Shown here: piece after piece, positions 1 through 60,194 of the stretch | Numbering within the stretch: the stretch's first letter is position 1 | How the letters are laid out: every line of letters starts with the position of its first letter | Source of the DNA: Nodosilinea sp. LEGE 07298 | Lineage (GTDB): Bacteria; Cyanobacteriota; Cyanobacteriia; Phormidesmidales; Phormidesmidaceae | DNA: 60,194 nucleotides | NCBI RefSeq assembly: GCF_015207265.1 | Contig: NZ_JADEXE010000005.1 | Span: forward strand, 1 to 60,194 | Direction: 5' to 3' | The notes under the pieces: generated by a model | The model's input: only the letters and a program-made list of their open reading frames with translations | What the model was told of the DNA's origin: nothing | The model's database searches: none | Program-made: the position numbers and the translations under genes

Positions 1-483
1 GTAGTCGGCCTCGGCCTTGAAGATGGCCAGCATGCGATCGCTATAGCCCACCAAGCGCTGGGTATCTTTGGCAGAAAAGGCCCACACCCACTGCTGAGGG
101 GCAATGTAGTAGACCACCGGCACCTGGGGATGCTGGGTGCTCAGGTAGTCGCCCATCGCCAGGTTAGGGTTCATGTAGTCAATCAAAACGGCAATATCCG
201 GGGGATTGTCGTCCAGAGCCTGTTTGGCCTGGCGCTGAATCCGCAGGGTGGGCAACAGGTAGGGCAAGGCCTCAAAAAGGCCCACTGAACCAATGCCCGA
301 CGTTTCGCCCACCAGCGTTGCCCCGGCCTTGGCCATACGCGGCCCGCCCAGAGCGGTGATATCAAGGGAAATATTGCGATCGCGGGCGCGATCGCGCAGC
401 GCCTCGATCAGCAGTGCCCCCTGCAAATCGCCAGACACCTCGCCAGTGCTAATAAAAACTCGCTTCCGGCTGGGCTGATCCAT
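1..483 (-). CDS. lpxB: Lipid-A-disaccharide synthase LpxB, N-terminal part (runs off the left edge)
   Basis: LpxB joins UDP-2,3-diacylglucosamine and lipid X into the lipid A disaccharide at the inner membrane. The open frame has an ATG at 483 and no stop down to base 1, giving 161 codons. The N-terminus has the family motif ISTGEVSGDLQGA (residues about 10-22), followed by LGGPRMAKAG and, later, the segment YYIAPQQWVWAF, all typical of LpxB. It lies 19 bp downstream of lpxA in the same direction, so it is probably the last or a late gene of the bamA-lpxC-fabZ-lpxA-lpxB operon. The C-terminal half lies outside the window, so completeness cannot be judged. Confidence 0.92.
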   Translation of the reverse strand, partial: MDQPSRKRVFISTGEVSGDLQGALLIEALRDRARDRNISLDITALGGPRMAKAGATLVGETSGIGSVGLFEALPYLLPTLRIQRQAKQALDDNPPDIAVLIDYMNPNLAMGDYLSTQHPQVPVVYYIAPQQWVWAFSAKDTQRLVGYSDRMLAIFKAEADY

Positions 484-502
484 GCCTCGTGCTGCTCCCA
501 GA

Positions 503-1366
503 CTAGTCGTCATCGCTGTGCCTACTCAGCCTTCGGCCTGGGGTCAACCCCCGGCGATCGGGCTGGATAGCCGCCTGCAAAAATTGGCTAAAGTGGTTGA
601 CCAGCTCATTACTACTGCTCTGGCTCAGCTTTGCGACCGCATTGCTCAACGATTCGCCCGATCGATAGACCAGGCGGTAGGCCTGTTTCAGCTCGCGGTA
701 GGCCTGGGGATCGGCGGTCAGACCGGCCCGCTGTAACCCCACCTGGTTGAGCCCTCGTACGTAAGCCGGGTTGCCGTTGAGCAGGGTAAAAGGAGGCACA
801 TCGCGATCGATCCGGCTAAGGCCACCAATCATCGCCAGTCGACCGACATGCACAAACTGGTGCACCCCTACTAAGCCGCTAATGCGCGCGCCCGACTCGA
901 CATACACATGCCCAGCTAGGGCCACTGAGTTAGCAATAATTACGTTGTCTTCCACCACGCAGTTGTGGGCCACGTGGGAGTACGCCATCAGCAGGTTGTT
1001 ACTGCCCAGCAGGGTGGCAGCCCCCGCATCGGTCGCCCGGTTGATGGTGACATATTCACGAATCAGGTTGTTGTCACCGATGACCACCCGGCTCATCGAG
1101 CCGTCATATTTAAGGTCTTGAGACTCTAGGCCGATGGCCGCCCCAGGAAAAATCCGGTTCTGCGCTCCAATTGTGGTGTCACCGTCGATTACCACGTGGG
1201 GGCCAATTTCGGTGCCGGGGCCAATGGTTACCTGCTCGCCAATAACGGCGTAGGGGCCAACCTTGACCGTAGGGTGGATCTGAGCGCCCCCATGAACCAC
1301 TGCCGTGGGATGAATCAGGGTAGTCAACGGCCTGCCTCCAGAACCCAGGGATTGCAACATAGACAC
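503..1366 (-). CDS. lpxA: UDP-N-acetylglucosamine O-acyltransferase LpxA
   Basis: This enzyme makes the first acyl transfer of lipid A synthesis, from acyl-ACP to UDP-GlcNAc. The 287-residue product shows the left-handed beta-helix hexapeptide pattern (IHPTAVV, IHPTVKVG, IGPGTEIG) from about residue 17. The catalytic histidine region reads SHVAHNCVV, close to the usual AHDC form. The C-terminal helical domain (RELKQAYRLVYRSG) is complete. At 287 residues it is slightly longer than the usual 260 or so. The extra length is the first 13 residues, so an internal start is possible. The gap to fabZ is only 9 bp, which supports co-transcription. Confidence 0.93.
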   Translation of the reverse strand: MSMLQSLGSGGRPLTTLIHPTAVVHGGAQIHPTVKVGPYAVIGEQVTIGPGTEIGPHVVIDGDTTIGAQNRIFPGAAIGLESQDLKYDGSMSRVVIGDNNLIREYVTINRATDAGAATLLGSNNLLMAYSHVAHNCVVEDNVIIANSVALAGHVYVESGARISGLVGVHQFVHVGRLAMIGGLSRIDRDVPPFTLLNGNPAYVRGLNQVGLQRAGLTADPQAYRELKQAYRLVYRSGESLSNAVAKLSQSSSNELVNHFSQFLQAAIQPDRRGLTPGRRLSRHSDDD

Positions 1367-1375
1367 ATTATTTAC

Positions 1376-1921
1376 CTATTTCCCCTGGGGAGCCGTTGTC
1401 GACTCCACCACCGAAAACATCAGATCGCCCTCGCAGACTAGCTGGCCATCGACTTCGGCTCGACCGTGCATTTTGCCAAACCGCAGCCGCTTCATGGCCA
1501 ACAGTTCGACCGTCATTACGAGCTGATCACCGGGCACCACCGGGCGGCGAAACCGTACCTTGTCGATGCCAGCAAATACGCACAACCCCTCAACCCCCGG
1601 CACCTGCATCAGCACAATGCCGCCAACTTGGGCCATCGCTTCAACGATGAGCACCCCCGGCATAATCGGATGGCCGGGGAAATGCCCCTGAAAGTGAGGC
1701 TCGTTGAAGGTGACATTTTTGATCCCAACAGCCTGCTTACCCGGTACATAGTCAATAATGCGATCGACCAGGGCAAAGGGATAGCGATGGGGTAGCAGAG
1801 CATAAATTTCTTCGGCACTATAGCAAGTCTTGACAGAATTCGCCGCAGTATTGTCCGCTGGGGTAGTGTCGATCGGGTCTAGGGTGGTGGTCACAGGGTT
1901 TGATGCAGTTACGTCAATCAC
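1376..1921 (-). CDS. fabZ: 3-hydroxyacyl-ACP dehydratase FabZ
   Basis: FabZ dehydrates 3-hydroxyacyl-ACP in fatty acid elongation. The product is 181 residues against about 150 in the family. The extra residues form a Thr/Ala-rich N-terminus of about 35 residues, so the true start may be internal. The hotdog-fold motifs are clear: [13 protein letters not shown] near residue 43, and [20 protein letters not shown] near 78-97, which contains the catalytic His (FPGHP) and Glu (VEAMAQ). It sits between lpxC and lpxA, the common arrangement that couples fatty-acid and lipid A precursor supply at the beta-hydroxyacyl-ACP branch. Confidence 0.93.
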
Positions 1922-1977
1922 AATCGATGGGTTAGAACAGCAGATGAGATAGGACTTTGCCTAGCTTGATTTTGCCA

Positions 1978-2910
1978 CTAGTGGGGACTCTCGCTATAGA
2001 CCAAGGCCGGTACCAGGGCCGCCGCCAGCTCGCCGTGGAGCCGATGGCTAGCCTTATAGGCCACGATGTGGGCGACAGGTAAACTGCCTAGCAGACTTAA
2101 ATCACCAATTAAGTCGAGCATTTTGTGGCGGGCGGGCTCGTCGTCAAACCGTAGGGGCGGGTTGAGCCAGCCCTCATCACCACACACCAGCGCATTATCT
2201 AAGCTACCGCCCTGAATCAGACCGCTGGCCCGCAGCTGATCAACCTGATGGGCTAAACCAAAGGTGCGGGCCGGGGCCACAGCGGTGGCGAACCCCTCAA
2301 GGCCAAAGGGGTCAGCCTGGTAGGCCCAGCTAAACCACTGGTTGCCGATCGCAGCTACCTCAAAGTCAATGCCATAGGTAAACCGCAGGGCAGGGGCTGG
2401 GAAAGCCGCAACAAAGGCATCGCCGTGGGCAACAGTTACAGGCCGATCAAGGCGGGCTACAGGCCGAAGCTCTGCTTGTATTTGCCGCCCAGCCTGCCGC
2501 AAAGCATCAACCCAACCTAGGGCAGACCCGTCGAGTAGAGGCACTTCTGGCCCAGCAATCTCAATGCGGATGTTATCAATACCAAGACCGACCAAAGCCG
2601 CCAGCAGATGCTCAACCGTACGCACCGCCGCTTCTCCCTGGCGCAGTTCGGTGGAAAGCATGGTGGGGTTCACCGCCTCCAGGCTGGCGGACACAGTGGG
2701 CTGCCCTGGCAGGTCAGTACGCACAAAGAAGCGCCCCTGACCGGGTTCAGCTGGATGCAGGGTGACGGTGGTAGTAGCCCCAGAATGCAGCCCTATGCCC
2801 TGGCGCTCTACAGTGTGCGCCAGGGTGGTTTGGGCCTGAGTGTAGCCCCAGCTGCCGTGGGATGCTGCCCAGCTCCCAGGACTGGTTTGGGCGGTACTGG
2901 TCTGAGCCAT
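1978..2910 (-). CDS. lpxC: UDP-3-O-acyl-N-acetylglucosamine deacetylase LpxC
   Basis: LpxC is the zinc amidase that commits UDP-acyl-GlcNAc to lipid A synthesis. The frame is 310 residues. It shows the family start TLAHTVERQGIGLHSG, the first zinc-ligand segment VEHLLAALVGLGIDN, and the C-terminal motif RHKMLDLIGDL with the other zinc His and Asp. The first 30 residues are low-complexity (Ser/Thr/Gln) and may not be part of the fold. Its ATG overlaps the TAA stop of bamA by one base (TAATG), so translational coupling to the outer-membrane assembly gene is likely. Confidence 0.94.
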   Translation of the reverse strand: MAQTSTAQTSPGSWAASHGSWGYTQAQTTLAHTVERQGIGLHSGATTTVTLHPAEPGQGRFFVRTDLPGQPTVSASLEAVNPTMLSTELRQGEAAVRTVEHLLAALVGLGIDNIRIEIAGPEVPLLDGSALGWVDALRQAGRQIQAELRPVARLDRPVTVAHGDAFVAAFPAPALRFTYGIDFEVAAIGNQWFSWAYQADPFGLEGFATAVAPARTFGLAHQVDQLRASGLIQGGSLDNALVCGDEGWLNPPLRFDDEPARHKMLDLIGDLSLLGSLPVAHIVAYKASHRLHGELAAALVPALVYSESPH

Positions 2911-5279
2911 TAGAACCGCTCCCCAAAGCCGAAGTGAATCCGTCCTTGACCTTGATTGTTGAAGCCGTAGTCGATCCGCAGGGGGCCTAGCGGGGTAGAC
3001 AAGCGCACCCCAGCTCCGTAGCCAATACCGCTACCTGGTTTGCCCCGCGACGGCCCAGGGGCACCGGGCACAGCATTGCCGCTGCCCAGGTCGCTACCGA
3101 CATCTACAAATAACGCCCCACCTAAGAACGAAAACAGCGGAAACCGGTACTCGGCGGTGAGCTGGGCGTAGCTGCGTCCGCTACCGACCTCCCCTTCGTC
3201 GTAGCCGCGAATGGAGTTGGTGCCGCCCAACGCAAAGGCCTCGTAGGGGGGCACGTCGCCCACAATGGTGCCCGCCTGAACGTTGAGGGCCAACGCTTGA
3301 GGCCCCTCGGCAAAGTTCAGCAGGCTGAGGGGAATATAGTAGCTGTAGCTGCCCCGCAGCCGGTTCATAAAGATGCTGCCCCGACCCAGAGGCACCGACT
3401 GCTCGGTATTGAGGCGCAGTATGCTGCCGCTGGTGGGGTTAAAGGCGTCATTGCGGCGATCGAGAGTGGCGCTAATCGGGAAGGTCCACAGATCATCTAC
3501 CCCACCGCTGCTAGCGGTCAGGGGGTTGCCAGCAGCATCTACTGCATTTACTCGGCCCCCTTGGTCGCGAGCCGATACGTTTTGAATTAGAGTGCCTGCC
3601 GCCACCGTCCAGCCGTTGTCGAGGGGACGGCTGAAGGTAATGCCAGTACCCAGACGGCGAATGCGCACCTGATCGCCGTTAGGTAAATCAATTGGGTTAG
3701 GGCCATCCTCAAAGTTGAGGTTGTTGGATGAGCGGGCAAAGGCGGTAGCGGTATAGGAAGTGCGGAAGGGGTCGCCCGCAATCCAGGGATCGGTAAAGGA
3801 CAGATCAAACAGAATATCGCGCGTGCTGAGCTGAGCCTCGGCGCTGAACTTTTGGTTGTTACCGCCAAAGTTATCCTGACGGAAGCTGACCGTACCAAAC
3901 AGGTCACCGGTAAAGTTAAAGCCTAAACCTGCCGCTACCGAGCCGGTGTTGCGCTCAGACACATTGACAATGACTTTGACCTGGCGAGGGTCATCTTCAG
4001 CCGGTTCTAGCCCCGGCACTACATCCTCAAAAATGCCTAAGCCAAATACCCGCTGAAAGTCTTGCTCAATCTGGGTCTGGTTGAACACCTCGCCGGGCTC
4101 AGTCATAAACTCTCGGGTAATGATAAAGGGTCGAGTTCGGCCCTGCACCGGATTACCTTCATCGTCAACAGACTGACCCAGATCGTTGATGTAGCGAACC
4201 TCAATGCTTTCAATTACCCCTTCGGCCACTTCCAGAGTAACTACCCCTTGAGGCGACACCTGCGGCGCTGCCACCACCTGGGCCAGCACATAACCCCGAT
4301 CTTGGTACCACTGGTTCAGCTCCAGGATGCCCTCCTGAAAATCAATCAGGTTGATGATTTCACCCTTTTGCTCGTCGAAGATTTCATTGACTACGTCCTG
4401 GGGCAGCACTTCGTTGCCCTGTACTCGCACGTCCGTGAGCACCGGGTTGGGCTGTACTACGAACGTCACCCGTACCCCCAAATCGGTGTCTTCGGGTTGG
4501 GCATCGACATCGGCAAAAAAGCCGGTGGCAAAAATACTGTTGATGTCCTGCTGCAGCTGGGTGCGTGTGGTTGTACGTCCGGCCTGGGTATCAATGACGC
4601 TGTAGATCAAATTCTCAAGGGAGGGGTCAAGCTCTCCCTGAGTAGGTTGCACCTGCACTTCGGCCACCAGCACTCGGGGCTCTTCGGCCTCCTCAGCTTC
4701 TTCAATGGGGGCTTCGGGGGCTTCTTCCGCCGCTTCGTCAGGAGCTTCGTTACTGGGGTCTGATTCTTCAGGGGTTTCGGTTTGCCCCGGCTGGTTGGGT
4801 GCAGGCTGTGGCTGACTGCGGCGCTGCACAGCCCCGTCTAAAATGCGCTGGGCTTCTTCGGGGCTAATCTCACGCGGGGTGCTGGGGGTCTGAGCTAGCT
4901 CAGCACTCTGTAGTTCAGGAACCGCTTCTGGACTGGCGGTGGGCAAGGCAACGGCAGCAGAATCTGCCGCAGCTTCGCCATCGACAGCACGGTAATCGTT
5001 AATGGCTCCCTGCAGCACCTCCGCGACGGGGCTGGTGCCCAAGTCAGGCTGCGTCAGGCCAAAATTGAGGGTATCGGCTGCTTCGGCAGAGTCGGGCTCT
5101 GGGGCAGCTAGGGATGAGGCACTGTCGCTATAGACTGAATCGACAGCCTGACCAGGTTCAGGGGAAGATTCTTGGAGCAGTTCTGGAACGGCTGGGTTGG
5201 CTTGGGCCGGAGCTGTCATCAGCCCCACTAGCCCTGAAGTGGCCAAAACCGCCAACAAATAATTAGGAGATACCCGCAT
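2910..5279 (-). CDS. bamA: Omp85-family outer membrane assembly protein BamA
   Basis: This protein inserts beta-barrel proteins into the outer membrane. The product is 789 residues: a signal peptide (residues 1-27, ending APAQA), a long acidic Pro/Glu-rich linker (about 30-200), POTRA domains (about 205-440, for example VRVQGNEVLPQDVVNE), then the bacterial surface antigen barrel. The barrel includes LGGTNSIRGYDEG near residue 690, the conserved RGY motif of loop L6, and a terminal aromatic residue (FGFGERF). The acidic linker before the POTRA repeats is unusual in proteobacterial BamA but fits cyanobacterial Omp85. It heads the lipid A gene block and overlaps lpxC by one base. Confidence 0.93.
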   Translation of the reverse strand: MRVSPNYLLAVLATSGLVGLMTAPAQANPAVPELLQESSPEPGQAVDSVYSDSASSLAAPEPDSAEAADTLNFGLTQPDLGTSPVAEVLQGAINDYRAVDGEAAADSAAVALPTASPEAVPELQSAELAQTPSTPREISPEEAQRILDGAVQRRSQPQPAPNQPGQTETPEESDPSNEAPDEAAEEAPEAPIEEAEEAEEPRVLVAEVQVQPTQGELDPSLENLIYSVIDTQAGRTTTRTQLQQDINSIFATGFFADVDAQPEDTDLGVRVTFVVQPNPVLTDVRVQGNEVLPQDVVNEIFDEQKGEIINLIDFQEGILELNQWYQDRGYVLAQVVAAPQVSPQGVVTLEVAEGVIESIEVRYINDLGQSVDDEGNPVQGRTRPFIITREFMTEPGEVFNQTQIEQDFQRVFGLGIFEDVVPGLEPAEDDPRQVKVIVNVSERNTGSVAAGLGFNFTGDLFGTVSFRQDNFGGNNQKFSAEAQLSTRDILFDLSFTDPWIAGDPFRTSYTATAFARSSNNLNFEDGPNPIDLPNGDQVRIRRLGTGITFSRPLDNGWTVAAGTLIQNVSARDQGGRVNAVDAAGNPLTASSGGVDDLWTFPISATLDRRNDAFNPTSGSILRLNTEQSVPLGRGSIFMNRLRGSYSYYIPLSLLNFAEGPQALALNVQAGTIVGDVPPYEAFALGGTNSIRGYDEGEVGSGRSYAQLTAEYRFPLFSFLGGALFVDVGSDLGSGNAVPGAPGPSRGKPGSGIGYGAGVRLSTPLGPLRIDYGFNNQGQGRIHFGFGERF

Positions 5280-5409
5280 CTAAAACTTACCTGCTAAACA
5301 CGTCCACACACCAATCAAAGGCCCATCTCCCGGGCTTAAAGCCAGGGAAAATAGCCCTGGGGCGGGCCGTTGCCCCCGCAATCGGACAAATTCTACCGCA
5401 TTGATGGTG

Positions 5410-6168
5410 CTAATTCTTGGTTGATTGTGCCAGCACCCGCTCTAGCACACGCTGATAGGCGGTTTCGACCTGGCCTAGATCTTGCCGAAAGCGATCTTTG
5501 TCGAGCACCCGCTGGGTTTCGTCGTCGGTGGTTTGATCCCACAGGCGACAGGTGTCGGGGCTAATTTCGTCTCCCAACAAAACCTGTTGCTGAGAGTCAA
5601 GACCAAACTCCAGTTTGAAGTCGACTAGCGTAATGGCGCAGCCCATAAAGAAATCGGTTAGGACTTGATTGATGCTGAGGGCAAGACGGCGCAGGGTAGC
5701 AACCTGTTCCTCGCTGGCGATCGCCATGGCGCGAATGCGATCGCCCGTCAGCAGCGGGTCGCCCAGGTCATCGTTTTTGTAGTAAAACTCCACCAGCGGC
5801 GGCTCCAGACGCTGGCCCAGCGGCAGACCGGTCTGCTTGCAAAGGCTGCCCGCTGCCAGGTTGCGCACCACCACTTCGAGCGGGATGATCTGGAGGGCTT
5901 TGACCCGCATGGTGCGATCGCCCGTGGTTTCCAGCCAGTGAGTCGCCATGCCCGCCGCCTCTAGCTGCCTAAATAGATAAGTGGAAATGGCGCAGTTAAT
6001 TGGCCCTTTATCGACAATCTGCCCCCGTTTTTGAGCGTTAAAGGCGGTGGCGTCGTCTTTAAAGTAGGTGATCAATACCGCCGGGTCGTCGGTGGCATAA
6101 ATAATTTTGGCCTTGCCTTCGTAGAGTTTTTCGCCAAGCGGTGCGCTGGGGGACGTGCCGGAAACCAT
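5410..6168 (-). CDS. purC: Phosphoribosylaminoimidazole-succinocarboxamide synthase PurC
   Basis: PurC (SAICAR synthase) ligates aspartate to CAIR in de novo purine synthesis. The conserved N-terminal YEGKAKIIYATDD, the segment DDATAFNAQKRG, the domain core (ALQIIPLEVVVRNLAAGSL) and the LVDFKLEFG and DEISPDTCRLWD motifs are all present. A GTG at 6192 would add eight residues. I prefer the ATG at 6168 because homology begins soon after it, but no strong ribosome-binding site separates the two. It lies 130 bp upstream of bamA in the same direction, so read-through into the envelope block is possible. Confidence 0.93.
   Translation of the reverse strand: MVSGTSPSAPLGEKLYEGKAKIIYATDDPAVLITYFKDDATAFNAQKRGQIVDKGPINCAISTYLFRQLEAAGMATHWLETTGDRTMRVKALQIIPLEVVVRNLAAGSLCKQTGLPLGQRLEPPLVEFYYKNDDLGDPLLTGDRIRAMAIASEEQVATLRRLALSINQVLTDFFMGCAITLVDFKLEFGLDSQQQVLLGDEISPDTCRLWDQTTDDETQRVLDKDRFRQDLGQVETAYQRVLERVLAQSTKN
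5717..5726. repeat. HIP1 octamer (example site in GGCGATCGCC)
   Basis: GCGATCGC, extended to GGCGATCGCC here, recurs throughout the window inside and outside genes, for example at 55230-55237. This is the highly iterated palindrome of many cyanobacteria and supports the taxonomic reading. Confidence 0.9.
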
Positions 6169-6383
6169 AGTCAGGGGCAGGAGTAGGGACACCCCATAGT
6201 AGCGTTCGGAGTTGCCCCCTTGACGCGCTCACCGTGACACCCCAATACAGTGGCCCAACGACAGACGTAACCGAGGGTTTGCGACTTAGAGCACGCAATG
6301 GTTCGCCGTAGCGCTGTACCCTTGCTGTACCCTGGTTTAAGTAACCGTAACCATCGCAACCTGTCATCACCTCATAACGCCCC

Positions 6384-7619
6384 ATGGCCACCATCAACGA
6401 CAACTATCTGAAGCTCAAAGCGGGCTACCTATTCCCTGAAATTGCCCGCCGAGTTGCGACCTTTGCCGAGGCCAACCCCGACGCGCCAATCATCAAGCTG
6501 GGCATTGGCGATGTTACCGAGCCTTTGCCCGAGGCCTGCCGCACCGCCATGGTCAAAGCGGTAGAGGATATGGGCGATCGCGACAATTTCAAAGGCTATG
6601 GCCCCGAGCAGGGCTACCTGTGGCTGCGCGAAAAAGTGGCCCAGCACGACTTTCAAAGCCGGGGCTGCGATATTGACCCCAGCGAAATTTTCATCTCCGA
6701 TGGCTCCAAGTGCGACTGCGGCAACATATTAGATATCTTCGGCAGCAATAACTCGATCGCCGTCACCGACCCGGTCTACCCCGTCTACGTTGACACCAAC
6801 GTGATGGCCGGCCACACCGGTCCCGCCAATGAGAACGGCGAATATGATGGCCTCACCTACCTGCCGATCAGCGCCGAAAACGCCTTCACCGCCAGCATCC
6901 CCCACGAAAAAGTAGACCTGATCTACCTCTGCTTCCCCAACAACCCCACTGGGGCTGTGGCCAGCAAAGAGCACCTGCAGGCCTGGGTCAACTACGCCCG
7001 CGCCCACGGCTCGATCATTCTGTTTGATGCCGCCTACGAGGCCTTCATCACCGACCCGGCCATTCCTCACTCTATTTATGAGATTGAGGGAGCGCGGGAA
7101 TGCGCGATCGAATTCCGCTCGTTTTCGAAGAATGCGGGCTTTACCGGCACCCGCTGCGCCCTGACTGTCGTGCCCAAAACCCTGATGGGCAAAGCCGCCG
7201 ACGGTAGCGAAGTCGCCCTCCACAGCCTGTGGAACCGCCGCCAGTCTACCAAGTTCAACGGCGTGTCGTACATCGTGCAGCGCGGGGCCGAGGCGGTCTA
7301 TTCACCCGAGGGGCAGGCCCAAACCAAAGCGTTGATCGACTTTTACATGGAGAACGCCCGCATTATTCGCGAGCAGCTCACCGCCGCAGGCATTGCCGTC
7401 TACGGCGGCGTCAACGCGCCCTACGTGTGGGTCAAAACCCCCAACGACCTCACCAGCTGGGACTTTTTTGACAAGCTGCTGCACAGCTGCCATGTGGTCG
7501 GCACCCCCGGCTCGGGCTTTGGGGCCGCAGGCGAAGGCTACTTCCGCATCTCAGCTTTCAACAGCCGCGACAATGTGAATGAGGCCATGCGCCGCGTCAC
7601 CGAAAAGTTTCGGGTTTAG
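6384..7619 (+). CDS. dapL: LL-diaminopimelate aminotransferase DapL
   Basis: DapL converts tetrahydrodipicolinate directly to LL-diaminopimelate for lysine and peptidoglycan synthesis, the route used by cyanobacteria, plants and chlamydiae. The 411-residue product is full length. It shows the start [16 protein letters not shown], the type I aminotransferase motif [11 protein letters not shown], and the PLP-binding lysine in [13 protein letters not shown] (Lys249). It is divergent from purC, with about 215 bp between them. A strong hairpin after the stop (7633-7660) probably ends its transcript. Confidence 0.95.
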
Positions 7620-7632
7620 CAACCTCCCTCAC

Positions 7633-7660
7633 CAGCCCCGACACTCCAATGTTGGGGCTG
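7633..7660 (+). terminator. Hairpin downstream of dapL
   Basis: The arms CAGCCCCGACA and TGTTGGGGCTG pair over 11 bp (one G-T pair) around a 6-base loop, 13 bp after the dapL stop. No long T-tract follows, so this is either a weak intrinsic terminator or a 3'-end stabiliser. Confidence 0.6.
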
Positions 7661-7727
7661 AGAGCCAAACCCTCTGATGAAAACTGGCGCTAGCTCCGTG
7701 GATTGCAAAAATATTCAGCTGCCGTAG

Positions 7728-7744
7728 GGTGGGCACTGCCCACC
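7728..7744. repeat. Short perfect palindrome in the hisG leader
   Basis: GGTGGGCA, one C, then TGCCCACC form a perfect inverted repeat about 48 bp before the hisG start. Similar GGTGGGCA/TGCCCACC palindromes occur between genes in many cyanobacteria. It may be a dispersed repeat or a protein site. Confidence 0.5.
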
Positions 7745-7791
7745 AGTCAGCGAGTCTCCCACGCTCCAACTCCTGCCAAGGAATGACCATT

Positions 7792-8439
7792 ATGCTCACC
7801 ATTGCCCTACCCAAGGGCGGCATGCTCAAAGACAGCATTCGCCTACTGCAAGCCGTTGGCCTCGACTTTAGCCTGTTTCAAGACAGCGCCAACCGCCAGC
7901 TGCAAATTACCGACCCCACCGGGCAAGCCACCGGGCTGCTGGTGCGCGCCCAGGATGTACCCGTGTATGTCGAATACGGTCAGGCGCAGCTGGGTATGGT
8001 GGGCTACGACGTGCTGCGCGAGAAAAAGCCTGCGGTAGCTCACCTGGCCGACTTAGGCTTTGGCGGCTGTCGCCTGTCAGTGGCGGTAAAGACCAACAGC
8101 CCCTATCGTTCGGCGCTAGATTTACCCGCTCACAGCCGGGTGGCCTCTAAGTACGTCAACTGCGCCCGCGACTACTTCCAAAGCCTAGATTTGCCGGTGG
8201 AAATTGTGCCACTCTACGGTTCGGTCGAGCTAGGGCCAATAACGGGCATGTCGGAGGCGATCGTAGACTTGGTTTCGACAGGCAAAACCCTAAAAGAAAA
8301 CAATTTGATGGAACTCGAAGTGCTGTACTACAGCACGGCTCGGCTGATTGCTCACCCGCTGAGCTACCGAGTTAATCCCTACGGGTTGAAAGAGCTGATC
8401 GATCGCCTGCGAGATCAGGTTGAGGCCGTTGCGGTGTAG
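7792..8439 (+). CDS. hisG: ATP phosphoribosyltransferase HisG, short form
   Basis: HisG catalyses the first step of histidine synthesis (ATP plus PRPP). From the ATG at 7792 the protein is 215 residues, the size of the short class that lacks the C-terminal regulatory domain and needs HisZ as partner. Visible motifs are [29 protein letters not shown] and the PRPP loop region [14 protein letters not shown]. An AAGGA at 7778-7782 sits 9 bp before this ATG, which favours it over the ATG at 7783 and over a longer 7729 start. No hisZ lies in the window. Confidence 0.93.
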
Positions 8440-8870
8440 ACATTTGTGGAAACTGAGAACAACAGAAGCACCAATCTGTCTTCGGTAACATGTGTCGTGG
8501 CCCCAAATTCGTCACAATGGACGGTGGTAGTACGATTTATGTCCTGTCAGCCCCGGCCTCTCATAAATGCGTTAGCTTTTCGTAAAGCGTTCAGATTGCA
8601 GGTTTTAGCTGGCGCAAATAACGCCGAATGTGCATCTAAGCCCTTATGGCAATGTCTGTGGTCTGTTTAGCAGTGCTAACCAAGGCTATATGGCATCTTA
8701 ATCTATACCGAGATTAGAAAAATTGCCGCTAGATAGCACCAGGCAGTCACATCGCCCTAGAGGCTGTTGAAGACTCCCCGGCTGGGGCAGAGATTTGCGT
8801 ATCAGTAGAGTCGCGATCGCCCTGATTGCTGCTAACTGCCGCCGCCCCCCGATGGAATTGGAGAAATCAT
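8440..8870. other. Intergenic region, no gene recognised
   Basis: This is about 430 bp between hisG and the MFS gene. A 74-codon frame (8446-8670, plus) overlaps nothing but has no recognisable family and no clear ribosome-binding site. A small CCCC/GGGG hairpin lies near 8776-8787. I see no tRNA or known riboswitch. Confidence 0.5.
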
Positions 8871-10238
8871 TTGACTTCACCGCAGGTAAAGCCGGAATTG
8901 AGCTTTTGGCAACTCTGGAATATGAGTATTGGCTTCTTCGGCATTCAGTTTGGCTGGGGGTTGCAGATGGCCAATACCAGCGCGATCTTCGAACACCTGG
9001 GGGCTGATGCCGATCAAATTCCTATTCTGTGGTTGGCGGCCCCTCTAACGGGGCTAATCGTACAGCCCATCATTGGCAACCTTAGCGATAACACCTGGGG
9101 GGCTTTAGGTCGTCGCCGCCCTTATTTTTTAATTGGGGCCATCTTTGCCTCGCTCGCGCTGGTGTGGATGCCCAATGCTGGCAGCCTTTGGATGGCCGTT
9201 GGCCTGCTCTGGATTTTAGATACGGCGGCCAACATCAGCATGGAACCCTTTCGGGCCTTTGTGAGTGATCTACTCCCGCCCAAGCAGCGCACTAAGGGTT
9301 TCACCATGCAGAGCCTATTTATTGGCTTGGGGGCGGTGCTTGCTTCTGCCCTGCCGTGGTTACTGGCCAACGTCTTTGGCGTGCATGACAGCGTAACCAA
9401 TGGCGTGCCCTTGGTGGTCAAAATTTCTTTTTACACCGGAGCAGCCTTTTTTCTGGGCACTGTCATATGGACCGTGTTCACCACTGAGGAGCGGCCCCCT
9501 CGTGATATGGAGGCCTTTCGAGAGCAGCAGGAAAGGCGTTTGGGCGTAAGTTCTACGGTTAGGGAAATCATTACGGCCTTTCAGCAGATGCCTGCAACCA
9601 TGCGACAGCTGGCTTGGGTACAGGCGTTTAGCTGGTTGGGCATGTACTGCGTCTTTTTGTACTTTCCTCCGGCGGTGGCTCACAACTTATTTGGAGCGAG
9701 CAGTGAGTCTTCGCCGCTCTACAGTCAAGGCATTGAGTGGGCTGGTATCTGCATTGCGGCCTACAACGCAGTTTGTTTTGGGATGTCATTTTTGCTGCCT
9801 CGCTTGGCGGCGGCTACCAGTCGCCCCATTGCCCATGCGCTGTGTCTTACCTGTGGCGGATTAGGACTGATTTCGCTCTGGTTTGTGCCATCGCCCCGGT
9901 GGGCGCTGCTGCCCATGCTGGGTTTGGGGATAGCCTGGTCTAGTCTTTTGTCGTTGCCCTACGCCATGCTGGCTGGGGCGTTGCCTGCTCGTAAAGGCGG
10001 CATTTACATGGGCATTTTCAACATGTTTATCGTGCTGCCTGAGATTATTGTTTCTCTGGGCCTGGGGTGGATTATGGCCCATCTGCTCGACAACAATCGT
10101 TTGCTAGCGGTGGTGCTGGGCGGAGTTTGTTTTTTGATTGCAGTGCCCCTAACGCTGCGGGTAGAAGAGGCAACGCCACAGCCAACTATCACGGCGACGC
10201 TTCAACCCGCTCTGGAATCTGAGGCTATTTCAAAATAA
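8871..10238 (+). CDS. MFS transporter, sugar-carrier (SLC45/GPH-like) type
   Basis: A polytopic membrane carrier with about 12 transmembrane segments, probably moving a sugar. The early segment SIGFFGIQFGWGLQMANTSA, the cytoplasmic loop NLSDNTWGALGRRRPYFLIG (the MFS loop 2-3 signature) and EPFRAFVSDLLPPKQRTKG match the sucrose/SLC45-like branch, which also has cyanobacterial members. I place the start at TTG 8871 because GGAG at 8860-8863 lies 7 bp upstream. A longer TTG start at 8826 is also open. The product is about 455 residues. The substrate cannot be read from sequence. Confidence 0.82.
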   Translation: MTSPQVKPELSFWQLWNMSIGFFGIQFGWGLQMANTSAIFEHLGADADQIPILWLAAPLTGLIVQPIIGNLSDNTWGALGRRRPYFLIGAIFASLALVWMPNAGSLWMAVGLLWILDTAANISMEPFRAFVSDLLPPKQRTKGFTMQSLFIGLGAVLASALPWLLANVFGVHDSVTNGVPLVVKISFYTGAAFFLGTVIWTVFTTEERPPRDMEAFREQQERRLGVSSTVREIITAFQQMPATMRQLAWVQAFSWLGMYCVFLYFPPAVAHNLFGASSESSPLYSQGIEWAGICIAAYNAVCFGMSFLLPRLAAATSRPIAHALCLTCGGLGLISLWFVPSPRWALLPMLGLGIAWSSLLSLPYAMLAGALPARKGGIYMGIFNMFIVLPEIIVSLGLGWIMAHLLDNNRLLAVVLGGVCFLIAVPLTLRVEEATPQPTITATLQPALESEAISK

Positions 10239-10485
10239 ATTGAAGATTGTATAGTACGGCAGTAGGGGTGAAGAGATCAGACAGCAACAGCATGATCATC
10301 ACCCTGAATGCAGTAGGCAATCTGGCAGTTTTTAGTACCGGTGGGCATTGTTAAATTGATTGTAAGTTAGCCACGACTTTAGCTAGGAAATGCCTATTTT
10401 AAAAGCTGTAGCCTGGCGGGTTCGGCGATTATAGGTCATCGCTGTAGGACGTGTTTGTAGGTACTTTTTTGAACAAAGTCCAGCA

Positions 10486-10516
10486 AAAGCCCCCTTGGCC
10501 AAAGTTAGGGGGCTTT
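10486..10516. terminator. Bidirectional terminator between convergent transporters
   Basis: AAAGCCCCCT and AGGGGGCTTT form a 10-bp perfect stem around an 11-base loop. It lies in the 312-bp gap between the convergent MFS and sodium-symporter genes and has A- and T-flanks on both sides. The rest of the gap (10239-10485) shows no gene. Confidence 0.75.
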
Positions 10517-10550
10517 AGAGCGAAGCCAGCAGTCTTTACGGTTTTAGGTT

Positions 10551-12050
10551 TTACAGCGATCGCACGCCTGCCAGCACCTCAGCCCGCTGCTGTTCAGCAC
10601 TCACGGGCCTATAGGTAAGCTGCGACACCACCACAAACGCAATCAGCCCCAAGATTGGGCTAATCATTGTCGGGAAGCCGTCAAAATCAATCGTAAACAG
10701 GTCGTTTGGGAAGTACAGCAGGGTATTGTCAACCCCAAACATCGTCGGCATCAGGCTGAAAAATACCAGCCGGGTCAACGACCCTACTGCAATACAGGCC
10801 AGCGCCCCTTGCCGTGTGGCTTTGGGCCAAAACAGGCCGCCAATTAGCGGTACCACCAGGCCCGCAAAGCTCATGTCAAAGGCCAGCAGCAGCAGTACAC
10901 CTGTCTGAGGCACTTTGAGGCCTAAAATAACTCCCAGCACCGTAATTACAATCGCCATCAGGCGAGTGATCAGCAGCAGGCGATCGCCTCCGGTCCCGTG
11001 GGCTGTAGCATGGCGAATGCCCAGCACATTATGGGCCAGCACCGACGAGGTTCCCAAAATCGCGCCATCAGCGGTAGACAGCGACGCCGACAAAATGGCG
11101 GCCAGCACCAGTAGCCCCAGCAGTGGCGGCACTACCCCATCCAGTAGAGCAAACAGCACCGGCCCGTCGGGGGTAATGCCCGCCTGGCTGAGAATGCCGT
11201 TGGCTCCCAGGGCAATAATTGAGAAAGGAATACCAATAATCAACGTGCCAGCCGAGGCAATAAAGCAGGACCGCTGAGCCGTTTCGGGGCTTTCGGCCGC
11301 AAAAATGCGGGCCATGAAGTCGATCGCCACCATATTGCCGAACCCTAGGGCAATAATGCTGGCCCAGTTAATCGCCGCCCCAGAGCTAACCGCCGTCAGT
11401 TGATCAATAGCCCCTGGTCCCATGCCGGGGTCGATGGTGATGCCAAAGTTGGCCACCACAAACAGGAGCAGCCCCCAAGCCCCCACCAACGCAATCATCA
11501 CCTGAATAAAATCGGTGTAGGCCACGGCAAAGAGCCCGCCCGACACCGTGTAAGCAAATACCAGTACCGCCAGCAGGGTAATGCCGCCGACGTAGCTGGT
11601 GCCCAAGAAGTTTTCGAACATGTAGCCCCCGGCTACCAAGTTGCCCGCCAGCAAAAATGAAAAGCTAAGCGTCATAATGCAGGCAGCAATGACTTCCACC
11701 GTGCGGCCATACTTAACTCGATAAAAGTCGGGAATCGTAATTAGCCCCATGCGGTTCATGGGCTTGGCCAAAAACAGCCCTGTTAGCAAAAGACAAAGCG
11801 ACAGTCCAATAGGCAGCGCTGCCCCGGCCCAAAATCCAAAGGCCGACGAGAGATCGGTGTTACCCAGGGTGGCGTTAGAATCGACCGACTGAGCCATTAG
11901 TGTCGCTGCGGCCAATGGCAGCGCCAGACCTCGCCCTGCCACCAAAAAGTTGACGCTATCACCCTTAATTTGTTGAGAGGCCCACACCCCAATGCCCAGC
12001 GTGCCGAGCAAAAAGGCAATGATGCCGTAGGAAAACACACTATGTTCCAT
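10551..12050 (-). CDS. Sodium:solute symporter (SSF family), under a ykkC-type riboswitch
   Basis: A 499-residue membrane protein with about 13 hydrophobic segments and SSF features: FLVAGRGLALPLAAATLMAQ near residues 34-53, a Ser-rich segment ASLSTADGAILGTSSVLAHN near 325-345, and GLITIPDFYRVKYGR in the loop near 112. The family imports small solutes such as proline, urea, sugars or carboxylates with Na+. The leader (12100-12275) carries a guanidine-I (ykkC) type aptamer and terminator, so I infer the substrate or response involves guanidine or a related guanidinium compound. AGGAG lies 10 bp before the ATG. No guanidine hydrolase or carboxylase gene lies next to it. Confidence 0.88.
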   Translation of the reverse strand: MEHSVFSYGIIAFLLGTLGIGVWASQQIKGDSVNFLVAGRGLALPLAAATLMAQSVDSNATLGNTDLSSAFGFWAGAALPIGLSLCLLLTGLFLAKPMNRMGLITIPDFYRVKYGRTVEVIAACIMTLSFSFLLAGNLVAGGYMFENFLGTSYVGGITLLAVLVFAYTVSGGLFAVAYTDFIQVMIALVGAWGLLLFVVANFGITIDPGMGPGAIDQLTAVSSGAAINWASIIALGFGNMVAIDFMARIFAAESPETAQRSCFIASAGTLIIGIPFSIIALGANGILSQAGITPDGPVLFALLDGVVPPLLGLLVLAAILSASLSTADGAILGTSSVLAHNVLGIRHATAHGTGGDRLLLITRLMAIVITVLGVILGLKVPQTGVLLLLAFDMSFAGLVVPLIGGLFWPKATRQGALACIAVGSLTRLVFFSLMPTMFGVDNTLLYFPNDLFTIDFDGFPTMISPILGLIAFVVVSQLTYRPVSAEQQRAEVLAGVRSL

Positions 12051-12099
12051 ACCATCTAAGCTCCTGACCTATGTTTATGGCTATCGAGCGGCAGATACT

Positions 12100-12156
12100 A
12101 AAAAACCCAGGAGCAAAACGTCAGTTCCTGTAGAACTGCGCTATTCCTCCCGGGCT
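12100..12156 (-). terminator. Riboswitch expression platform: intrinsic terminator
   Basis: On the minus strand CCCGGGAG (from the conserved 3' part of the aptamer) can pair with CTCCTGGG, which is followed by six T (12105-12100). The aptamer's AAGCCCGGGAG segment is therefore shared between aptamer and terminator. Ligand binding should block the terminator, giving an ON switch. A small CAGTTC/GAACTG hairpin lies in the loop at 12122-12138. Confidence 0.75.
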
Positions 12157-12275
12157 TTTATCCCTCCGTGAACCAGGCAGAAGCAAGTCATGCACAACCC
12201 GGCGGCACCTCTCGGACCAGTCACTTAGCAAGCCAAAATTGGGGAATCTTGCTTGCCCAGCCGGAACCCTAGATG
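12144..12275 (-). ncRNA. ykkC-type (guanidine-I) riboswitch aptamer
   Basis: Read on the minus strand, three ykkC consensus blocks appear in the right order: CTAGGGTTCCGG (12272-12261), GACTGGTCCGAGAG (12222-12209) and CACGGAGGGATAAAAGCCCG (about 12171-12152), continuing GGAGG. These are the signature segments of the ykkC class, whose main subtype senses free guanidine. Other ykkC subtypes bind ppGpp, PRPP or nucleotides. I judge this copy closest to the guanidine subtype but cannot prove it without a covariance model. It lies in the leader of the SSF symporter, about 95 nt before its ATG. Confidence 0.88.
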
Positions 12276-12570
12276 CTCTACTCTCAAGTTTTTTAGAAGC
12301 AACAAATACCCCGATATTGCAGTGACCTATTGTGTACACCGCAAACGATTGAGGGAGTTTATGCGTGAACCGAATTGATTAGTTTGTATCAACTAGCCAC
12401 GGGCAGGTAAGTAGCCATTACTACGGTTGCGCTAGCAGTATGTCAGCGTTTCATTATTTTTAAGTCAGTTGGGAGGACATAAGCGGATCTGGCTGAGCGG
12501 GCGATCGCATCTCTGTTCCCTCTACTCCATAGACCGATAGGATATAAGGCGTTGTGTTAAATCTGCCCCC

Positions 12571-13155
12571 ATGTTTATCGACTACATCACCCTTATGCTG
12601 ATCAATATGGTGGCCGGGCTAGTGCTGTTGGCCGACTTTGTTTACTGTGGGCTTGATGGGGCCAACCTCAAACGCTGGATACCAGGCTTTGGGCTAGTGG
12701 GGGCGATCGCCCTGGTCACTGGCCTGCACATGACATTGACCTGGCCTGTACCCGGCAGTTTTAATATTTCCTTTGGCGAAACCACGTTGCTGTTTGGCGG
12801 GCTGTATGTGGCGGCTGCGATCGCGATTGCCCAGGGTTGGGACTTACTCTCTCTGACGGTTTACGCGTTCTTTGCAGGCCTCACCGCCGTCGTAGTGGGG
12901 GCACGGATTATCAATCTGGGCCAAACCAACCAGCCCGTGGTGACCGGGCTGGGGTTTATTTTGACTGGGCTGGGCGGGGTATTGGCCGCCCCCACCCTGG
13001 TGTATCTGCGCAGCAACAAAACCTGGCGTACCGTAGGCGCTGTGGTGCTACTGGTGGCGGCTTTGGTGTGGGCCATCATTGGCTTTCGCGGCTACTGGAA
13101 CCACATGGAGGGCTTTAGCGAGTGGCAACCTCCGGTGATGCGAGGCGAACCTTAA
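12571..13155 (+). CDS. DUF981-family membrane protein
   Basis: A 194-residue protein with about seven hydrophobic segments and almost no soluble part, matching the DUF981 family of unknown function. Features include FIDYITLMLINMVAGLVLLA at the N-terminus, conserved small-residue helices (LTGLGGVLAAPTLVYL) and a C-terminal aromatic tail (YWNHMEGFSEWQPP). The 12276-12570 gap before it holds no other recognisable element, and the upstream riboswitch points the other way. Its role is unknown. The fold suggests an integral membrane sensor or carrier. Confidence 0.75.
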   Translation: MFIDYITLMLINMVAGLVLLADFVYCGLDGANLKRWIPGFGLVGAIALVTGLHMTLTWPVPGSFNISFGETTLLFGGLYVAAAIAIAQGWDLLSLTVYAFFAGLTAVVVGARIINLGQTNQPVVTGLGFILTGLGGVLAAPTLVYLRSNKTWRTVGAVVLLVAALVWAIIGFRGYWNHMEGFSEWQPPVMRGEP

Positions 13156-13243
13156 GACTGAGGCGATCATTTCGAGGAACGTTGCCGTGGTCTGTAGCTT
13201 AATCTTTATTTACACTTAAAGAAGCCCCTTAGCCTTTCTCGCT

Positions 13244-13906
13244 ATGCTGCTTCCGCCCGACCAACGCACCAAACTCGACGAATCTAGTGACACCGTTTTC
13301 TACGATGCGCCCCGCTTTGTCACCCACGTAGACGACAGCTTTATTCAACAGCTCACCGAGCTATACCGCGATCGCCTAACGCCCAACAGCCGCATTTTTG
13401 ACATGATGAGCAGCTGGGTGTCTCACCTACCCAAGGATATGGTCTTTGAATGGGTCGAGGGCCACGGCATGAACAGCGAAGAACTGGCCAAAAATCCTCG
13501 CCTTGACCACTACTTTGTGCAAAACCTGAACGACAACCCAACACTGCCGTTGGACGATCAATCCTTTGATGCGGTGCTGAACACAGTGTCGGTGCAGTAC
13601 CTCCAGCAGCCCGAGGTGGTGTTTGCTGAGATTTACCGCATTCTCAAACCGGGCGGCATCGCAATTGTGAGTTTCTCGAACCGCATGTTCTATCAAAAGG
13701 CGATCGCCGCCTGGCGCGACGGTAGCGAAACCCGTCGGGTTAATCTGGTTAAGAGCTACTTTGGCTCGGTGCCAGGCTTTGGCACCCCAGAAGTAATTGC
13801 CCACACGCCGAGTATTCCAGCCATTCTACAAATGCTAGGCATGCCAGGCGGCGACCCCTTCTATGCCGTCATCGCCGAACGACTGGAACCCCTAGCGAAG
13901 CCGTGA
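13244..13906 (+). CDS. Class I SAM-dependent methyltransferase-like protein
   Basis: A 220-residue soluble protein resembling Methyltransf_11-type enzymes. The acidic strand and post-motif are visible: FDAVLNTVSVQYLQQPE (about 106-122) and IYRILKPGGIAIVSFSNRMF (about 130-149). The usual glycine-rich SAM loop is replaced by SRIFDMMSSWVSHLP, a variant common in cyanobacterial homologues, so SAM binding is likely but the classical GxGxG is missing. No substrate can be assigned. A strong hairpin at 13928-13955 follows the gene. Confidence 0.75.
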   Translation: MLLPPDQRTKLDESSDTVFYDAPRFVTHVDDSFIQQLTELYRDRLTPNSRIFDMMSSWVSHLPKDMVFEWVEGHGMNSEELAKNPRLDHYFVQNLNDNPTLPLDDQSFDAVLNTVSVQYLQQPEVVFAEIYRILKPGGIAIVSFSNRMFYQKAIAAWRDGSETRRVNLVKSYFGSVPGFGTPEVIAHTPSIPAILQMLGMPGGDPFYAVIAERLEPLAKP

Positions 13907-13927
13907 GGTCAGACCGCACCGAGAGCC

Positions 13928-13955
13928 CTGGTGCGCTGCAAATGCAGCGCACCAG
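13928..13955 (+). terminator. Hairpin after the methyltransferase gene
   Basis: CTGGTGCGCTGC and GCAGCGCACCAG form a perfect 12-bp stem with an AAAT loop, 22 bp past the stop. There is no U-tract, so it is a putative terminator or a dispersed palindrome. Confidence 0.6.
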
Positions 13956-14070
13956 CCAAAATTCACTAGCCAGCCGGTGGCTGCGATCGCAAATTAGCGA
14001 AGCAGCCCAGACCCTTTAGCCTGGCTCAAGTCGCAATCGCCTTGGCACCAATATCTAAGGGCCAAACAAC

Positions 14071-14700
14071 CTAAGCGCCAAATACTAGGGCCGTGCGATC
14101 GCTAATGGCTTTCAAATTGCGGGTCAGGTCGTGGCGAATATGCCGCTCGATCAGCCCTACCGGCATGGCGCGGGGTGGCCGAATCGTCAGGTCATAGCCC
14201 AGGCGAATCACGTCTCCCTGAGCATCCTCCACAGGCTCCAGCGTCCAGCGGCCTTCAAACTGGCGAAAGTCGCCTTCTACCATCGAGAAGCGCAGCTCTT
14301 TAGGGAACGCCTCGACCATATCAAGTACGACGCGGGCACAAAACTTGATGTTGAGAAAGCACTGAGCACCAATTTGCTCTAGCCGGATTCCGCCCTCGGG
14401 GTGGCTGAGCCGCTGGCTCAAGGACAGGTTAGGAATAAAGTTTGCCAAGTTGTCGTAGTCGGTCAGTATCTGCCACACCTGTTCGGCTGTGAAGGGAATA
14501 TCGGTGAAGGCGAGAATGCGACGCTGCTGGCCTTCCAGCTTCTTAGTCTGAATTGTCACCCCTGTTCCCGGCAGGATGTCAATATCCAGCCCGATGCCTG
14601 GCCCAGCCGCTGCTCCAGACTCTATATCTGTTACAGCAGAATGGACGGCGTCCAAGGACAACGCTTCAAGGTTAGTGGTGTCAGGAACGTTCGCAGTCAT
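14071..14700 (-). CDS. SRPBCC (START/cyclase-like) protein
   Basis: A 209-residue protein with a helix-grip SRPBCC domain from about residue 60: RILAFTDIPFTAEQVWQILT followed by DYDNLANFIPNL, and a C-terminal helix region (LIERHIRHDLTRNLKAI). This matches the cyclase/dehydrase (COQ10-like) group common in cyanobacteria, which binds hydrophobic ligands such as lipids or quinones. The first 50 residues are acidic and probably disordered. It is in the same direction as the histidine kinase, 136 bp downstream of it. The ligand is unknown. Confidence 0.8.
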   Translation of the reverse strand: MTANVPDTTNLEALSLDAVHSAVTDIESGAAAGPGIGLDIDILPGTGVTIQTKKLEGQQRRILAFTDIPFTAEQVWQILTDYDNLANFIPNLSLSQRLSHPEGGIRLEQIGAQCFLNIKFCARVVLDMVEAFPKELRFSMVEGDFRQFEGRWTLEPVEDAQGDVIRLGYDLTIRPPRAMPVGLIERHIRHDLTRNLKAISDRTALVFGA

Positions 14701-14836
14701 AGGTTAAAACCAGCCGATAACGGTGTAGTTTGGCCAGGCCACCACGCCTGTGCCCAGAATACCAGCAAATTTTGCTGATGCGGTGTCGCTCCGATGAATT
14801 ATGGTCTGACAAATTTGGAGTAAGACTGTCATGGCA

Positions 14837-16165
14837 CTAGAACTCAAGGGTAAAGCAGGTCTGCCAGAGCTGAGGAGCGCTGGGCTGGCTAGACACCTTT
14901 ATAGTGCCCTTAAGCTGCTCCACCAGCCCACGCACCAGCGCTAGCCCGGTACCCGTGCCCGCAATGCCGTCTTTGGTAGCGCTGTGGCCCCGCCGAAACT
15001 TGTCAAATATGTGGGGCAAGTCATCCGCCTCGATCGCCACTCCCAAATTGCTTATTGTCAGAACTACCCGCCCATTTTCAGGCTGTTCGTCTGAGAGCGA
15101 GAGGGTGACAGTCGTTTGTGGCGCGGAGTATTTGCAGGCGTTGTCCATCAGCTCGCCCAGCACCTTGGTCAGTTGTTGTGGGTCCGTAGACAGCACAACA
15201 GGGTCAGGCGGCAGCTGCAAGTCTAGAGTTAGCTGAGTCTGCTGGAGCTTATCCTGAGACTGCTCTGCCAGTTTGGTGAGAAGCTGCCCCAGATCCGTAG
15301 CCTGGTGAGCGACGGCGGACGCCTTAGCCTCTAGAGTTCGCAGCATCAGCAAATCGTTCACCAGATCAATTTCGCGGCTGCACTGCTGCTCCAGAATATC
15401 CAGGTACATAGCGGCTCGCTCAGGGGTGAGGTCGGGGCGGCGCAGCATACGAATGGCCAGCATCATGCTGGTAAGCGGCGTGCGCAGTTCGTGGTTGAGG
15501 GTGCTGAGGAAATCTTCTTTGAGATAGTTAAGGTAGCGTAGCTGCTCAGTATGGCGCACCGCCTGCCCCTGCAGGTAGTGCTGATGAAAGGCGATCGCCC
15601 CCAGGCTAGCCAGGTTTGCCTGCACCGTTTGATCCACCGTGAACCCGCCTGCCCCCAGCAGCAGTAGCGCCCCTTGCAGCCCTGAGCCGTCGACGGCGAT
15701 CGCGGTACAGGCAGTAACAGTTCGCAGCCAGGGGGGTGGGCCATTCTCCTCGCGCAGCAGCTCCGCCACACCTTTCTGCCAGCGCAAACGGGCACCGCCA
15801 GCTGATTGCTCAATGGTTTGCTGAATTAGTCCCAGGGCTACCCGGCGCTGCCAATCTAGCGACGACCCCGCCTCGGCAATGCCCAGACCCTGGCTGGTCG
15901 GAGCCTCACCCTGATGCCAGCTGGTATAGATCAACTGGTTGGTGCTGGGATAGTGGCAGAGCAGTAAGCAGGCCTTAGCTCCCACATGAGTGCCCAAAAC
16001 CTCGGCTAAAGCCGGTAGAGAATTGGGGGCATTGAGAATGGCCGCCAGGGCGTGCACTAGGGGCCACGTTTCTCTACCCTCGGTAAGACTGGAAGAGGTG
16101 GGTAACACCCCCTCATGGGGGCGGGCCTGGAACAATACGGGCGAATTTTCAGATGCCATGGGCAA
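14837..16165 (-). CDS. Orphan sensor histidine kinase (GAF-like input domain)
   Basis: A 442-residue kinase with no membrane segment. The N-terminal half (about 35-200) is a GAF-like sensor. The HisKA box is FLSTLNHELRTPLTSMMLAI with phosphoacceptor His225. The ATPase domain has an N box (LMDNACKYSAP) and a G2 box (KDGIAGTGTGLALVRG). The G1 region reads ISNLGVAIEADDLPHIF, with Asn in place of the usual Asp, a variant common in cyanobacterial kinases. No response regulator gene is adjacent, so its partner is elsewhere. It is divergent from the HerA-like gene. Confidence 0.88.
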   Translation of the reverse strand: MPMASENSPVLFQARPHEGVLPTSSSLTEGRETWPLVHALAAILNAPNSLPALAEVLGTHVGAKACLLLCHYPSTNQLIYTSWHQGEAPTSQGLGIAEAGSSLDWQRRVALGLIQQTIEQSAGGARLRWQKGVAELLREENGPPPWLRTVTACTAIAVDGSGLQGALLLLGAGGFTVDQTVQANLASLGAIAFHQHYLQGQAVRHTEQLRYLNYLKEDFLSTLNHELRTPLTSMMLAIRMLRRPDLTPERAAMYLDILEQQCSREIDLVNDLLMLRTLEAKASAVAHQATDLGQLLTKLAEQSQDKLQQTQLTLDLQLPPDPVVLSTDPQQLTKVLGELMDNACKYSAPQTTVTLSLSDEQPENGRVVLTISNLGVAIEADDLPHIFDKFRRGHSATKDGIAGTGTGLALVRGLVEQLKGTIKVSSQPSAPQLWQTCFTLEF

Positions 16166-16493
16166 CCATCGAGCAACGTGTTCCTGACCTCCTGAGCCGG
16201 GGCGGGATTAGGCTACCCTGACCTCGCCGCCGACTACCCTTAGCCTATCTACTCATCCGCCAGGCAGTATCCGTGAATTCGCCAATTTTTCTGCCGTCTC
16301 CACGCCTAAAGATCCGTAATCTTCGGCGTAAGTACCCGCTGAGCTTTAGCTCGGCTTACAGGTTCTTTACATACTGAACATACCGATGGCGCGACCTCTA
16401 CCCTAATGACCAACAGGACATTAGTATTAATAAAGTCTGAACCAGAAAGCATTCTCTAGCTACACTGGCAGCAAATTCTCTAGCGGGGTTTCT
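16166..16493. other. Divergent intergenic region
   Basis: About 330 bp between the kinase and the HerA-like gene. It contains an imperfect inverted repeat (ACGCC ... GGCGT, 16302-16329, with an inner AAGAT/ATCTT pair). It should contain promoters in both directions, but no clear sigma-type boxes stand out. Confidence 0.4.
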
Positions 16494-18182
16494 ATGGCAC
16501 GGTCATCACAGACTTCACAGTCTCCAGTCATTGGCACCGTTAAAGGACCGGGAGAAACCGGCAACCAGTATGTTTTTATTACCGCCAACAATAAACAGGT
16601 CAAAATTGGCGAGTTTGTCTACTACACCGTTGACTTAGCCGATACGCCCAGCGCCCAAATTTTGGGCAAAATTTCTGAGCGTCGCCTGATCGATCACCTA
16701 CCCGATCGCATTTTTGCCGACCCCGACATCAACCCTGAAGCGATCGCGGCCCTAGTCGGATTTGCCCACCCCAATCCCGAAATCTACGAAGTCACCGTCG
16801 ATGTCGTGGGCCACTTTCACCCCTCCCTGGGGTTTATGAACCCTCGCATTTCCCCCGACCCTGGTGCCAAAGTAAGCTTGGCTGATGACGAGAGTCTGCG
16901 ACAGATCATCAATAAGAAACAACCTAAAGAGGTGGGCTCTGCCGAAATCGGCTCGCTGCTGCTGCGCCCCGGCGGGCGGGTGCCCGTGACGCTAGATGTC
17001 AAAGAGCTGGTTAGTACCCATATGGCCATTTTGGCCGGCACCGGATCTGGCAAATCGTACACGGCGGGGGTGCTAATCGAAGAGCTGCTCAGCCCCTACA
17101 ACCGAGCGGCAGTGCTCATTTTCGACCCCCATGGCGAGTACGGCACCCTGACTGATATGCGCGGTCATCCCAACTTTACCAGCGACGATGGCTATAGCCC
17201 CGAGGTGAAGCTACTCACCCCCGACGACATTCGCATCCGAATGTCGTCGCTCGACTACTACGACATTCTCACCCTGCTGCCAGATATGAGCGATCGCCAG
17301 CAGGCCATTCTCAACAAAGCCTTTAGCCTGTTGGGCAAGCACAAGTTTGGCGAGCACCGCTGGGATGTGCAGGATTTGATCTCTGCCTGTTATGAGTCAG
17401 ACCGCAGTACTGACGACGAAGGCAACGAGAAAACCGGATCTTCGGCCCCGGCTCTAGAGTGGAAGCTAGGCAAACTGGAGCGATCGGACTACTTTCACCG
17501 CATGGAGCACTTGGCCCCCAAGGATCTCTTTGCCCCTGGTCAGGTGACGGTGCTGCAAATGAACGAGATTAGTCAGGAAGAACAGCAGGTAATCTGCGCC
17601 GCCGTGCTGCGCCAGAGCTACCAGGCTCGCATTAACACCGCTAAAGATAAAATCACCGCCGATGACGAAAATTATCTGCCCTATCCGGTATTTATTCTAA
17701 TTGAAGAGGCCCACCGCTTTGCTCCCGCCAATGAACCCGCCCGCTGCAAGCAGGTGCTACGCACGATTCTCAGCGAGGGGCGCAAGTTTGGTATGGGGGT
17801 AGGGCTAATTACTCAACGCCCCGGCAAGCTTGACTCTGACGTACTCAGTCAGTGCATGAGCCAGTTTCTCATGCGTATCGTCAACCCCGTCGACCAAGAT
17901 AGTCTCAAGTACGGCGTTGAGGCCGCCGGTCGAGACCTACTGAAAGAATTACCCGCACTTACTAAGGGCCAGGTGATTGTGTCAGGGGCTTGTGTCAACA
18001 CCCCGGTGCTGTGCCAGGTTCGCAAGCGGTTGACCAAGCACGGCGGCGAAACCATGAACGCCCCCGAAGCCTGGCTCAGCCATTTTCAGCGCCATCACCA
18101 GCAGGCCCGCCAGCTCGAAAAAGCTGCTCCAGCTCGGGCAGGCAAGAAGGCTGAGACCTTTGGCGGTGTGAGCATAGAGTAA
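16494..18182 (+). CDS. HerA-like ATP-binding protein (DUF87)
   Basis: A 562-residue P-loop ATPase of the HerA/FtsK superfamily, which moves or pumps DNA in repair. An N-terminal HAS-barrel-like region (about 1-170) precedes Walker A (AGTGSGKSYTAG, Lys187), Walker B (FILIEEAHRFAP, about 400-411) and the segment SEGRKFGMGVGLITQRPGKL with the conserved Gln and Arg. HerA often pairs with the nuclease NurA, but none is adjacent. The role here is inferred from the family. Confidence 0.88.
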   Translation: MARSSQTSQSPVIGTVKGPGETGNQYVFITANNKQVKIGEFVYYTVDLADTPSAQILGKISERRLIDHLPDRIFADPDINPEAIAALVGFAHPNPEIYEVTVDVVGHFHPSLGFMNPRISPDPGAKVSLADDESLRQIINKKQPKEVGSAEIGSLLLRPGGRVPVTLDVKELVSTHMAILAGTGSGKSYTAGVLIEELLSPYNRAAVLIFDPHGEYGTLTDMRGHPNFTSDDGYSPEVKLLTPDDIRIRMSSLDYYDILTLLPDMSDRQQAILNKAFSLLGKHKFGEHRWDVQDLISACYESDRSTDDEGNEKTGSSAPALEWKLGKLERSDYFHRMEHLAPKDLFAPGQVTVLQMNEISQEEQQVICAAVLRQSYQARINTAKDKITADDENYLPYPVFILIEEAHRFAPANEPARCKQVLRTILSEGRKFGMGVGLITQRPGKLDSDVLSQCMSQFLMRIVNPVDQDSLKYGVEAAGRDLLKELPALTKGQVIVSGACVNTPVLCQVRKRLTKHGGETMNAPEAWLSHFQRHHQQARQLEKAAPARAGKKAETFGGVSIE

Positions 18183-18251
18183 GTCACCTGCCTATTCTCT
18201 CTCAGCAGGCAATTTGTTGACGCTATCTACAACATCTCGACCATTTTTGAA

Positions 18252-18722
18252 TTACTCTCGACCGCTGAGCGCTCGGGCCGTCTCGCGGCCTTCCTGCTTA
18301 CGCTTGAGGCTTTCACGCTTGTCATGAAGCTTTTTGCCCCGACCTAAGGCAATAGTGGCTTTGACCCAGCCCCGCTGTAAATAAAGCTTGAGGGGCACAA
18401 GCGTCAGGCCCTTCTGCTCAACTTTGCCGATCAGCTTACGAATTTCGTCGCGGTGCAGCAATAGCTTGCGGGCACGCTTAGCCTCGTGGTTATAGGCTTT
18501 GTTGGTCATGGTGTAGGGAGAAATATGCACATTGTGCAGCCACAGTTCTCCATCTCTAATCGAGGCATAGCCGTCACGGAGGTTGACTCTGCCTTGGCGA
18601 ATCGATTTAACCTCTGAGCCCATGAGTTCTAGGCCAGCTTCGTAGGTTTCTAAAATTTCATACTCATGACGAGCCTGGCGGTTGTCGCTAACTATCTTGT
18701 ACCCATCGCTAGAATCGGCCAC
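18252..18722 (-). CDS. smpB: tmRNA-binding protein SmpB
   Basis: SmpB carries tmRNA to stalled ribosomes for trans-translation. From GTG 18722 the product is 156 residues, the normal family size. Motifs are [39 protein letters not shown] and the C-terminal basic tail [18 protein letters not shown] choose the GTG because GGAG lies 7 bp upstream and overlaps the stop of the yciI-like gene. The longer ATG at 18755 would overlap that gene by 22 bp. No ssrA gene is visible in the window. Confidence 0.93.
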
Positions 18723-18733
18723 AGCTTTCTCTC

Positions 18734-19000
18734 CTACTCCACGACCACCCGCCACTCGTGCAGCTCATACTCGACGCAGTGGTTTTGAATCAGCGGGTCG
18801 GCGGCTACAATGGCGCGGGCTTCTTCCATTGAATTAGCCCGGAACAACAGCATACCACCCCCAAATTCGGCCCAGTAGCCACTCTTAGCAGCGTGGCCCT
18901 GGGCAATGAGGTCTTTGACGTAGGCCATATGGGCAGGCACAAACTGGTCAAAGAGATCTTTGTTAACGATACCTTTCTCGATTTTAACGAACCAGGACAT
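18734..19000 (-). CDS. YciI-like small protein
   Basis: An 88-residue protein of the YciI fold (ferredoxin-like, related to muconolactone isomerase). It has the conserved His in [14 protein letters not shown] (about 22-35), a Gly-rich strand [17 protein letters not shown], and the Asp in VAADPLIQ that closes the putative active site. It lies just upstream of smpB, and the smpB ribosome-binding site overlaps its stop codon, so the two are coupled. Its biochemical role is unknown. Confidence 0.82.
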
Positions 19001-19036
19001 AGCGTGCGATCGCAGAATACTCCTGAAAAACCTAGC

Positions 19037-20458
19037 CTAGGGCAGATCAACCTGGATGTCGTCTTCGCTGCCCAGGTGAGTGGTTTTGACCCAGCGCAAC
19101 CGCTTGGGCCGTACCGATAACCGCATCGTCATCGTAGCAATCACTAGCAGCCAGTGCAGCATGTAAAGATTGCCCCAGAGCGTTTGCAAGCCGCTTACCC
19201 ACACCGACTGCTGCCGGGTGCGCCGCAGTCCGCAAAACATTCCCACCATCGACAGCGTCAGGGCCAAGCTCGATACCGGCAAAAACAGGGGCAGCCGATG
19301 TCGCAGCACCGCCATCACGAAGTCGGGTAGGGCCACCGTAGGCAACCCATACTGAATCACCCAAAAAGCAGCCATGTCGAAGGTTTTCGCCGGGGCTAGT
19401 CGGTGCTGGGCAATCAGTCGCCAATAGTCGAGGTAGCGCTGGTAGCCCCCTTCGGCCCAGCGATTGCGCTGGTGCCACAGGCCTAAGGGCCGTTCGACCC
19501 CTTCTTCGCCCACGGCAGGGTGCAGCAAAAACTGAATCTCCCAGCCGCCGAAGTGTAGGCGCAGCGTCAAGTCGAGGTCGTCAGTGATGGTTTCCTCATT
19601 CCAGCCACCGCACTGGGCCAGGGCCGCCCGCCGAACAAACTGGCCGTTGCCCCGCAGTTCGCCAATACCGCCTAGGCTAATGCGCTGCTGCTGAAAGTAG
19701 CTGTCGAGCGCCATCTCGGCCTGCTGCCCCCGAGTCCAGAGGTTTTTGGCTCGGTTGACGACGGCTTTTTGCATTTGCACCGCCCCCACATCGGGCTGAT
19801 CGAACATCGGCACAATGTGGCGCAGCAGATCCCTGGGTACCCGAGCATCGGCGTCAAAAACGCCGATGATGTCGCCTTTGGTGTCGGGCCAGACCTGGTT
19901 GAGTGCCCCCGACTTGCCGCCGCTGGCCCCGGCACTGCGCCGCAGCACCCGCAGCTGAGGATAGCGATCGCGGAGGGTTTGTAGACGACGGGCCGTGCCA
20001 TCGGTACTGTTGTCGTCAATAATCCACACCTCATAACGACAGGCAGGATAGTCGATCTGACACAGAGCCGCCACCAGAGGTTCAATGACGGTTTCTTCAT
20101 TCTTAGCGGCCACCAGCAACGATACGTAGGGCCAAGTCTCCCAGGCATCGTTTTTAGCGGCAGAGTAGTCAGCAGGATGGCCAACCGGGTGGTTAACTGG
20201 GGGCAGAGGGGCTGGAGACAGCACGGGTCGGGCCAGCAAAATGCGGAGAGCATGGGTCGTCAGCAACGCCGTCAACCCGAGCACCAACCAGGTGCCCCAA
20301 GACACCAGGTGGAGCACAACAGTGGTCCCCCACAACACACTTAAGGTTAGGGCAGCCTTTGATCGACGACCGGAAAACCCTGGAAAATCTTCGATTTCTA
20401 ACTCGTTAAGCGGTGTAAAAAAGCGTCCGGCGGCAAAGCGTTCAGGAATATCAGCCAT
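19037..20458 (-). CDS. mgdA: Beta-monoglucosyldiacylglycerol synthase MgdA (GT2)
   Basis: This membrane GT2 enzyme makes monoglucosyldiacylglycerol, precursor of the thylakoid galactolipids in cyanobacteria. From ATG 20458 it is 473 residues. The catalytic residues are all present: WIIDDNSTDGT (Asp148-149), VFDADAR (about 202-204), ITDDLDL (about 293-294) and HQRNRW (about 329-334). Segments such as GGIGELRGNGQFVRR, WAEGGYQRYLDYW and SVRPKRLRWVKTTH match the known Synechocystis enzyme (Sll1377) as I recall it. There are two N-terminal and about four C-terminal membrane segments. An earlier start at 20536 is open but adds a Cys-rich stretch with no homology. Confidence 0.88.
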   Translation of the reverse strand: MADIPERFAAGRFFTPLNELEIEDFPGFSGRRSKAALTLSVLWGTTVVLHLVSWGTWLVLGLTALLTTHALRILLARPVLSPAPLPPVNHPVGHPADYSAAKNDAWETWPYVSLLVAAKNEETVIEPLVAALCQIDYPACRYEVWIIDDNSTDGTARRLQTLRDRYPQLRVLRRSAGASGGKSGALNQVWPDTKGDIIGVFDADARVPRDLLRHIVPMFDQPDVGAVQMQKAVVNRAKNLWTRGQQAEMALDSYFQQQRISLGGIGELRGNGQFVRRAALAQCGGWNEETITDDLDLTLRLHFGGWEIQFLLHPAVGEEGVERPLGLWHQRNRWAEGGYQRYLDYWRLIAQHRLAPAKTFDMAAFWVIQYGLPTVALPDFVMAVLRHRLPLFLPVSSLALTLSMVGMFCGLRRTRQQSVWVSGLQTLWGNLYMLHWLLVIATMTMRLSVRPKRLRWVKTTHLGSEDDIQVDLP

Positions 20459-20733
20459 GAACTCAGGTAGTGAAGCACGACAAAAACGGCAACGGCCAGG
20501 TTGCCACGCCTGGAGAGAATACCTTACCCCAAGCATGCCCCTGGCCCAGGTCTATCATCCCCGATTTTGCAAGAAAATTTTGGTGATACCCCTAGCACCA
20601 TCCTAGGGAATGCTAGCTGTGTGTAAAAAATCATCGGCCAACCGGGCAGGGTAGGTATCTAGTATCCTAGGCAGCTAAACCCGATGAACGCCGACCTGAA
20701 TCGTTTGTTAGAACTCGACTTAAGGCCAGACTC

Positions 20734-21114
20734 ATGAGTATGACGTTTGAGGCAATTCAGCCCGCAGGTAAGCAAGATATCAGTGTTTACATGCCCTACT
20801 ACCAGGGCAGTAAACGGAATGCGCTGCCCTACGCCATTTCTCTCTATAAGCAGGGCAATTTGGAGGGAGAGCGGCAGATAGAAGGCAGCAACAGCATTGC
20901 CTTTGTAGCGACCTGGAATGTCTCGGTGCTACCCGCCGACCTGACCCGCTGTCGCATGCAGTTTGATGATGATAACGATCTGAGCTACGAGATCACCATG
21001 GCGACCTTTGAGTTTGTTGACTTTTTGTTTGACGTCATTGTGGCGCTGCGGCAAAAGCGCCCAGCCGATTTTTCCCAAGGATTTTACCGAAAACTTCTGC
21101 GGCTAGACGATTAG
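20734..21114 (+). CDS. ebsA: EbsA-like protein (type IV pilus / biofilm self-suppression)
   Basis: A 126-residue soluble protein with the pattern of cyanobacterial EbsA: YMPYYQGSKRNALPYAISLY near residues 19-38, GSNSIAFVATWNVSVLP, then ITMATFEFVDFLFDVIVALR and a basic end. EbsA acts with pilus assembly factors in Synechococcus elongatus, where its loss abolishes pili and triggers biofilm formation. I recognise it from these conserved blocks. No other pilus gene is nearby, so the assignment rests on the sequence alone. Confidence 0.7.
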   Translation: MSMTFEAIQPAGKQDISVYMPYYQGSKRNALPYAISLYKQGNLEGERQIEGSNSIAFVATWNVSVLPADLTRCRMQFDDDNDLSYEITMATFEFVDFLFDVIVALRQKRPADFSQGFYRKLLRLDD

Positions 21115-21296
21115 GCTACTTCTCTTTATGTATAGGCAGAGGGTTTTACTGAGGCCTAACGCTCACATCCGCTAAAGTGGCAGAATGATTGTGGTACTGT
21201 GCCTACTGGCATCATTCATCTGGTGCTGGGTTGCTGTACGGCGGCGACGCCTGGCAATCAGAGAGCAGTGCCTTGCCCCCACAGAGGAGTTGCAGC

Positions 21297-22394
21297 GTGC
21301 CCAGTTTAGCAAAGCCCAATTCAGCAAAACGTTTAGTGATTGGCTCAACCGAGTCGTATAGCGGCAAATCGGCGGTGTTACTGGGCGTTGGGCTCCAACT
21401 TCAGGCGGCAGGGATGGATATTGGGTTTGGCAAACCCATGGGTAGTTCGATCGGCGGCGATGCAGCCGATCCTGATCTCGACTTTATTGTCGAAACCCTG
21501 CAATTGCCAGCAGCCCGGTTTTATCCGCCATCAATTTCATTGACTGAGGCTGCGGTAGCCGATCGCCTGGCGCTCGATGGCCAAGCGCCAACTCATTACA
21601 GCCTGCAGGGCTACACCGAGCACCGGGGAGAAGATCTGCTGCTGCTCGAAGGCCCCGGCAACCTGACAGAAGGGACGCTGCTGAGCCTGTCTGTGGCCCA
21701 CATTGCGGCGGATATTGATGCAGCGGTGCTGCTGGTCACCCGCTACGATTCGCTGCTGCTGGTCGATCGCCTGTTGGCAGCTAAAGCTCAGCTTGGGGCA
21801 CGCCTGATTGGGGTCATCGTCAACGATGTACCTCCAGATGCGGCTGAGGCCTGTGCCGAGCTAGCCCGGCCCTTTTTAGAAAGCCAGGGCATTCCGGTGC
21901 TGGCGCTGCTGCCGCGATCGCCGATTATGCGCAGCGTTACCGTGCGCGAAATTGTGGCCCGTCTCAACGCCGAGGTGCTCTGCTGCCCCAACCGCCTTGA
22001 CCTGATGGTAGAGACGCTAACCATTGGGGCCATGAACGTCAATTCGGCGCTGCGATACTTCCGCAAAGCTACCAATATGGCGGTAGTAACCGGGGGCGAT
22101 CGCACCGACATCCAGTTTGCCGCCCTAGAGACCTCCACCCAGTGCCTGGTGCTAACGGGCCAAATTCCTCCGTCCCCAGAAATTTTGGAGCGAGCCTCTG
22201 ACCTAGAAGTGCCCATAGTCTCGGTCGATTCTGACACCCTCTCTACGGTAGAGCGCATCGACGAACTATTTGGCCAGGTGCGCCTGCACGAGCCCATCAA
22301 GGTACAGTGCATTCGAGAGCTAATCGCCACTCACTTCGATATGGAGCGGCTGCTGCAGCTGCTCGACCTCAAGCTGCCCGTATCGGCTAGCTAA
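21297..22394 (+). CDS. BioD/Pta-like P-loop protein with DRTGG domain
   Basis: A 365-residue protein related to the N-terminal region of long phosphotransacetylases. It has an N-terminal dethiobiotin-synthetase-like P-loop (GSTESYSGKSAVLLGVGLQL, about 15-34) and a DRTGG-type domain near 215-330 (ALRYFRKATNMAVVTGGDRT). The catalytic phosphotransacetylase domain is absent, so it is probably a regulatory or sensing protein. The GTG at 21297 has AGGAG 8-10 bp upstream and fits the homology start. The ATG at 21189 would add 36 unconvincing residues. Confidence 0.8.
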   Translation: MPSLAKPNSAKRLVIGSTESYSGKSAVLLGVGLQLQAAGMDIGFGKPMGSSIGGDAADPDLDFIVETLQLPAARFYPPSISLTEAAVADRLALDGQAPTHYSLQGYTEHRGEDLLLLEGPGNLTEGTLLSLSVAHIAADIDAAVLLVTRYDSLLLVDRLLAAKAQLGARLIGVIVNDVPPDAAEACAELARPFLESQGIPVLALLPRSPIMRSVTVREIVARLNAEVLCCPNRLDLMVETLTIGAMNVNSALRYFRKATNMAVVTGGDRTDIQFAALETSTQCLVLTGQIPPSPEILERASDLEVPIVSVDSDTLSTVERIDELFGQVRLHEPIKVQCIRELIATHFDMERLLQLLDLKLPVSAS

Positions 22395-22420
22395 GCCCGC
22401 CCGCCAGACGGGCTTCTCTC
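22393..22420 (+). terminator. Putative intrinsic terminator
   Basis: AAGCCCG and CGGGCTT form a 7-bp stem around a 9-base loop, followed by CTCTC rather than a pure T-tract. It overlaps the stop of the DRTGG-domain gene. Confidence 0.55.
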
Positions 22421-22428
22421 GTAGAGCC

Positions 22429-23007
22429 TTGTCTTACCCTCGCCTTCTGATACAATTAAGCGCGTTATTCTCGCATTCGGTGCAGCCTTTGAGTCAGTCC
22501 ATTGAAGCGTCGTCGCTCGAATCCGCTAAAGTCGACACGTTTTTGCAGGAACTCGCGGCTATTCAACAGTCGGGGTCTAAGCGGATAGCCATTTTAGGGT
22601 CGCGCCATGTGCCTATTACTCACCAGCAGCTGATTGAGCTGATGACCTATGCCCTGGCCCTGGGGGGCAACCGGATCATTACCTCCGGGGCCACTGGTAC
22701 CAACGCCGCTGCCATTAAGGGGGCGATGCAGGCAGACCCAAACCTGCTCACGGTAATTTTGCCCCAGAGCCTGGCCCGCCAGCCTCGCGAGTCACGCGAT
22801 CAGCTAGAGCAGGTGATGCACCTGGTCGAGAACCCTGCCAACGATGCCATGTCTCTCGCTGATGCTAGCTCTCAGTGCAACCAGGAAATTATTTCTCGCT
22901 GCCAGCAGCTGGTCTGCTTTGCCTTTCATGACAGCCATACGCTGCTCAAAACCTGCCAAGATGCGGAAGACCAGCGCAAGATTGTAACGCTGTTCTACTT
23001 CGACTAA
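22429..23007 (+). CDS. DprA/SLOG-like protein (DNA recombination-mediator protein A type)
   Basis: A protein of up to 192 residues with a Rossmann-like SLOG core: RIAILGSRHVPITHQQLIEL, then GGNRIITSGATGTNAAAIKG (about 84-103) and a C-terminal strand IISRCQQLVCFAFHD. Cyanobacterial homologues are often named after DprA, but this is far shorter than DprA and lacks its extra domains, so a nucleotide-binding role is equally likely. The start is uncertain. TTG at 22429 is the longest option, and TTG at 22489 fits the homology better. Confidence 0.7.
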   Translation: MSYPRLLIQLSALFSHSVQPLSQSIEASSLESAKVDTFLQELAAIQQSGSKRIAILGSRHVPITHQQLIELMTYALALGGNRIITSGATGTNAAAIKGAMQADPNLLTVILPQSLARQPRESRDQLEQVMHLVENPANDAMSLADASSQCNQEIISRCQQLVCFAFHDSHTLLKTCQDAEDQRKIVTLFYFD

Positions 23008-23030
23008 ACCGTTATTCAGATTGGATTCTC

Positions 23031-23447
23031 ATGGCATCTGTTTTGATCATGCCGGGGTTTTTGCTGGTCAGCATTGGGCTGGCGGCGCTGCTGGTATACC
23101 TTCCGTTTTTGGTTGTTGGCTACGGGCGATTTACGGTGGGCTACGACCAGGCGGCACCGCGAGCGATGTTGGCTAAACTGCCTCCCTACGCTCAGCGGGC
23201 CACCTGGGCCCACGAAAATGCTTTTGAGTCGATCATTTTGTATGCCCCGGCGGCGCTGATGGCCTATGTTACCGAGCAGCAGTCGGAGTTGGCCTTGGGA
23301 GCAGCGATCGCCTACCTGATCGCCCGCACCCTGTACCCGGCAGCCTATATTTTCAATGTGCCGATTGGGCGATCGCTGATGTTTGCGGTTGCCAACCTGA
23401 GCACGTTTACCCTTTATTTCTTGAGCTGTCGGTCGGCCTTGATGTAG
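23031..23447 (+). CDS. MAPEG-family membrane protein
   Basis: A 138-residue protein with four hydrophobic segments of the MAPEG (membrane-associated eicosanoid/glutathione metabolism) type. The loop [20 protein letters not shown] contains the conserved Asn-Glu region after the first helix, and [19 protein letters not shown] carries the usual R-x-Y-P-Y/A pattern. In bacteria these proteins are poorly characterised, and some use glutathione. It begins 23 bp after the SLOG-like gene, so it may be co-transcribed. Confidence 0.82.
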
Positions 23448-23479
23448 TCTGTTGGTGCGCAGATACCCTACATTGTCCT

Positions 23480-23971
23480 ATGGCTTCTAGCTATTCTTTT
23501 GATATCGTCAGCGATTTTGATCGCCAGGAGCTGGTCAACGCCCTCGACCAAACCCGACGAGATGTGACCGGCCGCTACGACCTAAAGGATACCAAGACCA
23601 CCCTCGACCTGGGGGAAAGCAGCATCACCATTGAAACCGCCAGCGATATGACCCTCGATGCGGTAAAAGATTTGCTGCACCAGAAGGCGGCGAAGCGTAA
23701 TCTATCTCTGAAGATTTTTGAGTATGGCGATGTGGAAGCTGCAAGCGGCACCCGCGTGCGGCAGACGGTCACCCTCAAAAAGGGCATCGAACAGGATATG
23801 AGCAAACAGATTACCAAGCTCATTCGCGACAACCTCAAGAAGGTCACTGCCGCTATTCAGGGAGACGCCGTTCGGGTGTCGGCTAAATCGAAGGATGATT
23901 TGCAGCAGGCTATGCAGCTGGTAAAACAGGAAGACTGGCCGGTAGCGGTTCAGTTTACCAACTACCGTTAA
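23480..23971 (+). CDS. YajQ-family nucleotide-binding protein
   Basis: A 163-residue protein, full length for the family. It has the duplicated RNP-like fold: [19 protein letters not shown] at the start and [20 protein letters not shown] (about 95-114). YajQ homologues bind cyclic di-GMP in some bacteria and nucleic acid or nucleotides in others. Whether this one binds c-di-GMP cannot be read from sequence. It is separated from the MAPEG gene by 32 bp in the same direction. Confidence 0.88.
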
Positions 23972-24071
23972 ATTCGGCCTGAGCACTTAATCGCTCATTT
24001 AATTACTCAAGGGGCATAGGCGATCGCCCCAGCTTGGGCAGGCTAAGGACAGCTATCCGCCGGAGCTGCCT

Positions 24072-24536
24072 ATGACCGCCGAACTCAGTAAAACTGAACT
24101 GGGCACCCTGGGAGAAACCCTGGTGGCCAACTGGTTGCAAACTCAGGGCTGGCGACTGTGCGATCGCCAGTGGCACTGCCGCTGGAGCGAACTCGATTTG
24201 GTTGTAGCCAAAGGCCCGGCAAATCGTGACGGTCAGATTGCTTTTGTGGAAGTCAAAACTCGCAGCCAGGGCAACTGGGACGCCTACGGTCTGATGGCGA
24301 TTACCCGCAGCAAGCAGGCCAAGCTGTGGAAAGCCGCCCAGCTTTATTTGCTCAAGCATCCCCAGTGGGCCGAGGCCACCTGTCGCTTTGACGTGGCCCT
24401 AGTGGCCTGTCGGCGTCAGGTGGGCGGGGCACCACCCACCTCACTCAATTCAGCTTGTCAGATGACGTTGGACGATCGCCGCTACCTAGTGCTGCAAGAC
24501 TACATTGACAACGCCTTCGACGTACCCGGTCGGTAG
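24072..24536 (+). CDS. YraN-family (UPF0102) endonuclease-like protein
   Basis: A 154-residue protein with the restriction-endonuclease-like core of the YraN family: LGETLVANWLQTQGWRLCDR at the start, then ELDLVVAK and IAFVEVKTRSQGNWD (about 45-75), which supply the D...ExK catalytic set. The function is unsettled, and related proteins act in DNA processing. A pronounced hydrophobic/basic helix (AITRSKQAKLWKAAQLYL) follows, as usual in the family. Confidence 0.85.
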   Translation: MTAELSKTELGTLGETLVANWLQTQGWRLCDRQWHCRWSELDLVVAKGPANRDGQIAFVEVKTRSQGNWDAYGLMAITRSKQAKLWKAAQLYLLKHPQWAEATCRFDVALVACRRQVGGAPPTSLNSACQMTLDDRRYLVLQDYIDNAFDVPGR

Positions 24537-24753
24537 ATTAGAACAGCGCAAAAAGTATTGCACAGAGCACCGGACGGCCAAGCCTTAAGTAAATAATAAC
24601 GCTCTATTAACAGCATCTCGCCAGTTATAGCCTAAGCTGCTATGTAGAGGTGTAGTCGTTGTCCTGCCTCTATCCCTAGCGTCTGCATCCACCCAGTGGG
24701 CTAGAGCAGGCTCAATAGCGTACGCCATAGCCCGTTGTTTCTCTGGGAATACC

Positions 24754-25311
24754 ATGACCAAGTTTGCTATTTTTGTCTGCCCAACCGGCACCCTGGCTGA
24801 GCAGATCAAGCAGTTTCTGGCCCAGAGTGGTGATGCTCAAGGCACCAGTAGAGCCAAGGGCTCTGTGCCTGGCTTTACCCTAATTGAGGGTTTCGAAGAA
24901 CAGGGCAGCGCGGCTCCAGTCTATACTCAAAGCCTCGATCGCGCCTTTAACCGGGGGCTAAAATCACGCCCTTCCCCGGTAGTGACTATGGATGGAGTGG
25001 TGACCAAGCCCGATGGCTGCGGCATGGCCATCACGGCTCCCTGGCTGAAGCAGGTCATGGTCAATTTTGCCTGCACGGTCAAGTCGCCCACCCGTAAAAT
25101 GCCCCTCCGCATCCAGGATGAGCTCGGCATGCCTTTAGCCTGTGGGATTGACAAGAAGCAGGTCAATGCCATCGTCGCCCAGGCCGAGGCCGCCATTGAC
25201 TGCAAAACCCCTACCCAGTGGGAAATGCGGTTTTACCAGCGATCGCCCAACCAGGAATGGGTTTGCCACCGCAGCTGGGATCTAGGCGATAGCCAGTCCT
25301 CGGTAAACTAA
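24754..25311 (+). CDS. Conserved hypothetical protein (DUF-type, cyanobacterial)
   Basis: A 185-residue soluble protein that I do not recognise. It starts MTKFAIFVCPTGTLAEQIKQ and looks alpha/beta. There are four Cys (for example DGCGMAITAPW and ACGIDKKQ), a C-terminal aromatic segment (MRFYQRSPNQEWVCHRSW) and no signal peptide or membrane helix. Codon use matches its neighbours, so it looks like a normal resident gene. It is followed 24 bp later by the RibD-like reductase, so co-transcription is likely. Confidence 0.65.
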   Translation: MTKFAIFVCPTGTLAEQIKQFLAQSGDAQGTSRAKGSVPGFTLIEGFEEQGSAAPVYTQSLDRAFNRGLKSRPSPVVTMDGVVTKPDGCGMAITAPWLKQVMVNFACTVKSPTRKMPLRIQDELGMPLACGIDKKQVNAIVAQAEAAIDCKTPTQWEMRFYQRSPNQEWVCHRSWDLGDSQSSVN

Positions 25312-25335
25312 AGGGGTCTTGCATAACCTGCTATC

Positions 25336-26043
25336 TTGGCGATCGCCCCCGAGTCTAACCCTGCCATCCCTCACACTACGCTGGTGCTGGCCATGAGCCT
25401 AGACGGCAAAATTGCCGATGCCCAGCGAGGGGCAGCCCGGTTTTCATCCCCAGCTGATTTGGCCCACCTGGAGGCCCAGGTAGCGGCGGCGGATGGCGTG
25501 CTGTTTGGCGGCGGCACCCTGCGGGCCTACGGCACCACCCTCAGCGTGCGCAATCCCGAATTACTGGCGCAGCGACGGCAGCGAGGGCAGTCCGATCAGC
25601 CTATTCAGATTGTCTGGTCGCCCTCGGGACATTTAAACCCCAAGCTGCGTTTCTTTCGGCAGCCGGTGCCTAGGGGCTTAGTCACCACATCGGCGGGAGC
25701 CGAAGGCTGGAAGACAGACCAGTTTCAGTACATTTGGACAATACCCGAGGACAAGACCCATCCCTGGGACTGGGTTTGGGTTTTAGCCCAGCTCAAGCAG
25801 GCTGGCATCAATACCCTGGCGCTATTGGGGGGCGGTGGACTGGCCGCAGACCTACTGCGCTGCCGCTGTATCCACGAAGTGTTTATTACCGTGTGCCCGC
25901 TGATTTTGGGCGGCACGATGGCTCCAACGCCAGTGGAGGGGGCCGGATTTTTAGCGGATCTCGCCCCCCGGCTCACGCTGCTATCTAACCAGACGGTGGG
26001 CGATGAGGTGTTTTTGCACTACCGGGTACTGTCCCCTGCATAG
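25336..26043 (+). CDS. RibD C-terminal-like reductase
   Basis: A 235-residue protein with the dihydrofolate-reductase-like fold of the riboflavin reductase RibD C-terminal domain. Features are TTLVLAMSLDGKIADAQRG (about 14-32), AADGVLFGGGTLRAYGTTL (about 54-72), and the NADPH-binding ALLGGGGLAADLLRC followed by ITVCPLILGGT. The deaminase domain of RibD is absent. It may reduce 5-amino-6-ribosylaminouracil phosphate or act on another pteridine. It probably starts with the TTG at 25336. Confidence 0.8.
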   Translation: MAIAPESNPAIPHTTLVLAMSLDGKIADAQRGAARFSSPADLAHLEAQVAAADGVLFGGGTLRAYGTTLSVRNPELLAQRRQRGQSDQPIQIVWSPSGHLNPKLRFFRQPVPRGLVTTSAGAEGWKTDQFQYIWTIPEDKTHPWDWVWVLAQLKQAGINTLALLGGGGLAADLLRCRCIHEVFITVCPLILGGTMAPTPVEGAGFLADLAPRLTLLSNQTVGDEVFLHYRVLSPA

Positions 26044-26100
26044 AACTACAAATTCCTTTACCCTGGAGAATAACCACCGTCCCCTACCGGCTAATCACCT

Positions 26101-27273
26101 ATGGGCTACCCCGCTGTGCCGTCGCTAACCGCCACCTGGCTGCGTTCTATTGAAGAGGTGCCCGAAGCGGTGTGGGATGAGCTAGCTTTGCCCCTGGCCA
26201 CGCCTTTTTTGGAGTGGAGCTGGCTACACAATATGGAGCGATCGGGTAGCGTAGGGGCCAATGCGGGCTGGCTGCCCTGCCACCTCGCCCTCTGGCAAGG
26301 CAAGACCCTGGTGGGGGCGGCCCCCATGTACCTGAAGGGGCACAGCCGGGGCGAGTTTGTGTTTGACCACCAGTGGGCCGACCTGGCTGAGCGACTGGGG
26401 GTCGAGTATTACCCAAAATTGCTGGGCATGTCGCCCTTTACCCCAGCGGAGGGCTACCGATTTTTAATTGCCCCCGACGCCGATGAAGCGGTGATCACCC
26501 GAGCGATGGTCGAGGTAATTGATGACTTCTGCGATCGCAACACCATCTCCGGCTGTCACTTTCTCTATGTTGATCCTCAGTGGCGAGTCGCGATGACCCA
26601 GCTGGGTTTCTCAGAATGGTTGCACCACAGCTACGTGTGGCAAAACCAGGGCTTTCAAGACTTTGACGACTATTTGAGTATTTTTAATGCCAACCAGCGC
26701 CGCAATATCAAGCGCGAGCGCAAGTCGATGGCAACAGCAGGCCTGCGCCTGGAAGCGATCGCGGGTGACGCCATTAGCAAGCCGTTGTGCAACCAGATGT
26801 ACGACTTTTATGCCGACACCTGCGACAAGTTTGGCTGGTGGGGCAGCAAATACCTGAGCCGCAAGTTCTTTGCGCTGCTGCACCACGACTACCGCCACCG
26901 CATGGTGTTTTTTGCGGCCTACGGTGAAGACGACAGCGACCCAATTGGCATGTCGTTTTGCCTGACTAAGGGCGATCGCCTCTACGGTCGCTACTGGGGC
27001 TCTACTTTAGATTTCAACAATCTGCACTTCAACGCTTGCTACTACGCACCGATTGAATGGGCGATCGCCAACGGTATTACCTCGTTTGACCCAGGAGCTG
27101 GGGGTCGCCACAAAAAACGGCGCGGGTTTCCGGCCCTGGGCAACTACAGCCTGCATCGGTTTTATGATACTCGTTTGGCCAAGCTGCTAAATCGCTACAT
27201 TACCGAAGTCAACGATCTAGAGCAGCAAGACATTGATACCATCAATGCCGAACTCCCCCTCAAGCTGCCTTAG
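26101..27273 (+). CDS. FemAB-like GNAT-fold protein (COG3146 type)
   Basis: A 390-residue protein of the FemAB-like peptidogalycan acetyltransferase family (COG3146). The N-terminal LATPFLEWSWLHNMERSGSV and the GCHFLYVDPQWR region are typical, followed by AYGEDDSDPIGMSFCLTKGD, YGRYWGSTLDFNNLHFNACY and the closing motif FDPGAGGRHKKRRGF, all conserved in this group. The biochemical substrate is unknown. The fold suggests acyl or aminoacyl transfer using a CoA or tRNA donor. Confidence 0.82.
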   Translation: MGYPAVPSLTATWLRSIEEVPEAVWDELALPLATPFLEWSWLHNMERSGSVGANAGWLPCHLALWQGKTLVGAAPMYLKGHSRGEFVFDHQWADLAERLGVEYYPKLLGMSPFTPAEGYRFLIAPDADEAVITRAMVEVIDDFCDRNTISGCHFLYVDPQWRVAMTQLGFSEWLHHSYVWQNQGFQDFDDYLSIFNANQRRNIKRERKSMATAGLRLEAIAGDAISKPLCNQMYDFYADTCDKFGWWGSKYLSRKFFALLHHDYRHRMVFFAAYGEDDSDPIGMSFCLTKGDRLYGRYWGSTLDFNNLHFNACYYAPIEWAIANGITSFDPGAGGRHKKRRGFPALGNYSLHRFYDTRLAKLLNRYITEVNDLEQQDIDTINAELPLKLP

Positions 27274-27364
27274 GGATTGCGCCTTGAGGATTGTAATTCC
27301 TCCCCAACTGGGCACCCTAGAGCAGCACAACGCTGCTGGGCAGGGCAAGTAATGGGTAGGGGCA

Positions 27365-28918
27365 GTGGCAGAACTGGAGAACATTGAGCGCAGCCTGCGA
27401 GATCTGGCACCGGCTGACCTCTACGCAGCCCTTTGGGTTGACCCTTCTGCCCAGACCTTGAGCAAGGTATTTAATCACTTGCGCACGCTACAGCACGTGC
27501 TGATTGACTATGTGCCGCGAGATGTGTCTCAGCAGCCCCCTACCAGTCCACGGGTGCGCCACCGCTGGCACCAGGGCAGCCTGTTATTTACCGATTTAGC
27601 TGGGTTTACCCCCCTGTTTGCCGCCAATGCAGCGGCTGGGCGCGCCGGGGCCGAGGCTCTGCTGGCCATCATCAACGCCTACTTTGCCCAGATGGTAGAG
27701 CTGATTAGCAAGGCTGGCGGCAATCTGCTGGAGTTTACCGGCGATGCAATGCTGGTGCAGTTTTGCCACGAAGCCTATCAGTCTGACAATGGCGAGGCAG
27801 AAATGATCCAGGCTATTTATGCGGGACTGCGGATGCAGCGAGCCATGGCCAATTTTGCCCAGCTTGAAACGGCCCAAGGTCCACTATCATTACAGATGCG
27901 GCTGGGCATTCACCCTGGGCCATTTGTAGCCGCCGATATTGGCACCCCCATGCGCCGCGCCCACGTACTGCTGGGCCAAACGGTGCTAGTGGCCAAACAG
28001 ACCGAGGCAGCCGGGACTGTGGGCCGAGTCTGCCTCAGCCAAACGGGGTGCGATCGCTTGTCGGCCAGTTTGCGCCTGCGCCTGGAGCCGAATACCGCTG
28101 GTGGTAGCCTGGTGGTAGACGACCTCAGTCCTGAAACCCTGGGTGAATACGGCCTGACGCTAAACCGCCGCCGTGCGGCTAGCTCAATATTGTTTGACCG
28201 CAGCGTACCCGGCCTGATGCAGGAGATTGAGGCCAGCCTGCAGGCCCTTGAGCCCCTGGCCAGCTATCTACCGCGATCGGTACTGCAGCTGCTGGTCAAC
28301 ACTGCGGCGGCTCGCCGCATTCCGCCTGCGTTTCCGACGGCGGCAGTAGCCTTTGTCAACCTGATTGGCCTACCCGAGGCAGTAGACGCCGACTATCCCA
28401 ACGATACCGACAGCGTTGTCAGCTGTTTTTCCCACGCCTTTGCCCTGATCAACGGGGCGGTAGAACGGCAGCGCGGCATTTTGCAAAAGGTCACCTATCA
28501 CTCCATTGGCTCGGACCTACTGATTCACTTTGGTGTGCTCAATCCTGAGACTGACGCCCCCCTACGAGCAGCTGAGACCCTGTTGGCTATTCGCGATTTG
28601 GTGGCTCAATTGCGCCCCCCTACTCGCCAAGGCCAGCCATTGCCAATTACCTGTCGCATGGGCCTGACCTACGGCCAGGTCTTTGCCGCCGAAATTGGTG
28701 AACCCCGAGGGCGGCGAGAGTTTAACGTGCTGGGCGATACGGTCAACACCGCCGCACGATTGATGAGCTACGCCGCTCACAACCAAATCCTGCTGGATGC
28801 GGCAACCCATCAGGCGCTTGCTCTCGACGCTGCCTACGACTGCCGGTTCTTGGGGATGCTGGCACTGAAAGGTAAGGCTATTCCCCAAGCGATCTACAGT
28901 TTGGCCAGCCGCCCTTAA
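27365..28918 (+). CDS. Tandem-domain class III nucleotide cyclase with split active site
   Basis: A 517-residue soluble protein with two cyclase homology domains in one chain (about 70-215 and 322-470) joined by a helical linker. The first keeps both metal Asp (FTDLAGFT, Asp77; FTGDAMLV, Asp127), but its transition-state positions are Leu208 and Gln212. The second has Asn332 in place of the first metal Asp, but keeps the Asn/Arg pair (VLGDTVNTAARL, Asn461, Arg465) and a Lys375 near IGSD. One active site can thus be completed between domains, as in mammalian adenylyl cyclase C1-C2. Substrate (ATP or GTP) is uncertain. Start is the GTG at 27365. Confidence 0.85.
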   Translation: MAELENIERSLRDLAPADLYAALWVDPSAQTLSKVFNHLRTLQHVLIDYVPRDVSQQPPTSPRVRHRWHQGSLLFTDLAGFTPLFAANAAAGRAGAEALLAIINAYFAQMVELISKAGGNLLEFTGDAMLVQFCHEAYQSDNGEAEMIQAIYAGLRMQRAMANFAQLETAQGPLSLQMRLGIHPGPFVAADIGTPMRRAHVLLGQTVLVAKQTEAAGTVGRVCLSQTGCDRLSASLRLRLEPNTAGGSLVVDDLSPETLGEYGLTLNRRRAASSILFDRSVPGLMQEIEASLQALEPLASYLPRSVLQLLVNTAAARRIPPAFPTAAVAFVNLIGLPEAVDADYPNDTDSVVSCFSHAFALINGAVERQRGILQKVTYHSIGSDLLIHFGVLNPETDAPLRAAETLLAIRDLVAQLRPPTRQGQPLPITCRMGLTYGQVFAAEIGEPRGRREFNVLGDTVNTAARLMSYAAHNQILLDAATHQALALDAAYDCRFLGMLALKGKAIPQAIYSLASRP

Positions 28919-29028
28919 GATTGGGCCAATGGTGGGTCACTGGTTGGGAAGAGTGAGGTAGATGGCCTAACGCGCTACCATAGAGAACCTTGACCCTGTA
29001 CAGGCCGCGATCGCTGCGCCATTCTGCG

Positions 29029-29436
29029 ATGACTCTCCCCTCTAGCACTCAGCCTATTGATAAAGCCCAGCGCCAGGCCCTCGATGACCAACTCTCGAAG
29101 CGCTACATCGAGCTAGACCCCGGTGGCTACTTTTTAATTTATTTGGATGTAGAACAGGGGCTAATTTGCGCCAAGCACTTTGCCAACGTCATCAACGACA
29201 AAGGGCTTGCCTGCGACCCGGTTACAGGTAAACCTCTACCCGTACGAGGTACCGTAGAACGGGTGCCCACCCGTACCTACAGCGGACGCACCGCCAAAGA
29301 ACTCTGTATTGCCATTTTTGAAGACCCGGTTAACCCCTGCCCCATCACCTATCTAGACCATGCGGCCTACCTGGGGCGCGAGTTTGCTCGGGCCGAAGCC
29401 GCTCTCTCAGCAGGCGAACCCTATATTCAAGATTAA
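29029..29436 (+). CDS. DUF4346-family protein
   Basis: A protein of about 135 residues matching DUF4346, a family found mainly in cyanobacteria. Conserved blocks are KRYIELDPGGYFLIYLD, LICAKHFANVINDKGLACDP and YSGRTAKELCIAIFED, ending in LDHAAYLGREFARAE. The same domain occurs in some tetrahydromethanopterin-type dihydropteroate synthase fusions, but no catalytic role is proven. I prefer the ATG at 29029 over the one at 28990 because the intervening residues are not conserved-looking. Confidence 0.78.
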   Translation: MTLPSSTQPIDKAQRQALDDQLSKRYIELDPGGYFLIYLDVEQGLICAKHFANVINDKGLACDPVTGKPLPVRGTVERVPTRTYSGRTAKELCIAIFEDPVNPCPITYLDHAAYLGREFARAEAALSAGEPYIQD

Positions 29437-29666
29437 ACGCAAAGGGCAAGGCTGTAGAACCGAGTCCGCTGCGCGTCGTCAGCTCGCGCCAATAGTATGT
29501 CGCCTGAAAACAGGTCAGCCCAGAGTCGGGCTTAACGGCGACAAAATCAACTGACAGGGGACGTTACTAACCAAGCTTTGACCAGGTTGGGCCGTCAGCA
29601 AGCAGAGCGATCGCCTCTAGCTAAAGCTTTTGCACCAGCTTCATTAACTAACCCCTTGGCATCGAC

Positions 29667-30038
29667 TCAATGGACCCGAGAGGCCAACAGCTGTTCCTCT
29701 AGAGCAGCGATACGATTGTAAGCCGCCGTTAGCTGGGCTGTCAGTCGCTGAATCTGCACGTCTGGGGAGAAGGTAGTCTCTGTATTTTGGCGATCTAAGT
29801 CTAAATAACTGCTGTCTAGCAGAACATCTTTGTGCTCGCAGACACTGTCTAGCAGGCCAGGATTGTGTCGAGAAGACTTACCATAGGTGAAACGCCCGAA
29901 CCCAGCATCGTCGGGTGTAATGGCACAGGCCTGGGTCGCAATTAGCGCAGAAACCTGATCGTTAACCTGATCAATCATGTGATGCAGGGAGTCAATCTTG
30001 TTTGTCAAAAGAATGACTTGAGTTTGGATAGAGTCCAT
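29667..30038 (-). CDS. Hypothetical coiled-coil protein
   Basis: A 123-residue protein that I do not recognise. The N-terminus (MDSIQTQVILLTNKIDSLHH) and the C-terminus (RLTAQLTAAYNRIAALEEQL) show heptad spacing of Leu/Ile and are probably coiled coils flanking a polar middle (residues 45-90). No signal peptide or membrane helix is present. It stands alone between gaps on both sides, so its partners are unknown. It could be a small oligomeric regulator. Confidence 0.55.
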   Translation of the reverse strand: MDSIQTQVILLTNKIDSLHHMIDQVNDQVSALIATQACAITPDDAGFGRFTYGKSSRHNPGLLDSVCEHKDVLLDSSYLDLDRQNTETTFSPDVQIQRLTAQLTAAYNRIAALEEQLLASRVH

Positions 30039-30405
30039 GCGACGCTCTGGTTTTTAATTTTCCCCATCATCCTAGACTCCACTTTATGGATTACGGCGGG
30101 TCTCCTGAATCATTTAACCTTTATTAGCAAGGCTACGTACAGGAGCTAAAACCCCTGACGAGACTAACTTTCAGCCTGAAAAGCAGTGAAGATAGGGTTT
30201 GCTTTGTAAACTTATCACCCAGGCTTGTTACATGCTGACGTTAACCAACCAGGGCCTATTTAATAGCTCATTTCACTTAAGAAAAATTAGATGTTTAGCT
30301 CGAAATTCCGATGATTAGGTGGGCTCAAGCGAAGTCATCCTCTAGCTTTGGAGAAGCTAAATCAGCCTGGAGGATGCTGGGCCTGAGCCACTTTTGCTCC
30401 GCCTT
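30039..30405. other. Intergenic region, nothing recognised
   Basis: About 370 bp between the coiled-coil gene and the first DUF202 gene. It is AT-rich with no hairpin followed by a T-tract on either strand that I can support, and no RNA gene. Confidence 0.4.
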
Positions 30406-30807
30406 TCAGGAAATTAAAGGGCTGACTAAAATGCCGATAAAGGCAATCGCTCCCAGCCCGATCAAAACATAGGCCACCATCAGGGCCGGAGATCGCCGCG
30501 ATCGATAAACCAAATCGTTGCGCTGAATGCGCTGCAGCTGATGGTTGTGGTCGAGGGCGGCACCGAGCAGGGCAAACGTGCCCAGAGCCACAAATGACAG
30601 CCCTAAAACGCGAGACAGCGGCAACGGGTTAACGGTATTCCCCAGGGTTTGATAGATAGCTGCAACAATGCGCTCAATCCCAAAGCCAAACCCAATTAGC
30701 GCCAGCGAGGTACGAATCCAGGCCATCAGAGTGCGCTCTTCGGCAGCACGATTGCGCTCTTTGGCCAACTCGGTAGCCGGAGTTGGGCCTGGGTTAGACG
30801 TACTCAT
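30406..30807 (-). CDS. DUF202 (YidH-like) membrane protein, copy 1
   Basis: A 133-residue inner-membrane protein with three hydrophobic segments. The DUF202 signature is ELAKERNRAAEERTLMAWIR followed by TSLALIGFGFGIERIV (about 13-48). The family is widespread and of unknown function. A related protein faces it from 31098 and a third from 31888, so three paralogues lie within 1.5 kb. The N-terminal PTPATELA-like lead is short. Confidence 0.85.
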   Translation of the reverse strand: MSTSNPGPTPATELAKERNRAAEERTLMAWIRTSLALIGFGFGIERIVAAIYQTLGNTVNPLPLSRVLGLSFVALGTFALLGAALDHNHQLQRIQRNDLVYRSRRSPALMVAYVLIGLGAIAFIGILVSPLIS

Positions 30808-30917
30808 AGCAGCACCAGGTCACAGCAGCAACAGCCTCGATACAGCAGCCAAACCCTAACCAAAGTACCGTACTCTCAGATTAGGGACTCGCAAGAAAAT
30901 AAGGTACCTGCTGATCG

Positions 30918-30970
30918 GACTTCGACTTCGCTCAGCCCTCGATCACTGAAGGTTGATCGAAGTCGAAACC
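30918..30970. repeat. Imperfect inverted repeat (CTTCGACTTCG type)
   Basis: TTCGACTTCG at 30921-30930 pairs with CGAAGTCGAA at 30958-30967, and the inner CTCA.CC / GG.TGA extends the stem. The motif CTTCGACTTCGCTCAG resembles a dispersed hairpin repeat seen in many bacterial intergenic regions. Confidence 0.6.
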
Positions 30971-31097
30971 TGGCTATCTGGTACGCCATTAACCCGCAGA
31001 GCCCTTAGTTATCAGATTAGCTAAATTTTGCGCCCAGACAGCACTCAGCTGCTGCGACTGACTCACTAGCATTAATACAGGTTTAAGGCACTAGCCC

Positions 31098-31487
31098 ATG
31101 AGTGACATGCCACAGCCCCAGCTGGTAAATACCACCAACGAACTGGCCCGCGAACGTAACCGCGCTGCTGCCGAACGCACCCTCAATGCCTGGACCGGGA
31201 TTTGTCTGAGCCTGATCGGGTTTGGGGTCGCCTTTGATCAAATTGGCCGCAGCCTCAGGCGGCAGGCGACAGTGACCACGGCAACCCCAGCACTGGTTGG
31301 CATCGGATTTGTGGGGGTGGGGGTTTTGCTACTGGGGCTAGCGCTGGTTCAGCACCGGCTGGCCATGAGCGCCATTGAGCAGCAAAACTATGTGCTACTG
31401 CCGAGTCAGACCTTAAATCGTTGGGCGATGGTGACCGTTGTGCTGGCGGGAGTAGCGGGGCTAGGGGTCACTCTCCTGTGGCGGTAG
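31098..31487 (+). CDS. DUF202 membrane protein, copy 2
   Basis: A 129-residue protein with three hydrophobic segments and the signature ELARERNRAAAERTLNAWTG then LSLIGFGVAFDQIG. It is a diverged relative of copies 1 and 3, in the opposite orientation to them. The Trp-Gly replaces the Trp-Ile-Arg seen in copy 1. The gene ends 14 bp before the stop of copy 3, convergently. Confidence 0.85.
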   Translation: MSDMPQPQLVNTTNELARERNRAAAERTLNAWTGICLSLIGFGVAFDQIGRSLRRQATVTTATPALVGIGFVGVGVLLLGLALVQHRLAMSAIEQQNYVLLPSQTLNRWAMVTVVLAGVAGLGVTLLWR

Positions 31488-31501
31488 CGGCGGATGGGCC
31501 A

Positions 31502-31888
31502 TCACTGTAGCAGGTCTAGCCAGAGCCAGCCCAAGGCCACCACCCCGATCGCTAAAATCGCCAGGCCAGTCGCTTCAGCTAAAGACCACCGAGGTACATA
31601 TAGATAGCGAGGCGATCGCAAACGCGCCCTTTCCGCCTGGTAATCGGCTAGGGCAAAGACCAGGCACAACAATCCCAGCCCAACGTATACCAGGCTCAGA
31701 CCGTAGGCCCATGCATCGATATGGCGATCGCCAGGAGAGAGCGCTGCCAAGATTTGCTCCAGACCAACGCCAAGGCTGATCAAAGTCAGGCTACTGCGCA
31801 CAAAAGATAGCAGAGACCGATCGGCAGCCAGACGGTTGCGATCGCGGGCCAGTTCATCTTGAGCATTGGGCGGGTAGGGGCTCGGCAT
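31502..31888 (-). CDS. DUF202 membrane protein, copy 3
   Basis: From ATG 31888 this is 128 residues. It has the signature ELARDRNRLAADRSLLSFVR followed by SSLTLISLGVGLEQIL and two further hydrophobic segments. A start at 32020 would add 44 residues and overlap the LCP gene in another frame, which I consider unlikely. It lies 46 bp downstream of the LCP gene in the same direction and may be co-transcribed with it. Confidence 0.82.
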   Translation of the reverse strand: MPSPYPPNAQDELARDRNRLAADRSLLSFVRSSLTLISLGVGLEQILAALSPGDRHIDAWAYGLSLVYVGLGLLCLVFALADYQAERARLRSPRYLYVPRWSLAEATGLAILAIGVVALGWLWLDLLQ

Positions 31889-31934
31889 GGGGCAGGCCCA
31901 AAAACATGACGGGGGCAAGGACTGGGCCAAAGGG

Positions 31935-33389
31935 CTACTGAGGCGCAGCATCGAGGGGCTGACTCGTGCGCTTGGTCCAGTCTTGGCCCACTCGAATAGT
32001 AAGGTCAGAACCCAGGTCACCCGTTGACTCCGAGAGTGCCCGGCCCACCCCTAAAAGCGATTCCACCATATGGGCGCTATCGACATCGCCCTGCTGGGCC
32101 ACTACCTCAGTACGGGCTACAGTGCTGGGCCAATCGCCAATCAGGTAAACATTGCTAAATCCATTTTCGCGCAGGTAGCGAGCCACCGAGGCCGCCTGCT
32201 CAGGCCGACCAGAGGCATTTTGAACCGCGATCGCCAAATCGGTCACATAGCGATCCTGAGCATTGTCGGCGTAAAGGCCAACCTCCGCCGCCGCAAAGAA
32301 ATTTTGCATCACCGCTGCCGAGGCGTCCCAGTTGGGCAGCCAGTAGCTGGCGTTAAACTCTGCCGAGGTGCTAAACCGACCGGGCAGCATAACCATCTGC
32401 AGTTGGTCAGACTCAATTTCGAGGCCAAAGTTAGCGATCGCCAGCATTTCTTCCAGCGTGAGGTTGGTATCGACGTAGCGCTGCAGCACCCGAATAGCCT
32501 GGGGTAGTTTGGGAATAACCGTGGGATTGGTCAACCGCTCGCGCAATGCTTTAAGCAGCAGCTGCTGACGCTGCACCCGGCCAATATCGCCACTTTCTTT
32601 ACGGTAGCGAGCAAACTGCTCGGCCTGATCACCATTTAGGGTTTGCCAGCCAGGGTAGAGATCAATATAGAGTCCTTGGGTGCGATCGGTGTACTCCATC
32701 CGACTGGGTACATTGACCTCAATGCCTTCGACCAGATCAACCATTTCGCGAAAGGCCGCCGTATTGATGCGAACATAGCGATCGACCTGAATATTGCCCA
32801 GGTTGTAGCCCAGGGTCTGAGCGACCAGTTCGGGGCCTCCCAGCACGTTGGCCTGATTGATTTTATCCATGCCAAAGCCCGGTATCTGCACCCGAGTATC
32901 GCGGGGAATTGACATGACGTTGAGGGTACCGGCCTCAGCATCGACCCGCACTAGCAGCAGCGTGTCGGTGCGACCCGCAAATACCTCGTCCGAGGTGGGT
33001 TGGGCATCAGGGACTTCATCGATTCCCATCACCAGGATATTGACCGGCCGCGTTACCTGGTAGCGAAAGCCCGCCTGCCACAGATCGCCCAAGTTGGCAG
33101 CCTGGTTGGTACTACCACCTAGAAAGCCTGGCAGCGGCACCGATAGGGCGATCGCGGCCCCTACCATCGCTGAAACGGCTGCCGTACCGACAAATACACT
33201 ACCCCACAGCAAAGCGTTGAACGTTCGCCGGGCGGCGCTAGGTTGATGGCCGAGGTTTGTCGCGGCAACCACATGCTGCGACGGATAGCTAACTGAGACA
33301 ACCGGCTCAGCCTGCTCAACACTGGCAGATAGATCGGGACGGGTAGAGCTGTCTTGCTGAGACTCGACGTTTTGCGAAGGGGTTGTCAT
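31935..33389 (-). CDS. LytR-CpsA-Psr (LCP) family cell-wall ligase
   Basis: LCP proteins attach glycopolymers to peptidoglycan or the envelope from lipid carriers. The 484-residue product has a disordered N-terminus, one membrane helix (about 65-88), the LCP domain (about 115-280: VNILVMGIDEVPD, DTLLLVRVDAEAGTLNVMSI followed by PRDTRVQIPGFGMDKINQA) with the conserved Arg/Asp set, and a C-terminal LytR_C domain (about 383-470: VQNASGRPEQAASVARYLRE). It lies upstream of a DUF202 gene, divergent from manC across a 390-bp gap. Confidence 0.9.
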   Translation of the reverse strand: MTTPSQNVESQQDSSTRPDLSASVEQAEPVVSVSYPSQHVVAATNLGHQPSAARRTFNALLWGSVFVGTAAVSAMVGAAIALSVPLPGFLGGSTNQAANLGDLWQAGFRYQVTRPVNILVMGIDEVPDAQPTSDEVFAGRTDTLLLVRVDAEAGTLNVMSIPRDTRVQIPGFGMDKINQANVLGGPELVAQTLGYNLGNIQVDRYVRINTAAFREMVDLVEGIEVNVPSRMEYTDRTQGLYIDLYPGWQTLNGDQAEQFARYRKESGDIGRVQRQQLLLKALRERLTNPTVIPKLPQAIRVLQRYVDTNLTLEEMLAIANFGLEIESDQLQMVMLPGRFSTSAEFNASYWLPNWDASAAVMQNFFAAAEVGLYADNAQDRYVTDLAIAVQNASGRPEQAASVARYLRENGFSNVYLIGDWPSTVARTEVVAQQGDVDSAHMVESLLGVGRALSESTGDLGSDLTIRVGQDWTKRTSQPLDAAPQ

Positions 33390-33779
33390 GAATACCTACT
33401 TAAGCTGCTGCGACGCCCTACCAACATAGCCCCTGTTACGACATGCCACTGTAGCCTCAGCATGGGTTTTATCAAGCCAAAATAAGGCAGGTCAGGGTTA
33501 GACTGCACCGCCCTCACAAGCAGGTCCGGATCCGACTCTAAAACCCTGCTAAATCTTCGCAGCAGGTTGATGTGTTAATCAATATTAAGCGAATTGTGCC
33601 CTGAATTCTTCTACAAAGGGATAGGATTGAGCCACTTATGCAGGTGGATTTGATGGCAGCGATCGCGCCGAAGTGTCTCTGGGCCAGGGCTGAAGCCAGC
33701 GCTCAAGACTTTCCCAATGCCGTCTGTAGTCCGTCATAACTCCTTAATCTTTAAACGGCGTAGAAACAACGTAATTACT
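33390..33779. other. Divergent intergenic region
   Basis: About 390 bp between the LCP gene and manC. I see no RNA gene, strong hairpin or repeat. It should hold promoters for both genes, but no clear consensus boxes were found. Confidence 0.4.
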
Positions 33780-34838
33780 ATGGCTGCACTTATTCCTATT
33801 ATTTTGGCTGGGGGCAAAGGCGAGCGATTTTGGCCCGTTAGCCGACTGGCGCGCCCTAAACAGTTTTTGTGCCTAGACGGCAGCGATCGCAGCCTGCTGC
33901 AGGCCACCGCTGACCGCCTGCTACCCCTGTCTGAGGGTTGGGAGAATATGTGGGTGATTACCGCTGCCCACCTGGCCGATCGCGTGCGCGAGCAGTTGCC
34001 CGAACTGCCCGAGGCCAACCTGCTGATCGAACCCGTGGGGCGCGACACGGCCCCGGCGGTGGCCTGGGGCACCCTAGAAGTCGCCCAGCGCTACGGCGAC
34101 GATGCCCTGGTGGGCTTCTTTCCAGCCGACCACTGGATCGCCGATGAAAAGGCCTTTTGCCAGACCCTGCAAGCGGCCGCAGAGCTAGCGGGCCAAGGGG
34201 CGATCGCAACGCTGGGCATAGCCCCCACCTATCCGGCCACGGGCTATGGCTATATCGAGCAGGGCCAGGCCACCGGCACCTACGGCTCGCACAACGCCTA
34301 CACCGTCAGCCGCTTCACCGAAAAACCCGACGCCCCCACCGCTCAAACCTTTATCGATAGCGGTCGCTTCAGCTGGAACAGCGGCATGTTCGTCTTCCCG
34401 GCTGGCGTCATGATCGACGAACTCAAAACCCACGCCCCCGACCTGATGCAGGCGCTGATGGCCAAAGGGGTAGACGCTTACCCTGGGCTCGACAAGCTCA
34501 GCATTGACTATGCCGTTATGGAGCACACCGATCGCGCCCAGGTAATGCCCGTCACCTTTGACTGGGACGACCTGGGCGACTGGAACGCCGTCGAGCGCCT
34601 GCTGAAACAACCCGGCGATCAAAACGTGAATCTGGCTACCCACGTGGCCCTCGATACTACTGGCAGCATTGTCTACTCGGCTGACCCCGACGAGGTGGTC
34701 GTCACCATTGGCCTAGAGGACGTAGTGATTGTGCGCGACGGCAACGCCACCCTGATTGTGCGCAAAGACCGCACTCAGGACATCAAAGCCGCCGTCAAAC
34801 AACTCGGATCCGAAGACCGTTTTCAGCACCTGCTATAG
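33780..34838 (+). CDS. manC: Mannose-1-phosphate guanylyltransferase
   Basis: Makes GDP-mannose from mannose-1-phosphate and GTP for polysaccharides. From ATG 33780 it is 352 residues and ends after the nucleotidyltransferase and short left-handed helix region, so the phosphomannose isomerase domain of bifunctional ManC is absent. The signature LAGGKGERFWPVSR (about 9-22), VGRDTAPAVAWG and FTEKPDAPTAQTF are present, with FSWNSGMFVFPAGVM and FDWDDLGDWNAVERLL. An ATG at 33717 would add 21 residues without homology. The symbol is the family name and was not checked against databases. Confidence 0.88.
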   Translation: MAALIPIILAGGKGERFWPVSRLARPKQFLCLDGSDRSLLQATADRLLPLSEGWENMWVITAAHLADRVREQLPELPEANLLIEPVGRDTAPAVAWGTLEVAQRYGDDALVGFFPADHWIADEKAFCQTLQAAAELAGQGAIATLGIAPTYPATGYGYIEQGQATGTYGSHNAYTVSRFTEKPDAPTAQTFIDSGRFSWNSGMFVFPAGVMIDELKTHAPDLMQALMAKGVDAYPGLDKLSIDYAVMEHTDRAQVMPVTFDWDDLGDWNAVERLLKQPGDQNVNLATHVALDTTGSIVYSADPDEVVVTIGLEDVVIVRDGNATLIVRKDRTQDIKAAVKQLGSEDRFQHLL

Positions 34839-34857
34839 GCTGAATACAGTTTGCTAA

Positions 34858-34897
34858 CCGAGCCCCTTCGCTACGATGCTCACGCGGAGAGGCTCGG
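34858..34897 (+). terminator. Hairpin downstream of manC
   Basis: CCGAGCC (34858-34864) pairs with GGCTCGG (34891-34897), followed by CTTTAGG. A short stem with a 26-base loop, so only a weak candidate terminator. Confidence 0.4.
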
Positions 34898-35021
34898 CTT
34901 TAGGATCCTGGGCCTGTGCAGAATGTTCCAGGTTGGGCAGCGGTTGATATAATTTCGGGATCAGCCGTTTATACCTGCGCTATGCTGCGGATTCATTCGC
35001 GGTGTGCGGCAGCTTTGAGCC

Positions 35022-35861
35022 ATGCATCCAACCATTGACGACATTGACTTCCAGGCCCGCCAGGGGAGTGTAGCTGCCATCATTCAAATTTTGAATGAGC
35101 ACTTTGCGGAAGAAGGCATTCGCACCCGTGCTATTCAAGACAGCGGCATTCTTCAACTGTTGGTCGAAGCGCCCAGCGCCGATGCCCTACCCCGAGAGAC
35201 CGTGGTCGATCAGGTGCGCCACGTACTGGAGACGATTAGTCCCCGGGGCATTAGCCGAGTCAACATCAACAGCCGCATTGTGCAGGAGCAGCAGCTGCTG
35301 TGGCTCGACGAAATCAAGCGCGACCCCGAAAACAGCCTGCTGTGGTCAGAGCCAATTGTGCTCAAGCGGCCTAACCCAGTCGCTCGCCTGTGGCGCGATT
35401 TGCGTGCCCCCCGCCAGCGCAACCCCTTCTTAGATGATGTGTACAAGAAAAAGCCGACCTCAAGCAGCAGCGCCTTTTGGCGAGGGATCATTGGCGGTGC
35501 CAGTCTGGCCCTGCTGCTGCTGCTAGTGGGGTGGGCCACTAAAGACTGGCTGGGAGTTGATCTAAGGTTGGGCGCACAGAGCGATACGGCTAGCGAAACA
35601 GATGCGACCGCCGCCCCAGCCGCCCCAGCCGGACAAGACCCCTTCGTACTGGCGGTGCGCATTGCCCAACAGTCAGTAGAAGACGGGAAGACAGCTTCTA
35701 CCGCTGCCGAGTGGCTAGATTTAGCCGTGCGCTGGCAGCGGGCGGCCGATCTAATGGCCGAAGTGCCCCCCGAGGATGAGCGCTATCCGATCGCTCAAGA
35801 TCGGGTACAGACCTATTCTGCCAATAAGGCTATGGCCCTGACGGAAGCCGAAAAGTTTTAG
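35022..35861 (+). CDS. Conserved hypothetical single-pass membrane protein
   Basis: A 279-residue protein I do not recognise. The N-terminal 110 residues look soluble alpha/beta (DDIDFQARQGSVAAIIQILN, then a strand-rich region with VNINSRIVQEQQLLWLDEI). A single membrane helix lies near 156-176 (GIIGGASLALLLLLVGWA), followed by an Ala-rich linker and a C-terminal helical part (QSVEDGKTASTAAEWLDLAV). The topology suggests a cytoplasmic domain and an external helical tail. Homologues appear to be cyanobacterial by style, but this is a guess. Confidence 0.65.
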   Translation: MHPTIDDIDFQARQGSVAAIIQILNEHFAEEGIRTRAIQDSGILQLLVEAPSADALPRETVVDQVRHVLETISPRGISRVNINSRIVQEQQLLWLDEIKRDPENSLLWSEPIVLKRPNPVARLWRDLRAPRQRNPFLDDVYKKKPTSSSSAFWRGIIGGASLALLLLLVGWATKDWLGVDLRLGAQSDTASETDATAAPAAPAGQDPFVLAVRIAQQSVEDGKTASTAAEWLDLAVRWQRAADLMAEVPPEDERYPIAQDRVQTYSANKAMALTEAEKF

Positions 35862-36006
35862 GTTCTGAGATTTTTTGGGGTAGAACCGGGGCAATCGCCA
35901 GGCTCTATGCAAGAGCTAGCCAGGTCAATGTAAATAGCGCATAACACCGTAGCTGACGCCTGGGGAGATTTGTTATATCAGAGCTATAGAAGCTCTATGT
36001 ATTGCC

Positions 36007-36153
36007 ATGTCTACCTTAAAATCTTCGCAGGCTACCTCCGCCCCCTCTACCCCCGCTCGCAACGCCCTCGAAAACCGCGAAGACTTTAGCCTCTGGGCGG
36101 AAGCTGTCAAGCAGCAGATGCTAGAAGCCCTGCAAAAGCGTCAGCGCAGCTAG
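36007..36153 (+). CDS. Small ORF, 48 aa
   Basis: A 48-codon frame, ATG at 36007 to TAG at 36151-36153. The translation begins MSTLKSSQAT and ends AVKQQMLEALQKRQRS, with the middle ENREDFSLWAEAVKQ. The C-terminal half is a predicted amphipathic helix. Nothing else codes in this 430-bp interval. I cannot see homology, but the codon use is normal (GCC, CGC, CTG) and the helix is coherent, so it is plausibly real. It lies 25 bp from the MITE and points toward it. Confidence 0.5.
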   Translation: MSTLKSSQATSAPSTPARNALENREDFSLWAEAVKQQMLEALQKRQRS

Positions 36154-36177
36154 GGCATTATCAAACTTTCAGCCAAA

Positions 36178-36294
36178 AGATTAATGGTGTTGCTGAATTG
36201 AGGCATGAACTTTCGTAAGGACAAACGGCCGTTTGCCCTTACGAAAGGCGTTGAATTTTTGATGCATACCTGAGGTCAGCAACCCCAGATTAAT
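36178..36294. mobile_element. 101-bp MITE with 8-bp target duplication
   Basis: Imperfect inverted termini GGTGTTGCTGA (left) and TCAGCAACCCC (right) enclose a long hairpin centred on CAAACGG/CCGTTTG (around 36228). The full element is 36186-36286. It is flanked by a perfect 8-bp direct repeat AGATTAAT (36178-36185 and 36287-36294). The right copy contains the stop codon of the btuF-like gene. It has no coding capacity. 8-bp duplications occur with several insertion sequence families, including IS1595 and IS66, and the parent element is unknown. Confidence 0.7.
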
Positions 36295-37237
36295 TATTCT
36301 CAGAGTGAAAGGGCTGCCAGCCCTGGCCTCGGTAGCCATAGGCAGCTCTATCTGGGTGAAAAATTTCTGCCAAGATCTCTAAAGAATCGACCAGGCGAGG
36401 GCCAGGGCGGTTGAAGTACTGGTTGCCATCGGTCAGGTAAACCCGACCCGTTTGCACCGCTTTGAGCGACGACCATTGAGGATGGGCAATCAGCGCTGCA
36501 CTCTCGCGACGGGTCACGGCCAGGTTATAGCCGCAGGGCATGATCACAATCACCTCTGGGTCAGCGGCAATCAGGTCGTCCCAAGACATCCAGGGGGAGT
36601 GTTGGCCGACTTGGCCAAAGAGCGATTTGCCCCCCGCCAGGGCCACCAGTTCGGGCACCCAGTTGCCAGCGGCCATCAACGGCTCTGTCCACTCAATGCA
36701 GGCGACGGTAGGGGCTGGGAGGTTAGTGGTGCGATCGCAACAAATCTGCACCCGCTGCTTGAGCCCGGCTAAAACAGATTCCACCTGAACCCGCCCCGTC
36801 TCCCCTAGCAGAGTCACCCCAGTTCTATAGATGTCGTCCCAAACGTCGGCCAGGCGGTTGGGAGAAAGCGAAATCAGCTGAGGCTGGCCCTGGGTGAGTT
36901 GGGCCACGGCAGCTTCTACATCACCCAGGCTGACGGCACAGACTTCGCACTGGGCCTGGGTAATGATGTGGGTGGGCTGTAGTGCTTCTAGCATGGCGAC
37001 ATCGACCCGGTAAACGCTGAGGGCCGAGGTGAGCAGGTCGCTCACCCGCTGGTGAATTTCGCCGCTGCTGCCCTCGGGGTTAAATTTGGGTGCGGTGCAG
37101 ACGGGCAAAGCTTTGACAGTGGGCGGAAAGTCGCACTCGTGGCTGCGACCCACCAAAGATTCTTCTAGCCCCAGGCTACAGACAATCTCAGTGGCGCTAG
37201 GGATGAGGGAGATGATGCGGAGGGGCGTTTGGGTCAT
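36290..37237 (-). CDS. Cobalamin-binding / BtuF-like protein without signal peptide
   Basis: A 315-residue periplasmic-binding-protein fold of the TroA/BtuF group: RIISLIPSATEIVCSLGLEE at the start, VGRSHECDFPP, then the helical backbone THIITQAQCEVCAVSLGDVE and a C-terminal part (MPCGYNLAVTRRESAALIAH). No signal peptide or lipobox is visible, so unlike BtuF it may be cytoplasmic, as in several cyanobacterial relatives annotated cobalamin-binding. Its stop codon falls within the right duplication of the MITE, so insertion occurred just after the gene. Confidence 0.78.
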   Translation of the reverse strand: MTQTPLRIISLIPSATEIVCSLGLEESLVGRSHECDFPPTVKALPVCTAPKFNPEGSSGEIHQRVSDLLTSALSVYRVDVAMLEALQPTHIITQAQCEVCAVSLGDVEAAVAQLTQGQPQLISLSPNRLADVWDDIYRTGVTLLGETGRVQVESVLAGLKQRVQICCDRTTNLPAPTVACIEWTEPLMAAGNWVPELVALAGGKSLFGQVGQHSPWMSWDDLIAADPEVIVIMPCGYNLAVTRRESAALIAHPQWSSLKAVQTGRVYLTDGNQYFNRPGPRLVDSLEILAEIFHPDRAAYGYRGQGWQPFHSENN

Positions 37238-37408
37238 GGAAGATGCCAGTTTTAGACTTCAGACTTATCCCTAACTTAATTATCCCTGCAGCGAGGTGTG
37301 GGGACAAATCCTGAATTCTCTAAATTAGAGGCGCAGGAGCGCCATAGTGACAGTCCCAATACGCGAGGAGAATCGCTTCCCTCATCTAATAGTTAGGGGA
37401 TTGAGGTA

Positions 37409-37696
37409 CTAGCATTGGTAAACGCTGGATAAGCACTGAATCTGGGGTATTATCCAGCACTTTTGACAGATAATATCCCACTACCCATACTTAACCCTCA
37501 AATCTACTGGATAACATCTCGAAATATAGGACTTATCCGGCAGATTTGATGTTTAATTTCTTAAGAATTGGGTGTTATCCCGTAGATCTAACAGATAATG
37601 CCGAGCACAGAGGGTTTTGTCCAGCGGATCTAATACTTAACTCATAGTTAGCTAGCTCAGTATTCAGTAATTGTTTATCCTAGATCTAGAGAGATG
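37409..37696. repeat. Degenerate 42-bp tandem repeat array, about 6 copies
   Basis: Copies begin at 37450, 37491, 37533, 37575 and 37617, spaced 41, 42, 42 and 42 bp. A weak one starts near 37409 and a copy with a two-base deletion near 37675. Each has TTATCC.GCAGAT.TAA then about AGATAAT at a fixed place, for example TTATCCCGTAGATCTAACAG at 37575. The 42-bp period equals four helical turns. It fills most of the 491-bp gap upstream of the NmrA-like gene. The last ten bases before the next boundary include GTTAGCTAGC (37647-37656). Confidence 0.65.
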
Positions 37697-37728
37697 CACG
37701 AGATGCACGCTAGGCTCGGAGGCACTGA

Positions 37729-38598
37729 ATGCATATTATCCTTGGAGGTACTGGTAATGTTGGTTCAGCCGTAGCGCGGGCACTGCTCAAACGTTGTGAA
37801 CCAGTTCTTGTCGTCACTCGCGATCCCTCAAAAGCCGAAGAGTTGTGTCGGGGCGGTGCTGATGTTGCAGTAGCCGATGTGCATGATACGGAAACGCTTC
37901 GTAGTATCTTTCGTCAGGGACGGCGGTTGTTTTTGCTCAATCCGCCCGCTGCTCCTTCCTCCGATACGACTGCTGAAGAGCGACGCAGTTTAGCAGCTAT
38001 TTTGAGCGCGATCGATGGGACAAATTTAGAGAAAATCGTAGCCGAATCAACGTATGGAGCCCAACCTGGAGAGCGAATAGGCGATTTAGGGGTGCTTTAT
38101 GAAATGGAGCAGGCACTAACGGCCCAACCTATTCCTACAACGATTATTCGAGCCGCTTATTACATGAGCAATTGGCACGCATCTCTACAAGCAGCCCGCG
38201 AACAGGGAGTGGTACAGACGCTTTATCCAGAAGATTTCAAATTGCCGATGGTTGCTCCATTAGATATTGGTGAGGTAGCGGCTCGTTTAATGACTGAACC
38301 GATCGAGCAAACGGGGCTTCATTATGTTGAAGGTCCCGATCGCTACCCATCACAAGATGTAGCGGTTGCATTTGCGACGGCGCTGGGTCGTCCCGTTTCT
38401 GCTGAATCTGTTCCTCGTGACCAATGGTTGGCTATGTTCAAAAGTGTAGGATTCTCAAACGAAGCTGCCGAATCTTTCGCCAATATGACAGCAGTGACTC
38501 TTAATGAAGCATTTCCAGACTTCAACTCTGTTGAGCGGGGCGTAACTTCACTGCACAATTATCTCTCGCAGATGGTGCAATCAAGCGATCGCCAGTAA
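37729..38598 (+). CDS. NmrA/SDR-like NAD(P)-binding protein
   Basis: A 289-residue atypical short-chain dehydrogenase of the NmrA/quinone-oxidoreductase-2-like group: IILGGTGNVGSAVARALLKR (about 3-22) is the dinucleotide loop, followed by VVTRDPSKAEEL, VVAESTYGAQPGER (about 103) and a C-terminal region (SVPRDQWLAMFKSVGFSN). The usual Tyr-x3-Lys of catalytic SDRs is not evident, as in NmrA sensors. Codon use is more AT-rich than in the neighbouring core genes, consistent with transfer. An attC-like site follows its stop by 34 bp. Confidence 0.8.
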   Translation: MHIILGGTGNVGSAVARALLKRCEPVLVVTRDPSKAEELCRGGADVAVADVHDTETLRSIFRQGRRLFLLNPPAAPSSDTTAEERRSLAAILSAIDGTNLEKIVAESTYGAQPGERIGDLGVLYEMEQALTAQPIPTTIIRAAYYMSNWHASLQAAREQGVVQTLYPEDFKLPMVAPLDIGEVAARLMTEPIEQTGLHYVEGPDRYPSQDVAVAFATALGRPVSAESVPRDQWLAMFKSVGFSNEAAESFANMTAVTLNEAFPDFNSVERGVTSLHNYLSQMVQSSDRQ

Positions 38599-38631
38599 GA
38601 TGACTGGAAGTCCGCATCCAAATGCCAGCCA

Positions 38632-38715
38632 GCTAACAAGCGTGGTGCAGCGGATTGTTGTTATCTACTAGTGAAGTTGCAGAGTTCTTGCAACGGCTGA
38701 CTACGATCGTTAGCT
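38632..38715 (+). other. attC-like recombination site 1 (candidate)
   Basis: CTAAC (38633-38637) faces GTTAG (38709-38713). The arms pair as CTAACaAgCGTgGTgCAGC against the reverse complement of the right end, with one unpaired base in the left inner box, as in attC extrahelical bases. Outer core sites match RYYYAAC and GTTRRRY at 6 of 7 positions each. Length about 84 bp. It lies between the NmrA-like and LRAT-like genes. Confidence 0.55.
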
Positions 38716-38816
38716 AGCTTAACCCTTGGTCAGGTTAGTGAATAGAGGTTCCTCGCATCTGATGCTAAGTTTATATCAAAACAGCTTAATTTCTGAGCTA
38801 TAGTTTCGTCCAATTT

Positions 38817-39290
38817 ATGCCTTTATCCTCTGGTCAGACCGAAAAGACTATAGAAGCTATTAATTTTCTAGTTGATCCTTCAAGCAACCGATACGGGCAA
38901 TTACTTAATTGGCAAAATCTACCTGATCCGTTTTGGCATTATGGGATTGGCTTGTCCGATACTCATATTTTTGATACGGGTCAAGGATTATGCCCTTTTG
39001 AGCGGAATGAAGCAAATTTTGTTCTTGGTATTGACCACATTGCCTTTTCACCAGATCAAACCATTAAGCGTCTAAAGCACGCTCTTAGTGTTTTCGCAGA
39101 TTGGGAATATACCCTACCTGGCTAGAATTGCGAGCATCTTGGTCGATTGATTGCTACCGATCAGCCAAGATGTTATCAAAGTAGTCCTATTTGGTGGCTG
39201 TGCGACATGAATTCAGAGGGTGATCATAAAACTGCTCAGCAGGTTTTCCACAGTTACCTGAGCACGGTTGATCCTGACCTGACTCGCTAA
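38817..39290 (+). pseudogene. LRAT/NCEH-type acyltransferase-like gene interrupted by an in-frame TAG
   Basis: One frame runs 158 codons from ATG 38817 to TAA 39288-39290 with a single TAG at 39123-39125 (codon 103). Before the stop lies WHYGIGLSDTHIFDTG with the family His41. Immediately after it the frame reads NCEHLGRLIAT, the classic NC-E-H active-site motif with the catalytic Cys. LRAT-like proteins use this Cys with a His to transfer acyl groups or cut lipids. The 102-residue product alone would lack the Cys. Likely a nonsense-inactivated gene, though read-through is possible. The position of the second His is taken by Asp53. Confidence 0.72.
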
Positions 39291-39370
39291 CAGTGCTAAG
39301 TGCAACCCGTAGGGCTAAAGATGTGCCCAGCGAAGGTAACGATTCGGGCATCTTTAGCAGAGGGTTATAA
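39287..39370 (+). other. Weak attC-like/hairpin region 3 between LRAT-like gene and antitoxin
   Basis: Outer TAAC (39288-39291) faces GTTA (39365-39368), the inner TGCTAA pairs with TTAGCA, and a hairpin GCTAAAGATG(T)GCCC / GGGCATCTTTAGC lies at 39314-39358. As in attC site 2, the gene's TAA stop lies in CTAAC. The outer core sites match consensus poorly (about 5 of 7). A TATAAT box overlaps at 39366-39371, 17 bp after TTCGGG, a probable promoter for the toxin-antitoxin pair. Confidence 0.3.
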
Positions 39371-39406
39371 TGACTCTATGTCGCTCAAGTTGCCTGGAAT
39401 CTACTT

Positions 39407-39685
39407 ATGAGCCAGCAGTTGACTCTAGAAATTAGTGATGAAATCTATGCTGACCTCCAGCGTAAGGCTAATGCAGTAGGCATTTCCATAACAGAGTGGA
39501 TAGTTACTGTTCTCAGCAGACAGGGCGCGGCAGCTAACAGAGTGATGCTGACTCTAGAGCAGCAAGAGCAGGCACGGCAGAAGTTTAAGAGTCATGCAGG
39601 GGCAATCAGTCTAGGGTACGCGACGGGTACAGACAACGAAGCAATTGATGCAGACCTTGCAAAAGCTTATGCCGACGAGTATTAA
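39407..39685 (+). CDS. Antitoxin-like protein (ribbon-helix-helix/VapB type)
   Basis: A 92-residue protein beginning MSQQLTLEISDEIYADLQRK, a ribbon-helix-helix-like start (strand then helix, with ISITEWIVTVLSRQG). The C-terminal half is acidic and Gln-rich, as expected of a toxin-neutralising tail. It ends 12-15 bp before the PIN-domain gene in the same direction, the usual antitoxin-toxin order. A hairpin and a TATAAT-type promoter lie just upstream. Confidence 0.78.
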   Translation: MSQQLTLEISDEIYADLQRKANAVGISITEWIVTVLSRQGAAANRVMLTLEQQEQARQKFKSHAGAISLGYATGTDNEAIDADLAKAYADEY

Positions 39686-39700
39686 CGGCGGGGTTTCTTG

Positions 39701-40105
39701 GTGCTTTTAGATACATCTGGCTTGCTGTGCTACTTGCATCGTGATGAGCCGCAGCATGAGAAAGCTGTACAACTCGTTGATGATTTAACCAGTGGGCTTT
39801 TGACTCACAGCCATGTTCTGGCTGAGTTGGTGGCCCTCGCCCTGGTTCGTCGCCTTCCTCGAACTAAGGTTTTAGAGTTTGTAGTTGACTTGGTTGATAA
39901 CCCAGACATTGAAACGGTTTGGGTTGATGAGCAACTGCACCGAGAGGCTATGCAGCTTTTACTTGCTCGGCAGGACAAGGGGTATTCTTTGTGCGATGCA
40001 GTTAGCTTTGTCCTTATGCGCCAGCGAGGAATAACCAATGGCCTGACGACAGATCGCCATTTTGAACAGGAGGGATTTATTAGACTATTGCCGCCAGCTA
40101 GCTAA
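39701..40105 (+). CDS. PIN-domain toxin, VapC type
   Basis: A 134-residue PIN-domain RNase. The acidic residues are visible: [19 protein letters not shown] (first Asp near residue 4), an Glu in [16 protein letters not shown] (about 45), and the closing Asp pair in [16 protein letters not shown] and [15 protein letters not shown]. These residues bind Mg2+ for cleaving tRNA or rRNA in VapC toxins. Start GTG 39701 is favoured over TTG 39698. Its TAA stop lies inside the CTAAC of the attC-like site 2. Confidence 0.82.
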
Positions 40106-40185
40106 CACCGCGTTGGTGCGGGCGTTACAGAGGTTATCGATGGGTGTTCAAAATTATCTGCCGCCGCACAATTTAGCCGTTAGGA
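40101..40185 (+). other. attC-like recombination site 2 (candidate)
   Basis: CTAAC (40102-40106) faces GTTAG (40179-40183). The inner box GTGCGGgCG pairs with GTGCGGCG in the reverse complement of the right arm, leaving one unpaired G. The spacers in between are not paired, as expected of attC. Core sites match RYYYAAC and GTTRRRY at 6 of 7 positions each. The preceding vapC stop lies inside the left site and the following ATG lies about 45 bp after the right site, typical of cassette genes. Confidence 0.6.
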
Positions 40186-40226
40186 CAAAAAATATTGTTG
40201 GCGAGCTAAGCGCCAGGGAGCTAGTA

Positions 40227-40697
40227 ATGACAGACAGTAAACCTTACAAAATGGGCCAGTGTAGATGTGGGCAGGTTCAGTTTGAAGTCAGCTCAGAACC
40301 CCTCATGACGATGGCGTGCCACTGCACCGGGTGCCAGCAAATGACCGCAAGCGCCTTTAGTTTGAGCACGCTTTATCCCAGCAGCGGGTTCAAAGTAACG
40401 CAGGGTGAACCTGCGATCGGTGGACTGCACGGCGCAACGCGTCATTATTTTTGTGCCCACTGCATGAGTTGGCTATTCACGCGCCCCGAGGGTATGGATG
40501 ACTTCGTCAACGTGCGATCGACGATGATGGATGACGCCCAAACTTACAGCCCATTTATCGAGACCTACACCGACGAAAAGCTGCCGTGGGCAACAACCCC
40601 TGCCGTCCACAGCTTTGAAAAATTTCCACAGCCAGAAGATTTCCCGGCGTTGCTCTCTGAGTTTGCAAAACAACGCCATCGCAGCCATGAATCGTAA
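40227..40697 (+). CDS. GFA-family (glutathione-dependent formaldehyde-activating-like) zinc protein
   Basis: From ATG 40227 (GGGAG 6 bp upstream) this is 156 residues. Zinc-binding Cys pairs are present: [19 protein letters not shown] and FCAHCMSW, in the spacing of the GFA/CENP-V-like fold. The product probably binds zinc and a small thiol adduct, but the function in this context is unknown. An ORF starting at 40062 would overlap the toxin gene and the attC-like site and is less likely. Confidence 0.85.
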
Positions 40698-40747
40698 GCA
40701 TCAAGGTAACAACTCATATAGCGAGCCCCCCATTGGTTGGCACTGGG

Positions 40748-41899
40748 TTACAAATCGACCTCCCAGACAATGCCAAAGCCAGGCTTGGTATCGATGTAGG
40801 TGGTGTTGGGAGTGAGAAAGCGATCGCTCGTATTGACGGTATTGCCTCTGGCGGCTCTTCTCTGGGCATGCCAGCGTTCTTGGGCGGTGATGCGCGTTAC
40901 GGTAGCGTCACTCCGTAGCCCTACCGCCAGCCGGGTGCCATCTGGCGAAAGCGCAATACCGCTCAACTGCTGTCCATGTTCAAACAGTTGCAGCAGCTCA
41001 CCGTCTGGCAGCGACCACACTTCGGCAAAGCCATCGGTATAGCCCACCGCCAGGCGCGTGCCGTCAGCAGATAGCGAGATCGCCGTGATGGTGAAATCGG
41101 GATTTTCTACCGCCTGCACCAGCGCGCCATCTGCCGTCTGCCACACAAACGCGGCGGCGTCATTGTGGGCCGCTACAAGCGCACCGTCGGCACTGAGCTG
41201 AAGGTTGGTATGAATGATGCCACTAACCTTACCAACATCGGCAATGGCAACGGCGTCAGCAATACTGGCCAGGGGCCAGATATGAATGGTTTCGGTTTCA
41301 GCCCTGTAGGCGGCGAGAATGTCACCCTCGGCGGAGGTGGTCAGCTGCCCCATGCCCTGGGAGTCGGGCATCTCGGTGAACTGCTGCCCGTCAGCCAGAC
41401 GATAAAAGGCGATGCCAATGTCTTGGGCTAGCGCAAAGCCATTTACCAAGGGCAGGGCGGCAAACTCGGCAGTGCGCACCTCGGGGTCGGCCTGCCAGGT
41501 GCGCAGCAAATCGCCGTTGTAGTCAAAAAACTCGATGGCTTCTCGACCAACAGCAGCGATTTCAGGCCTGTTGCCCATAAATTTGGCCGAAAAACTCTCA
41601 AAGCTGGGCTTGAGTCTAAAGATGCGTTTTCCGCTGGCCGTCTCGTGAACTAGGGTATCGCCGCCTTTGGTGATTAGGTGGGCACCATCGGGCGAAAAGC
41701 CAACGACCCGAACGCTACGGCTGCCATTCACCACAGTGAACAGACAGCCGGACTCAACAGCGCAGGTGGTCTGGGCGGCCAGGCGCGGCTCAATCAGCGC
41801 TTTCGCCACGGCCCACAGCAAAAAACCGCCAATCAGCACGCCAAATACAGACAGCGTGCCCAATATCCAAAATTTGAAAATAGTTTTTAAGTTTGTCAT
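40748..41899 (-). CDS. Membrane-anchored WD40-repeat protein
   Basis: A 383-residue protein with an N-terminal membrane helix (about 9-32, LGTLSVFGVLIGGFLLWAVA) followed by a beta-propeller: repeats such as VRVVGFSPDGAHLITKGGD, ISLSADGTRLAVGYTDGFAE and IALSPDGTRLAVGLRSDATV, ending about residue 345. The propeller probably faces the periplasm or lumen and binds a partner protein. No enzymatic motif is present. A 295-bp gap upstream contains the direct repeat ATTTTCTCAACA (41905 and 41919). Confidence 0.82.
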   Translation of the reverse strand: MTNLKTIFKFWILGTLSVFGVLIGGFLLWAVAKALIEPRLAAQTTCAVESGCLFTVVNGSRSVRVVGFSPDGAHLITKGGDTLVHETASGKRIFRLKPSFESFSAKFMGNRPEIAAVGREAIEFFDYNGDLLRTWQADPEVRTAEFAALPLVNGFALAQDIGIAFYRLADGQQFTEMPDSQGMGQLTTSAEGDILAAYRAETETIHIWPLASIADAVAIADVGKVSGIIHTNLQLSADGALVAAHNDAAAFVWQTADGALVQAVENPDFTITAISLSADGTRLAVGYTDGFAEVWSLPDGELLQLFEHGQQLSGIALSPDGTRLAVGLRSDATVTRITAQERWHAQRRAARGNTVNTSDRFLTPNTTYIDTKPGFGIVWEVDL

Positions 41900-42128
41900 C
41901 TTTTATTTTCTCAACAATATTTTCTCAACAAAAATAACTAGCGGCAATTTGTACAGCTAAGCGATCGCATTCCCCGTTGCCAGCGGCTTGTTGTTCAACA
42001 ATTTATCAGGCCATGGTGATGGAGCGGTGATGAGAGATGCGCATGGAATGGTCAGCAGACTTAAAAAGTGGCGGTCTTTACCAAAATTTATTGGAAAAAC
42101 GTCGGCTAAATCAGCGGTGGGCAAGTTT

Positions 42129-42160
42129 AAGCCCCAGAGCTTTTGAACGCGCTGGGGCTT
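42129..42160 (-). terminator. Hairpin after the EF-G-like gene
   Basis: AAGCCCCAG (42129-42137) pairs with CTGGGGCTT (42152-42160). It lies 35 bp downstream of the EF-G-like stop on the minus strand and is followed there by AAACTTG, so it is a probable terminator. The rest of the 41900-42194 gap shows no gene. Confidence 0.6.
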
Positions 42161-42194
42161 AGGAGAGTGGTCTTGTTAGGGCTAGAGATTAGGG

Positions 42195-44225
42195 TTAGCG
42201 ATCGCACCCCACACTTGCCAATATGCGCTCGGTCAGCTTCTCAGGTACTGGGTCGAGGTGATCGTAGGTCCACTTAAAGAAGCCCACGCCCATGGTCAGC
42301 GACCGGAGTTCCAAAATCATGGTTTGCATTTCGGCCTGGGGCAGATGCCCCGTCACCACATCCCAGCCGGGCCAGTCGGCCTTGGCCTCGTAGCCCAAAA
42401 TCTGCCCCCGGCGACCCGTAATCAGCTTTAACACGTTGGAGGTGTAGAGGCTGGGCACCGAAATTTCGACCAGGGCAATGGGTTCGAGCAGGGTGGGGGT
42501 GCAGGCTGCCAGCCCCTCCTGCATAGCGATGCGGGCCGCCTGCTTAAAGGCATTGTCTGAGCTATCGACGTTGTGGTACGAGCCATTGGTGAGCGTCACC
42601 GCCACATCCACCACCGGAAAACCCAGCGGCCCGTGGTCGAGGTGTTCGCGCACGCCGGTTTCAACGCTGGGAATGTACTGCTTGGGCACCACGCCGCCGA
42701 CAATCGTGTCGCTAAAGGCAAAGCCATCGCCGCGCGGCAGCGGCTGAATGGAGAGATACACGTCGCCAAACTGGCCGTGACCGCCGCTCTGGTGCTTGTA
42801 GCGCCCGTGCACCGAGTCTTTGGCCTGGCGAATGGTCTCTTTGTAGGGCACCTGGGGCAGGTGGGTGGCCATAGGCAGGTTGTACTTGCGGCTGAGGCGA
42901 TCGATTGCCAGCTTCAGGTGCACATCGCCCTGGCCCCAGAGAATAACCTCGTGGGTGTCGCCGTGCTGCTCCCAAAAGAGCGAGGGGTCTTCTTCGAGCA
43001 GTTTGGTGAGGGCGGCGCTGAGCTTGACCTCGTCGCTGCGCTTGGCGGGGGTAATGGCCAGGGCGTAGACCGGGTCAATCACCGGGGCCTTGGGTAGAAG
43101 GGTATCGGGGTTGCCTTGGGGAGTGAGGGTATCTCCGGTCTGGGCACCCTCCAGGCGAGCCACGGCGACAATGCGACCGGCCTCGGCCCAGCTGAGGCTG
43201 TTTTGCTGCATACCCATCAGGTCGTAGAGTCCGCCCATGCGATCGCCATTCAGGCTGTCGCCATCTTTCAGCTCACCGCACCAGATCCGCACTAGCGATA
43301 GCTTGCCGCCCTGGGGGGTGTAGTAGGTTTTGAGCACCTGGGCCAGGGTGTCGTCGTCGCAGGCAATGCCTCTGCGATCGCAGGTAATGCTGGGTTCGGG
43401 CGCTTCTTTGACCAGGGCATCGAGCAAGGGACGCACGCCGTAGTCGGCCAGAGCCACGCCAATAAACACGGGCACAATCAGGTCGGCCCCCAGCTCCATT
43501 TTCAAATCGCGGACAATTTCGTCTTCCGGGGGGGTAATGTCCTCCAGCAGTTCTTCGAGCAGGTGGTCGTCGTAGTCGGCCAGGGTTTCGAGCATTTCGG
43601 CGCGGGCGGCCTGTTCCTCTGCCTGAAGCGAGGATGGCAGTGGCACAGGGTCAGCGGGGGCACCGGGGTGATAGTGAAAAGCCTGCTCAGTGACCAGGTC
43701 TATAAAGCCCACCAGGTCCTGGTTTTGGCGAATCGGGTACTGCTGAGGAATCACCGGGCGAGCGGAAACCTGGCGCAGGGCAGCCAGCACATCGGCAAAG
43801 GTGCCATTGGCGCGATCGAGCTTGTTAATCCAGATCAGGTGCGGAATGTCCCAGGTGTCGAGAAATTGCAGCAGGGGTGAGAGGGTGAGCACCTTGTTGG
43901 GGTCGGCTTCGCAGACCACGATCGCGGCATCGACTCCCATCAGGGCGTGGTTGGTTTCTTGCTGTAGCTCGACCGAGCCTGGGCAGTCTACGAATGTAAA
44001 ACAAATGCCGCCGTACTCAGTACTGGCGGCATTTAGTTCGACGGTCATGTTGCGAGCGCGGGCCTCCGGGCAGCTATCGCCGAGGGTATTGCCCTCATCG
44101 ACGCTGCCCTTGCGGGTTATGGCTCCAGTGACCGAGAGAATGCTTTCTAATAAGGTCGTCTTACCGCTAGAGTAAGCACCCACCAGCGCCACATTGCGCC
44201 GACCTGAAAGGACGTTTTGGGTCAT
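42195..44225 (-). CDS. EF-G-like translational GTPase (paralogue with altered G3 motif)
   Basis: From ATG 44225 this is 676 residues, preceded by AAGGAG at a good distance (44232-44237). It has domains of EF-G: G1 (GAYSSGKTTLLESIL), G4 (IWINKLDRANG), a beta-barrel domain II, domain IV-like segments (HGRYKHQSGGHGQFGDVYL), and the C-terminal GRRGQILGYEAK. In the G3 motif the usual DTPGH reads DCPGS, so the catalytic His is Ser. It may be a specialised EF-G2-like factor rather than the main elongation factor. Confidence 0.88.
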   Translation of the reverse strand: MTQNVLSGRRNVALVGAYSSGKTTLLESILSVTGAITRKGSVDEGNTLGDSCPEARARNMTVELNAASTEYGGICFTFVDCPGSVELQQETNHALMGVDAAIVVCEADPNKVLTLSPLLQFLDTWDIPHLIWINKLDRANGTFADVLAALRQVSARPVIPQQYPIRQNQDLVGFIDLVTEQAFHYHPGAPADPVPLPSSLQAEEQAARAEMLETLADYDDHLLEELLEDITPPEDEIVRDLKMELGADLIVPVFIGVALADYGVRPLLDALVKEAPEPSITCDRRGIACDDDTLAQVLKTYYTPQGGKLSLVRIWCGELKDGDSLNGDRMGGLYDLMGMQQNSLSWAEAGRIVAVARLEGAQTGDTLTPQGNPDTLLPKAPVIDPVYALAITPAKRSDEVKLSAALTKLLEEDPSLFWEQHGDTHEVILWGQGDVHLKLAIDRLSRKYNLPMATHLPQVPYKETIRQAKDSVHGRYKHQSGGHGQFGDVYLSIQPLPRGDGFAFSDTIVGGVVPKQYIPSVETGVREHLDHGPLGFPVVDVAVTLTNGSYHNVDSSDNAFKQAARIAMQEGLAACTPTLLEPIALVEISVPSLYTSNVLKLITGRRGQILGYEAKADWPGWDVVTGHLPQAEMQTMILELRSLTMGVGFFKWTYDHLDPVPEKLTERILASVGCDR

Positions 44226-44448
44226 CATAAACTCCTTGCCATGTAGCGATGGCATGTAGAGAAAGGCCTACGAAATGCAGGCTGGACGAGCTTGATGTGA
44301 AGCGACTCAGCTGTGTCTAACCTCAGATTAACCCGGCACTAAACCCTTGCTTAACCAGGTTCTAGAAAATTCACCTGTTGAAGTTTTGTGGTGAAGACTA
44401 TCGTGGGTTTTGTCGATGTGTAACGAGGGGCGTAACGTCTGAGTTTTT

Positions 44449-45246
44449 CTAGAGGGGCACTTCGGCAATATCAGCGATCGCAGGCAAAACCATCCCTCCA
44501 CCTGTCCCAAATCGCTCAGCCCACCGCTGGCAGCGCACCGCATAGGGGCACTGGGCGCAGTAACCCAAAACTGGATCTACCTGAGGCAAATTGCCGCCGG
44601 GGGTAAGCAGGGACGTAAGCTGGTCGGTCAGCCGCCGTAAATCGGCCTCAGTACGACGATGCTGGGCCTTGGTGTAGGCGATCGCAATACTGCTGGGCGG
44701 CCCAGTTTGGGCTTCTGCTCGGGCTTCTGCACCGGGAGGGGAGACAAACCAGTAGGTCATTGAGACCTGCTCAGGAGCCAAATCGGTGGTTTCAACCAAT
44801 AAATAAAGATAAAGCCGAGTCTGCCACTCTTTGGCCAGCTGCGCCTGTTGGGGGGGCCGCTGGTAAGTCTTCCAATCAATAATTTGTCCCTGGTTCGGCT
44901 CCAGCACCAGCAGGTCGTAAATGGCGGTCAAGGCGTAGCCGTTAAAGGCCAGGGTGCGGCGGTGCTCGCTCTGGCGAAAGCGATCGGCCTGGGGCACAAA
45001 CAGCTCTGGTGCAGCGGTCAGCAACCCCTGCACCGCTGCATCCAACGCCGCATCTGCTTTGAGAAAGCCCTCTACAGGCAGGCCCAACTCGCGCTGCTGC
45101 ATCACCAGGTGAAACTGAGTGCCCCACCGCTGCCGTTCCAGCATCTCCGGGTCGGTGGGCACCGGCACCTGCTCCAGGTAGCCGTACTGATAGCGCCGGG
45201 GACAAATTTCTAGCTGACGCAAGTGGCTCTGGGTGAGGGTAAGCAT
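44449..45246 (-). CDS. PD-(D/E)XK nuclease (RecB/Cas4-like)
   Basis: A protein of 265 residues from ATG 45246 with an N-terminal PD-(D/E)XK region: LTQSHLRQLEICPRRYQYGY at the start, an aspartate-rich core (TAIYDLLVLEPNQGQIIDWK, about 107-126, with the D...DxK set), and a C-terminal Cys pair (CAQCPYAVRC) that, with the early Cys of ICPRR, can bind an Fe-S cluster as in Cas4/AddB-like nucleases. No CRISPR or recombination partners are nearby, so a repair or processing role is inferred only. Confidence 0.8.
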   Translation of the reverse strand: MLTLTQSHLRQLEICPRRYQYGYLEQVPVPTDPEMLERQRWGTQFHLVMQQRELGLPVEGFLKADAALDAAVQGLLTAAPELFVPQADRFRQSEHRRTLAFNGYALTAIYDLLVLEPNQGQIIDWKTYQRPPQQAQLAKEWQTRLYLYLLVETTDLAPEQVSMTYWFVSPPGAEARAEAQTGPPSSIAIAYTKAQHRRTEADLRRLTDQLTSLLTPGGNLPQVDPVLGYCAQCPYAVRCQRWAERFGTGGGMVLPAIADIAEVPL

Positions 45247-45253
45247 GGGGAAT

Positions 45254-45325
45254 GGGTGCAAGGTAAAAGGTTTAGGGTTTAAGGCTTTGTTTCCGACCCT
45301 GCACCTTAAACCTTAAACCCTGTAC
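45254..45325. repeat. Dispersed imperfect inverted repeat, copy 1
   Basis: The left half GGGTGCAAGGTAAAAGG / GGTTTAGGGTTTAAGG faces the right half ACCCTGCACCTTAAACC / CTTAAACCC. A related sequence lies at 56647-56726. Both occur in intergenic or gene-end positions and look like one family of dispersed repeats. Confidence 0.5.
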
Positions 45326-45356
45326 CCGTCCTCAACCAGTCTCTCAGGGCGCTGCT

Positions 45357-46433
45357 CTAAACCGCTGCCAGCAGCTTATCGACGTTCTTGGCCGTCTCAA
45401 AGAAGTAGGCGGCATTTTCTTCGGGCGTGCCGGGTAAAATACCGTGGCCCAGGTTGAGAATGTGGCCCTGATTGCCCGCCTTGTGAATGGTGTCGAGGAT
45501 GCGATCGCGAATCAGCGACTGAGAGCCAAACAGGATAGCGGGGTCGATGTTGCCCTGTACGCCAATGCTGGGGCCGAGGCGACGGCGAGCCTCCGCCATA
45601 TCCACCGTCCAGTCCACGCTGATGATATCGACGCCCGACTCGCCCATTAGGTCAAACACACCGGCGCTGCCGCTGATGTAGAGAATGAGCGGCGTATTGG
45701 GGTGGGTCTGCTTCACCTGCTGCACCACCCGCTGCTGGTAGGGCAGCGCAAAGGTGCGGTAGTCCATGGGGCTGAGCTGCCCGGCCCACGAGTCAAACAG
45801 CTGCACCACCTGAGCACCGCAGTCGATCTGGTAGCGCACATAGGCGGCGATGTTGTCGGCCAGCTTGCCCAGCAGCGTGTGCAGCATCGCCGGTTCGCTA
45901 AAGGCCATGCCCTTGATGTTGGTGTAGCTCTTCGAGGTCTTGCCCTCCACGGCGTAGGCCGCCAGAGTCCAGGGCGAGCCCACAAAGCCCAGCACAGCCG
46001 CATCGTTGCCCACTTCGCTGCGCAGGGTGTTCAGAATGGTGCGGATGTAGGGCAGCGCTGTTTCGGGGTCGAGTTCGTGCACCGCGTCGATTTGCGCCTG
46101 GGTGCGGATGGGCGGGTCGATGATCGGCCCTTTACTCTCGACGATGTCGAAGGGAATGCCCATGCCCGGCAGCGGCGTCAAAATATCGGAGAACATAATC
46201 ACCCCGTCGGGGCGAAAGGCGCGCCAGGGCTGCAGCGAGATCTCGATCGCCAGGTCGGCATTTTCGGAGCGATCGCGAAAAGACGGATACTTATCGCGCA
46301 GGTCGCGGTACACCTTCATGTAGCGCCCGGCCTGGCGCATCATCCACACGGGGGGACGCTCTAGCACCTCGTGGCGGGCGGCGCGGAGCAACAAAGGGAC
46401 CTGGTTCACTGCGGTCATGGAAGGCGTCACCAA
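45357..46433 (-). CDS. hemE: Uroporphyrinogen decarboxylase HemE
   Basis: HemE decarboxylates uroporphyrinogen III to coproporphyrinogen III on the heme/chlorophyll route. The product is 358 residues with the signatures [19 protein letters not shown] (about 25-43), [15 protein letters not shown] (about 74-88, with the catalytic Asp) and [10 protein letters not shown], ending [16 protein letters not shown]. The gene is divergent from cpcS across about 280 bp, placing tetrapyrrole synthesis next to a pigment-attachment gene. Confidence 0.95.
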
Positions 46434-46715
46434 TTTACAAAAACAGCGTTTTTACAAAAGTTACGAAGCGAGAGCTACAAAAGCAACCCTATAAATAACG
46501 AAAGCGTAACCGTTAGCTTATCACTCTGTGATGCTCTCTAATTCTTACGGGAAAAGGGGTGCGGCACTTTTTGCATCGCAACATTTGTACACAATTAGCC
46601 AGCCCCTAGAGGGCGTTGTTTTAGAGCCAATCGCTCCCGATCCCCAGTCTAGAAAAGGTGCGCTTCGCCGTAGAATTAAAGACTGTGACTCGTTGGCAAA
46701 ACACAGATTATTCCC
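46434..46715. promoter_or_regulatory. Divergent hemE/cpcS intergenic region
   Basis: About 280 bp that must drive hemE to the left and cpcS to the right. It is AT-rich near 46480-46530, with a block TATAAATAACG around 46491. No riboswitch or known operator was recognised, but the shared control of the two pigment genes makes it a likely regulatory site. Confidence 0.4.
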
Positions 46716-47234
46716 ATGGACATTGTGAACTTTTTTGAATCCCTGGCTGGCAAGTGGTTCTCTCAACGCACCACCCACAATCTGGCTGGGCAGAGTTCTC
46801 AATCGGGTCAGTCTAATCTGGTCCTTGAGTTTTTGCCCGCCACCGATAGCGACCTGGCGGCGGCCTGTGCGCCCTTGAGACATAGCCCTGACCAAATTGC
46901 CTGCGGTCTGCGCGTTCACCAGGACAGCCAGATCGACGGTCAGTCCCAAAAAATGCAAAGCACTGCCCTCATGGTCGTTTTTACCCCCACAGAAGCAGGG
47001 GAGGGGGTATTAGTGCAGGCCGCTGGGACGTCCGTTCTCCAGGGACGTTACCGGGTCGAAGATGAGGTCCTCTCCATTACCACCCCTACCGAGACCGGAC
47101 AGGTAGAAGAACGTCTATGGTTTGTAAACCCCAACCTGCGCATGCGCACCAGCGTAGTCAAAGTTGGTGATACCGAACAAATAGCGTCGTTTTGCTCCGA
47201 AATTCGGATGGGGGTCAGCAAACCCGCTACCTGA
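46716..47234 (+). CDS. cpcS: CpcS/CpeS-type phycobiliprotein lyase
   Basis: Attaches phycocyanobilin to Cys of phycobiliprotein beta subunits. The 172-residue lipocalin-like fold is full length: MDIVNFFESLAGKWFSQRTT at the start, LAGQSSQSGQSNLVLEFLPA, MVVFTPTEAGEGVLVQAAGT, then VEERLWFVNPNLRMRTSVV and the end FCSEIRMGVSKP. The divergence from hemE supports the pigment role. The exact subtype (CpcS, CpcU or CpeS) cannot be decided from sequence alone. Confidence 0.87.
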   Translation: MDIVNFFESLAGKWFSQRTTHNLAGQSSQSGQSNLVLEFLPATDSDLAAACAPLRHSPDQIACGLRVHQDSQIDGQSQKMQSTALMVVFTPTEAGEGVLVQAAGTSVLQGRYRVEDEVLSITTPTETGQVEERLWFVNPNLRMRTSVVKVGDTEQIASFCSEIRMGVSKPAT

Positions 47235-47433
47235 CGACCGCAGTCACAATCGTCGTAATGGTAGCCGTCGCCAGCAGACCAAAGGCGAGGTTTACCACCC
47301 ACTGCGAGGCCTGCTGATAGGCCGCAAAGCGAATGTTGAGTTCCTTGGTTTCCTCGGTCAGCTTTTGGATAGCTTCGCTGTTGCGCTCTACCAAAGCTTC
47401 AATGCGATCGAGGCGGTCTGTACTGGCGGCCAT
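47227..47433 (-). CDS. Small coiled-coil plus membrane-helix protein
   Basis: A 68-residue protein: a predicted coiled coil (DRLDRIEALVERNSEAIQKL and TEETKELNIRF) then one membrane helix (about 45-66, VVNLAFGLLATATITTIVTAVV). The layout resembles phage XhlA-type or other small membrane-anchor proteins, but I have no firm family. It overlaps the end of cpcS by 8 bp convergently. A strong terminator lies upstream of it, belonging to the next gene. Confidence 0.6.
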   Translation of the reverse strand: MAASTDRLDRIEALVERNSEAIQKLTEETKELNIRFAAYQQASQWVVNLAFGLLATATITTIVTAVVR

Positions 47434-47480
47434 GGAGTGCTCTCCCTTATCTACTGCAATTATTGCTCAGAAACTAAAGA

Positions 47481-47508
47481 AAGTCCCCCGATTGTAAGCG
47501 GGGGACTT
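47481..47508 (-). terminator. Terminator of the NfeD-like gene
   Basis: AAGTCCCCCG (47481-47490) and CGGGGGACTT (47499-47508) form a 10-bp perfect stem with an 8-base loop. On the minus strand it is followed by TCTTTAG after the stop of the 47624-47962 gene, so it is a good intrinsic terminator for that transcript. Confidence 0.75.
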
Positions 47509-47623
47509 GTGGTGCTGGTTTTAGTTTTCTGATCGCCCGATTTAAGGGGATGATGGCGGTCTACCATTCGGTGTGATGCTGCCGATTGGCCTCAGTGACC
47601 CCGGCTATACCCGCTTGGGTGTG

Positions 47624-47962
47624 TCACGGCGTTGGCAGGTGATCTGGATGACTGAGCTGCGGACTAGGGAGGGGTCTAATCATCAACTCGTTGCCTTTGC
47701 GGCCCAGCACGGCCACCAGGTCACCAGGCTGAAAGTCAACTCCTGGCTCAACTGGAATGGCGGTCCAGTAGGTGGCCTCGTACTTAACCTGATAGCGAGA
47801 GCCGGGCCGCAGCACGTCGGCCACCTCGGCGGTGTAGTCTGACCAGGTGCCCTCAAAGACTTGCACCTGATCGTCGTCTTGCCCCCAGGGTACATGTTCG
47901 ACCGGGCCTGGCTCGAGGGGAAAGTCATCAGGCTCTGGTTGGGATGGGGAGAAGCTGGTCAT
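47624..47962 (-). CDS. NfeD C-terminal-domain-like (OB-fold) protein
   Basis: A 112-residue protein with an acidic N-terminus (about 1-35) then an OB-fold of the NfeD C-terminal kind: FEGTWSDYTAEVADVLRPGS, YEATYWTAIPVEPGVDFQPG, and DLVAVLGRKGNELMIRPLPS. NfeD-like domains stabilise membrane proteases and lipid domains, but here there is no membrane helix, so the role is uncertain. It stands alone, with a terminator after it. Confidence 0.7.
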   Translation of the reverse strand: MTSFSPSQPEPDDFPLEPGPVEHVPWGQDDDQVQVFEGTWSDYTAEVADVLRPGSRYQVKYEATYWTAIPVEPGVDFQPGDLVAVLGRKGNELMIRPLPSPQLSHPDHLPTP

Positions 47963-48159
47963 GGCGATCGCACCTCAGTGCTAAAAAAGTATGGGCTAAG
48001 GAAAGTATGGACAAGAAAGCGGGGATAATCTATGGCTCGTGCCCTGAGGTCTCCCCAACGTTTGCCGGTCGAGCAGTAAGATACCACCAGCAATCATCAC
48101 CATTTATGATGAACCAATTGCGACGGCTGTGACACTGTCGTGGAATGTGAGGATAGTGA

Positions 48160-49668
48160 TTGGCTATGGCAGGGTCTCAGATTGAACAGTGGCAGGAGCC
48201 AGAACTTCAGGCAAATCTCCAGACCGATGAATCGGTGGAGGATGCGGCAACGGCGGCAGCCATTACCCTAGCGCCCGCGCCCCCACCGCTGCCGCGCCCT
48301 CGATGGCAGCGGCGGCTGGCGATCGCCGCTGGTGTCGGTGCCCTGGGCGGGTTGGGCGGTCTATTGTGGTGGGTTTTTGGGCGCACGCCGCCTGCTCCCC
48401 ACGTGCTCGACCTGTCGCCATCCCAAAGCCAATACGCAACCGCCAACGCCGAAACGCCCCAGCTAAGCTGGCAGGTAAGCCAGCCCCGCCAGGTCGAAAC
48501 CATGCTGTTGCGCGGTTATGCTCCCGATGGCACCCTGGTGTACGGTCCTGAGACCTACGACCTCTCCCAGGGGCTACCCGTTAACCTGCTGCCCTACTGC
48601 GACCAAACGAGACGCCTGCTGACCTGCCGCGAGGTGCCCCTGGACCTGCGCGAGCCCGGTCAGTACCGCTTTGAACTCACTCTACTGCCCGATATAGCGC
48701 TCAACCTGGCCCCAGTGGTGGCTGAGAGCAGCCTGGTTACGGTGGCCGACCTGCCCCAGCCTACCGTGGTCGAACTTGCCCCTGACCAGGTGATTTACTC
48801 CGAAGCGGGTACTCAGATTTCAGCCAGCACCGCCAATATGGCCCCCGCCGTTACCGAGGCGGGCATTAGCGTCAGCTGGATTGTTACTAACCCCGAAACC
48901 CTACAAGACTTGCTGCTGGTGGTCAAACGCCCCGATGGCGCTACCCTGGGGGGCCGCCGCTTTACCCTGCGCGACCCCGAAAACCCTGCCCAGGTGGCGC
49001 TGCCCGACGCGCTACAACCCTTCTGCCAGCTGCAAGACCGGCTGATCTGCCAGGGTGTCCCCACTGGCATGCTCGAGGTGGGCGAGTACCAGTTTGAACT
49101 CACCCCGGTGCCGATCAACCTGGGCGATCGCGAGCTAATCGCGGCCAAGCAGAGCGAGGTGGTCACCATCGAGCCGCGCCCGGTGCGCATTGCCTCGTTT
49201 ACCATCAACGGACGCGAGGCCCAGCCTAAATACCTGGTACCGGTTGAGCCAGGCCAGCAGATCCCTGGGTTTCAGGTGGCCTGGCGGGTCGAAGGCGGAT
49301 CGACCGCTAAAGTCGAACTGCTGCCATCCCCCGGTACCGTGGGCCTACAGGGTGCCCTGTCGATGCCCTTGAGCCCGGCGGGCACCACCACCGTCACCCT
49401 GCGCGTCACCGATGGTCAAAACCCTCCCCTGGTGCGGGCCGTTACCTTTGAAACCTTTAACCCCCGGCCCAACCAGCCCGTGATTATCAACCAGGGTGGC
49501 GGCGGTGCCCCTAGCGGTAGTGAGGGCGCTCCAGCCCCTCAGCCTGCGGCCCCAGCCCCAGCCCGCGATCCACTGGGTGAAAGCATGCGCGAGGGGGAGG
49601 CCTCCTCTGACGGATCGCTCTCAGATCTGCAAACCCGCCCTCCCGAAGACCTAGATCTGAAATTTTAG
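48160..49668 (+). CDS. Membrane-anchored surface protein with duplicated Ig-like domain
   Basis: A 502-residue protein with one membrane helix (about 52-68, LAIAAGVGALGGLGGLLWWV) and a Pro/Ala-rich C-terminus. Two related domains follow (about 105-210 and 235-345), each with a paired Cys motif: LPYCDQTRRLLTCREVP and LQPFCQLQDRLICQGVP. These look like a tandem duplication with an internal disulphide each. A third beta-rich domain follows (about 345-435). The product is probably exported to the periplasm. Start TTG 48160 has AGGA at 48150-48153, but ATG 48166 is also possible. Confidence 0.65.
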   Translation: MAMAGSQIEQWQEPELQANLQTDESVEDAATAAAITLAPAPPPLPRPRWQRRLAIAAGVGALGGLGGLLWWVFGRTPPAPHVLDLSPSQSQYATANAETPQLSWQVSQPRQVETMLLRGYAPDGTLVYGPETYDLSQGLPVNLLPYCDQTRRLLTCREVPLDLREPGQYRFELTLLPDIALNLAPVVAESSLVTVADLPQPTVVELAPDQVIYSEAGTQISASTANMAPAVTEAGISVSWIVTNPETLQDLLLVVKRPDGATLGGRRFTLRDPENPAQVALPDALQPFCQLQDRLICQGVPTGMLEVGEYQFELTPVPINLGDRELIAAKQSEVVTIEPRPVRIASFTINGREAQPKYLVPVEPGQQIPGFQVAWRVEGGSTAKVELLPSPGTVGLQGALSMPLSPAGTTTVTLRVTDGQNPPLVRAVTFETFNPRPNQPVIINQGGGGAPSGSEGAPAPQPAAPAPARDPLGESMREGEASSDGSLSDLQTRPPEDLDLKF

Positions 49669-49687
49669 GAGAGGGTCGGTCGAAGCG

Positions 49688-50359
49688 ATGGCAACAACGG
49701 ATCTTGACTCGATAGACTACAGCCCGGTACTGCGATCGCTGATGGCCCAAGTCGGCCTGACTAGCTACCGATCGCTGAGTCAGACCAGCGGCGTCCCCCG
49801 ATCGTCCATTGATGCCCTGCGCCAGGGGCAGGTAGGTCGGCTGCGGGTATCCACGCTACAGCGACTGAGCGAGGCTTTGGGGGTGCCTTTGGAGACGCTA
49901 GTAGCTAAATTTAGCTCATCTGTACCACCCTTAAAGCCAGCCAGCGATGGAGTTGAGGTTATCAGCCAAGTTAACGCTCTACGGCAGGAGTGCGATCGCC
50001 TCCAAAACCAGCTTGCTGCCCAAGCCGAGACAGTGCGCCAGCAGGTACAGCAGCAGGCGATCGCGCAGCTAGAGCCCTGGCTCGTGCAGTGGCCCACCGC
50101 CGTCCACGCCGCCCAGCAAAAACCCGATTTAACTGCTCAAAAGCTGATTCCGCTGGTGCGGCCCGTAGAAGCCCTGGTACAGCACTGGGGGCTAACCCAA
50201 ATAGACTCAGTAGGTGCTGAGGTGCCCTTTGACCCCCAGCACCACCAGCCCAGGGCAGGCAACCCATCGCCGGGGCAGCTGGTGCGGGTTAGTCATGCGG
50301 GGTATCGGCAGGGCGATCGCCTGCTGTATCGCGCCAAAGTTAGCCCAATCCAGCCCTAA
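49688..50359 (+). CDS. XRE-family helix-turn-helix regulator with C-terminal extension
   Basis: A 223-residue protein. The N-terminal HTH (about 15-65) has the XRE pattern: GLTSYRSLSQTSGVPRSSID, then RLRVSTLQRLSEALGVPLET. The rest is a long Gln-rich coiled coil (about 98-135) followed by a small domain ending VSHAGYRQGDRLLYRAKVSP. It starts 19 bp after the surface-protein gene, so the two may be co-transcribed and functionally linked. Target sites are unknown. Confidence 0.8.
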   Translation: MATTDLDSIDYSPVLRSLMAQVGLTSYRSLSQTSGVPRSSIDALRQGQVGRLRVSTLQRLSEALGVPLETLVAKFSSSVPPLKPASDGVEVISQVNALRQECDRLQNQLAAQAETVRQQVQQQAIAQLEPWLVQWPTAVHAAQQKPDLTAQKLIPLVRPVEALVQHWGLTQIDSVGAEVPFDPQHHQPRAGNPSPGQLVRVSHAGYRQGDRLLYRAKVSPIQP

Positions 50360-50576
50360 ACAGCGGCCCCGACGACAGGCTGCCCCAATTGGTGCCAGCC
50401 CAGGGCATTTTTCATCCCTACTGTAAAAATCCCATAAAGTTTTAGATTTGCTTTCAATTCCTTTCGGAATTTGGGCCTTCTCATGGGAATCTTATGCGTG
50501 GGTGAGTCACTAACCGGGCAAGCCCAGTCCACCTTCCTATACAGAAACCCACTTTCTAGCTGAACTACTTATATTT

Positions 50577-50610
50577 GAAAAGCTCCTGGCCCTCGGGCCG
50601 GGAGCTTTTC
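50577..50610. terminator. Strong bidirectional terminator
   Basis: GAAAAGCTCC and GGAGCTTTTC form the outer stem with GGCCCTCGGGCC inside, at 50577-50610. It has A-tract and T-tract sides and lies between the convergent XRE gene and lysS, so it can end both transcripts. Confidence 0.8.
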
Positions 50611-50649
50611 GTTGGGGCAAAGCAATGTTGGATTGTCCCCAACTCCCCT

Positions 50650-52191
50650 CTACTCGTCGCGCTCTGGCTTGAGCAGGGGAAAGGCAATCACATCACGAAT
50701 GCTGGGGCTATCGGTGAGCAGCATGACCAGGCGATCGATACCAATACCCTCGCCACAGGTGGGCGGCATGCCGTGCTCTAGGGCAATTAGAAAGTCTTCG
50801 TCTACCCCGGTGGCCTCCAGGTCGCCCGCCGCCTTACGAGCCGCCTGCAATTCAAACCGCTGGCGCTGGTCGATGGGGTCGGTTAACTCAGAGAACCCGT
50901 TGGCAGTCTCGCGGCCCGCTACGAATAGCTCAAAACGTTCTACTACCCCAGGCTTGCTGCGGTGGGGCTTCGAGAGCGGCGAAATCTCTACCGGGTGATC
51001 AATCAGGAAGGTGGGCTGAATCAGCGTTGCCTCAATCTTTTCCTCAAACACCTCGTTCAGCAGCTTGCCCACCGAGTCGCAGTTGCCGATGCCGGGCAGG
51101 CTTAGATCTTTGACGGCAGCCTTGGCCTCGTCTAGGGTGGCAAATTGACGAAAATCTAGTCCGGTGTGCTCCTGCACCAGGTCGTGCATTGAGACCCGCT
51201 GCCAGGGCGGGGTGAGGTCAATATCGACCCCCTGGTAGGTAATTTTGAGCGTGCCCAAAATGTCTTTGGCCAGGGTCGCCACCAGGTCTTCGGTGAGGGC
51301 CATCAGGTCGTGGTAGTCGGCGTAGGCCTGGTAAAACTCGACGCTGGTAAACTCCGGGTTGTGACGCGTTGACACCCCTTCGTTGCGAAAAATGCGGCCA
51401 ATTTCAAACACCTTCTCAAAGCCGCCCACCACCAGCCGCTTCAGGTGTAGCTCGGTGGCAATGCGCAGGTACAGGTCCATCTCCAGGGTGTTGTGGTAGG
51501 TGACGAAGGGGCGCGCCTCGGCCCCTCCAGCCTCGCTTTGCAGCACCGGAGTCTCAATTTCTAAAAAACCCCTATCTTCTAGGTAGCGGCGAATGCCCGT
51601 GGTAATCAGCGCCCGCTTGCGAAAGGTGTCGCGCACGGTGGGGTTAACGATTAAATCGACATAGCGCTGGCGATAGCGCTTAGCTACATCGGTCAGGCCG
51701 TGCCACTTGTCGGGCAGGGGCAGCAAGGCCTTGGTCAACATGGCATATTCCTGCACCTTGACCGAGAGTTCGCCCTTCTCGGTGCGCTTGATGGTACCGC
51801 GCACGCCGAGAATATCGCCCACATCGGTGAGCTGCTTCAGGTGCTCAAAGGCCTTCTCGTCCGTGGCCCCCATGTGCTCCTGAATGGTGGCCTTTTCAAG
51901 GTAAAGCTGAACGATGCCGGTTTCGTCTTGCAGGCTAAAGAAGGCTAGTTTGCCAAACACGCGCCGGGCCAAGATTCTGCCGGCCAGAGAAACCTCGGTA
52001 TCAACCTCTTCACCCGCTTCCAGATCGGCATACTTGGCCTGTAGCTCGGCGGTGTTGGCTGTGACATCCCAGCGATAGGCAAACGGATTTTGGCCCAGCT
52101 GCTTGAGATCTTCGACCTTTTGCAGCCGCGCCGCACGAATGTCTTCAAGGCTGGAGGCGCTTTGGCCAGGGCGGTTAGAGTCAGACGACAT
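50650..52191 (-). CDS. lysS: Lysyl-tRNA synthetase LysS (class II)
   Basis: Charges tRNA-Lys with lysine. From ATG 52191 the product is 513 residues. An OB-fold anticodon domain (about 50-150: [20 protein letters not shown]) precedes the class II catalytic domain with motif 2 ([20 protein letters not shown]), then [20 protein letters not shown] and motif 3 ([20 protein letters not shown]). A GTG or other start at 52221 adds ten residues without homology. The coding strand is opposite to the preceding XRE gene. Confidence 0.93.
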
Positions 52192-52372
52192 AGCTAGGGC
52201 AAATGAATGGCATACAGTCACAAACCCCCATTATAGGGAACCGTGGCCTTTACACTGCCGCGCGATCGCATCTTGTCAGCCGTTCTCTAAACAGCAATCA
52301 GCCCGACTGCTAAACCCGTTCTAACGACAGGGACTTGAGCAGCCAGGCTGAGAGAATTCTGAGGATAGGTGG

Positions 52373-52657
52373 CTAGAAGTAGGCGTAGGACGAGGCGGTG
52401 GCGGCTGCGATCGCAACCAAGCCCTGCCGCACAAACGACAGCAGCAGAAAGGCCAGAATTGGGGACAGGTCAATACCGCCTAGGGGAGGAATGATCGAAC
52501 GAAACAGGTTTAGGTAAGGATCTGTCAGCTGGCTGAGCACCGAGAAGGGAGGGCTAAACCAGTCCACATTGGGAAACCAGCTCAATAGAATGCGAACGAT
52601 CAGCAAGATCGTATAAATCGATAGAAAAGTCGTGAGGGTTTGTACCAATATGTCCAT
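52373..52657 (-). CDS. YggT-family membrane protein
   Basis: A 94-residue protein with two hydrophobic segments and the YggT pattern: ILLIVRILLSWFPNVDWFSP (about 17-36), LTDPYLNLFRSIIPPLGGID and LSPILAFLLLSFVRQGLVAI. The family (YlmG/CCB3 relatives in plants and cyanobacteria) is linked to membrane and nucleoid or chlorophyll-complex organisation. Full length and typical. Confidence 0.88.
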   Translation of the reverse strand: MDILVQTLTTFLSIYTILLIVRILLSWFPNVDWFSPPFSVLSQLTDPYLNLFRSIIPPLGGIDLSPILAFLLLSFVRQGLVAIAAATASSYAYF

Positions 52658-52777
52658 CTGAGAACCTCGGCAGTAATCGTTACCAACAATACACGGAACG
52701 TCTAGGTCTGTCAGTTAGTGTAACGGTTTGCTTCGCCCAGAGCGTCGCTAACTCGGTAGATTTGCTTAAGAGTTTGT

Positions 52778-53104
52778 TTAAGAGTCGACGCGAGAGGGGT
52801 TTTCCCAGGGGCGCTCAGAGTGGCCGTTGATGCCACCGAGTTGCTGGCGCACATCGTCGATCGCCTCATTGAGCTGGGCGATTTTGGCCTCTAGACCCAG
52901 GCGAGCGGCCTCAATGCTGTCTTCGTCGGTATCCTCAAACTCGCCAAAGGCCAGGTTGCTGTTGTCACTGGGCAGCGAGGGTTTGGCCTTAGTCCCCCCC
53001 GACTGCATGCGTGAGGCCGCCAGAGCACCAACAATGCCCCCCAGCGCTCCGCCCACAACGGTACCGAGCAAAAACCCGCCGACAAAATTGTCTTGCTGAC
53101 TCAT
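52778..53104 (-). CDS. Glycine-zipper small protein with coiled-coil tail
   Basis: A 108-residue protein. The N-terminus (GGFLLGTVVGGALGGIVGAL, about 9-28) is a Gly-zipper membrane helix, followed by a polar acidic stretch and a predicted coiled coil (EAKIAQLNEAIDDVRQQLGG). Such proteins are common, poorly known cyanobacterial membrane-associated proteins, some similar to YtxH. The function is unknown. It lies between upp and the YggT gene in the same direction. Confidence 0.65.
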   Translation of the reverse strand: MSQQDNFVGGFLLGTVVGGALGGIVGALAASRMQSGGTKAKPSLPSDNSNLAFGEFEDTDEDSIEAARLGLEAKIAQLNEAIDDVRQQLGGINGHSERPWENPSRVDS

Positions 53105-53284
53105 AGATTGCTATCCACCTATGCCAAAGAACCGATGCCTAGAATACTCTATTGTGTCAGAGTCCAGACATGACTGCAGACCGCGCTCTACCTCTTCTAT
53201 TCTGACGGATCTTCGGCAAAAGTAGGGCTAGTGGTGAGCGAGTAGGCGGCATACAGCACCTACTCATCGACATCGTTGCAAGGG

Positions 53285-53938
53285 CTACGTACCAAAGGTG
53301 CGATCGCCCGCATCGCCCAGACCCGGCACAATAAACCCGTGTTCGTTAACCGTTTCATCGATCATGGCCGTGTAGATCGTCACCGTGGGGTAGGCAACTG
53401 CTAGTTTTTGCAGGGCTGGTGGCGCGGCTACGATCGAAATAATCCTTACCACAGCGGGGTCTATACCTCGCCGGGTTAGCTCATCCATCATGGCCATAAT
53501 GGTGCCGCCGGTCGCTAACATGGGTTCGCTAATGATGACTCGCGTCGCTGGGTCTATCTGGTCGGGCAGCTTATTGAGGTAGCAGCTCGCCTCCAGGGTT
53601 TCTTCATTGCGCACAAAGCCCACGTGGTACACCGAAGCCAGCGGCAGCAACGCCTGAATGCCCGGCATCAGCGCCAGTCCGGCTCGCAAAATCGGCACAA
53701 TCATCGTTGGCACCTCGGGGTTTATAAAGGTGGCCGGAGCCGGGCCGAGGGGCGTATTCACTGTCATATCCATAGTTGGTAGCCAGTCGCGAATGGCCTC
53801 GTAGGTGAGCCAGCGACCCAGTTCTTCCATCGCCGAGCGAAACAGCGGCCCCGGCGTTTCGGCATCGCGGGCGACCCCCAGCCAGTGCTTTACCAAAGGA
53901 TGCGGCGGAACATAAATACGCAGTTGAAAGGATGACAT
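53285..53938 (-). CDS. upp: Uracil phosphoribosyltransferase Upp
   Basis: Salvages uracil to UMP with PRPP. The 217-residue product shows the family signature PILRAGLALMPGIQALLP (about 82-99) and the PRPP loop ISEPMLATGGTIMAMMDELT (about 134-153), with the closing GDAGDRTFGT. Full length for Upp. It is divergent from the DUF1232 gene across 190 bp that carry a large palindrome. Confidence 0.92.
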   Translation of the reverse strand: MSSFQLRIYVPPHPLVKHWLGVARDAETPGPLFRSAMEELGRWLTYEAIRDWLPTMDMTVNTPLGPAPATFINPEVPTMIVPILRAGLALMPGIQALLPLASVYHVGFVRNEETLEASCYLNKLPDQIDPATRVIISEPMLATGGTIMAMMDELTRRGIDPAVVRIISIVAAPPALQKLAVAYPTVTIYTAMIDETVNEHGFIVPGLGDAGDRTFGT

Positions 53939-53977
53939 AGTCCAGTTGCCCGCGAAAAATCTGCCACATCATACCCC

Positions 53978-54021
53978 GGAGAGCCGTAGGGCCGCGATTA
54001 ATCGTAGCCCTACGGCTCTCC
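53978..54021. repeat. 44-bp near-perfect palindrome
   Basis: GGAGAGCCGTAGGGC (53978-53992) and GCCCTACGGCTCTCC (54007-54021) are perfect 15-bp inverted arms, and the centre contains CGATTAATCG. It lies between the divergent upp and DUF1232 genes. It may be a dispersed repeat, a protein site or a transcript-end structure. Confidence 0.6.
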
Positions 54022-54127
54022 CTATACGGTCGATTCGGTGTAAAAACCCCGCTTTTACAGAGGTAAGCCACACCTGCCCCCAGGCTTTAGTTCTGTCAAG
54101 ATAGGCATATCAGCGAAGGAGATAGCA

Positions 54128-54442
54128 ATGGCAAAACGATTTTTTGGTAAGCCTTTTATGAACTGGTACCGCCAGCTACTGCGGAACTCGAAATATCGTT
54201 GGGTGGTGTTATTTGGCACCCTGGTTTACCTGGTCAGCCCCATTGATATTTCTCCTGATGTATTCCCTGTTTTAGGCTGGATTGACGATGGCTTAGTCGC
54301 CACGATCGCCATTACCGAAATCACCCAAATTTTGCTCGATCGCAAGCGCAATCTGCGCCAGGTCGATGAGACTATTGCCACGACAGAGGCTGTAGATACA
54401 AACGAAACCATCATTGATGTCGATTCTGTCGCCGTAATGTAA
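54128..54442 (+). CDS. DUF1232-family small membrane protein
   Basis: A 104-residue protein with one hydrophobic region and the DUF1232 signature: LFGTLVYLVSPIDISPDVFP followed by VLGWIDDGLVATIAIT (about 34-69). The C-terminal 35 residues are Thr/Asp-rich. The family is widespread and of unknown function. A normal ribosome-binding site (GAAGGAG) lies just upstream. Confidence 0.87.
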   Translation: MAKRFFGKPFMNWYRQLLRNSKYRWVVLFGTLVYLVSPIDISPDVFPVLGWIDDGLVATIAITEITQILLDRKRNLRQVDETIATTEAVDTNETIIDVDSVAVM

Positions 54443-54559
54443 CGTTGCCGAGCCATGCTCATGGATATTTCTCTTGAGCCAAAAAAGCTCGCCATCAAGA
54501 CAACCTAAACAGCCTTACCCCCCCATTTTCTAAGCAACAAAAAAGTAGGAGAAGCCCTC

Positions 54560-55183
54560 ATGACTAATACTGTGCAAGACCGCGTTAAGACCGAGTGGGA
54601 AAAAGCCCAGAAAGAAGGTGGTCAGCGCCTAGAACGGATCCGCGACATTGTTAAAGCCGCTGCGATCGAAACCTTGGCCGAGCTTAGAGAAGGCTCTGGC
54701 GAAATCGAAACTCAGGGGCGCAAAACCCTGGCCGAAATGATTGAGCAACTGAAAGCCAACGAGGCTACCGACGCGGCCACCGCTGAAGCCGTCGCCGATG
54801 CTGTTGCTGAGGCCGTTCAGGCTGAAGCAGCCCAAGCCGAGGCGGCCTCCACTGAGACATCTGAAGCCAAGACCCCTACCTGGACTCAAATCTTTGCCGA
54901 CCTGCGCTACCTAGCCAACGATCGCAAAGTAGACTGGGCTCAGCAGCTGCTCGCCAGCCTGCAAACCCACATCGATCGCTTTGACACCGATATGGCTACC
55001 GAGTACGGCGATCGCTACAGTCCGTTTCGCACTCTAGTGCGCGGGGTGCGCTCTTTGATCGCTATGGCCTATAGCAAAGTTAGCCAAACCGCTGAGCCCG
55101 CCGCTCCCACCCCCGTCCAGATTGAGGTAATTGAGGTGCTGGACGAGGCCGAATCTCGTCAGGATGATTCAACCAGCGCGTAG
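54560..55183 (+). CDS. Hypothetical helical protein
   Basis: A 207-residue protein I do not recognise. It is strongly helical: a charged N-terminal segment (KTEWEKAQKEGGQRLERIRD), a long Ala/Glu-rich stretch (about 70-110) and a C-terminal domain (YSPFRTLVRGVRSLIAMAYS). No membrane helix is present. The Ala-rich region resembles amphipathic helices that coat lipid bodies or bind membranes, but no firm family is seen. A strong terminator follows at 55220-55249. Confidence 0.6.
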   Translation: MTNTVQDRVKTEWEKAQKEGGQRLERIRDIVKAAAIETLAELREGSGEIETQGRKTLAEMIEQLKANEATDAATAEAVADAVAEAVQAEAAQAEAASTETSEAKTPTWTQIFADLRYLANDRKVDWAQQLLASLQTHIDRFDTDMATEYGDRYSPFRTLVRGVRSLIAMAYSKVSQTAEPAAPTPVQIEVIEVLDEAESRQDDSTSA

Positions 55184-55219
55184 GTTGACGTTAGTTGTGT
55201 GATGAACCCTTAGATAACC

Positions 55220-55249
55220 AAAAAGCGCTGCGATCGCAGCGCTTTTTTT
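55220..55249 (+). terminator. Intrinsic terminator built on a HIP1 octamer
   Basis: AAAAA, then the 18-bp palindrome GCGCTGCGATCGCAGCGC (55225-55242), then seven T. The centre is the HIP1 octamer GCGATCGC (55230-55237). It should end the transcript of the helical-protein gene. The remainder of the 55184-55477 gap shows no gene. Confidence 0.85.
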
Positions 55250-55477
55250 GTGGCGTCAGCCAAAATCCTGAGAACAGTAACAAACCTGCATCATTAACAT
55301 TGCGGTCTGCGAACCTGTGCAACGTTTCCTGGCAACGGGTTAACGATCCGCTAAGCCGCTTGGTAGAACAATGAAACTAAGGTTGGGCAGCTAGCTCTGG
55401 CCTAACCCACTATCAATAGTCAAAGACCGGCCTTAAAGGCCATCGCAATATCCTTACACTTTGGCGAGTGTTTACCT

Positions 55478-56389
55478 ATGGTTAGCTCTCCTCTCGCCTC
55501 GTCGTCTCCGTCACCTCAACGCCAGCAGGTCGGCCGACCAGCCGCTGCCGACCACCAGCTGGCCTTGGCCGTAGCCGATGATGCTTTTCTGCGATCGCTA
55601 TTAACTGACAGCCTGCCTGCGATCGCCCGCCCCCACGAAATTGGCTCTGTCACTGTCGAAGTCGGCGTACCCCTGCCCACCCAGGGCCGTATGGATGCCG
55701 TCCTTACCTTCGAGCACATCAACTGTGTGCTGGCCGGGTCCTATCCCGAGGCACCACCGCCCCCCAACTTAAGTAACCATCGGCAGTACGAAGCCATTAC
55801 CCCCTGCCATTCAGATCTGTCTACCCTGGCACACAATGTGCCCCTGACTGAAGCCGAGGCACTGCTAGCACGATCGGGCTTTACCGACAGCGATATTCAG
55901 CACATTCTCAATTTGCCTAACCAGGGATGGCACAAGTCGTGGTGGTACAGCCTCACCGCCGAAGGCTTTCTCACGGTGCCGTTTCAGCGCTCCATTCGCA
56001 GTCGCTGCTATACCGACGGCACGGTCACGCTGCAATTTAAAGACCACTATGCCCAGCAGCGCCCCGAGGGGTTTCACAGCCAGCCCCAAAAACTGCCGGT
56101 GATCGTGCATTCAGCCCAGGTTAGTTTTTGCGACAATCTGGCTCACATCAATCTCAGCCGCCAAGCCTTAGCCACGCCTCAGGCCATCTTGATCGCCGAC
56201 GACCTATCAGAACTAGAGGTAGAGGGCTACATTCGCCAAAACGTCAGTCTCTATCGGCAGCGCAGTCTAGAGCATTTGCTCAACGCCAACTGCCGCTCCT
56301 GCGGTCAGGCCAAGTGCCCGCTTCAGGGGGTAGACTCGTCGCCTGTGCTGGCCTGTAGATCGTTTAAGCCCATAGACGTGGGCGTATAA
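55478..56389 (+). CDS. Conserved protein with C-terminal Cys cluster
   Basis: A 303-residue protein I do not recognise. The N-terminus is Ser/Pro-rich, then a soluble alpha/beta body with SLTAEGFLTVPFQRSIRSRC and a C-terminal Cys cluster: NCRSCGQAKCPLQG then LACRSFKP (about 272-295), which could bind zinc or an iron-sulphur cluster. No signal peptide is seen. The end of the gene overlaps a small minus-strand gene by 67 bp. Confidence 0.65.
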   Translation: MVSSPLASSSPSPQRQQVGRPAAADHQLALAVADDAFLRSLLTDSLPAIARPHEIGSVTVEVGVPLPTQGRMDAVLTFEHINCVLAGSYPEAPPPPNLSNHRQYEAITPCHSDLSTLAHNVPLTEAEALLARSGFTDSDIQHILNLPNQGWHKSWWYSLTAEGFLTVPFQRSIRSRCYTDGTVTLQFKDHYAQQRPEGFHSQPQKLPVIVHSAQVSFCDNLAHINLSRQALATPQAILIADDLSELEVEGYIRQNVSLYRQRSLEHLLNANCRSCGQAKCPLQGVDSSPVLACRSFKPIDVGV

Positions 56390-56574
56390 ATCTGCCCCGG
56401 CGGGTGCAGCATAACCGGCATTTTGCTGGCCGTAGCGTGGCGCTGAATTTGTCCCCAGCTGAGGGTTACAGCTCCGCCCGCCAAAATCAATCCAAACAAG
56501 GCCAGGGAGACTTTTTCCTCCGCTGATCCCATAAGGCCATCGACAGCGCCAACGGTGAGCGCTGTGGCCAACAA
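56323..56574 (-). CDS. Small membrane protein, possible non-ATG start upstream
   Basis: The frame from TTG 56574 gives 83 residues starting MLATALTVGAVDGLMGSAEE, with one hydrophobic helix (about 22-40, KVSLALFGLILAGGAVTLSW). The frame stays open for about ten more codons upstream (reading KALFRKQPL in front), with GGGAG nearby but no ATG, GTG or TTG at the expected place. The residues in front look like a natural N-terminus, so the true start may be a rare codon. It overlaps the preceding gene convergently. Confidence 0.4.
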   Translation of the reverse strand: MLATALTVGAVDGLMGSAEEKVSLALFGLILAGGAVTLSWGQIQRHATASKMPVMLHPPGQIYTPTSMGLNDLQASTGDESTP

Positions 56575-56646
56575 TGGTTGTTTTCGAAACAGCGCTTTGA
56601 TGGTCAGTCTCCCAATAAATACAAGGACGCAGAGGGGAAATGGTCA

Positions 56647-56726
56647 GGGGTTAAGGTGCGAGGTTTGGGGTGCGGGTTCAAGGCAAAGCGCCAGACCCTG
56701 TGCCTTAAACCTGAGACCTAGACCCT
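56647..56726. repeat. Dispersed imperfect inverted repeat, copy 2
   Basis: Shares the pattern of the 45254-45325 repeat: a GGGGTTAAGG.TGCGAGG left half and an ACCCTGTGCCTTAAACC right half. It lies between the 56323-56574 frame and the Hlip gene. Confidence 0.5.
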
Positions 56727-56728
56727 TT

Positions 56729-56917
56729 CTACCGCAGCCCCAGCCAGGTCACGATCGCCTGCCCAGTCGCCAGCTCAAGCAGCACCAGCGCCACAAACCC
56801 AATCATGGCGGCGCGCCCGTTTAGCCGTTCGGCATAGTCGTTAAAGCCCGCCTTGGAGCGTTCAATGGTGGGGGTAACGGTAGGTTCGAGATTGGCCATG
56901 GGTGCAGGTAGTGTCAT
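56729..56917 (-). CDS. hli: High-light-inducible protein (Hlip/SCP)
   Basis: A 62-residue thylakoid protein with one membrane helix. The chlorophyll-binding signature is present: AERLNGRAAMIGFVALVLLE (about 29-48), ending TGQAIVTWLGLR. Hlips bind chlorophyll and carotenoid near photosystem II and form part of the stress response to high light. The N-terminal 27 residues are a soluble leader. The symbol is a family-level name. Confidence 0.93.
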   Translation of the reverse strand: MTLPAPMANLEPTVTPTIERSKAGFNDYAERLNGRAAMIGFVALVLLELATGQAIVTWLGLR

Positions 56918-57045
56918 TTATTTTCTTAGACTACCCTATGGATTGTTCATTGTGGCACAGGGTATGACGGCTTCTTTGCGCTTGCCTTGGACGTCAGCTT
57001 CGCCCCTTACAATAGAAGCTCAATCCTCGACCCCAAGAAACCGCT

Positions 57046-60006
57046 GTGGCAGCAACCCCCTCTCAGGCCGACCGGCCCACCCTCATGCTGGTAGATGGCC
57101 ATTCCCTGGCCTTTCGCTCGTACTACGCTTTTGCCAAAAATGCCGACGGCGGTTTACGGACATCGACCGGCATTCCCACCAGCGTGTGCTACGGCTTTTT
57201 AAAGTCTTTGCTCGACATGATGGAGGTCGAAAAGCCCCAGTACGCCGCCGTGGCCTTTGACCTAGCCCAGCCCACCTTTCGCCACGAGGCCGATGCCACC
57301 TACAAAGATGGTCGCCCCGAGGCACCGGAGGGGTTTACAGAGGATGTCAAAAATCTCAACGAGTTGCTGGCCGACTTTGGGCTGAATATCTACGTGGCTC
57401 CTGGCTTTGAGGCCGACGACGTGATCGGCACCCTGGCGACTAAGGCGCTGGCCGAGGGGTTTTGCGTCAAAATTCTCAGCGGCGACCAGGATTTATTTCA
57501 GCTGATCGACCCCGACGAGTGCATTACGGTGCTGCACCTGGGCAACGCCTTTGCTAAAGGGGCTAAGAATGGCCTGGCTCAGGAATTCAAAATTGAGGAG
57601 GTCAAGGCCAAGCTCGATATTTTTCCGCACCAGGTGGTGGACTATAAAGCGCTGTGCGGCGACTCGTCAGACAATATCCCCGGAGTGAAAGGCATTGGAG
57701 CCAAAACGGCAGCCAAGCTGCTGGCAGAGTACGGCGATTTAGATGCCATCTACGCCGACCTCGACAACATTAAGGGCGCAACCCAGAAAAAGCTGGTCGA
57801 AGGCAAAGAGTCGGCCTACCACTCGCGCTACATGGCCAAGATCGTTACCGATGTGGATATACCGATTAATCTGGCCACCTGCAAGCTAGATGGGTTTGAC
57901 CCCGATGTAGTCATTCCAGCCCTTAAAAAGCTGGAGTTTCAAAACTTTGTGAACCGGTTGGGCAAGCTGCAAATTGCCTTTGGCGGCGCGGCGGCAGGTG
58001 AGACCGCTGCCAAGGCCGCTCAAGCCCTGACCACTAACAATACTGGAAACGATCAACCATCCACTAAACCCCGCTTTCAAGATACGGGTGGGGCCGATGT
58101 GGCTTTCTTTACGGCGGAGGAAACCGATAATGCCCAGGGCGTAGACGAAGTGGCGATCGCCCCCCAAATCATTACCACCGAAGCCCAACTCTACGAACTG
58201 CTCGACATTCTTTCAGCCCAAAAGAACCCCGCCACCCCCGTCGCCTGGGATACCGAAACTACGTCCCTAGAGCCTAGAGATGCCACTCTGGTGGGCATTG
58301 GCTGCTGCTGGGGCACCGGGCGCGATCAGATGGCTTACATCCCGGTCGGTCATGCCGAAGGTCAGAATCTTCCTATAGACATGGTGCTGGACAACCTGCG
58401 TCCAATTCTCGAAAGCGACGAGTTCCCTAAGGCGCTGCAAAATGCTAAGTACGATCGCCTGGTGCTGCGCCACCAGGGCATTCAACTGGCGGGGGTGGTG
58501 TTTGACACTATGCTGGCTAGCTACGTGCTGAATCCTGAAACCAGCCATAATCTGACAGATTTGAGCCTGCGCTACCTTAACCTGGTAGCCCAGAGCTATG
58601 AGGATCTAGTGCCCAAGGGCAAGACGATTGCCGATATGGCGATCGCCGACGTCGCTAACTACTGCGGGGCCGACGTTCACACCACCTATCTACTGGTGCC
58701 CAAGCTACAGGCTGAGTTAGATCAGGTGCCCGATCTCAACACCCTGTTCACTGAAGTCGAAATTCCCCTAGAGCCGGTGCTGGCCGAGATGGAAAGCACC
58801 GGCATTCGAGTTGACCCCGACTATCTAGCCACGTTCTCAAAACAACTCGAAACCGACCTGGCCCGCATTGAGCAAGCCGCTTATGAACATGCCGGAGAAA
58901 CGTTTAATCTGGGCTCTCCCAAACAGCTGAGCGTGCTGTTTTTTGAGAAGCTAGGCCTCGACAAGCGCAAGTCGCGCAAAAACAAATCGGGCGGCTATTC
59001 TACCGATGCATCGACCCTCGAAAAGCTCCAGGGCGACCATGCCGTGGTGGATCTAGTGGTCGAGCACCGCACCCTCTCGAAGCTGAAATCGACCTACGTT
59101 GATGCCCTGCCCACCCTGATTCGCCCCGATACCCACCGGGTACACACCGACTTTAACCAAGCGGTAACGGCGACGGGGCGGCTGTCGTCGTCAAACCCGA
59201 ACCTGCAAAATATTCCCATTCGCACCGCCTTTAGCCGTCAAATTCGAGCGGCGTTTATTCCAGAAAAAGGGTGGCGACTGGTAGCAGCCGACTACTCGCA
59301 GATCGAGCTGCGTATTCTTGCCCACCTCAGCGGCGAGTCGGTGCTCGTAGACGCCTACAACAACAATGACGACGTTCACGGTCTCACCGCCAAACTGCTG
59401 TTTGAGAAAGACGAGATTACTTCAGAAGAGCGGCGGGCAGGTAAGGTAATCAACTTTGGCATTATCTACGGCATGGGGGCCTCACGCTTTGCCAGGGAAG
59501 CAGGAGTAAGCCGTGCCGATGCCAAGACCTTTATCGATCGCTACTACGATCGCTATCCCAAGGTTTTCGAGTACCTACAGCAGATGCAGCGCGAGGCGAT
59601 CGCCCAGGGCTACGTGCAAACTATTTGCGGCAGGCGGCGGTATTTCAACTTTACCGATGGCAAGCTGCGATCGCTGCGCGGCACTGACCCCAGCTCTATC
59701 GATTTAGACTCTCTCCGCCCCGGCGGCTACGATGCCGGATCGCTGCGTGCGGCGGCTAATGCCCCCATCCAGGGCAGCAGCGCCGACATCATCAAAATCG
59801 CCATGATTCGCCTGCACGAATTGCTGAAAGATTATCAGGCTAATTTACTGCTGCAAGTCCACGACGAACTGATATTTGAGGTACCCCCCGCCGAGTGGGA
59901 CGAGCTAGAAGACAAGATCACCGCCGTGATGGAATCGGCGGTGACGCTCAAGGTGCCCCTCAAAGTCGAGGCCCACGCTGGCCCCAACTGGATGGAAGCC
60001 AAGTAA
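57046..60006 (+). CDS. polA: DNA polymerase I PolA
   Basis: Repairs and finishes DNA. The 986-residue product starts at GTG 57046 and has all three parts. The 5' nuclease domain (about 1-300) has DGHSLAFRSYYAF, SGDQDLFQL and GDSSDNIPGVKGIGAKTAA. The 3' exonuclease domain has Asp in AWDTETTSL (about 401-404) plus the YCGADVHTTY end, so proofreading looks intact. The polymerase has motif A DYSQIELRILAHLSGE (about 748), motif B KVINFGIIYGMGASRF and motif C VHDELIFEV (about 938). Longer than E. coli Pol I (928) mainly by linker. Confidence 0.95.
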   Translation: MAATPSQADRPTLMLVDGHSLAFRSYYAFAKNADGGLRTSTGIPTSVCYGFLKSLLDMMEVEKPQYAAVAFDLAQPTFRHEADATYKDGRPEAPEGFTEDVKNLNELLADFGLNIYVAPGFEADDVIGTLATKALAEGFCVKILSGDQDLFQLIDPDECITVLHLGNAFAKGAKNGLAQEFKIEEVKAKLDIFPHQVVDYKALCGDSSDNIPGVKGIGAKTAAKLLAEYGDLDAIYADLDNIKGATQKKLVEGKESAYHSRYMAKIVTDVDIPINLATCKLDGFDPDVVIPALKKLEFQNFVNRLGKLQIAFGGAAAGETAAKAAQALTTNNTGNDQPSTKPRFQDTGGADVAFFTAEETDNAQGVDEVAIAPQIITTEAQLYELLDILSAQKNPATPVAWDTETTSLEPRDATLVGIGCCWGTGRDQMAYIPVGHAEGQNLPIDMVLDNLRPILESDEFPKALQNAKYDRLVLRHQGIQLAGVVFDTMLASYVLNPETSHNLTDLSLRYLNLVAQSYEDLVPKGKTIADMAIADVANYCGADVHTTYLLVPKLQAELDQVPDLNTLFTEVEIPLEPVLAEMESTGIRVDPDYLATFSKQLETDLARIEQAAYEHAGETFNLGSPKQLSVLFFEKLGLDKRKSRKNKSGGYSTDASTLEKLQGDHAVVDLVVEHRTLSKLKSTYVDALPTLIRPDTHRVHTDFNQAVTATGRLSSSNPNLQNIPIRTAFSRQIRAAFIPEKGWRLVAADYSQIELRILAHLSGESVLVDAYNNNDDVHGLTAKLLFEKDEITSEERRAGKVINFGIIYGMGASRFAREAGVSRADAKTFIDRYYDRYPKVFEYLQQMQREAIAQGYVQTICGRRRYFNFTDGKLRSLRGTDPSSIDLDSLRPGGYDAGSLRAAANAPIQGSSADIIKIAMIRLHELLKDYQANLLLQVHDELIFEVPPAEWDELEDKITAVMESAVTLKVPLKVEAHAGPNWMEAK

Positions 60007-60053
60007 CAGCGTGGCTGAACCAAGCCTGAGTTCGACAGCGCCAAGTGACCCTT

Positions 60054-60194
60054 TTAGGGCGTTAACGAAAAATGACAGGCCGCCCAGTGCTCTGGCCCAA
60101 CATTCTGTAGAATCGGCATGGCTTGTTGGCAGCGATCCTCGCCTTGGGGGCAGCGACCATAGAGTCGGCAGACGTTGGGGTTGGGGTCGATGGG
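60054..60194 (-). CDS. Oligopeptide-type ABC transporter ATPase, C-terminal end (runs off the right edge)
   Basis: On the minus strand the frame entering at 60194 reads PIDPNPNVCRLYGRCPQGED, then CQQAMPILQNVGPEHWAACH and FSLTP before a TAA at 60054-60056. This matches the C-terminal region of dipeptide/oligopeptide ABC ATPases (the C-x5-C with a later Trp-Ala-Ala-Cys-His), where these Cys can bind an iron-sulphur cluster. Only 46 residues are in the window, so the Walker motifs are not seen. Convergent to polA. Confidence 0.72.
   Translation of the reverse strand, partial: PIDPNPNVCRLYGRCPQGEDRCQQAMPILQNVGPEHWAACHFSLTP

Follow-up and report, generated by a model that had tools for sequence, protein, structure and literature searches.

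Our study of a 60,194-nt stretch of the Nodosilinea sp. LEGE 07298 genome (positions 1 to 60,194 of contig NZ_JADEXE010000005.1; this whole stretch is referred to as the window) indicates that a sodium:solute symporter (SSF) encoded on its minus strand is probably a guanidinium importer under the control of both guanidine and nitrogen. The switch that precedes the gene belongs to an established class; the novelty lies in the gene that it targets and in the family of carriers to which this points. The guanidine-I class of the switch, its ON-type platform and its SSF target are supported as sequence features, and comparative evidence (gdmH linkage, co-occurrence and distant homologues) lends independent support to a tie between the SSF protein and guanidinase.

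A preliminary description of this DNA had assigned the leader to the guanidine-I/ykkC class and proposed an Rfam covariance scan, which bore the assignment out. The match to RF00442, at 12145–12283 on the minus strand (69.9 bits against a cut-off of 63, E 2.1e-10), covered all 107 model positions, and RF00442 was the only family above its threshold in a scan of the whole 60-kb window. The three ykkC blocks were found on the minus strand in the order claimed (12272–12261, 12222–12209 and 12164–12147), each once in the window. The feature placed at 12100–12275 was thus real, but the aptamer starts 8 nt beyond that range, at 12283. As had also been read, CCCGGGAG (12154–12147) pairs with CTCCTGGG (12113–12106), followed by six T (12105–12100), to form an intrinsic terminator that overlaps the 3' strand of the aptamer (12100–12155, minus strand; −31.0 kcal/mol) and was equalled in stability by none of 200 shuffles (z −6.0). 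The ON-type platform holds as a sequence feature. By a rule less strict on the T run than its first version, a terminator on the aptamer strand was present in 18/22 SSF leaders, 7/9 gdmH leaders of the same loci and 34/37 other gdmH-region leaders. In an alignment of 19 SSF leaders, 14 of 25 pairs had changed on both sides (shuffles 7.0 ± 1.6, 0/500 as high), although the model to which they were fitted had been made in part from these leaders. A chance match as the source of the aptamer signal was rejected or ranked low.

The choice of an SSF symporter as the switch target was also upheld. Its ORF (10551–12050, minus strand) lies after the aptamer and terminator, starting about 50 nt past the T run. 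This gene encodes a 499-aa SLC5-type protein (PF00474, 118.4 bits), a candidate Na+/guanidinium importer, and is preceded by a Shine–Dalgarno-like AGGAG (12061–12065, minus strand). No second co-directional gene of at least 80 aa follows it before the convergent gene at 8826–10238 (plus strand), which encodes an MFS carrier similar to sucrose/H+ symporters (TIGR01301, with a score under the cut-off). The SSF gene is thus the sole target at this locus, but not in the genome, where a second guanidine-I switch (80.5 bits, contig C302) precedes gdmH. The C302 operon consists of this switch, an arginase-family gene (gdmH), a ghaA-like gene, two small ORFs and a ghaB-like ORF; the small ORFs encode 106 and 130 aa and occupy 1622–2338 (minus strand) of locus L078 (G000:C302), with ghaA on one side and ghaB on the other. 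Against the PDB, the GdmH of this genome matched 7esr/7oi1 at E 2e-248 and 9fek at 6.7e-176, which we take to be the Synechocystis and Nitrospira guanidinases, with the next solved ureohydrolases at 1.3e-47 or weaker. Urease alpha is also present. In this draft genome of 617 contigs, a search for the ABC binding protein that gdmH operons encode gave nothing at E 1e-60 and, taken with the switch survey, this leaves the SSF protein as the only guanidine-switched transporter found in the draft. Counting against a simple scheme, the genome's own gdmH leader contains no GTA-N8-TAC box within 250 nt and no terminator by the rule applied to all leaders. A match to the nitrogen-stress RNA NsiR1 (L001, 2689–2745, plus strand; 47.5 bits, cut-off 39) lies approximately 1 kb from the gdmH switch.

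Upstream of the SSF aptamer, an NtcA-type box, GTAGTAATGGCTAC (12411–12424, minus strand), is conserved among SSF leaders. NtcA recognizes the consensus GTA-N8-TAC, which in activated promoters stands about 22 nt before a −10 element of the form TA-N3-T. A possible −10 element, TACAAA (12383–12388, minus strand), an imperfect match with TG one base before it, lies 22 nt past the box, and no sigma-70 promoter was recognized here when the region was scanned for the consensus. The box was seen in 17/22 SSF leaders, no more than 250 nt 5' of the aptamer (dinucleotide shuffles: mean 0.87, maximum 4), with a TA element 20–24 nt past it in 15/22. At the same loci it was also present in 5/9 gdmH leaders, and elsewhere in 24/37 leaders around other gdmH genes (loci L109–L148; shuffles: mean 1.04, maximum 3); the repeat-genome loci L035, L037, L041, L042, L054, L056 and L057 were left out of these leader counts. 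The window holds five such boxes against 5.6 expected, which means that a single box is not significant and that the weight of the NtcA reading falls on conservation among leaders that are related. A looser search for near-NtcA boxes, allowing one mismatch and requiring a TA element, found them 5' of 6/11 SSF genes at which no own switch was detected; this rule was ad hoc, had no shuffle control and is given no weight here. Taken together, the boxes suggest a 'nitrogen-starved AND guanidine present' gate for the SSF gene, and their frequency at other gdmH genes indicates that control by nitrogen and guanidine together may be widespread among cyanobacterial gdmH leaders. The Synechocystis gdmH-ABC operon is repressed by ammonium (PMC10094980).

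Among 291 genomes of the cyanobacterial class, the SSF protein (called at E 1e-60) was found in 28, at 65–100 % identity and with one gene partial. Whether homologous symporters in other cyanobacteria carry the same leader, a check proposed in the preliminary description, was answered positively in part: Rfam placed guanidine-I directly 5' of the SSF gene in 12/28 genomes, but in 9/28 (G032, G113, G133, G152, G169, G195, G222, G229 and G235) no switch was detected and the SSF gene is not linked to gdmH, which counts against the guanidine reading. Model R1, whose scores are partly circular on the 13 of these leaders from which it was made, added an SSF switch in G236 (34.6 bits, weak) and, in five operons that hold gdmH and the SSF gene (L063, L065, L066, L067 and L069), a switch 5' of gdmH. 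An Rfam match was also reported in the genomes of those five operons, with its position given for G198 only. At 20 named loci R1 found a switch at the SSF gene in 16, the others being L044 (Prochloron), L045 and the partial L049 and L050; run with filters off on 12 loci without a detected SSF switch, its best match was 12.9 bits. With stretches of up to about 9 kb inspected on each side, gdmH was beside the SSF gene in 8/28 class genomes, either co-directional or divergent, and also, divergent, in Prochloron L044. Where the two share an operon the SSF gene is the last gene, L074 having the order gdmH-ghaB-SSF with no switch detected, and at L059 and L064 gdmH and the SSF gene each have a switch of their own, the two being divergent. 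At L111 (6922–8367, gdmH forward) a 481-aa ORF, by eye of the glutamine synthetase family, lies between ghaA and ghaB.

GdmH, called at E 1e-120 with a few matches partial or containing stops, was present in 119/291 class genomes. It was found in 26/28 genomes with the SSF protein versus 93/263 without (odds ratio 23.8, p 2e-9), there being no match in 2/28, and the ABC binding protein, among the 119 GdmH genomes, in 13/26 with the SSF protein versus 82/93 without (odds ratio 0.13, p 8e-5), although both p values are too small because the genomes share ancestry, and the ABC protein, taken at an arbitrary cut-off of E 1e-60, is a loose marker whose family also occurs in genomes without GdmH. 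Several genomes (G013, G015, G016 and G033 among others) have guanidine-I and the ABC binding protein with no GdmH match, so some guanidine regulons of the class must use other enzymes. In a tree of 36 SSF sequences, 21 own-switch copies and Prochloron fell on one side of a branch with an SH-aLRT of 95, with the six operon copies plus eight further sequences opposite, and gdmH linkage was seen on both sides. Of 20 genomes without an SSF orthologue, only five gave matches at E 1e-6, these being paralogues of 25–31 % identity and two fragments. The relatives G046 (L149) and G162 (L150), which lack the full gene, contain short SSF fragments (63 % and 85 % identity, respectively; one is interrupted by an in-frame stop), which suggests loss of the symporter.

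Homologues were also found beyond the class. A tblastn search against plasmids gave 42 records; among the 15 listed, six (from five species) exceeded 50 % identity and the others were near 27 %. One record per species was opened, that is, five of the six. These SSF homologues, from Rubrobacter, Nonomuraea and haloarchaea, are 51–56 % identical and lie near GdmH-type or arginase-family genes. Rubrobacter indicoceani has the order guanidine-I (75.7 bits), GdmH-type gene, SSF gene, followed by a formamidase gene on the opposite strand and by urease genes; its GdmH-type protein is 60 % identical to that of Nodosilinea and has 9fek (E 1.9e-160) and 7esr (1.6e-150) as its best solved matches. The SSF gene of Nonomuraea gerenzanensis is divergent from a GdmH-type gene (61 %), the alignment ends being 37–58 nt apart. 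Halalkalicoccus jeotgali, Haloarcula sinaiiensis and H. marismortui have an arginase-family gene within about 2 kb of the SSF gene, with one gene between. The haloarchaeal enzyme is only 35–36 % identical to GdmH and, in Halalkalicoccus, matches guanidinase entries (1e-56) slightly better than guanidinobutyrase (1.5e-46), which makes it a guanidinase candidate only. In neither the archaeal nor the Nonomuraea stretches did guanidine-I score as high as the Rfam threshold. Haloarcula also has a gene for an APC family permease (L158, 9335–10765, plus strand) near the SSF and arginase-family genes.

The SSF/SLC5 membership indicated by PF00474 agrees with a LeuT-type SSF fold in the predicted structure, an AlphaFold model of moderate quality (pLDDT 73.4, pTM 0.76) that is weak around TM1. 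The choline transporter CHT1 was the closest solved structure by sequence (E 4e-22, about 22–23 % identity) and ranked first when this model was searched with Foldseek; it also came first in a separate structural comparison (Z 33.5, rmsd 4.3, 469 aligned). The aromatic cage of CHT1 comprises W62, Y67, Y91, W141, W254 and W406 (PMC11589582, PMC13220886). In a hand-read alignment these positions are S55, A60, L83, L133, A242 and L387, the same residues occurring in 36/36 sequences, and with all six non-aromatic a choline carrier was rejected or ranked low. The Na2 Ser/Thr pair on TM8 is S325/T326 in 36/36, aligned to CHT1 S346/S347, and the Na3 acids are kept as D180/D328, D180 being Ser in Rubrobacter. 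Two aspartates, D57 and D244, replace CHT1 Gly64 and Ala256. The former lies in the TM1 joint loop, where CHT1 holds chloride, and the latter two residues past the W254 position. Both are invariant in 36/36 sequences and in 3/3 distant homologues checked, and both are absent at the aligned positions in CHT1 and in two paralogues of about 25 % identity. PutP also has Asp in the D57/D244 region. We hypothesize that Asp57 and Asp244 may form the site for the guanidinium cation.

Other readings of the switch and of its target were weighed against guanidinium import. Most of the conserved nucleotides of the ykkC subtype 2 aptamers are common to guanidine-I (PMC5912903), and the leader might therefore belong to subtype 2, sensing ppGpp, PRPP or another nucleotide, or be a decayed switch. 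This is the least credible of the alternatives, given that RF00442 is above threshold and no competing riboswitch family was found among all Rfam matches to E 10 in 11950–12450. It is also opposed by 13 aligned leaders, gdmH leaders included, in which the ends outside P1 are variable, without the conserved tails of subtypes 2a–2c. In this alignment, composed of these leaders alone, GAGAG is identical in 13/13, and it presumably contains position A46. A46 is a published marker of subtype 1 (PMC6031431). If the switch does respond to guanidine, the symporter could nevertheless import another guanidino compound (methylguanidine, agmatine or guanidino acids), with the switch sensing a breakdown product. 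Guanidine switches control methylguanidine use in halophiles (PMC12508155), and the haloarchaeal enzyme resembles guanidinobutyrase almost as closely as guanidinase. We consider this unlikely, as the partner is GdmH-type in cyanobacteria, Rubrobacter and Nonomuraea, and an unsystematic look noticed no guanidine-releasing enzyme beside the genes.

A carrier of urea, the guanidinase product, is suggested by the SSF-fold relative DUR3, whose best chain scored Z 28.2. This is below CHT1 by fold, no DUR3 chain was found at E 0.001 or better by sequence, and urea arises intracellularly, so its import would need no guanidine switch; transport of urea is very improbable. Equally hard to credit is export of guanidine by a detoxification pump like Gdx, even though numerous guanidine-switch targets export guanidine (PMC12186494), because the SSF protein retains the Na2 residues of Na+ symporters, occupies the operon place of the ABC importer in other species and has NtcA-type boxes at its leaders.

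With guanidinium import as the preferred reading, the locus would be a single-gene guanidine-uptake unit. NtcA, judging from the conserved box, would switch the promoter on under nitrogen scarcity, and the nascent leader would then fold as either the aptamer or the terminator, both of which need the CCCGGGAG strand. As expected from the family, guanidinium would steady the aptamer and allow transcription to continue. The product would be a LeuT-fold, probably Na+-coupled, guanidinium importer, as linkage and co-occurrence imply, in which Asp57 and Asp244 may hold the cation. GdmH, under the second guanidine-I switch, would cleave guanidine to urea and ammonium, with urease completing the pathway, and in the Nodosilinea genome the SSF protein would replace the ABC importer of the Synechocystis operon. 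A wider proposal, that these SSF proteins form a family of Na+-coupled guanidinium importers in Cyanobacteria, Actinobacteria and haloarchaea, with D57/D244 in place of the aromatic cage, a guanidinase/ureohydrolase partner and, in cyanobacteria, an NtcA and guanidine-I AND gate, is one that we hold to be evenly balanced. If true, this would be a third guanidine importer family beside the ABC and APC carriers, the generic annotation 'sodium:solute symporter' would gain meaning, and guanidine use would be predicted in organisms without the ABC importer, perhaps including haloarchaea, which would then assimilate guanidine. D57 and D244 would be named residues for how an SSF protein selects guanidinium, and joint NtcA and riboswitch control would mark a system for nitrogen feeding and not for detoxification alone.

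Published targets of guanidine riboswitches include SMR and MATE exporters, an ABC importer and an APC permease (PMC12186494, PMC11410670, PMC8390497, PMC10119275). The preliminary description, which named carboxylase or hydrolase genes, SMR exporters and ABC importers, had overlooked the APC-family permease under guanidine-I in comammox bacteria (PMC11410670). No SSF symporter tied to guanidine was found in the literature searched, by which we do not claim its absence from print. In the parts of the sources available, the SSF homologue in PMC2211319 is under a thiamine switch and not a guanidine switch, and the symporters mentioned in PMC6429828 and PMC11477304 concern another candidate motif (TIGR03647) and glycine switches, respectively.

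The Nodosilinea leader shares the consensus blocks, fold and terminator-type ON platform of the guanidine-I riboswitch (RF00442, ykkC subtype 1), but differs from typical members in its SSF target and in the NtcA-type box 5' of it. As in Synechocystis sll1077–1082 (gdmH-ghaA-ghaB-ABC importer), guanidine-I presides over a guanidinase and an uptake system, and in five relatives the resemblance to that operon goes further, the SSF gene standing after gdmH and gha genes in operons whose switch was detected. In Nodosilinea itself gdmH and the transporter gene form distinct units, and the carrier is a one-protein SSF rather than an ABC system. The comammox Nitrospira arrangement of guanidine-I, APC permease and guanidinase (PMC11410670) is alike in pairing an ATP-independent carrier with a guanidinase under guanidine-I, although the carrier there belongs to the APC superfamily. 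Among characterized transporters, CHT1/SLC5A7 and the bacterial sfCHT are nearest in solved sequence and fold, and share the Na2 residues and an organic-cation substrate (a candidate one here), whereas the low identity, the loss of the aromatic cage and the aspartates at Gly64 and Ala256 set the Nodosilinea symporter apart from them.
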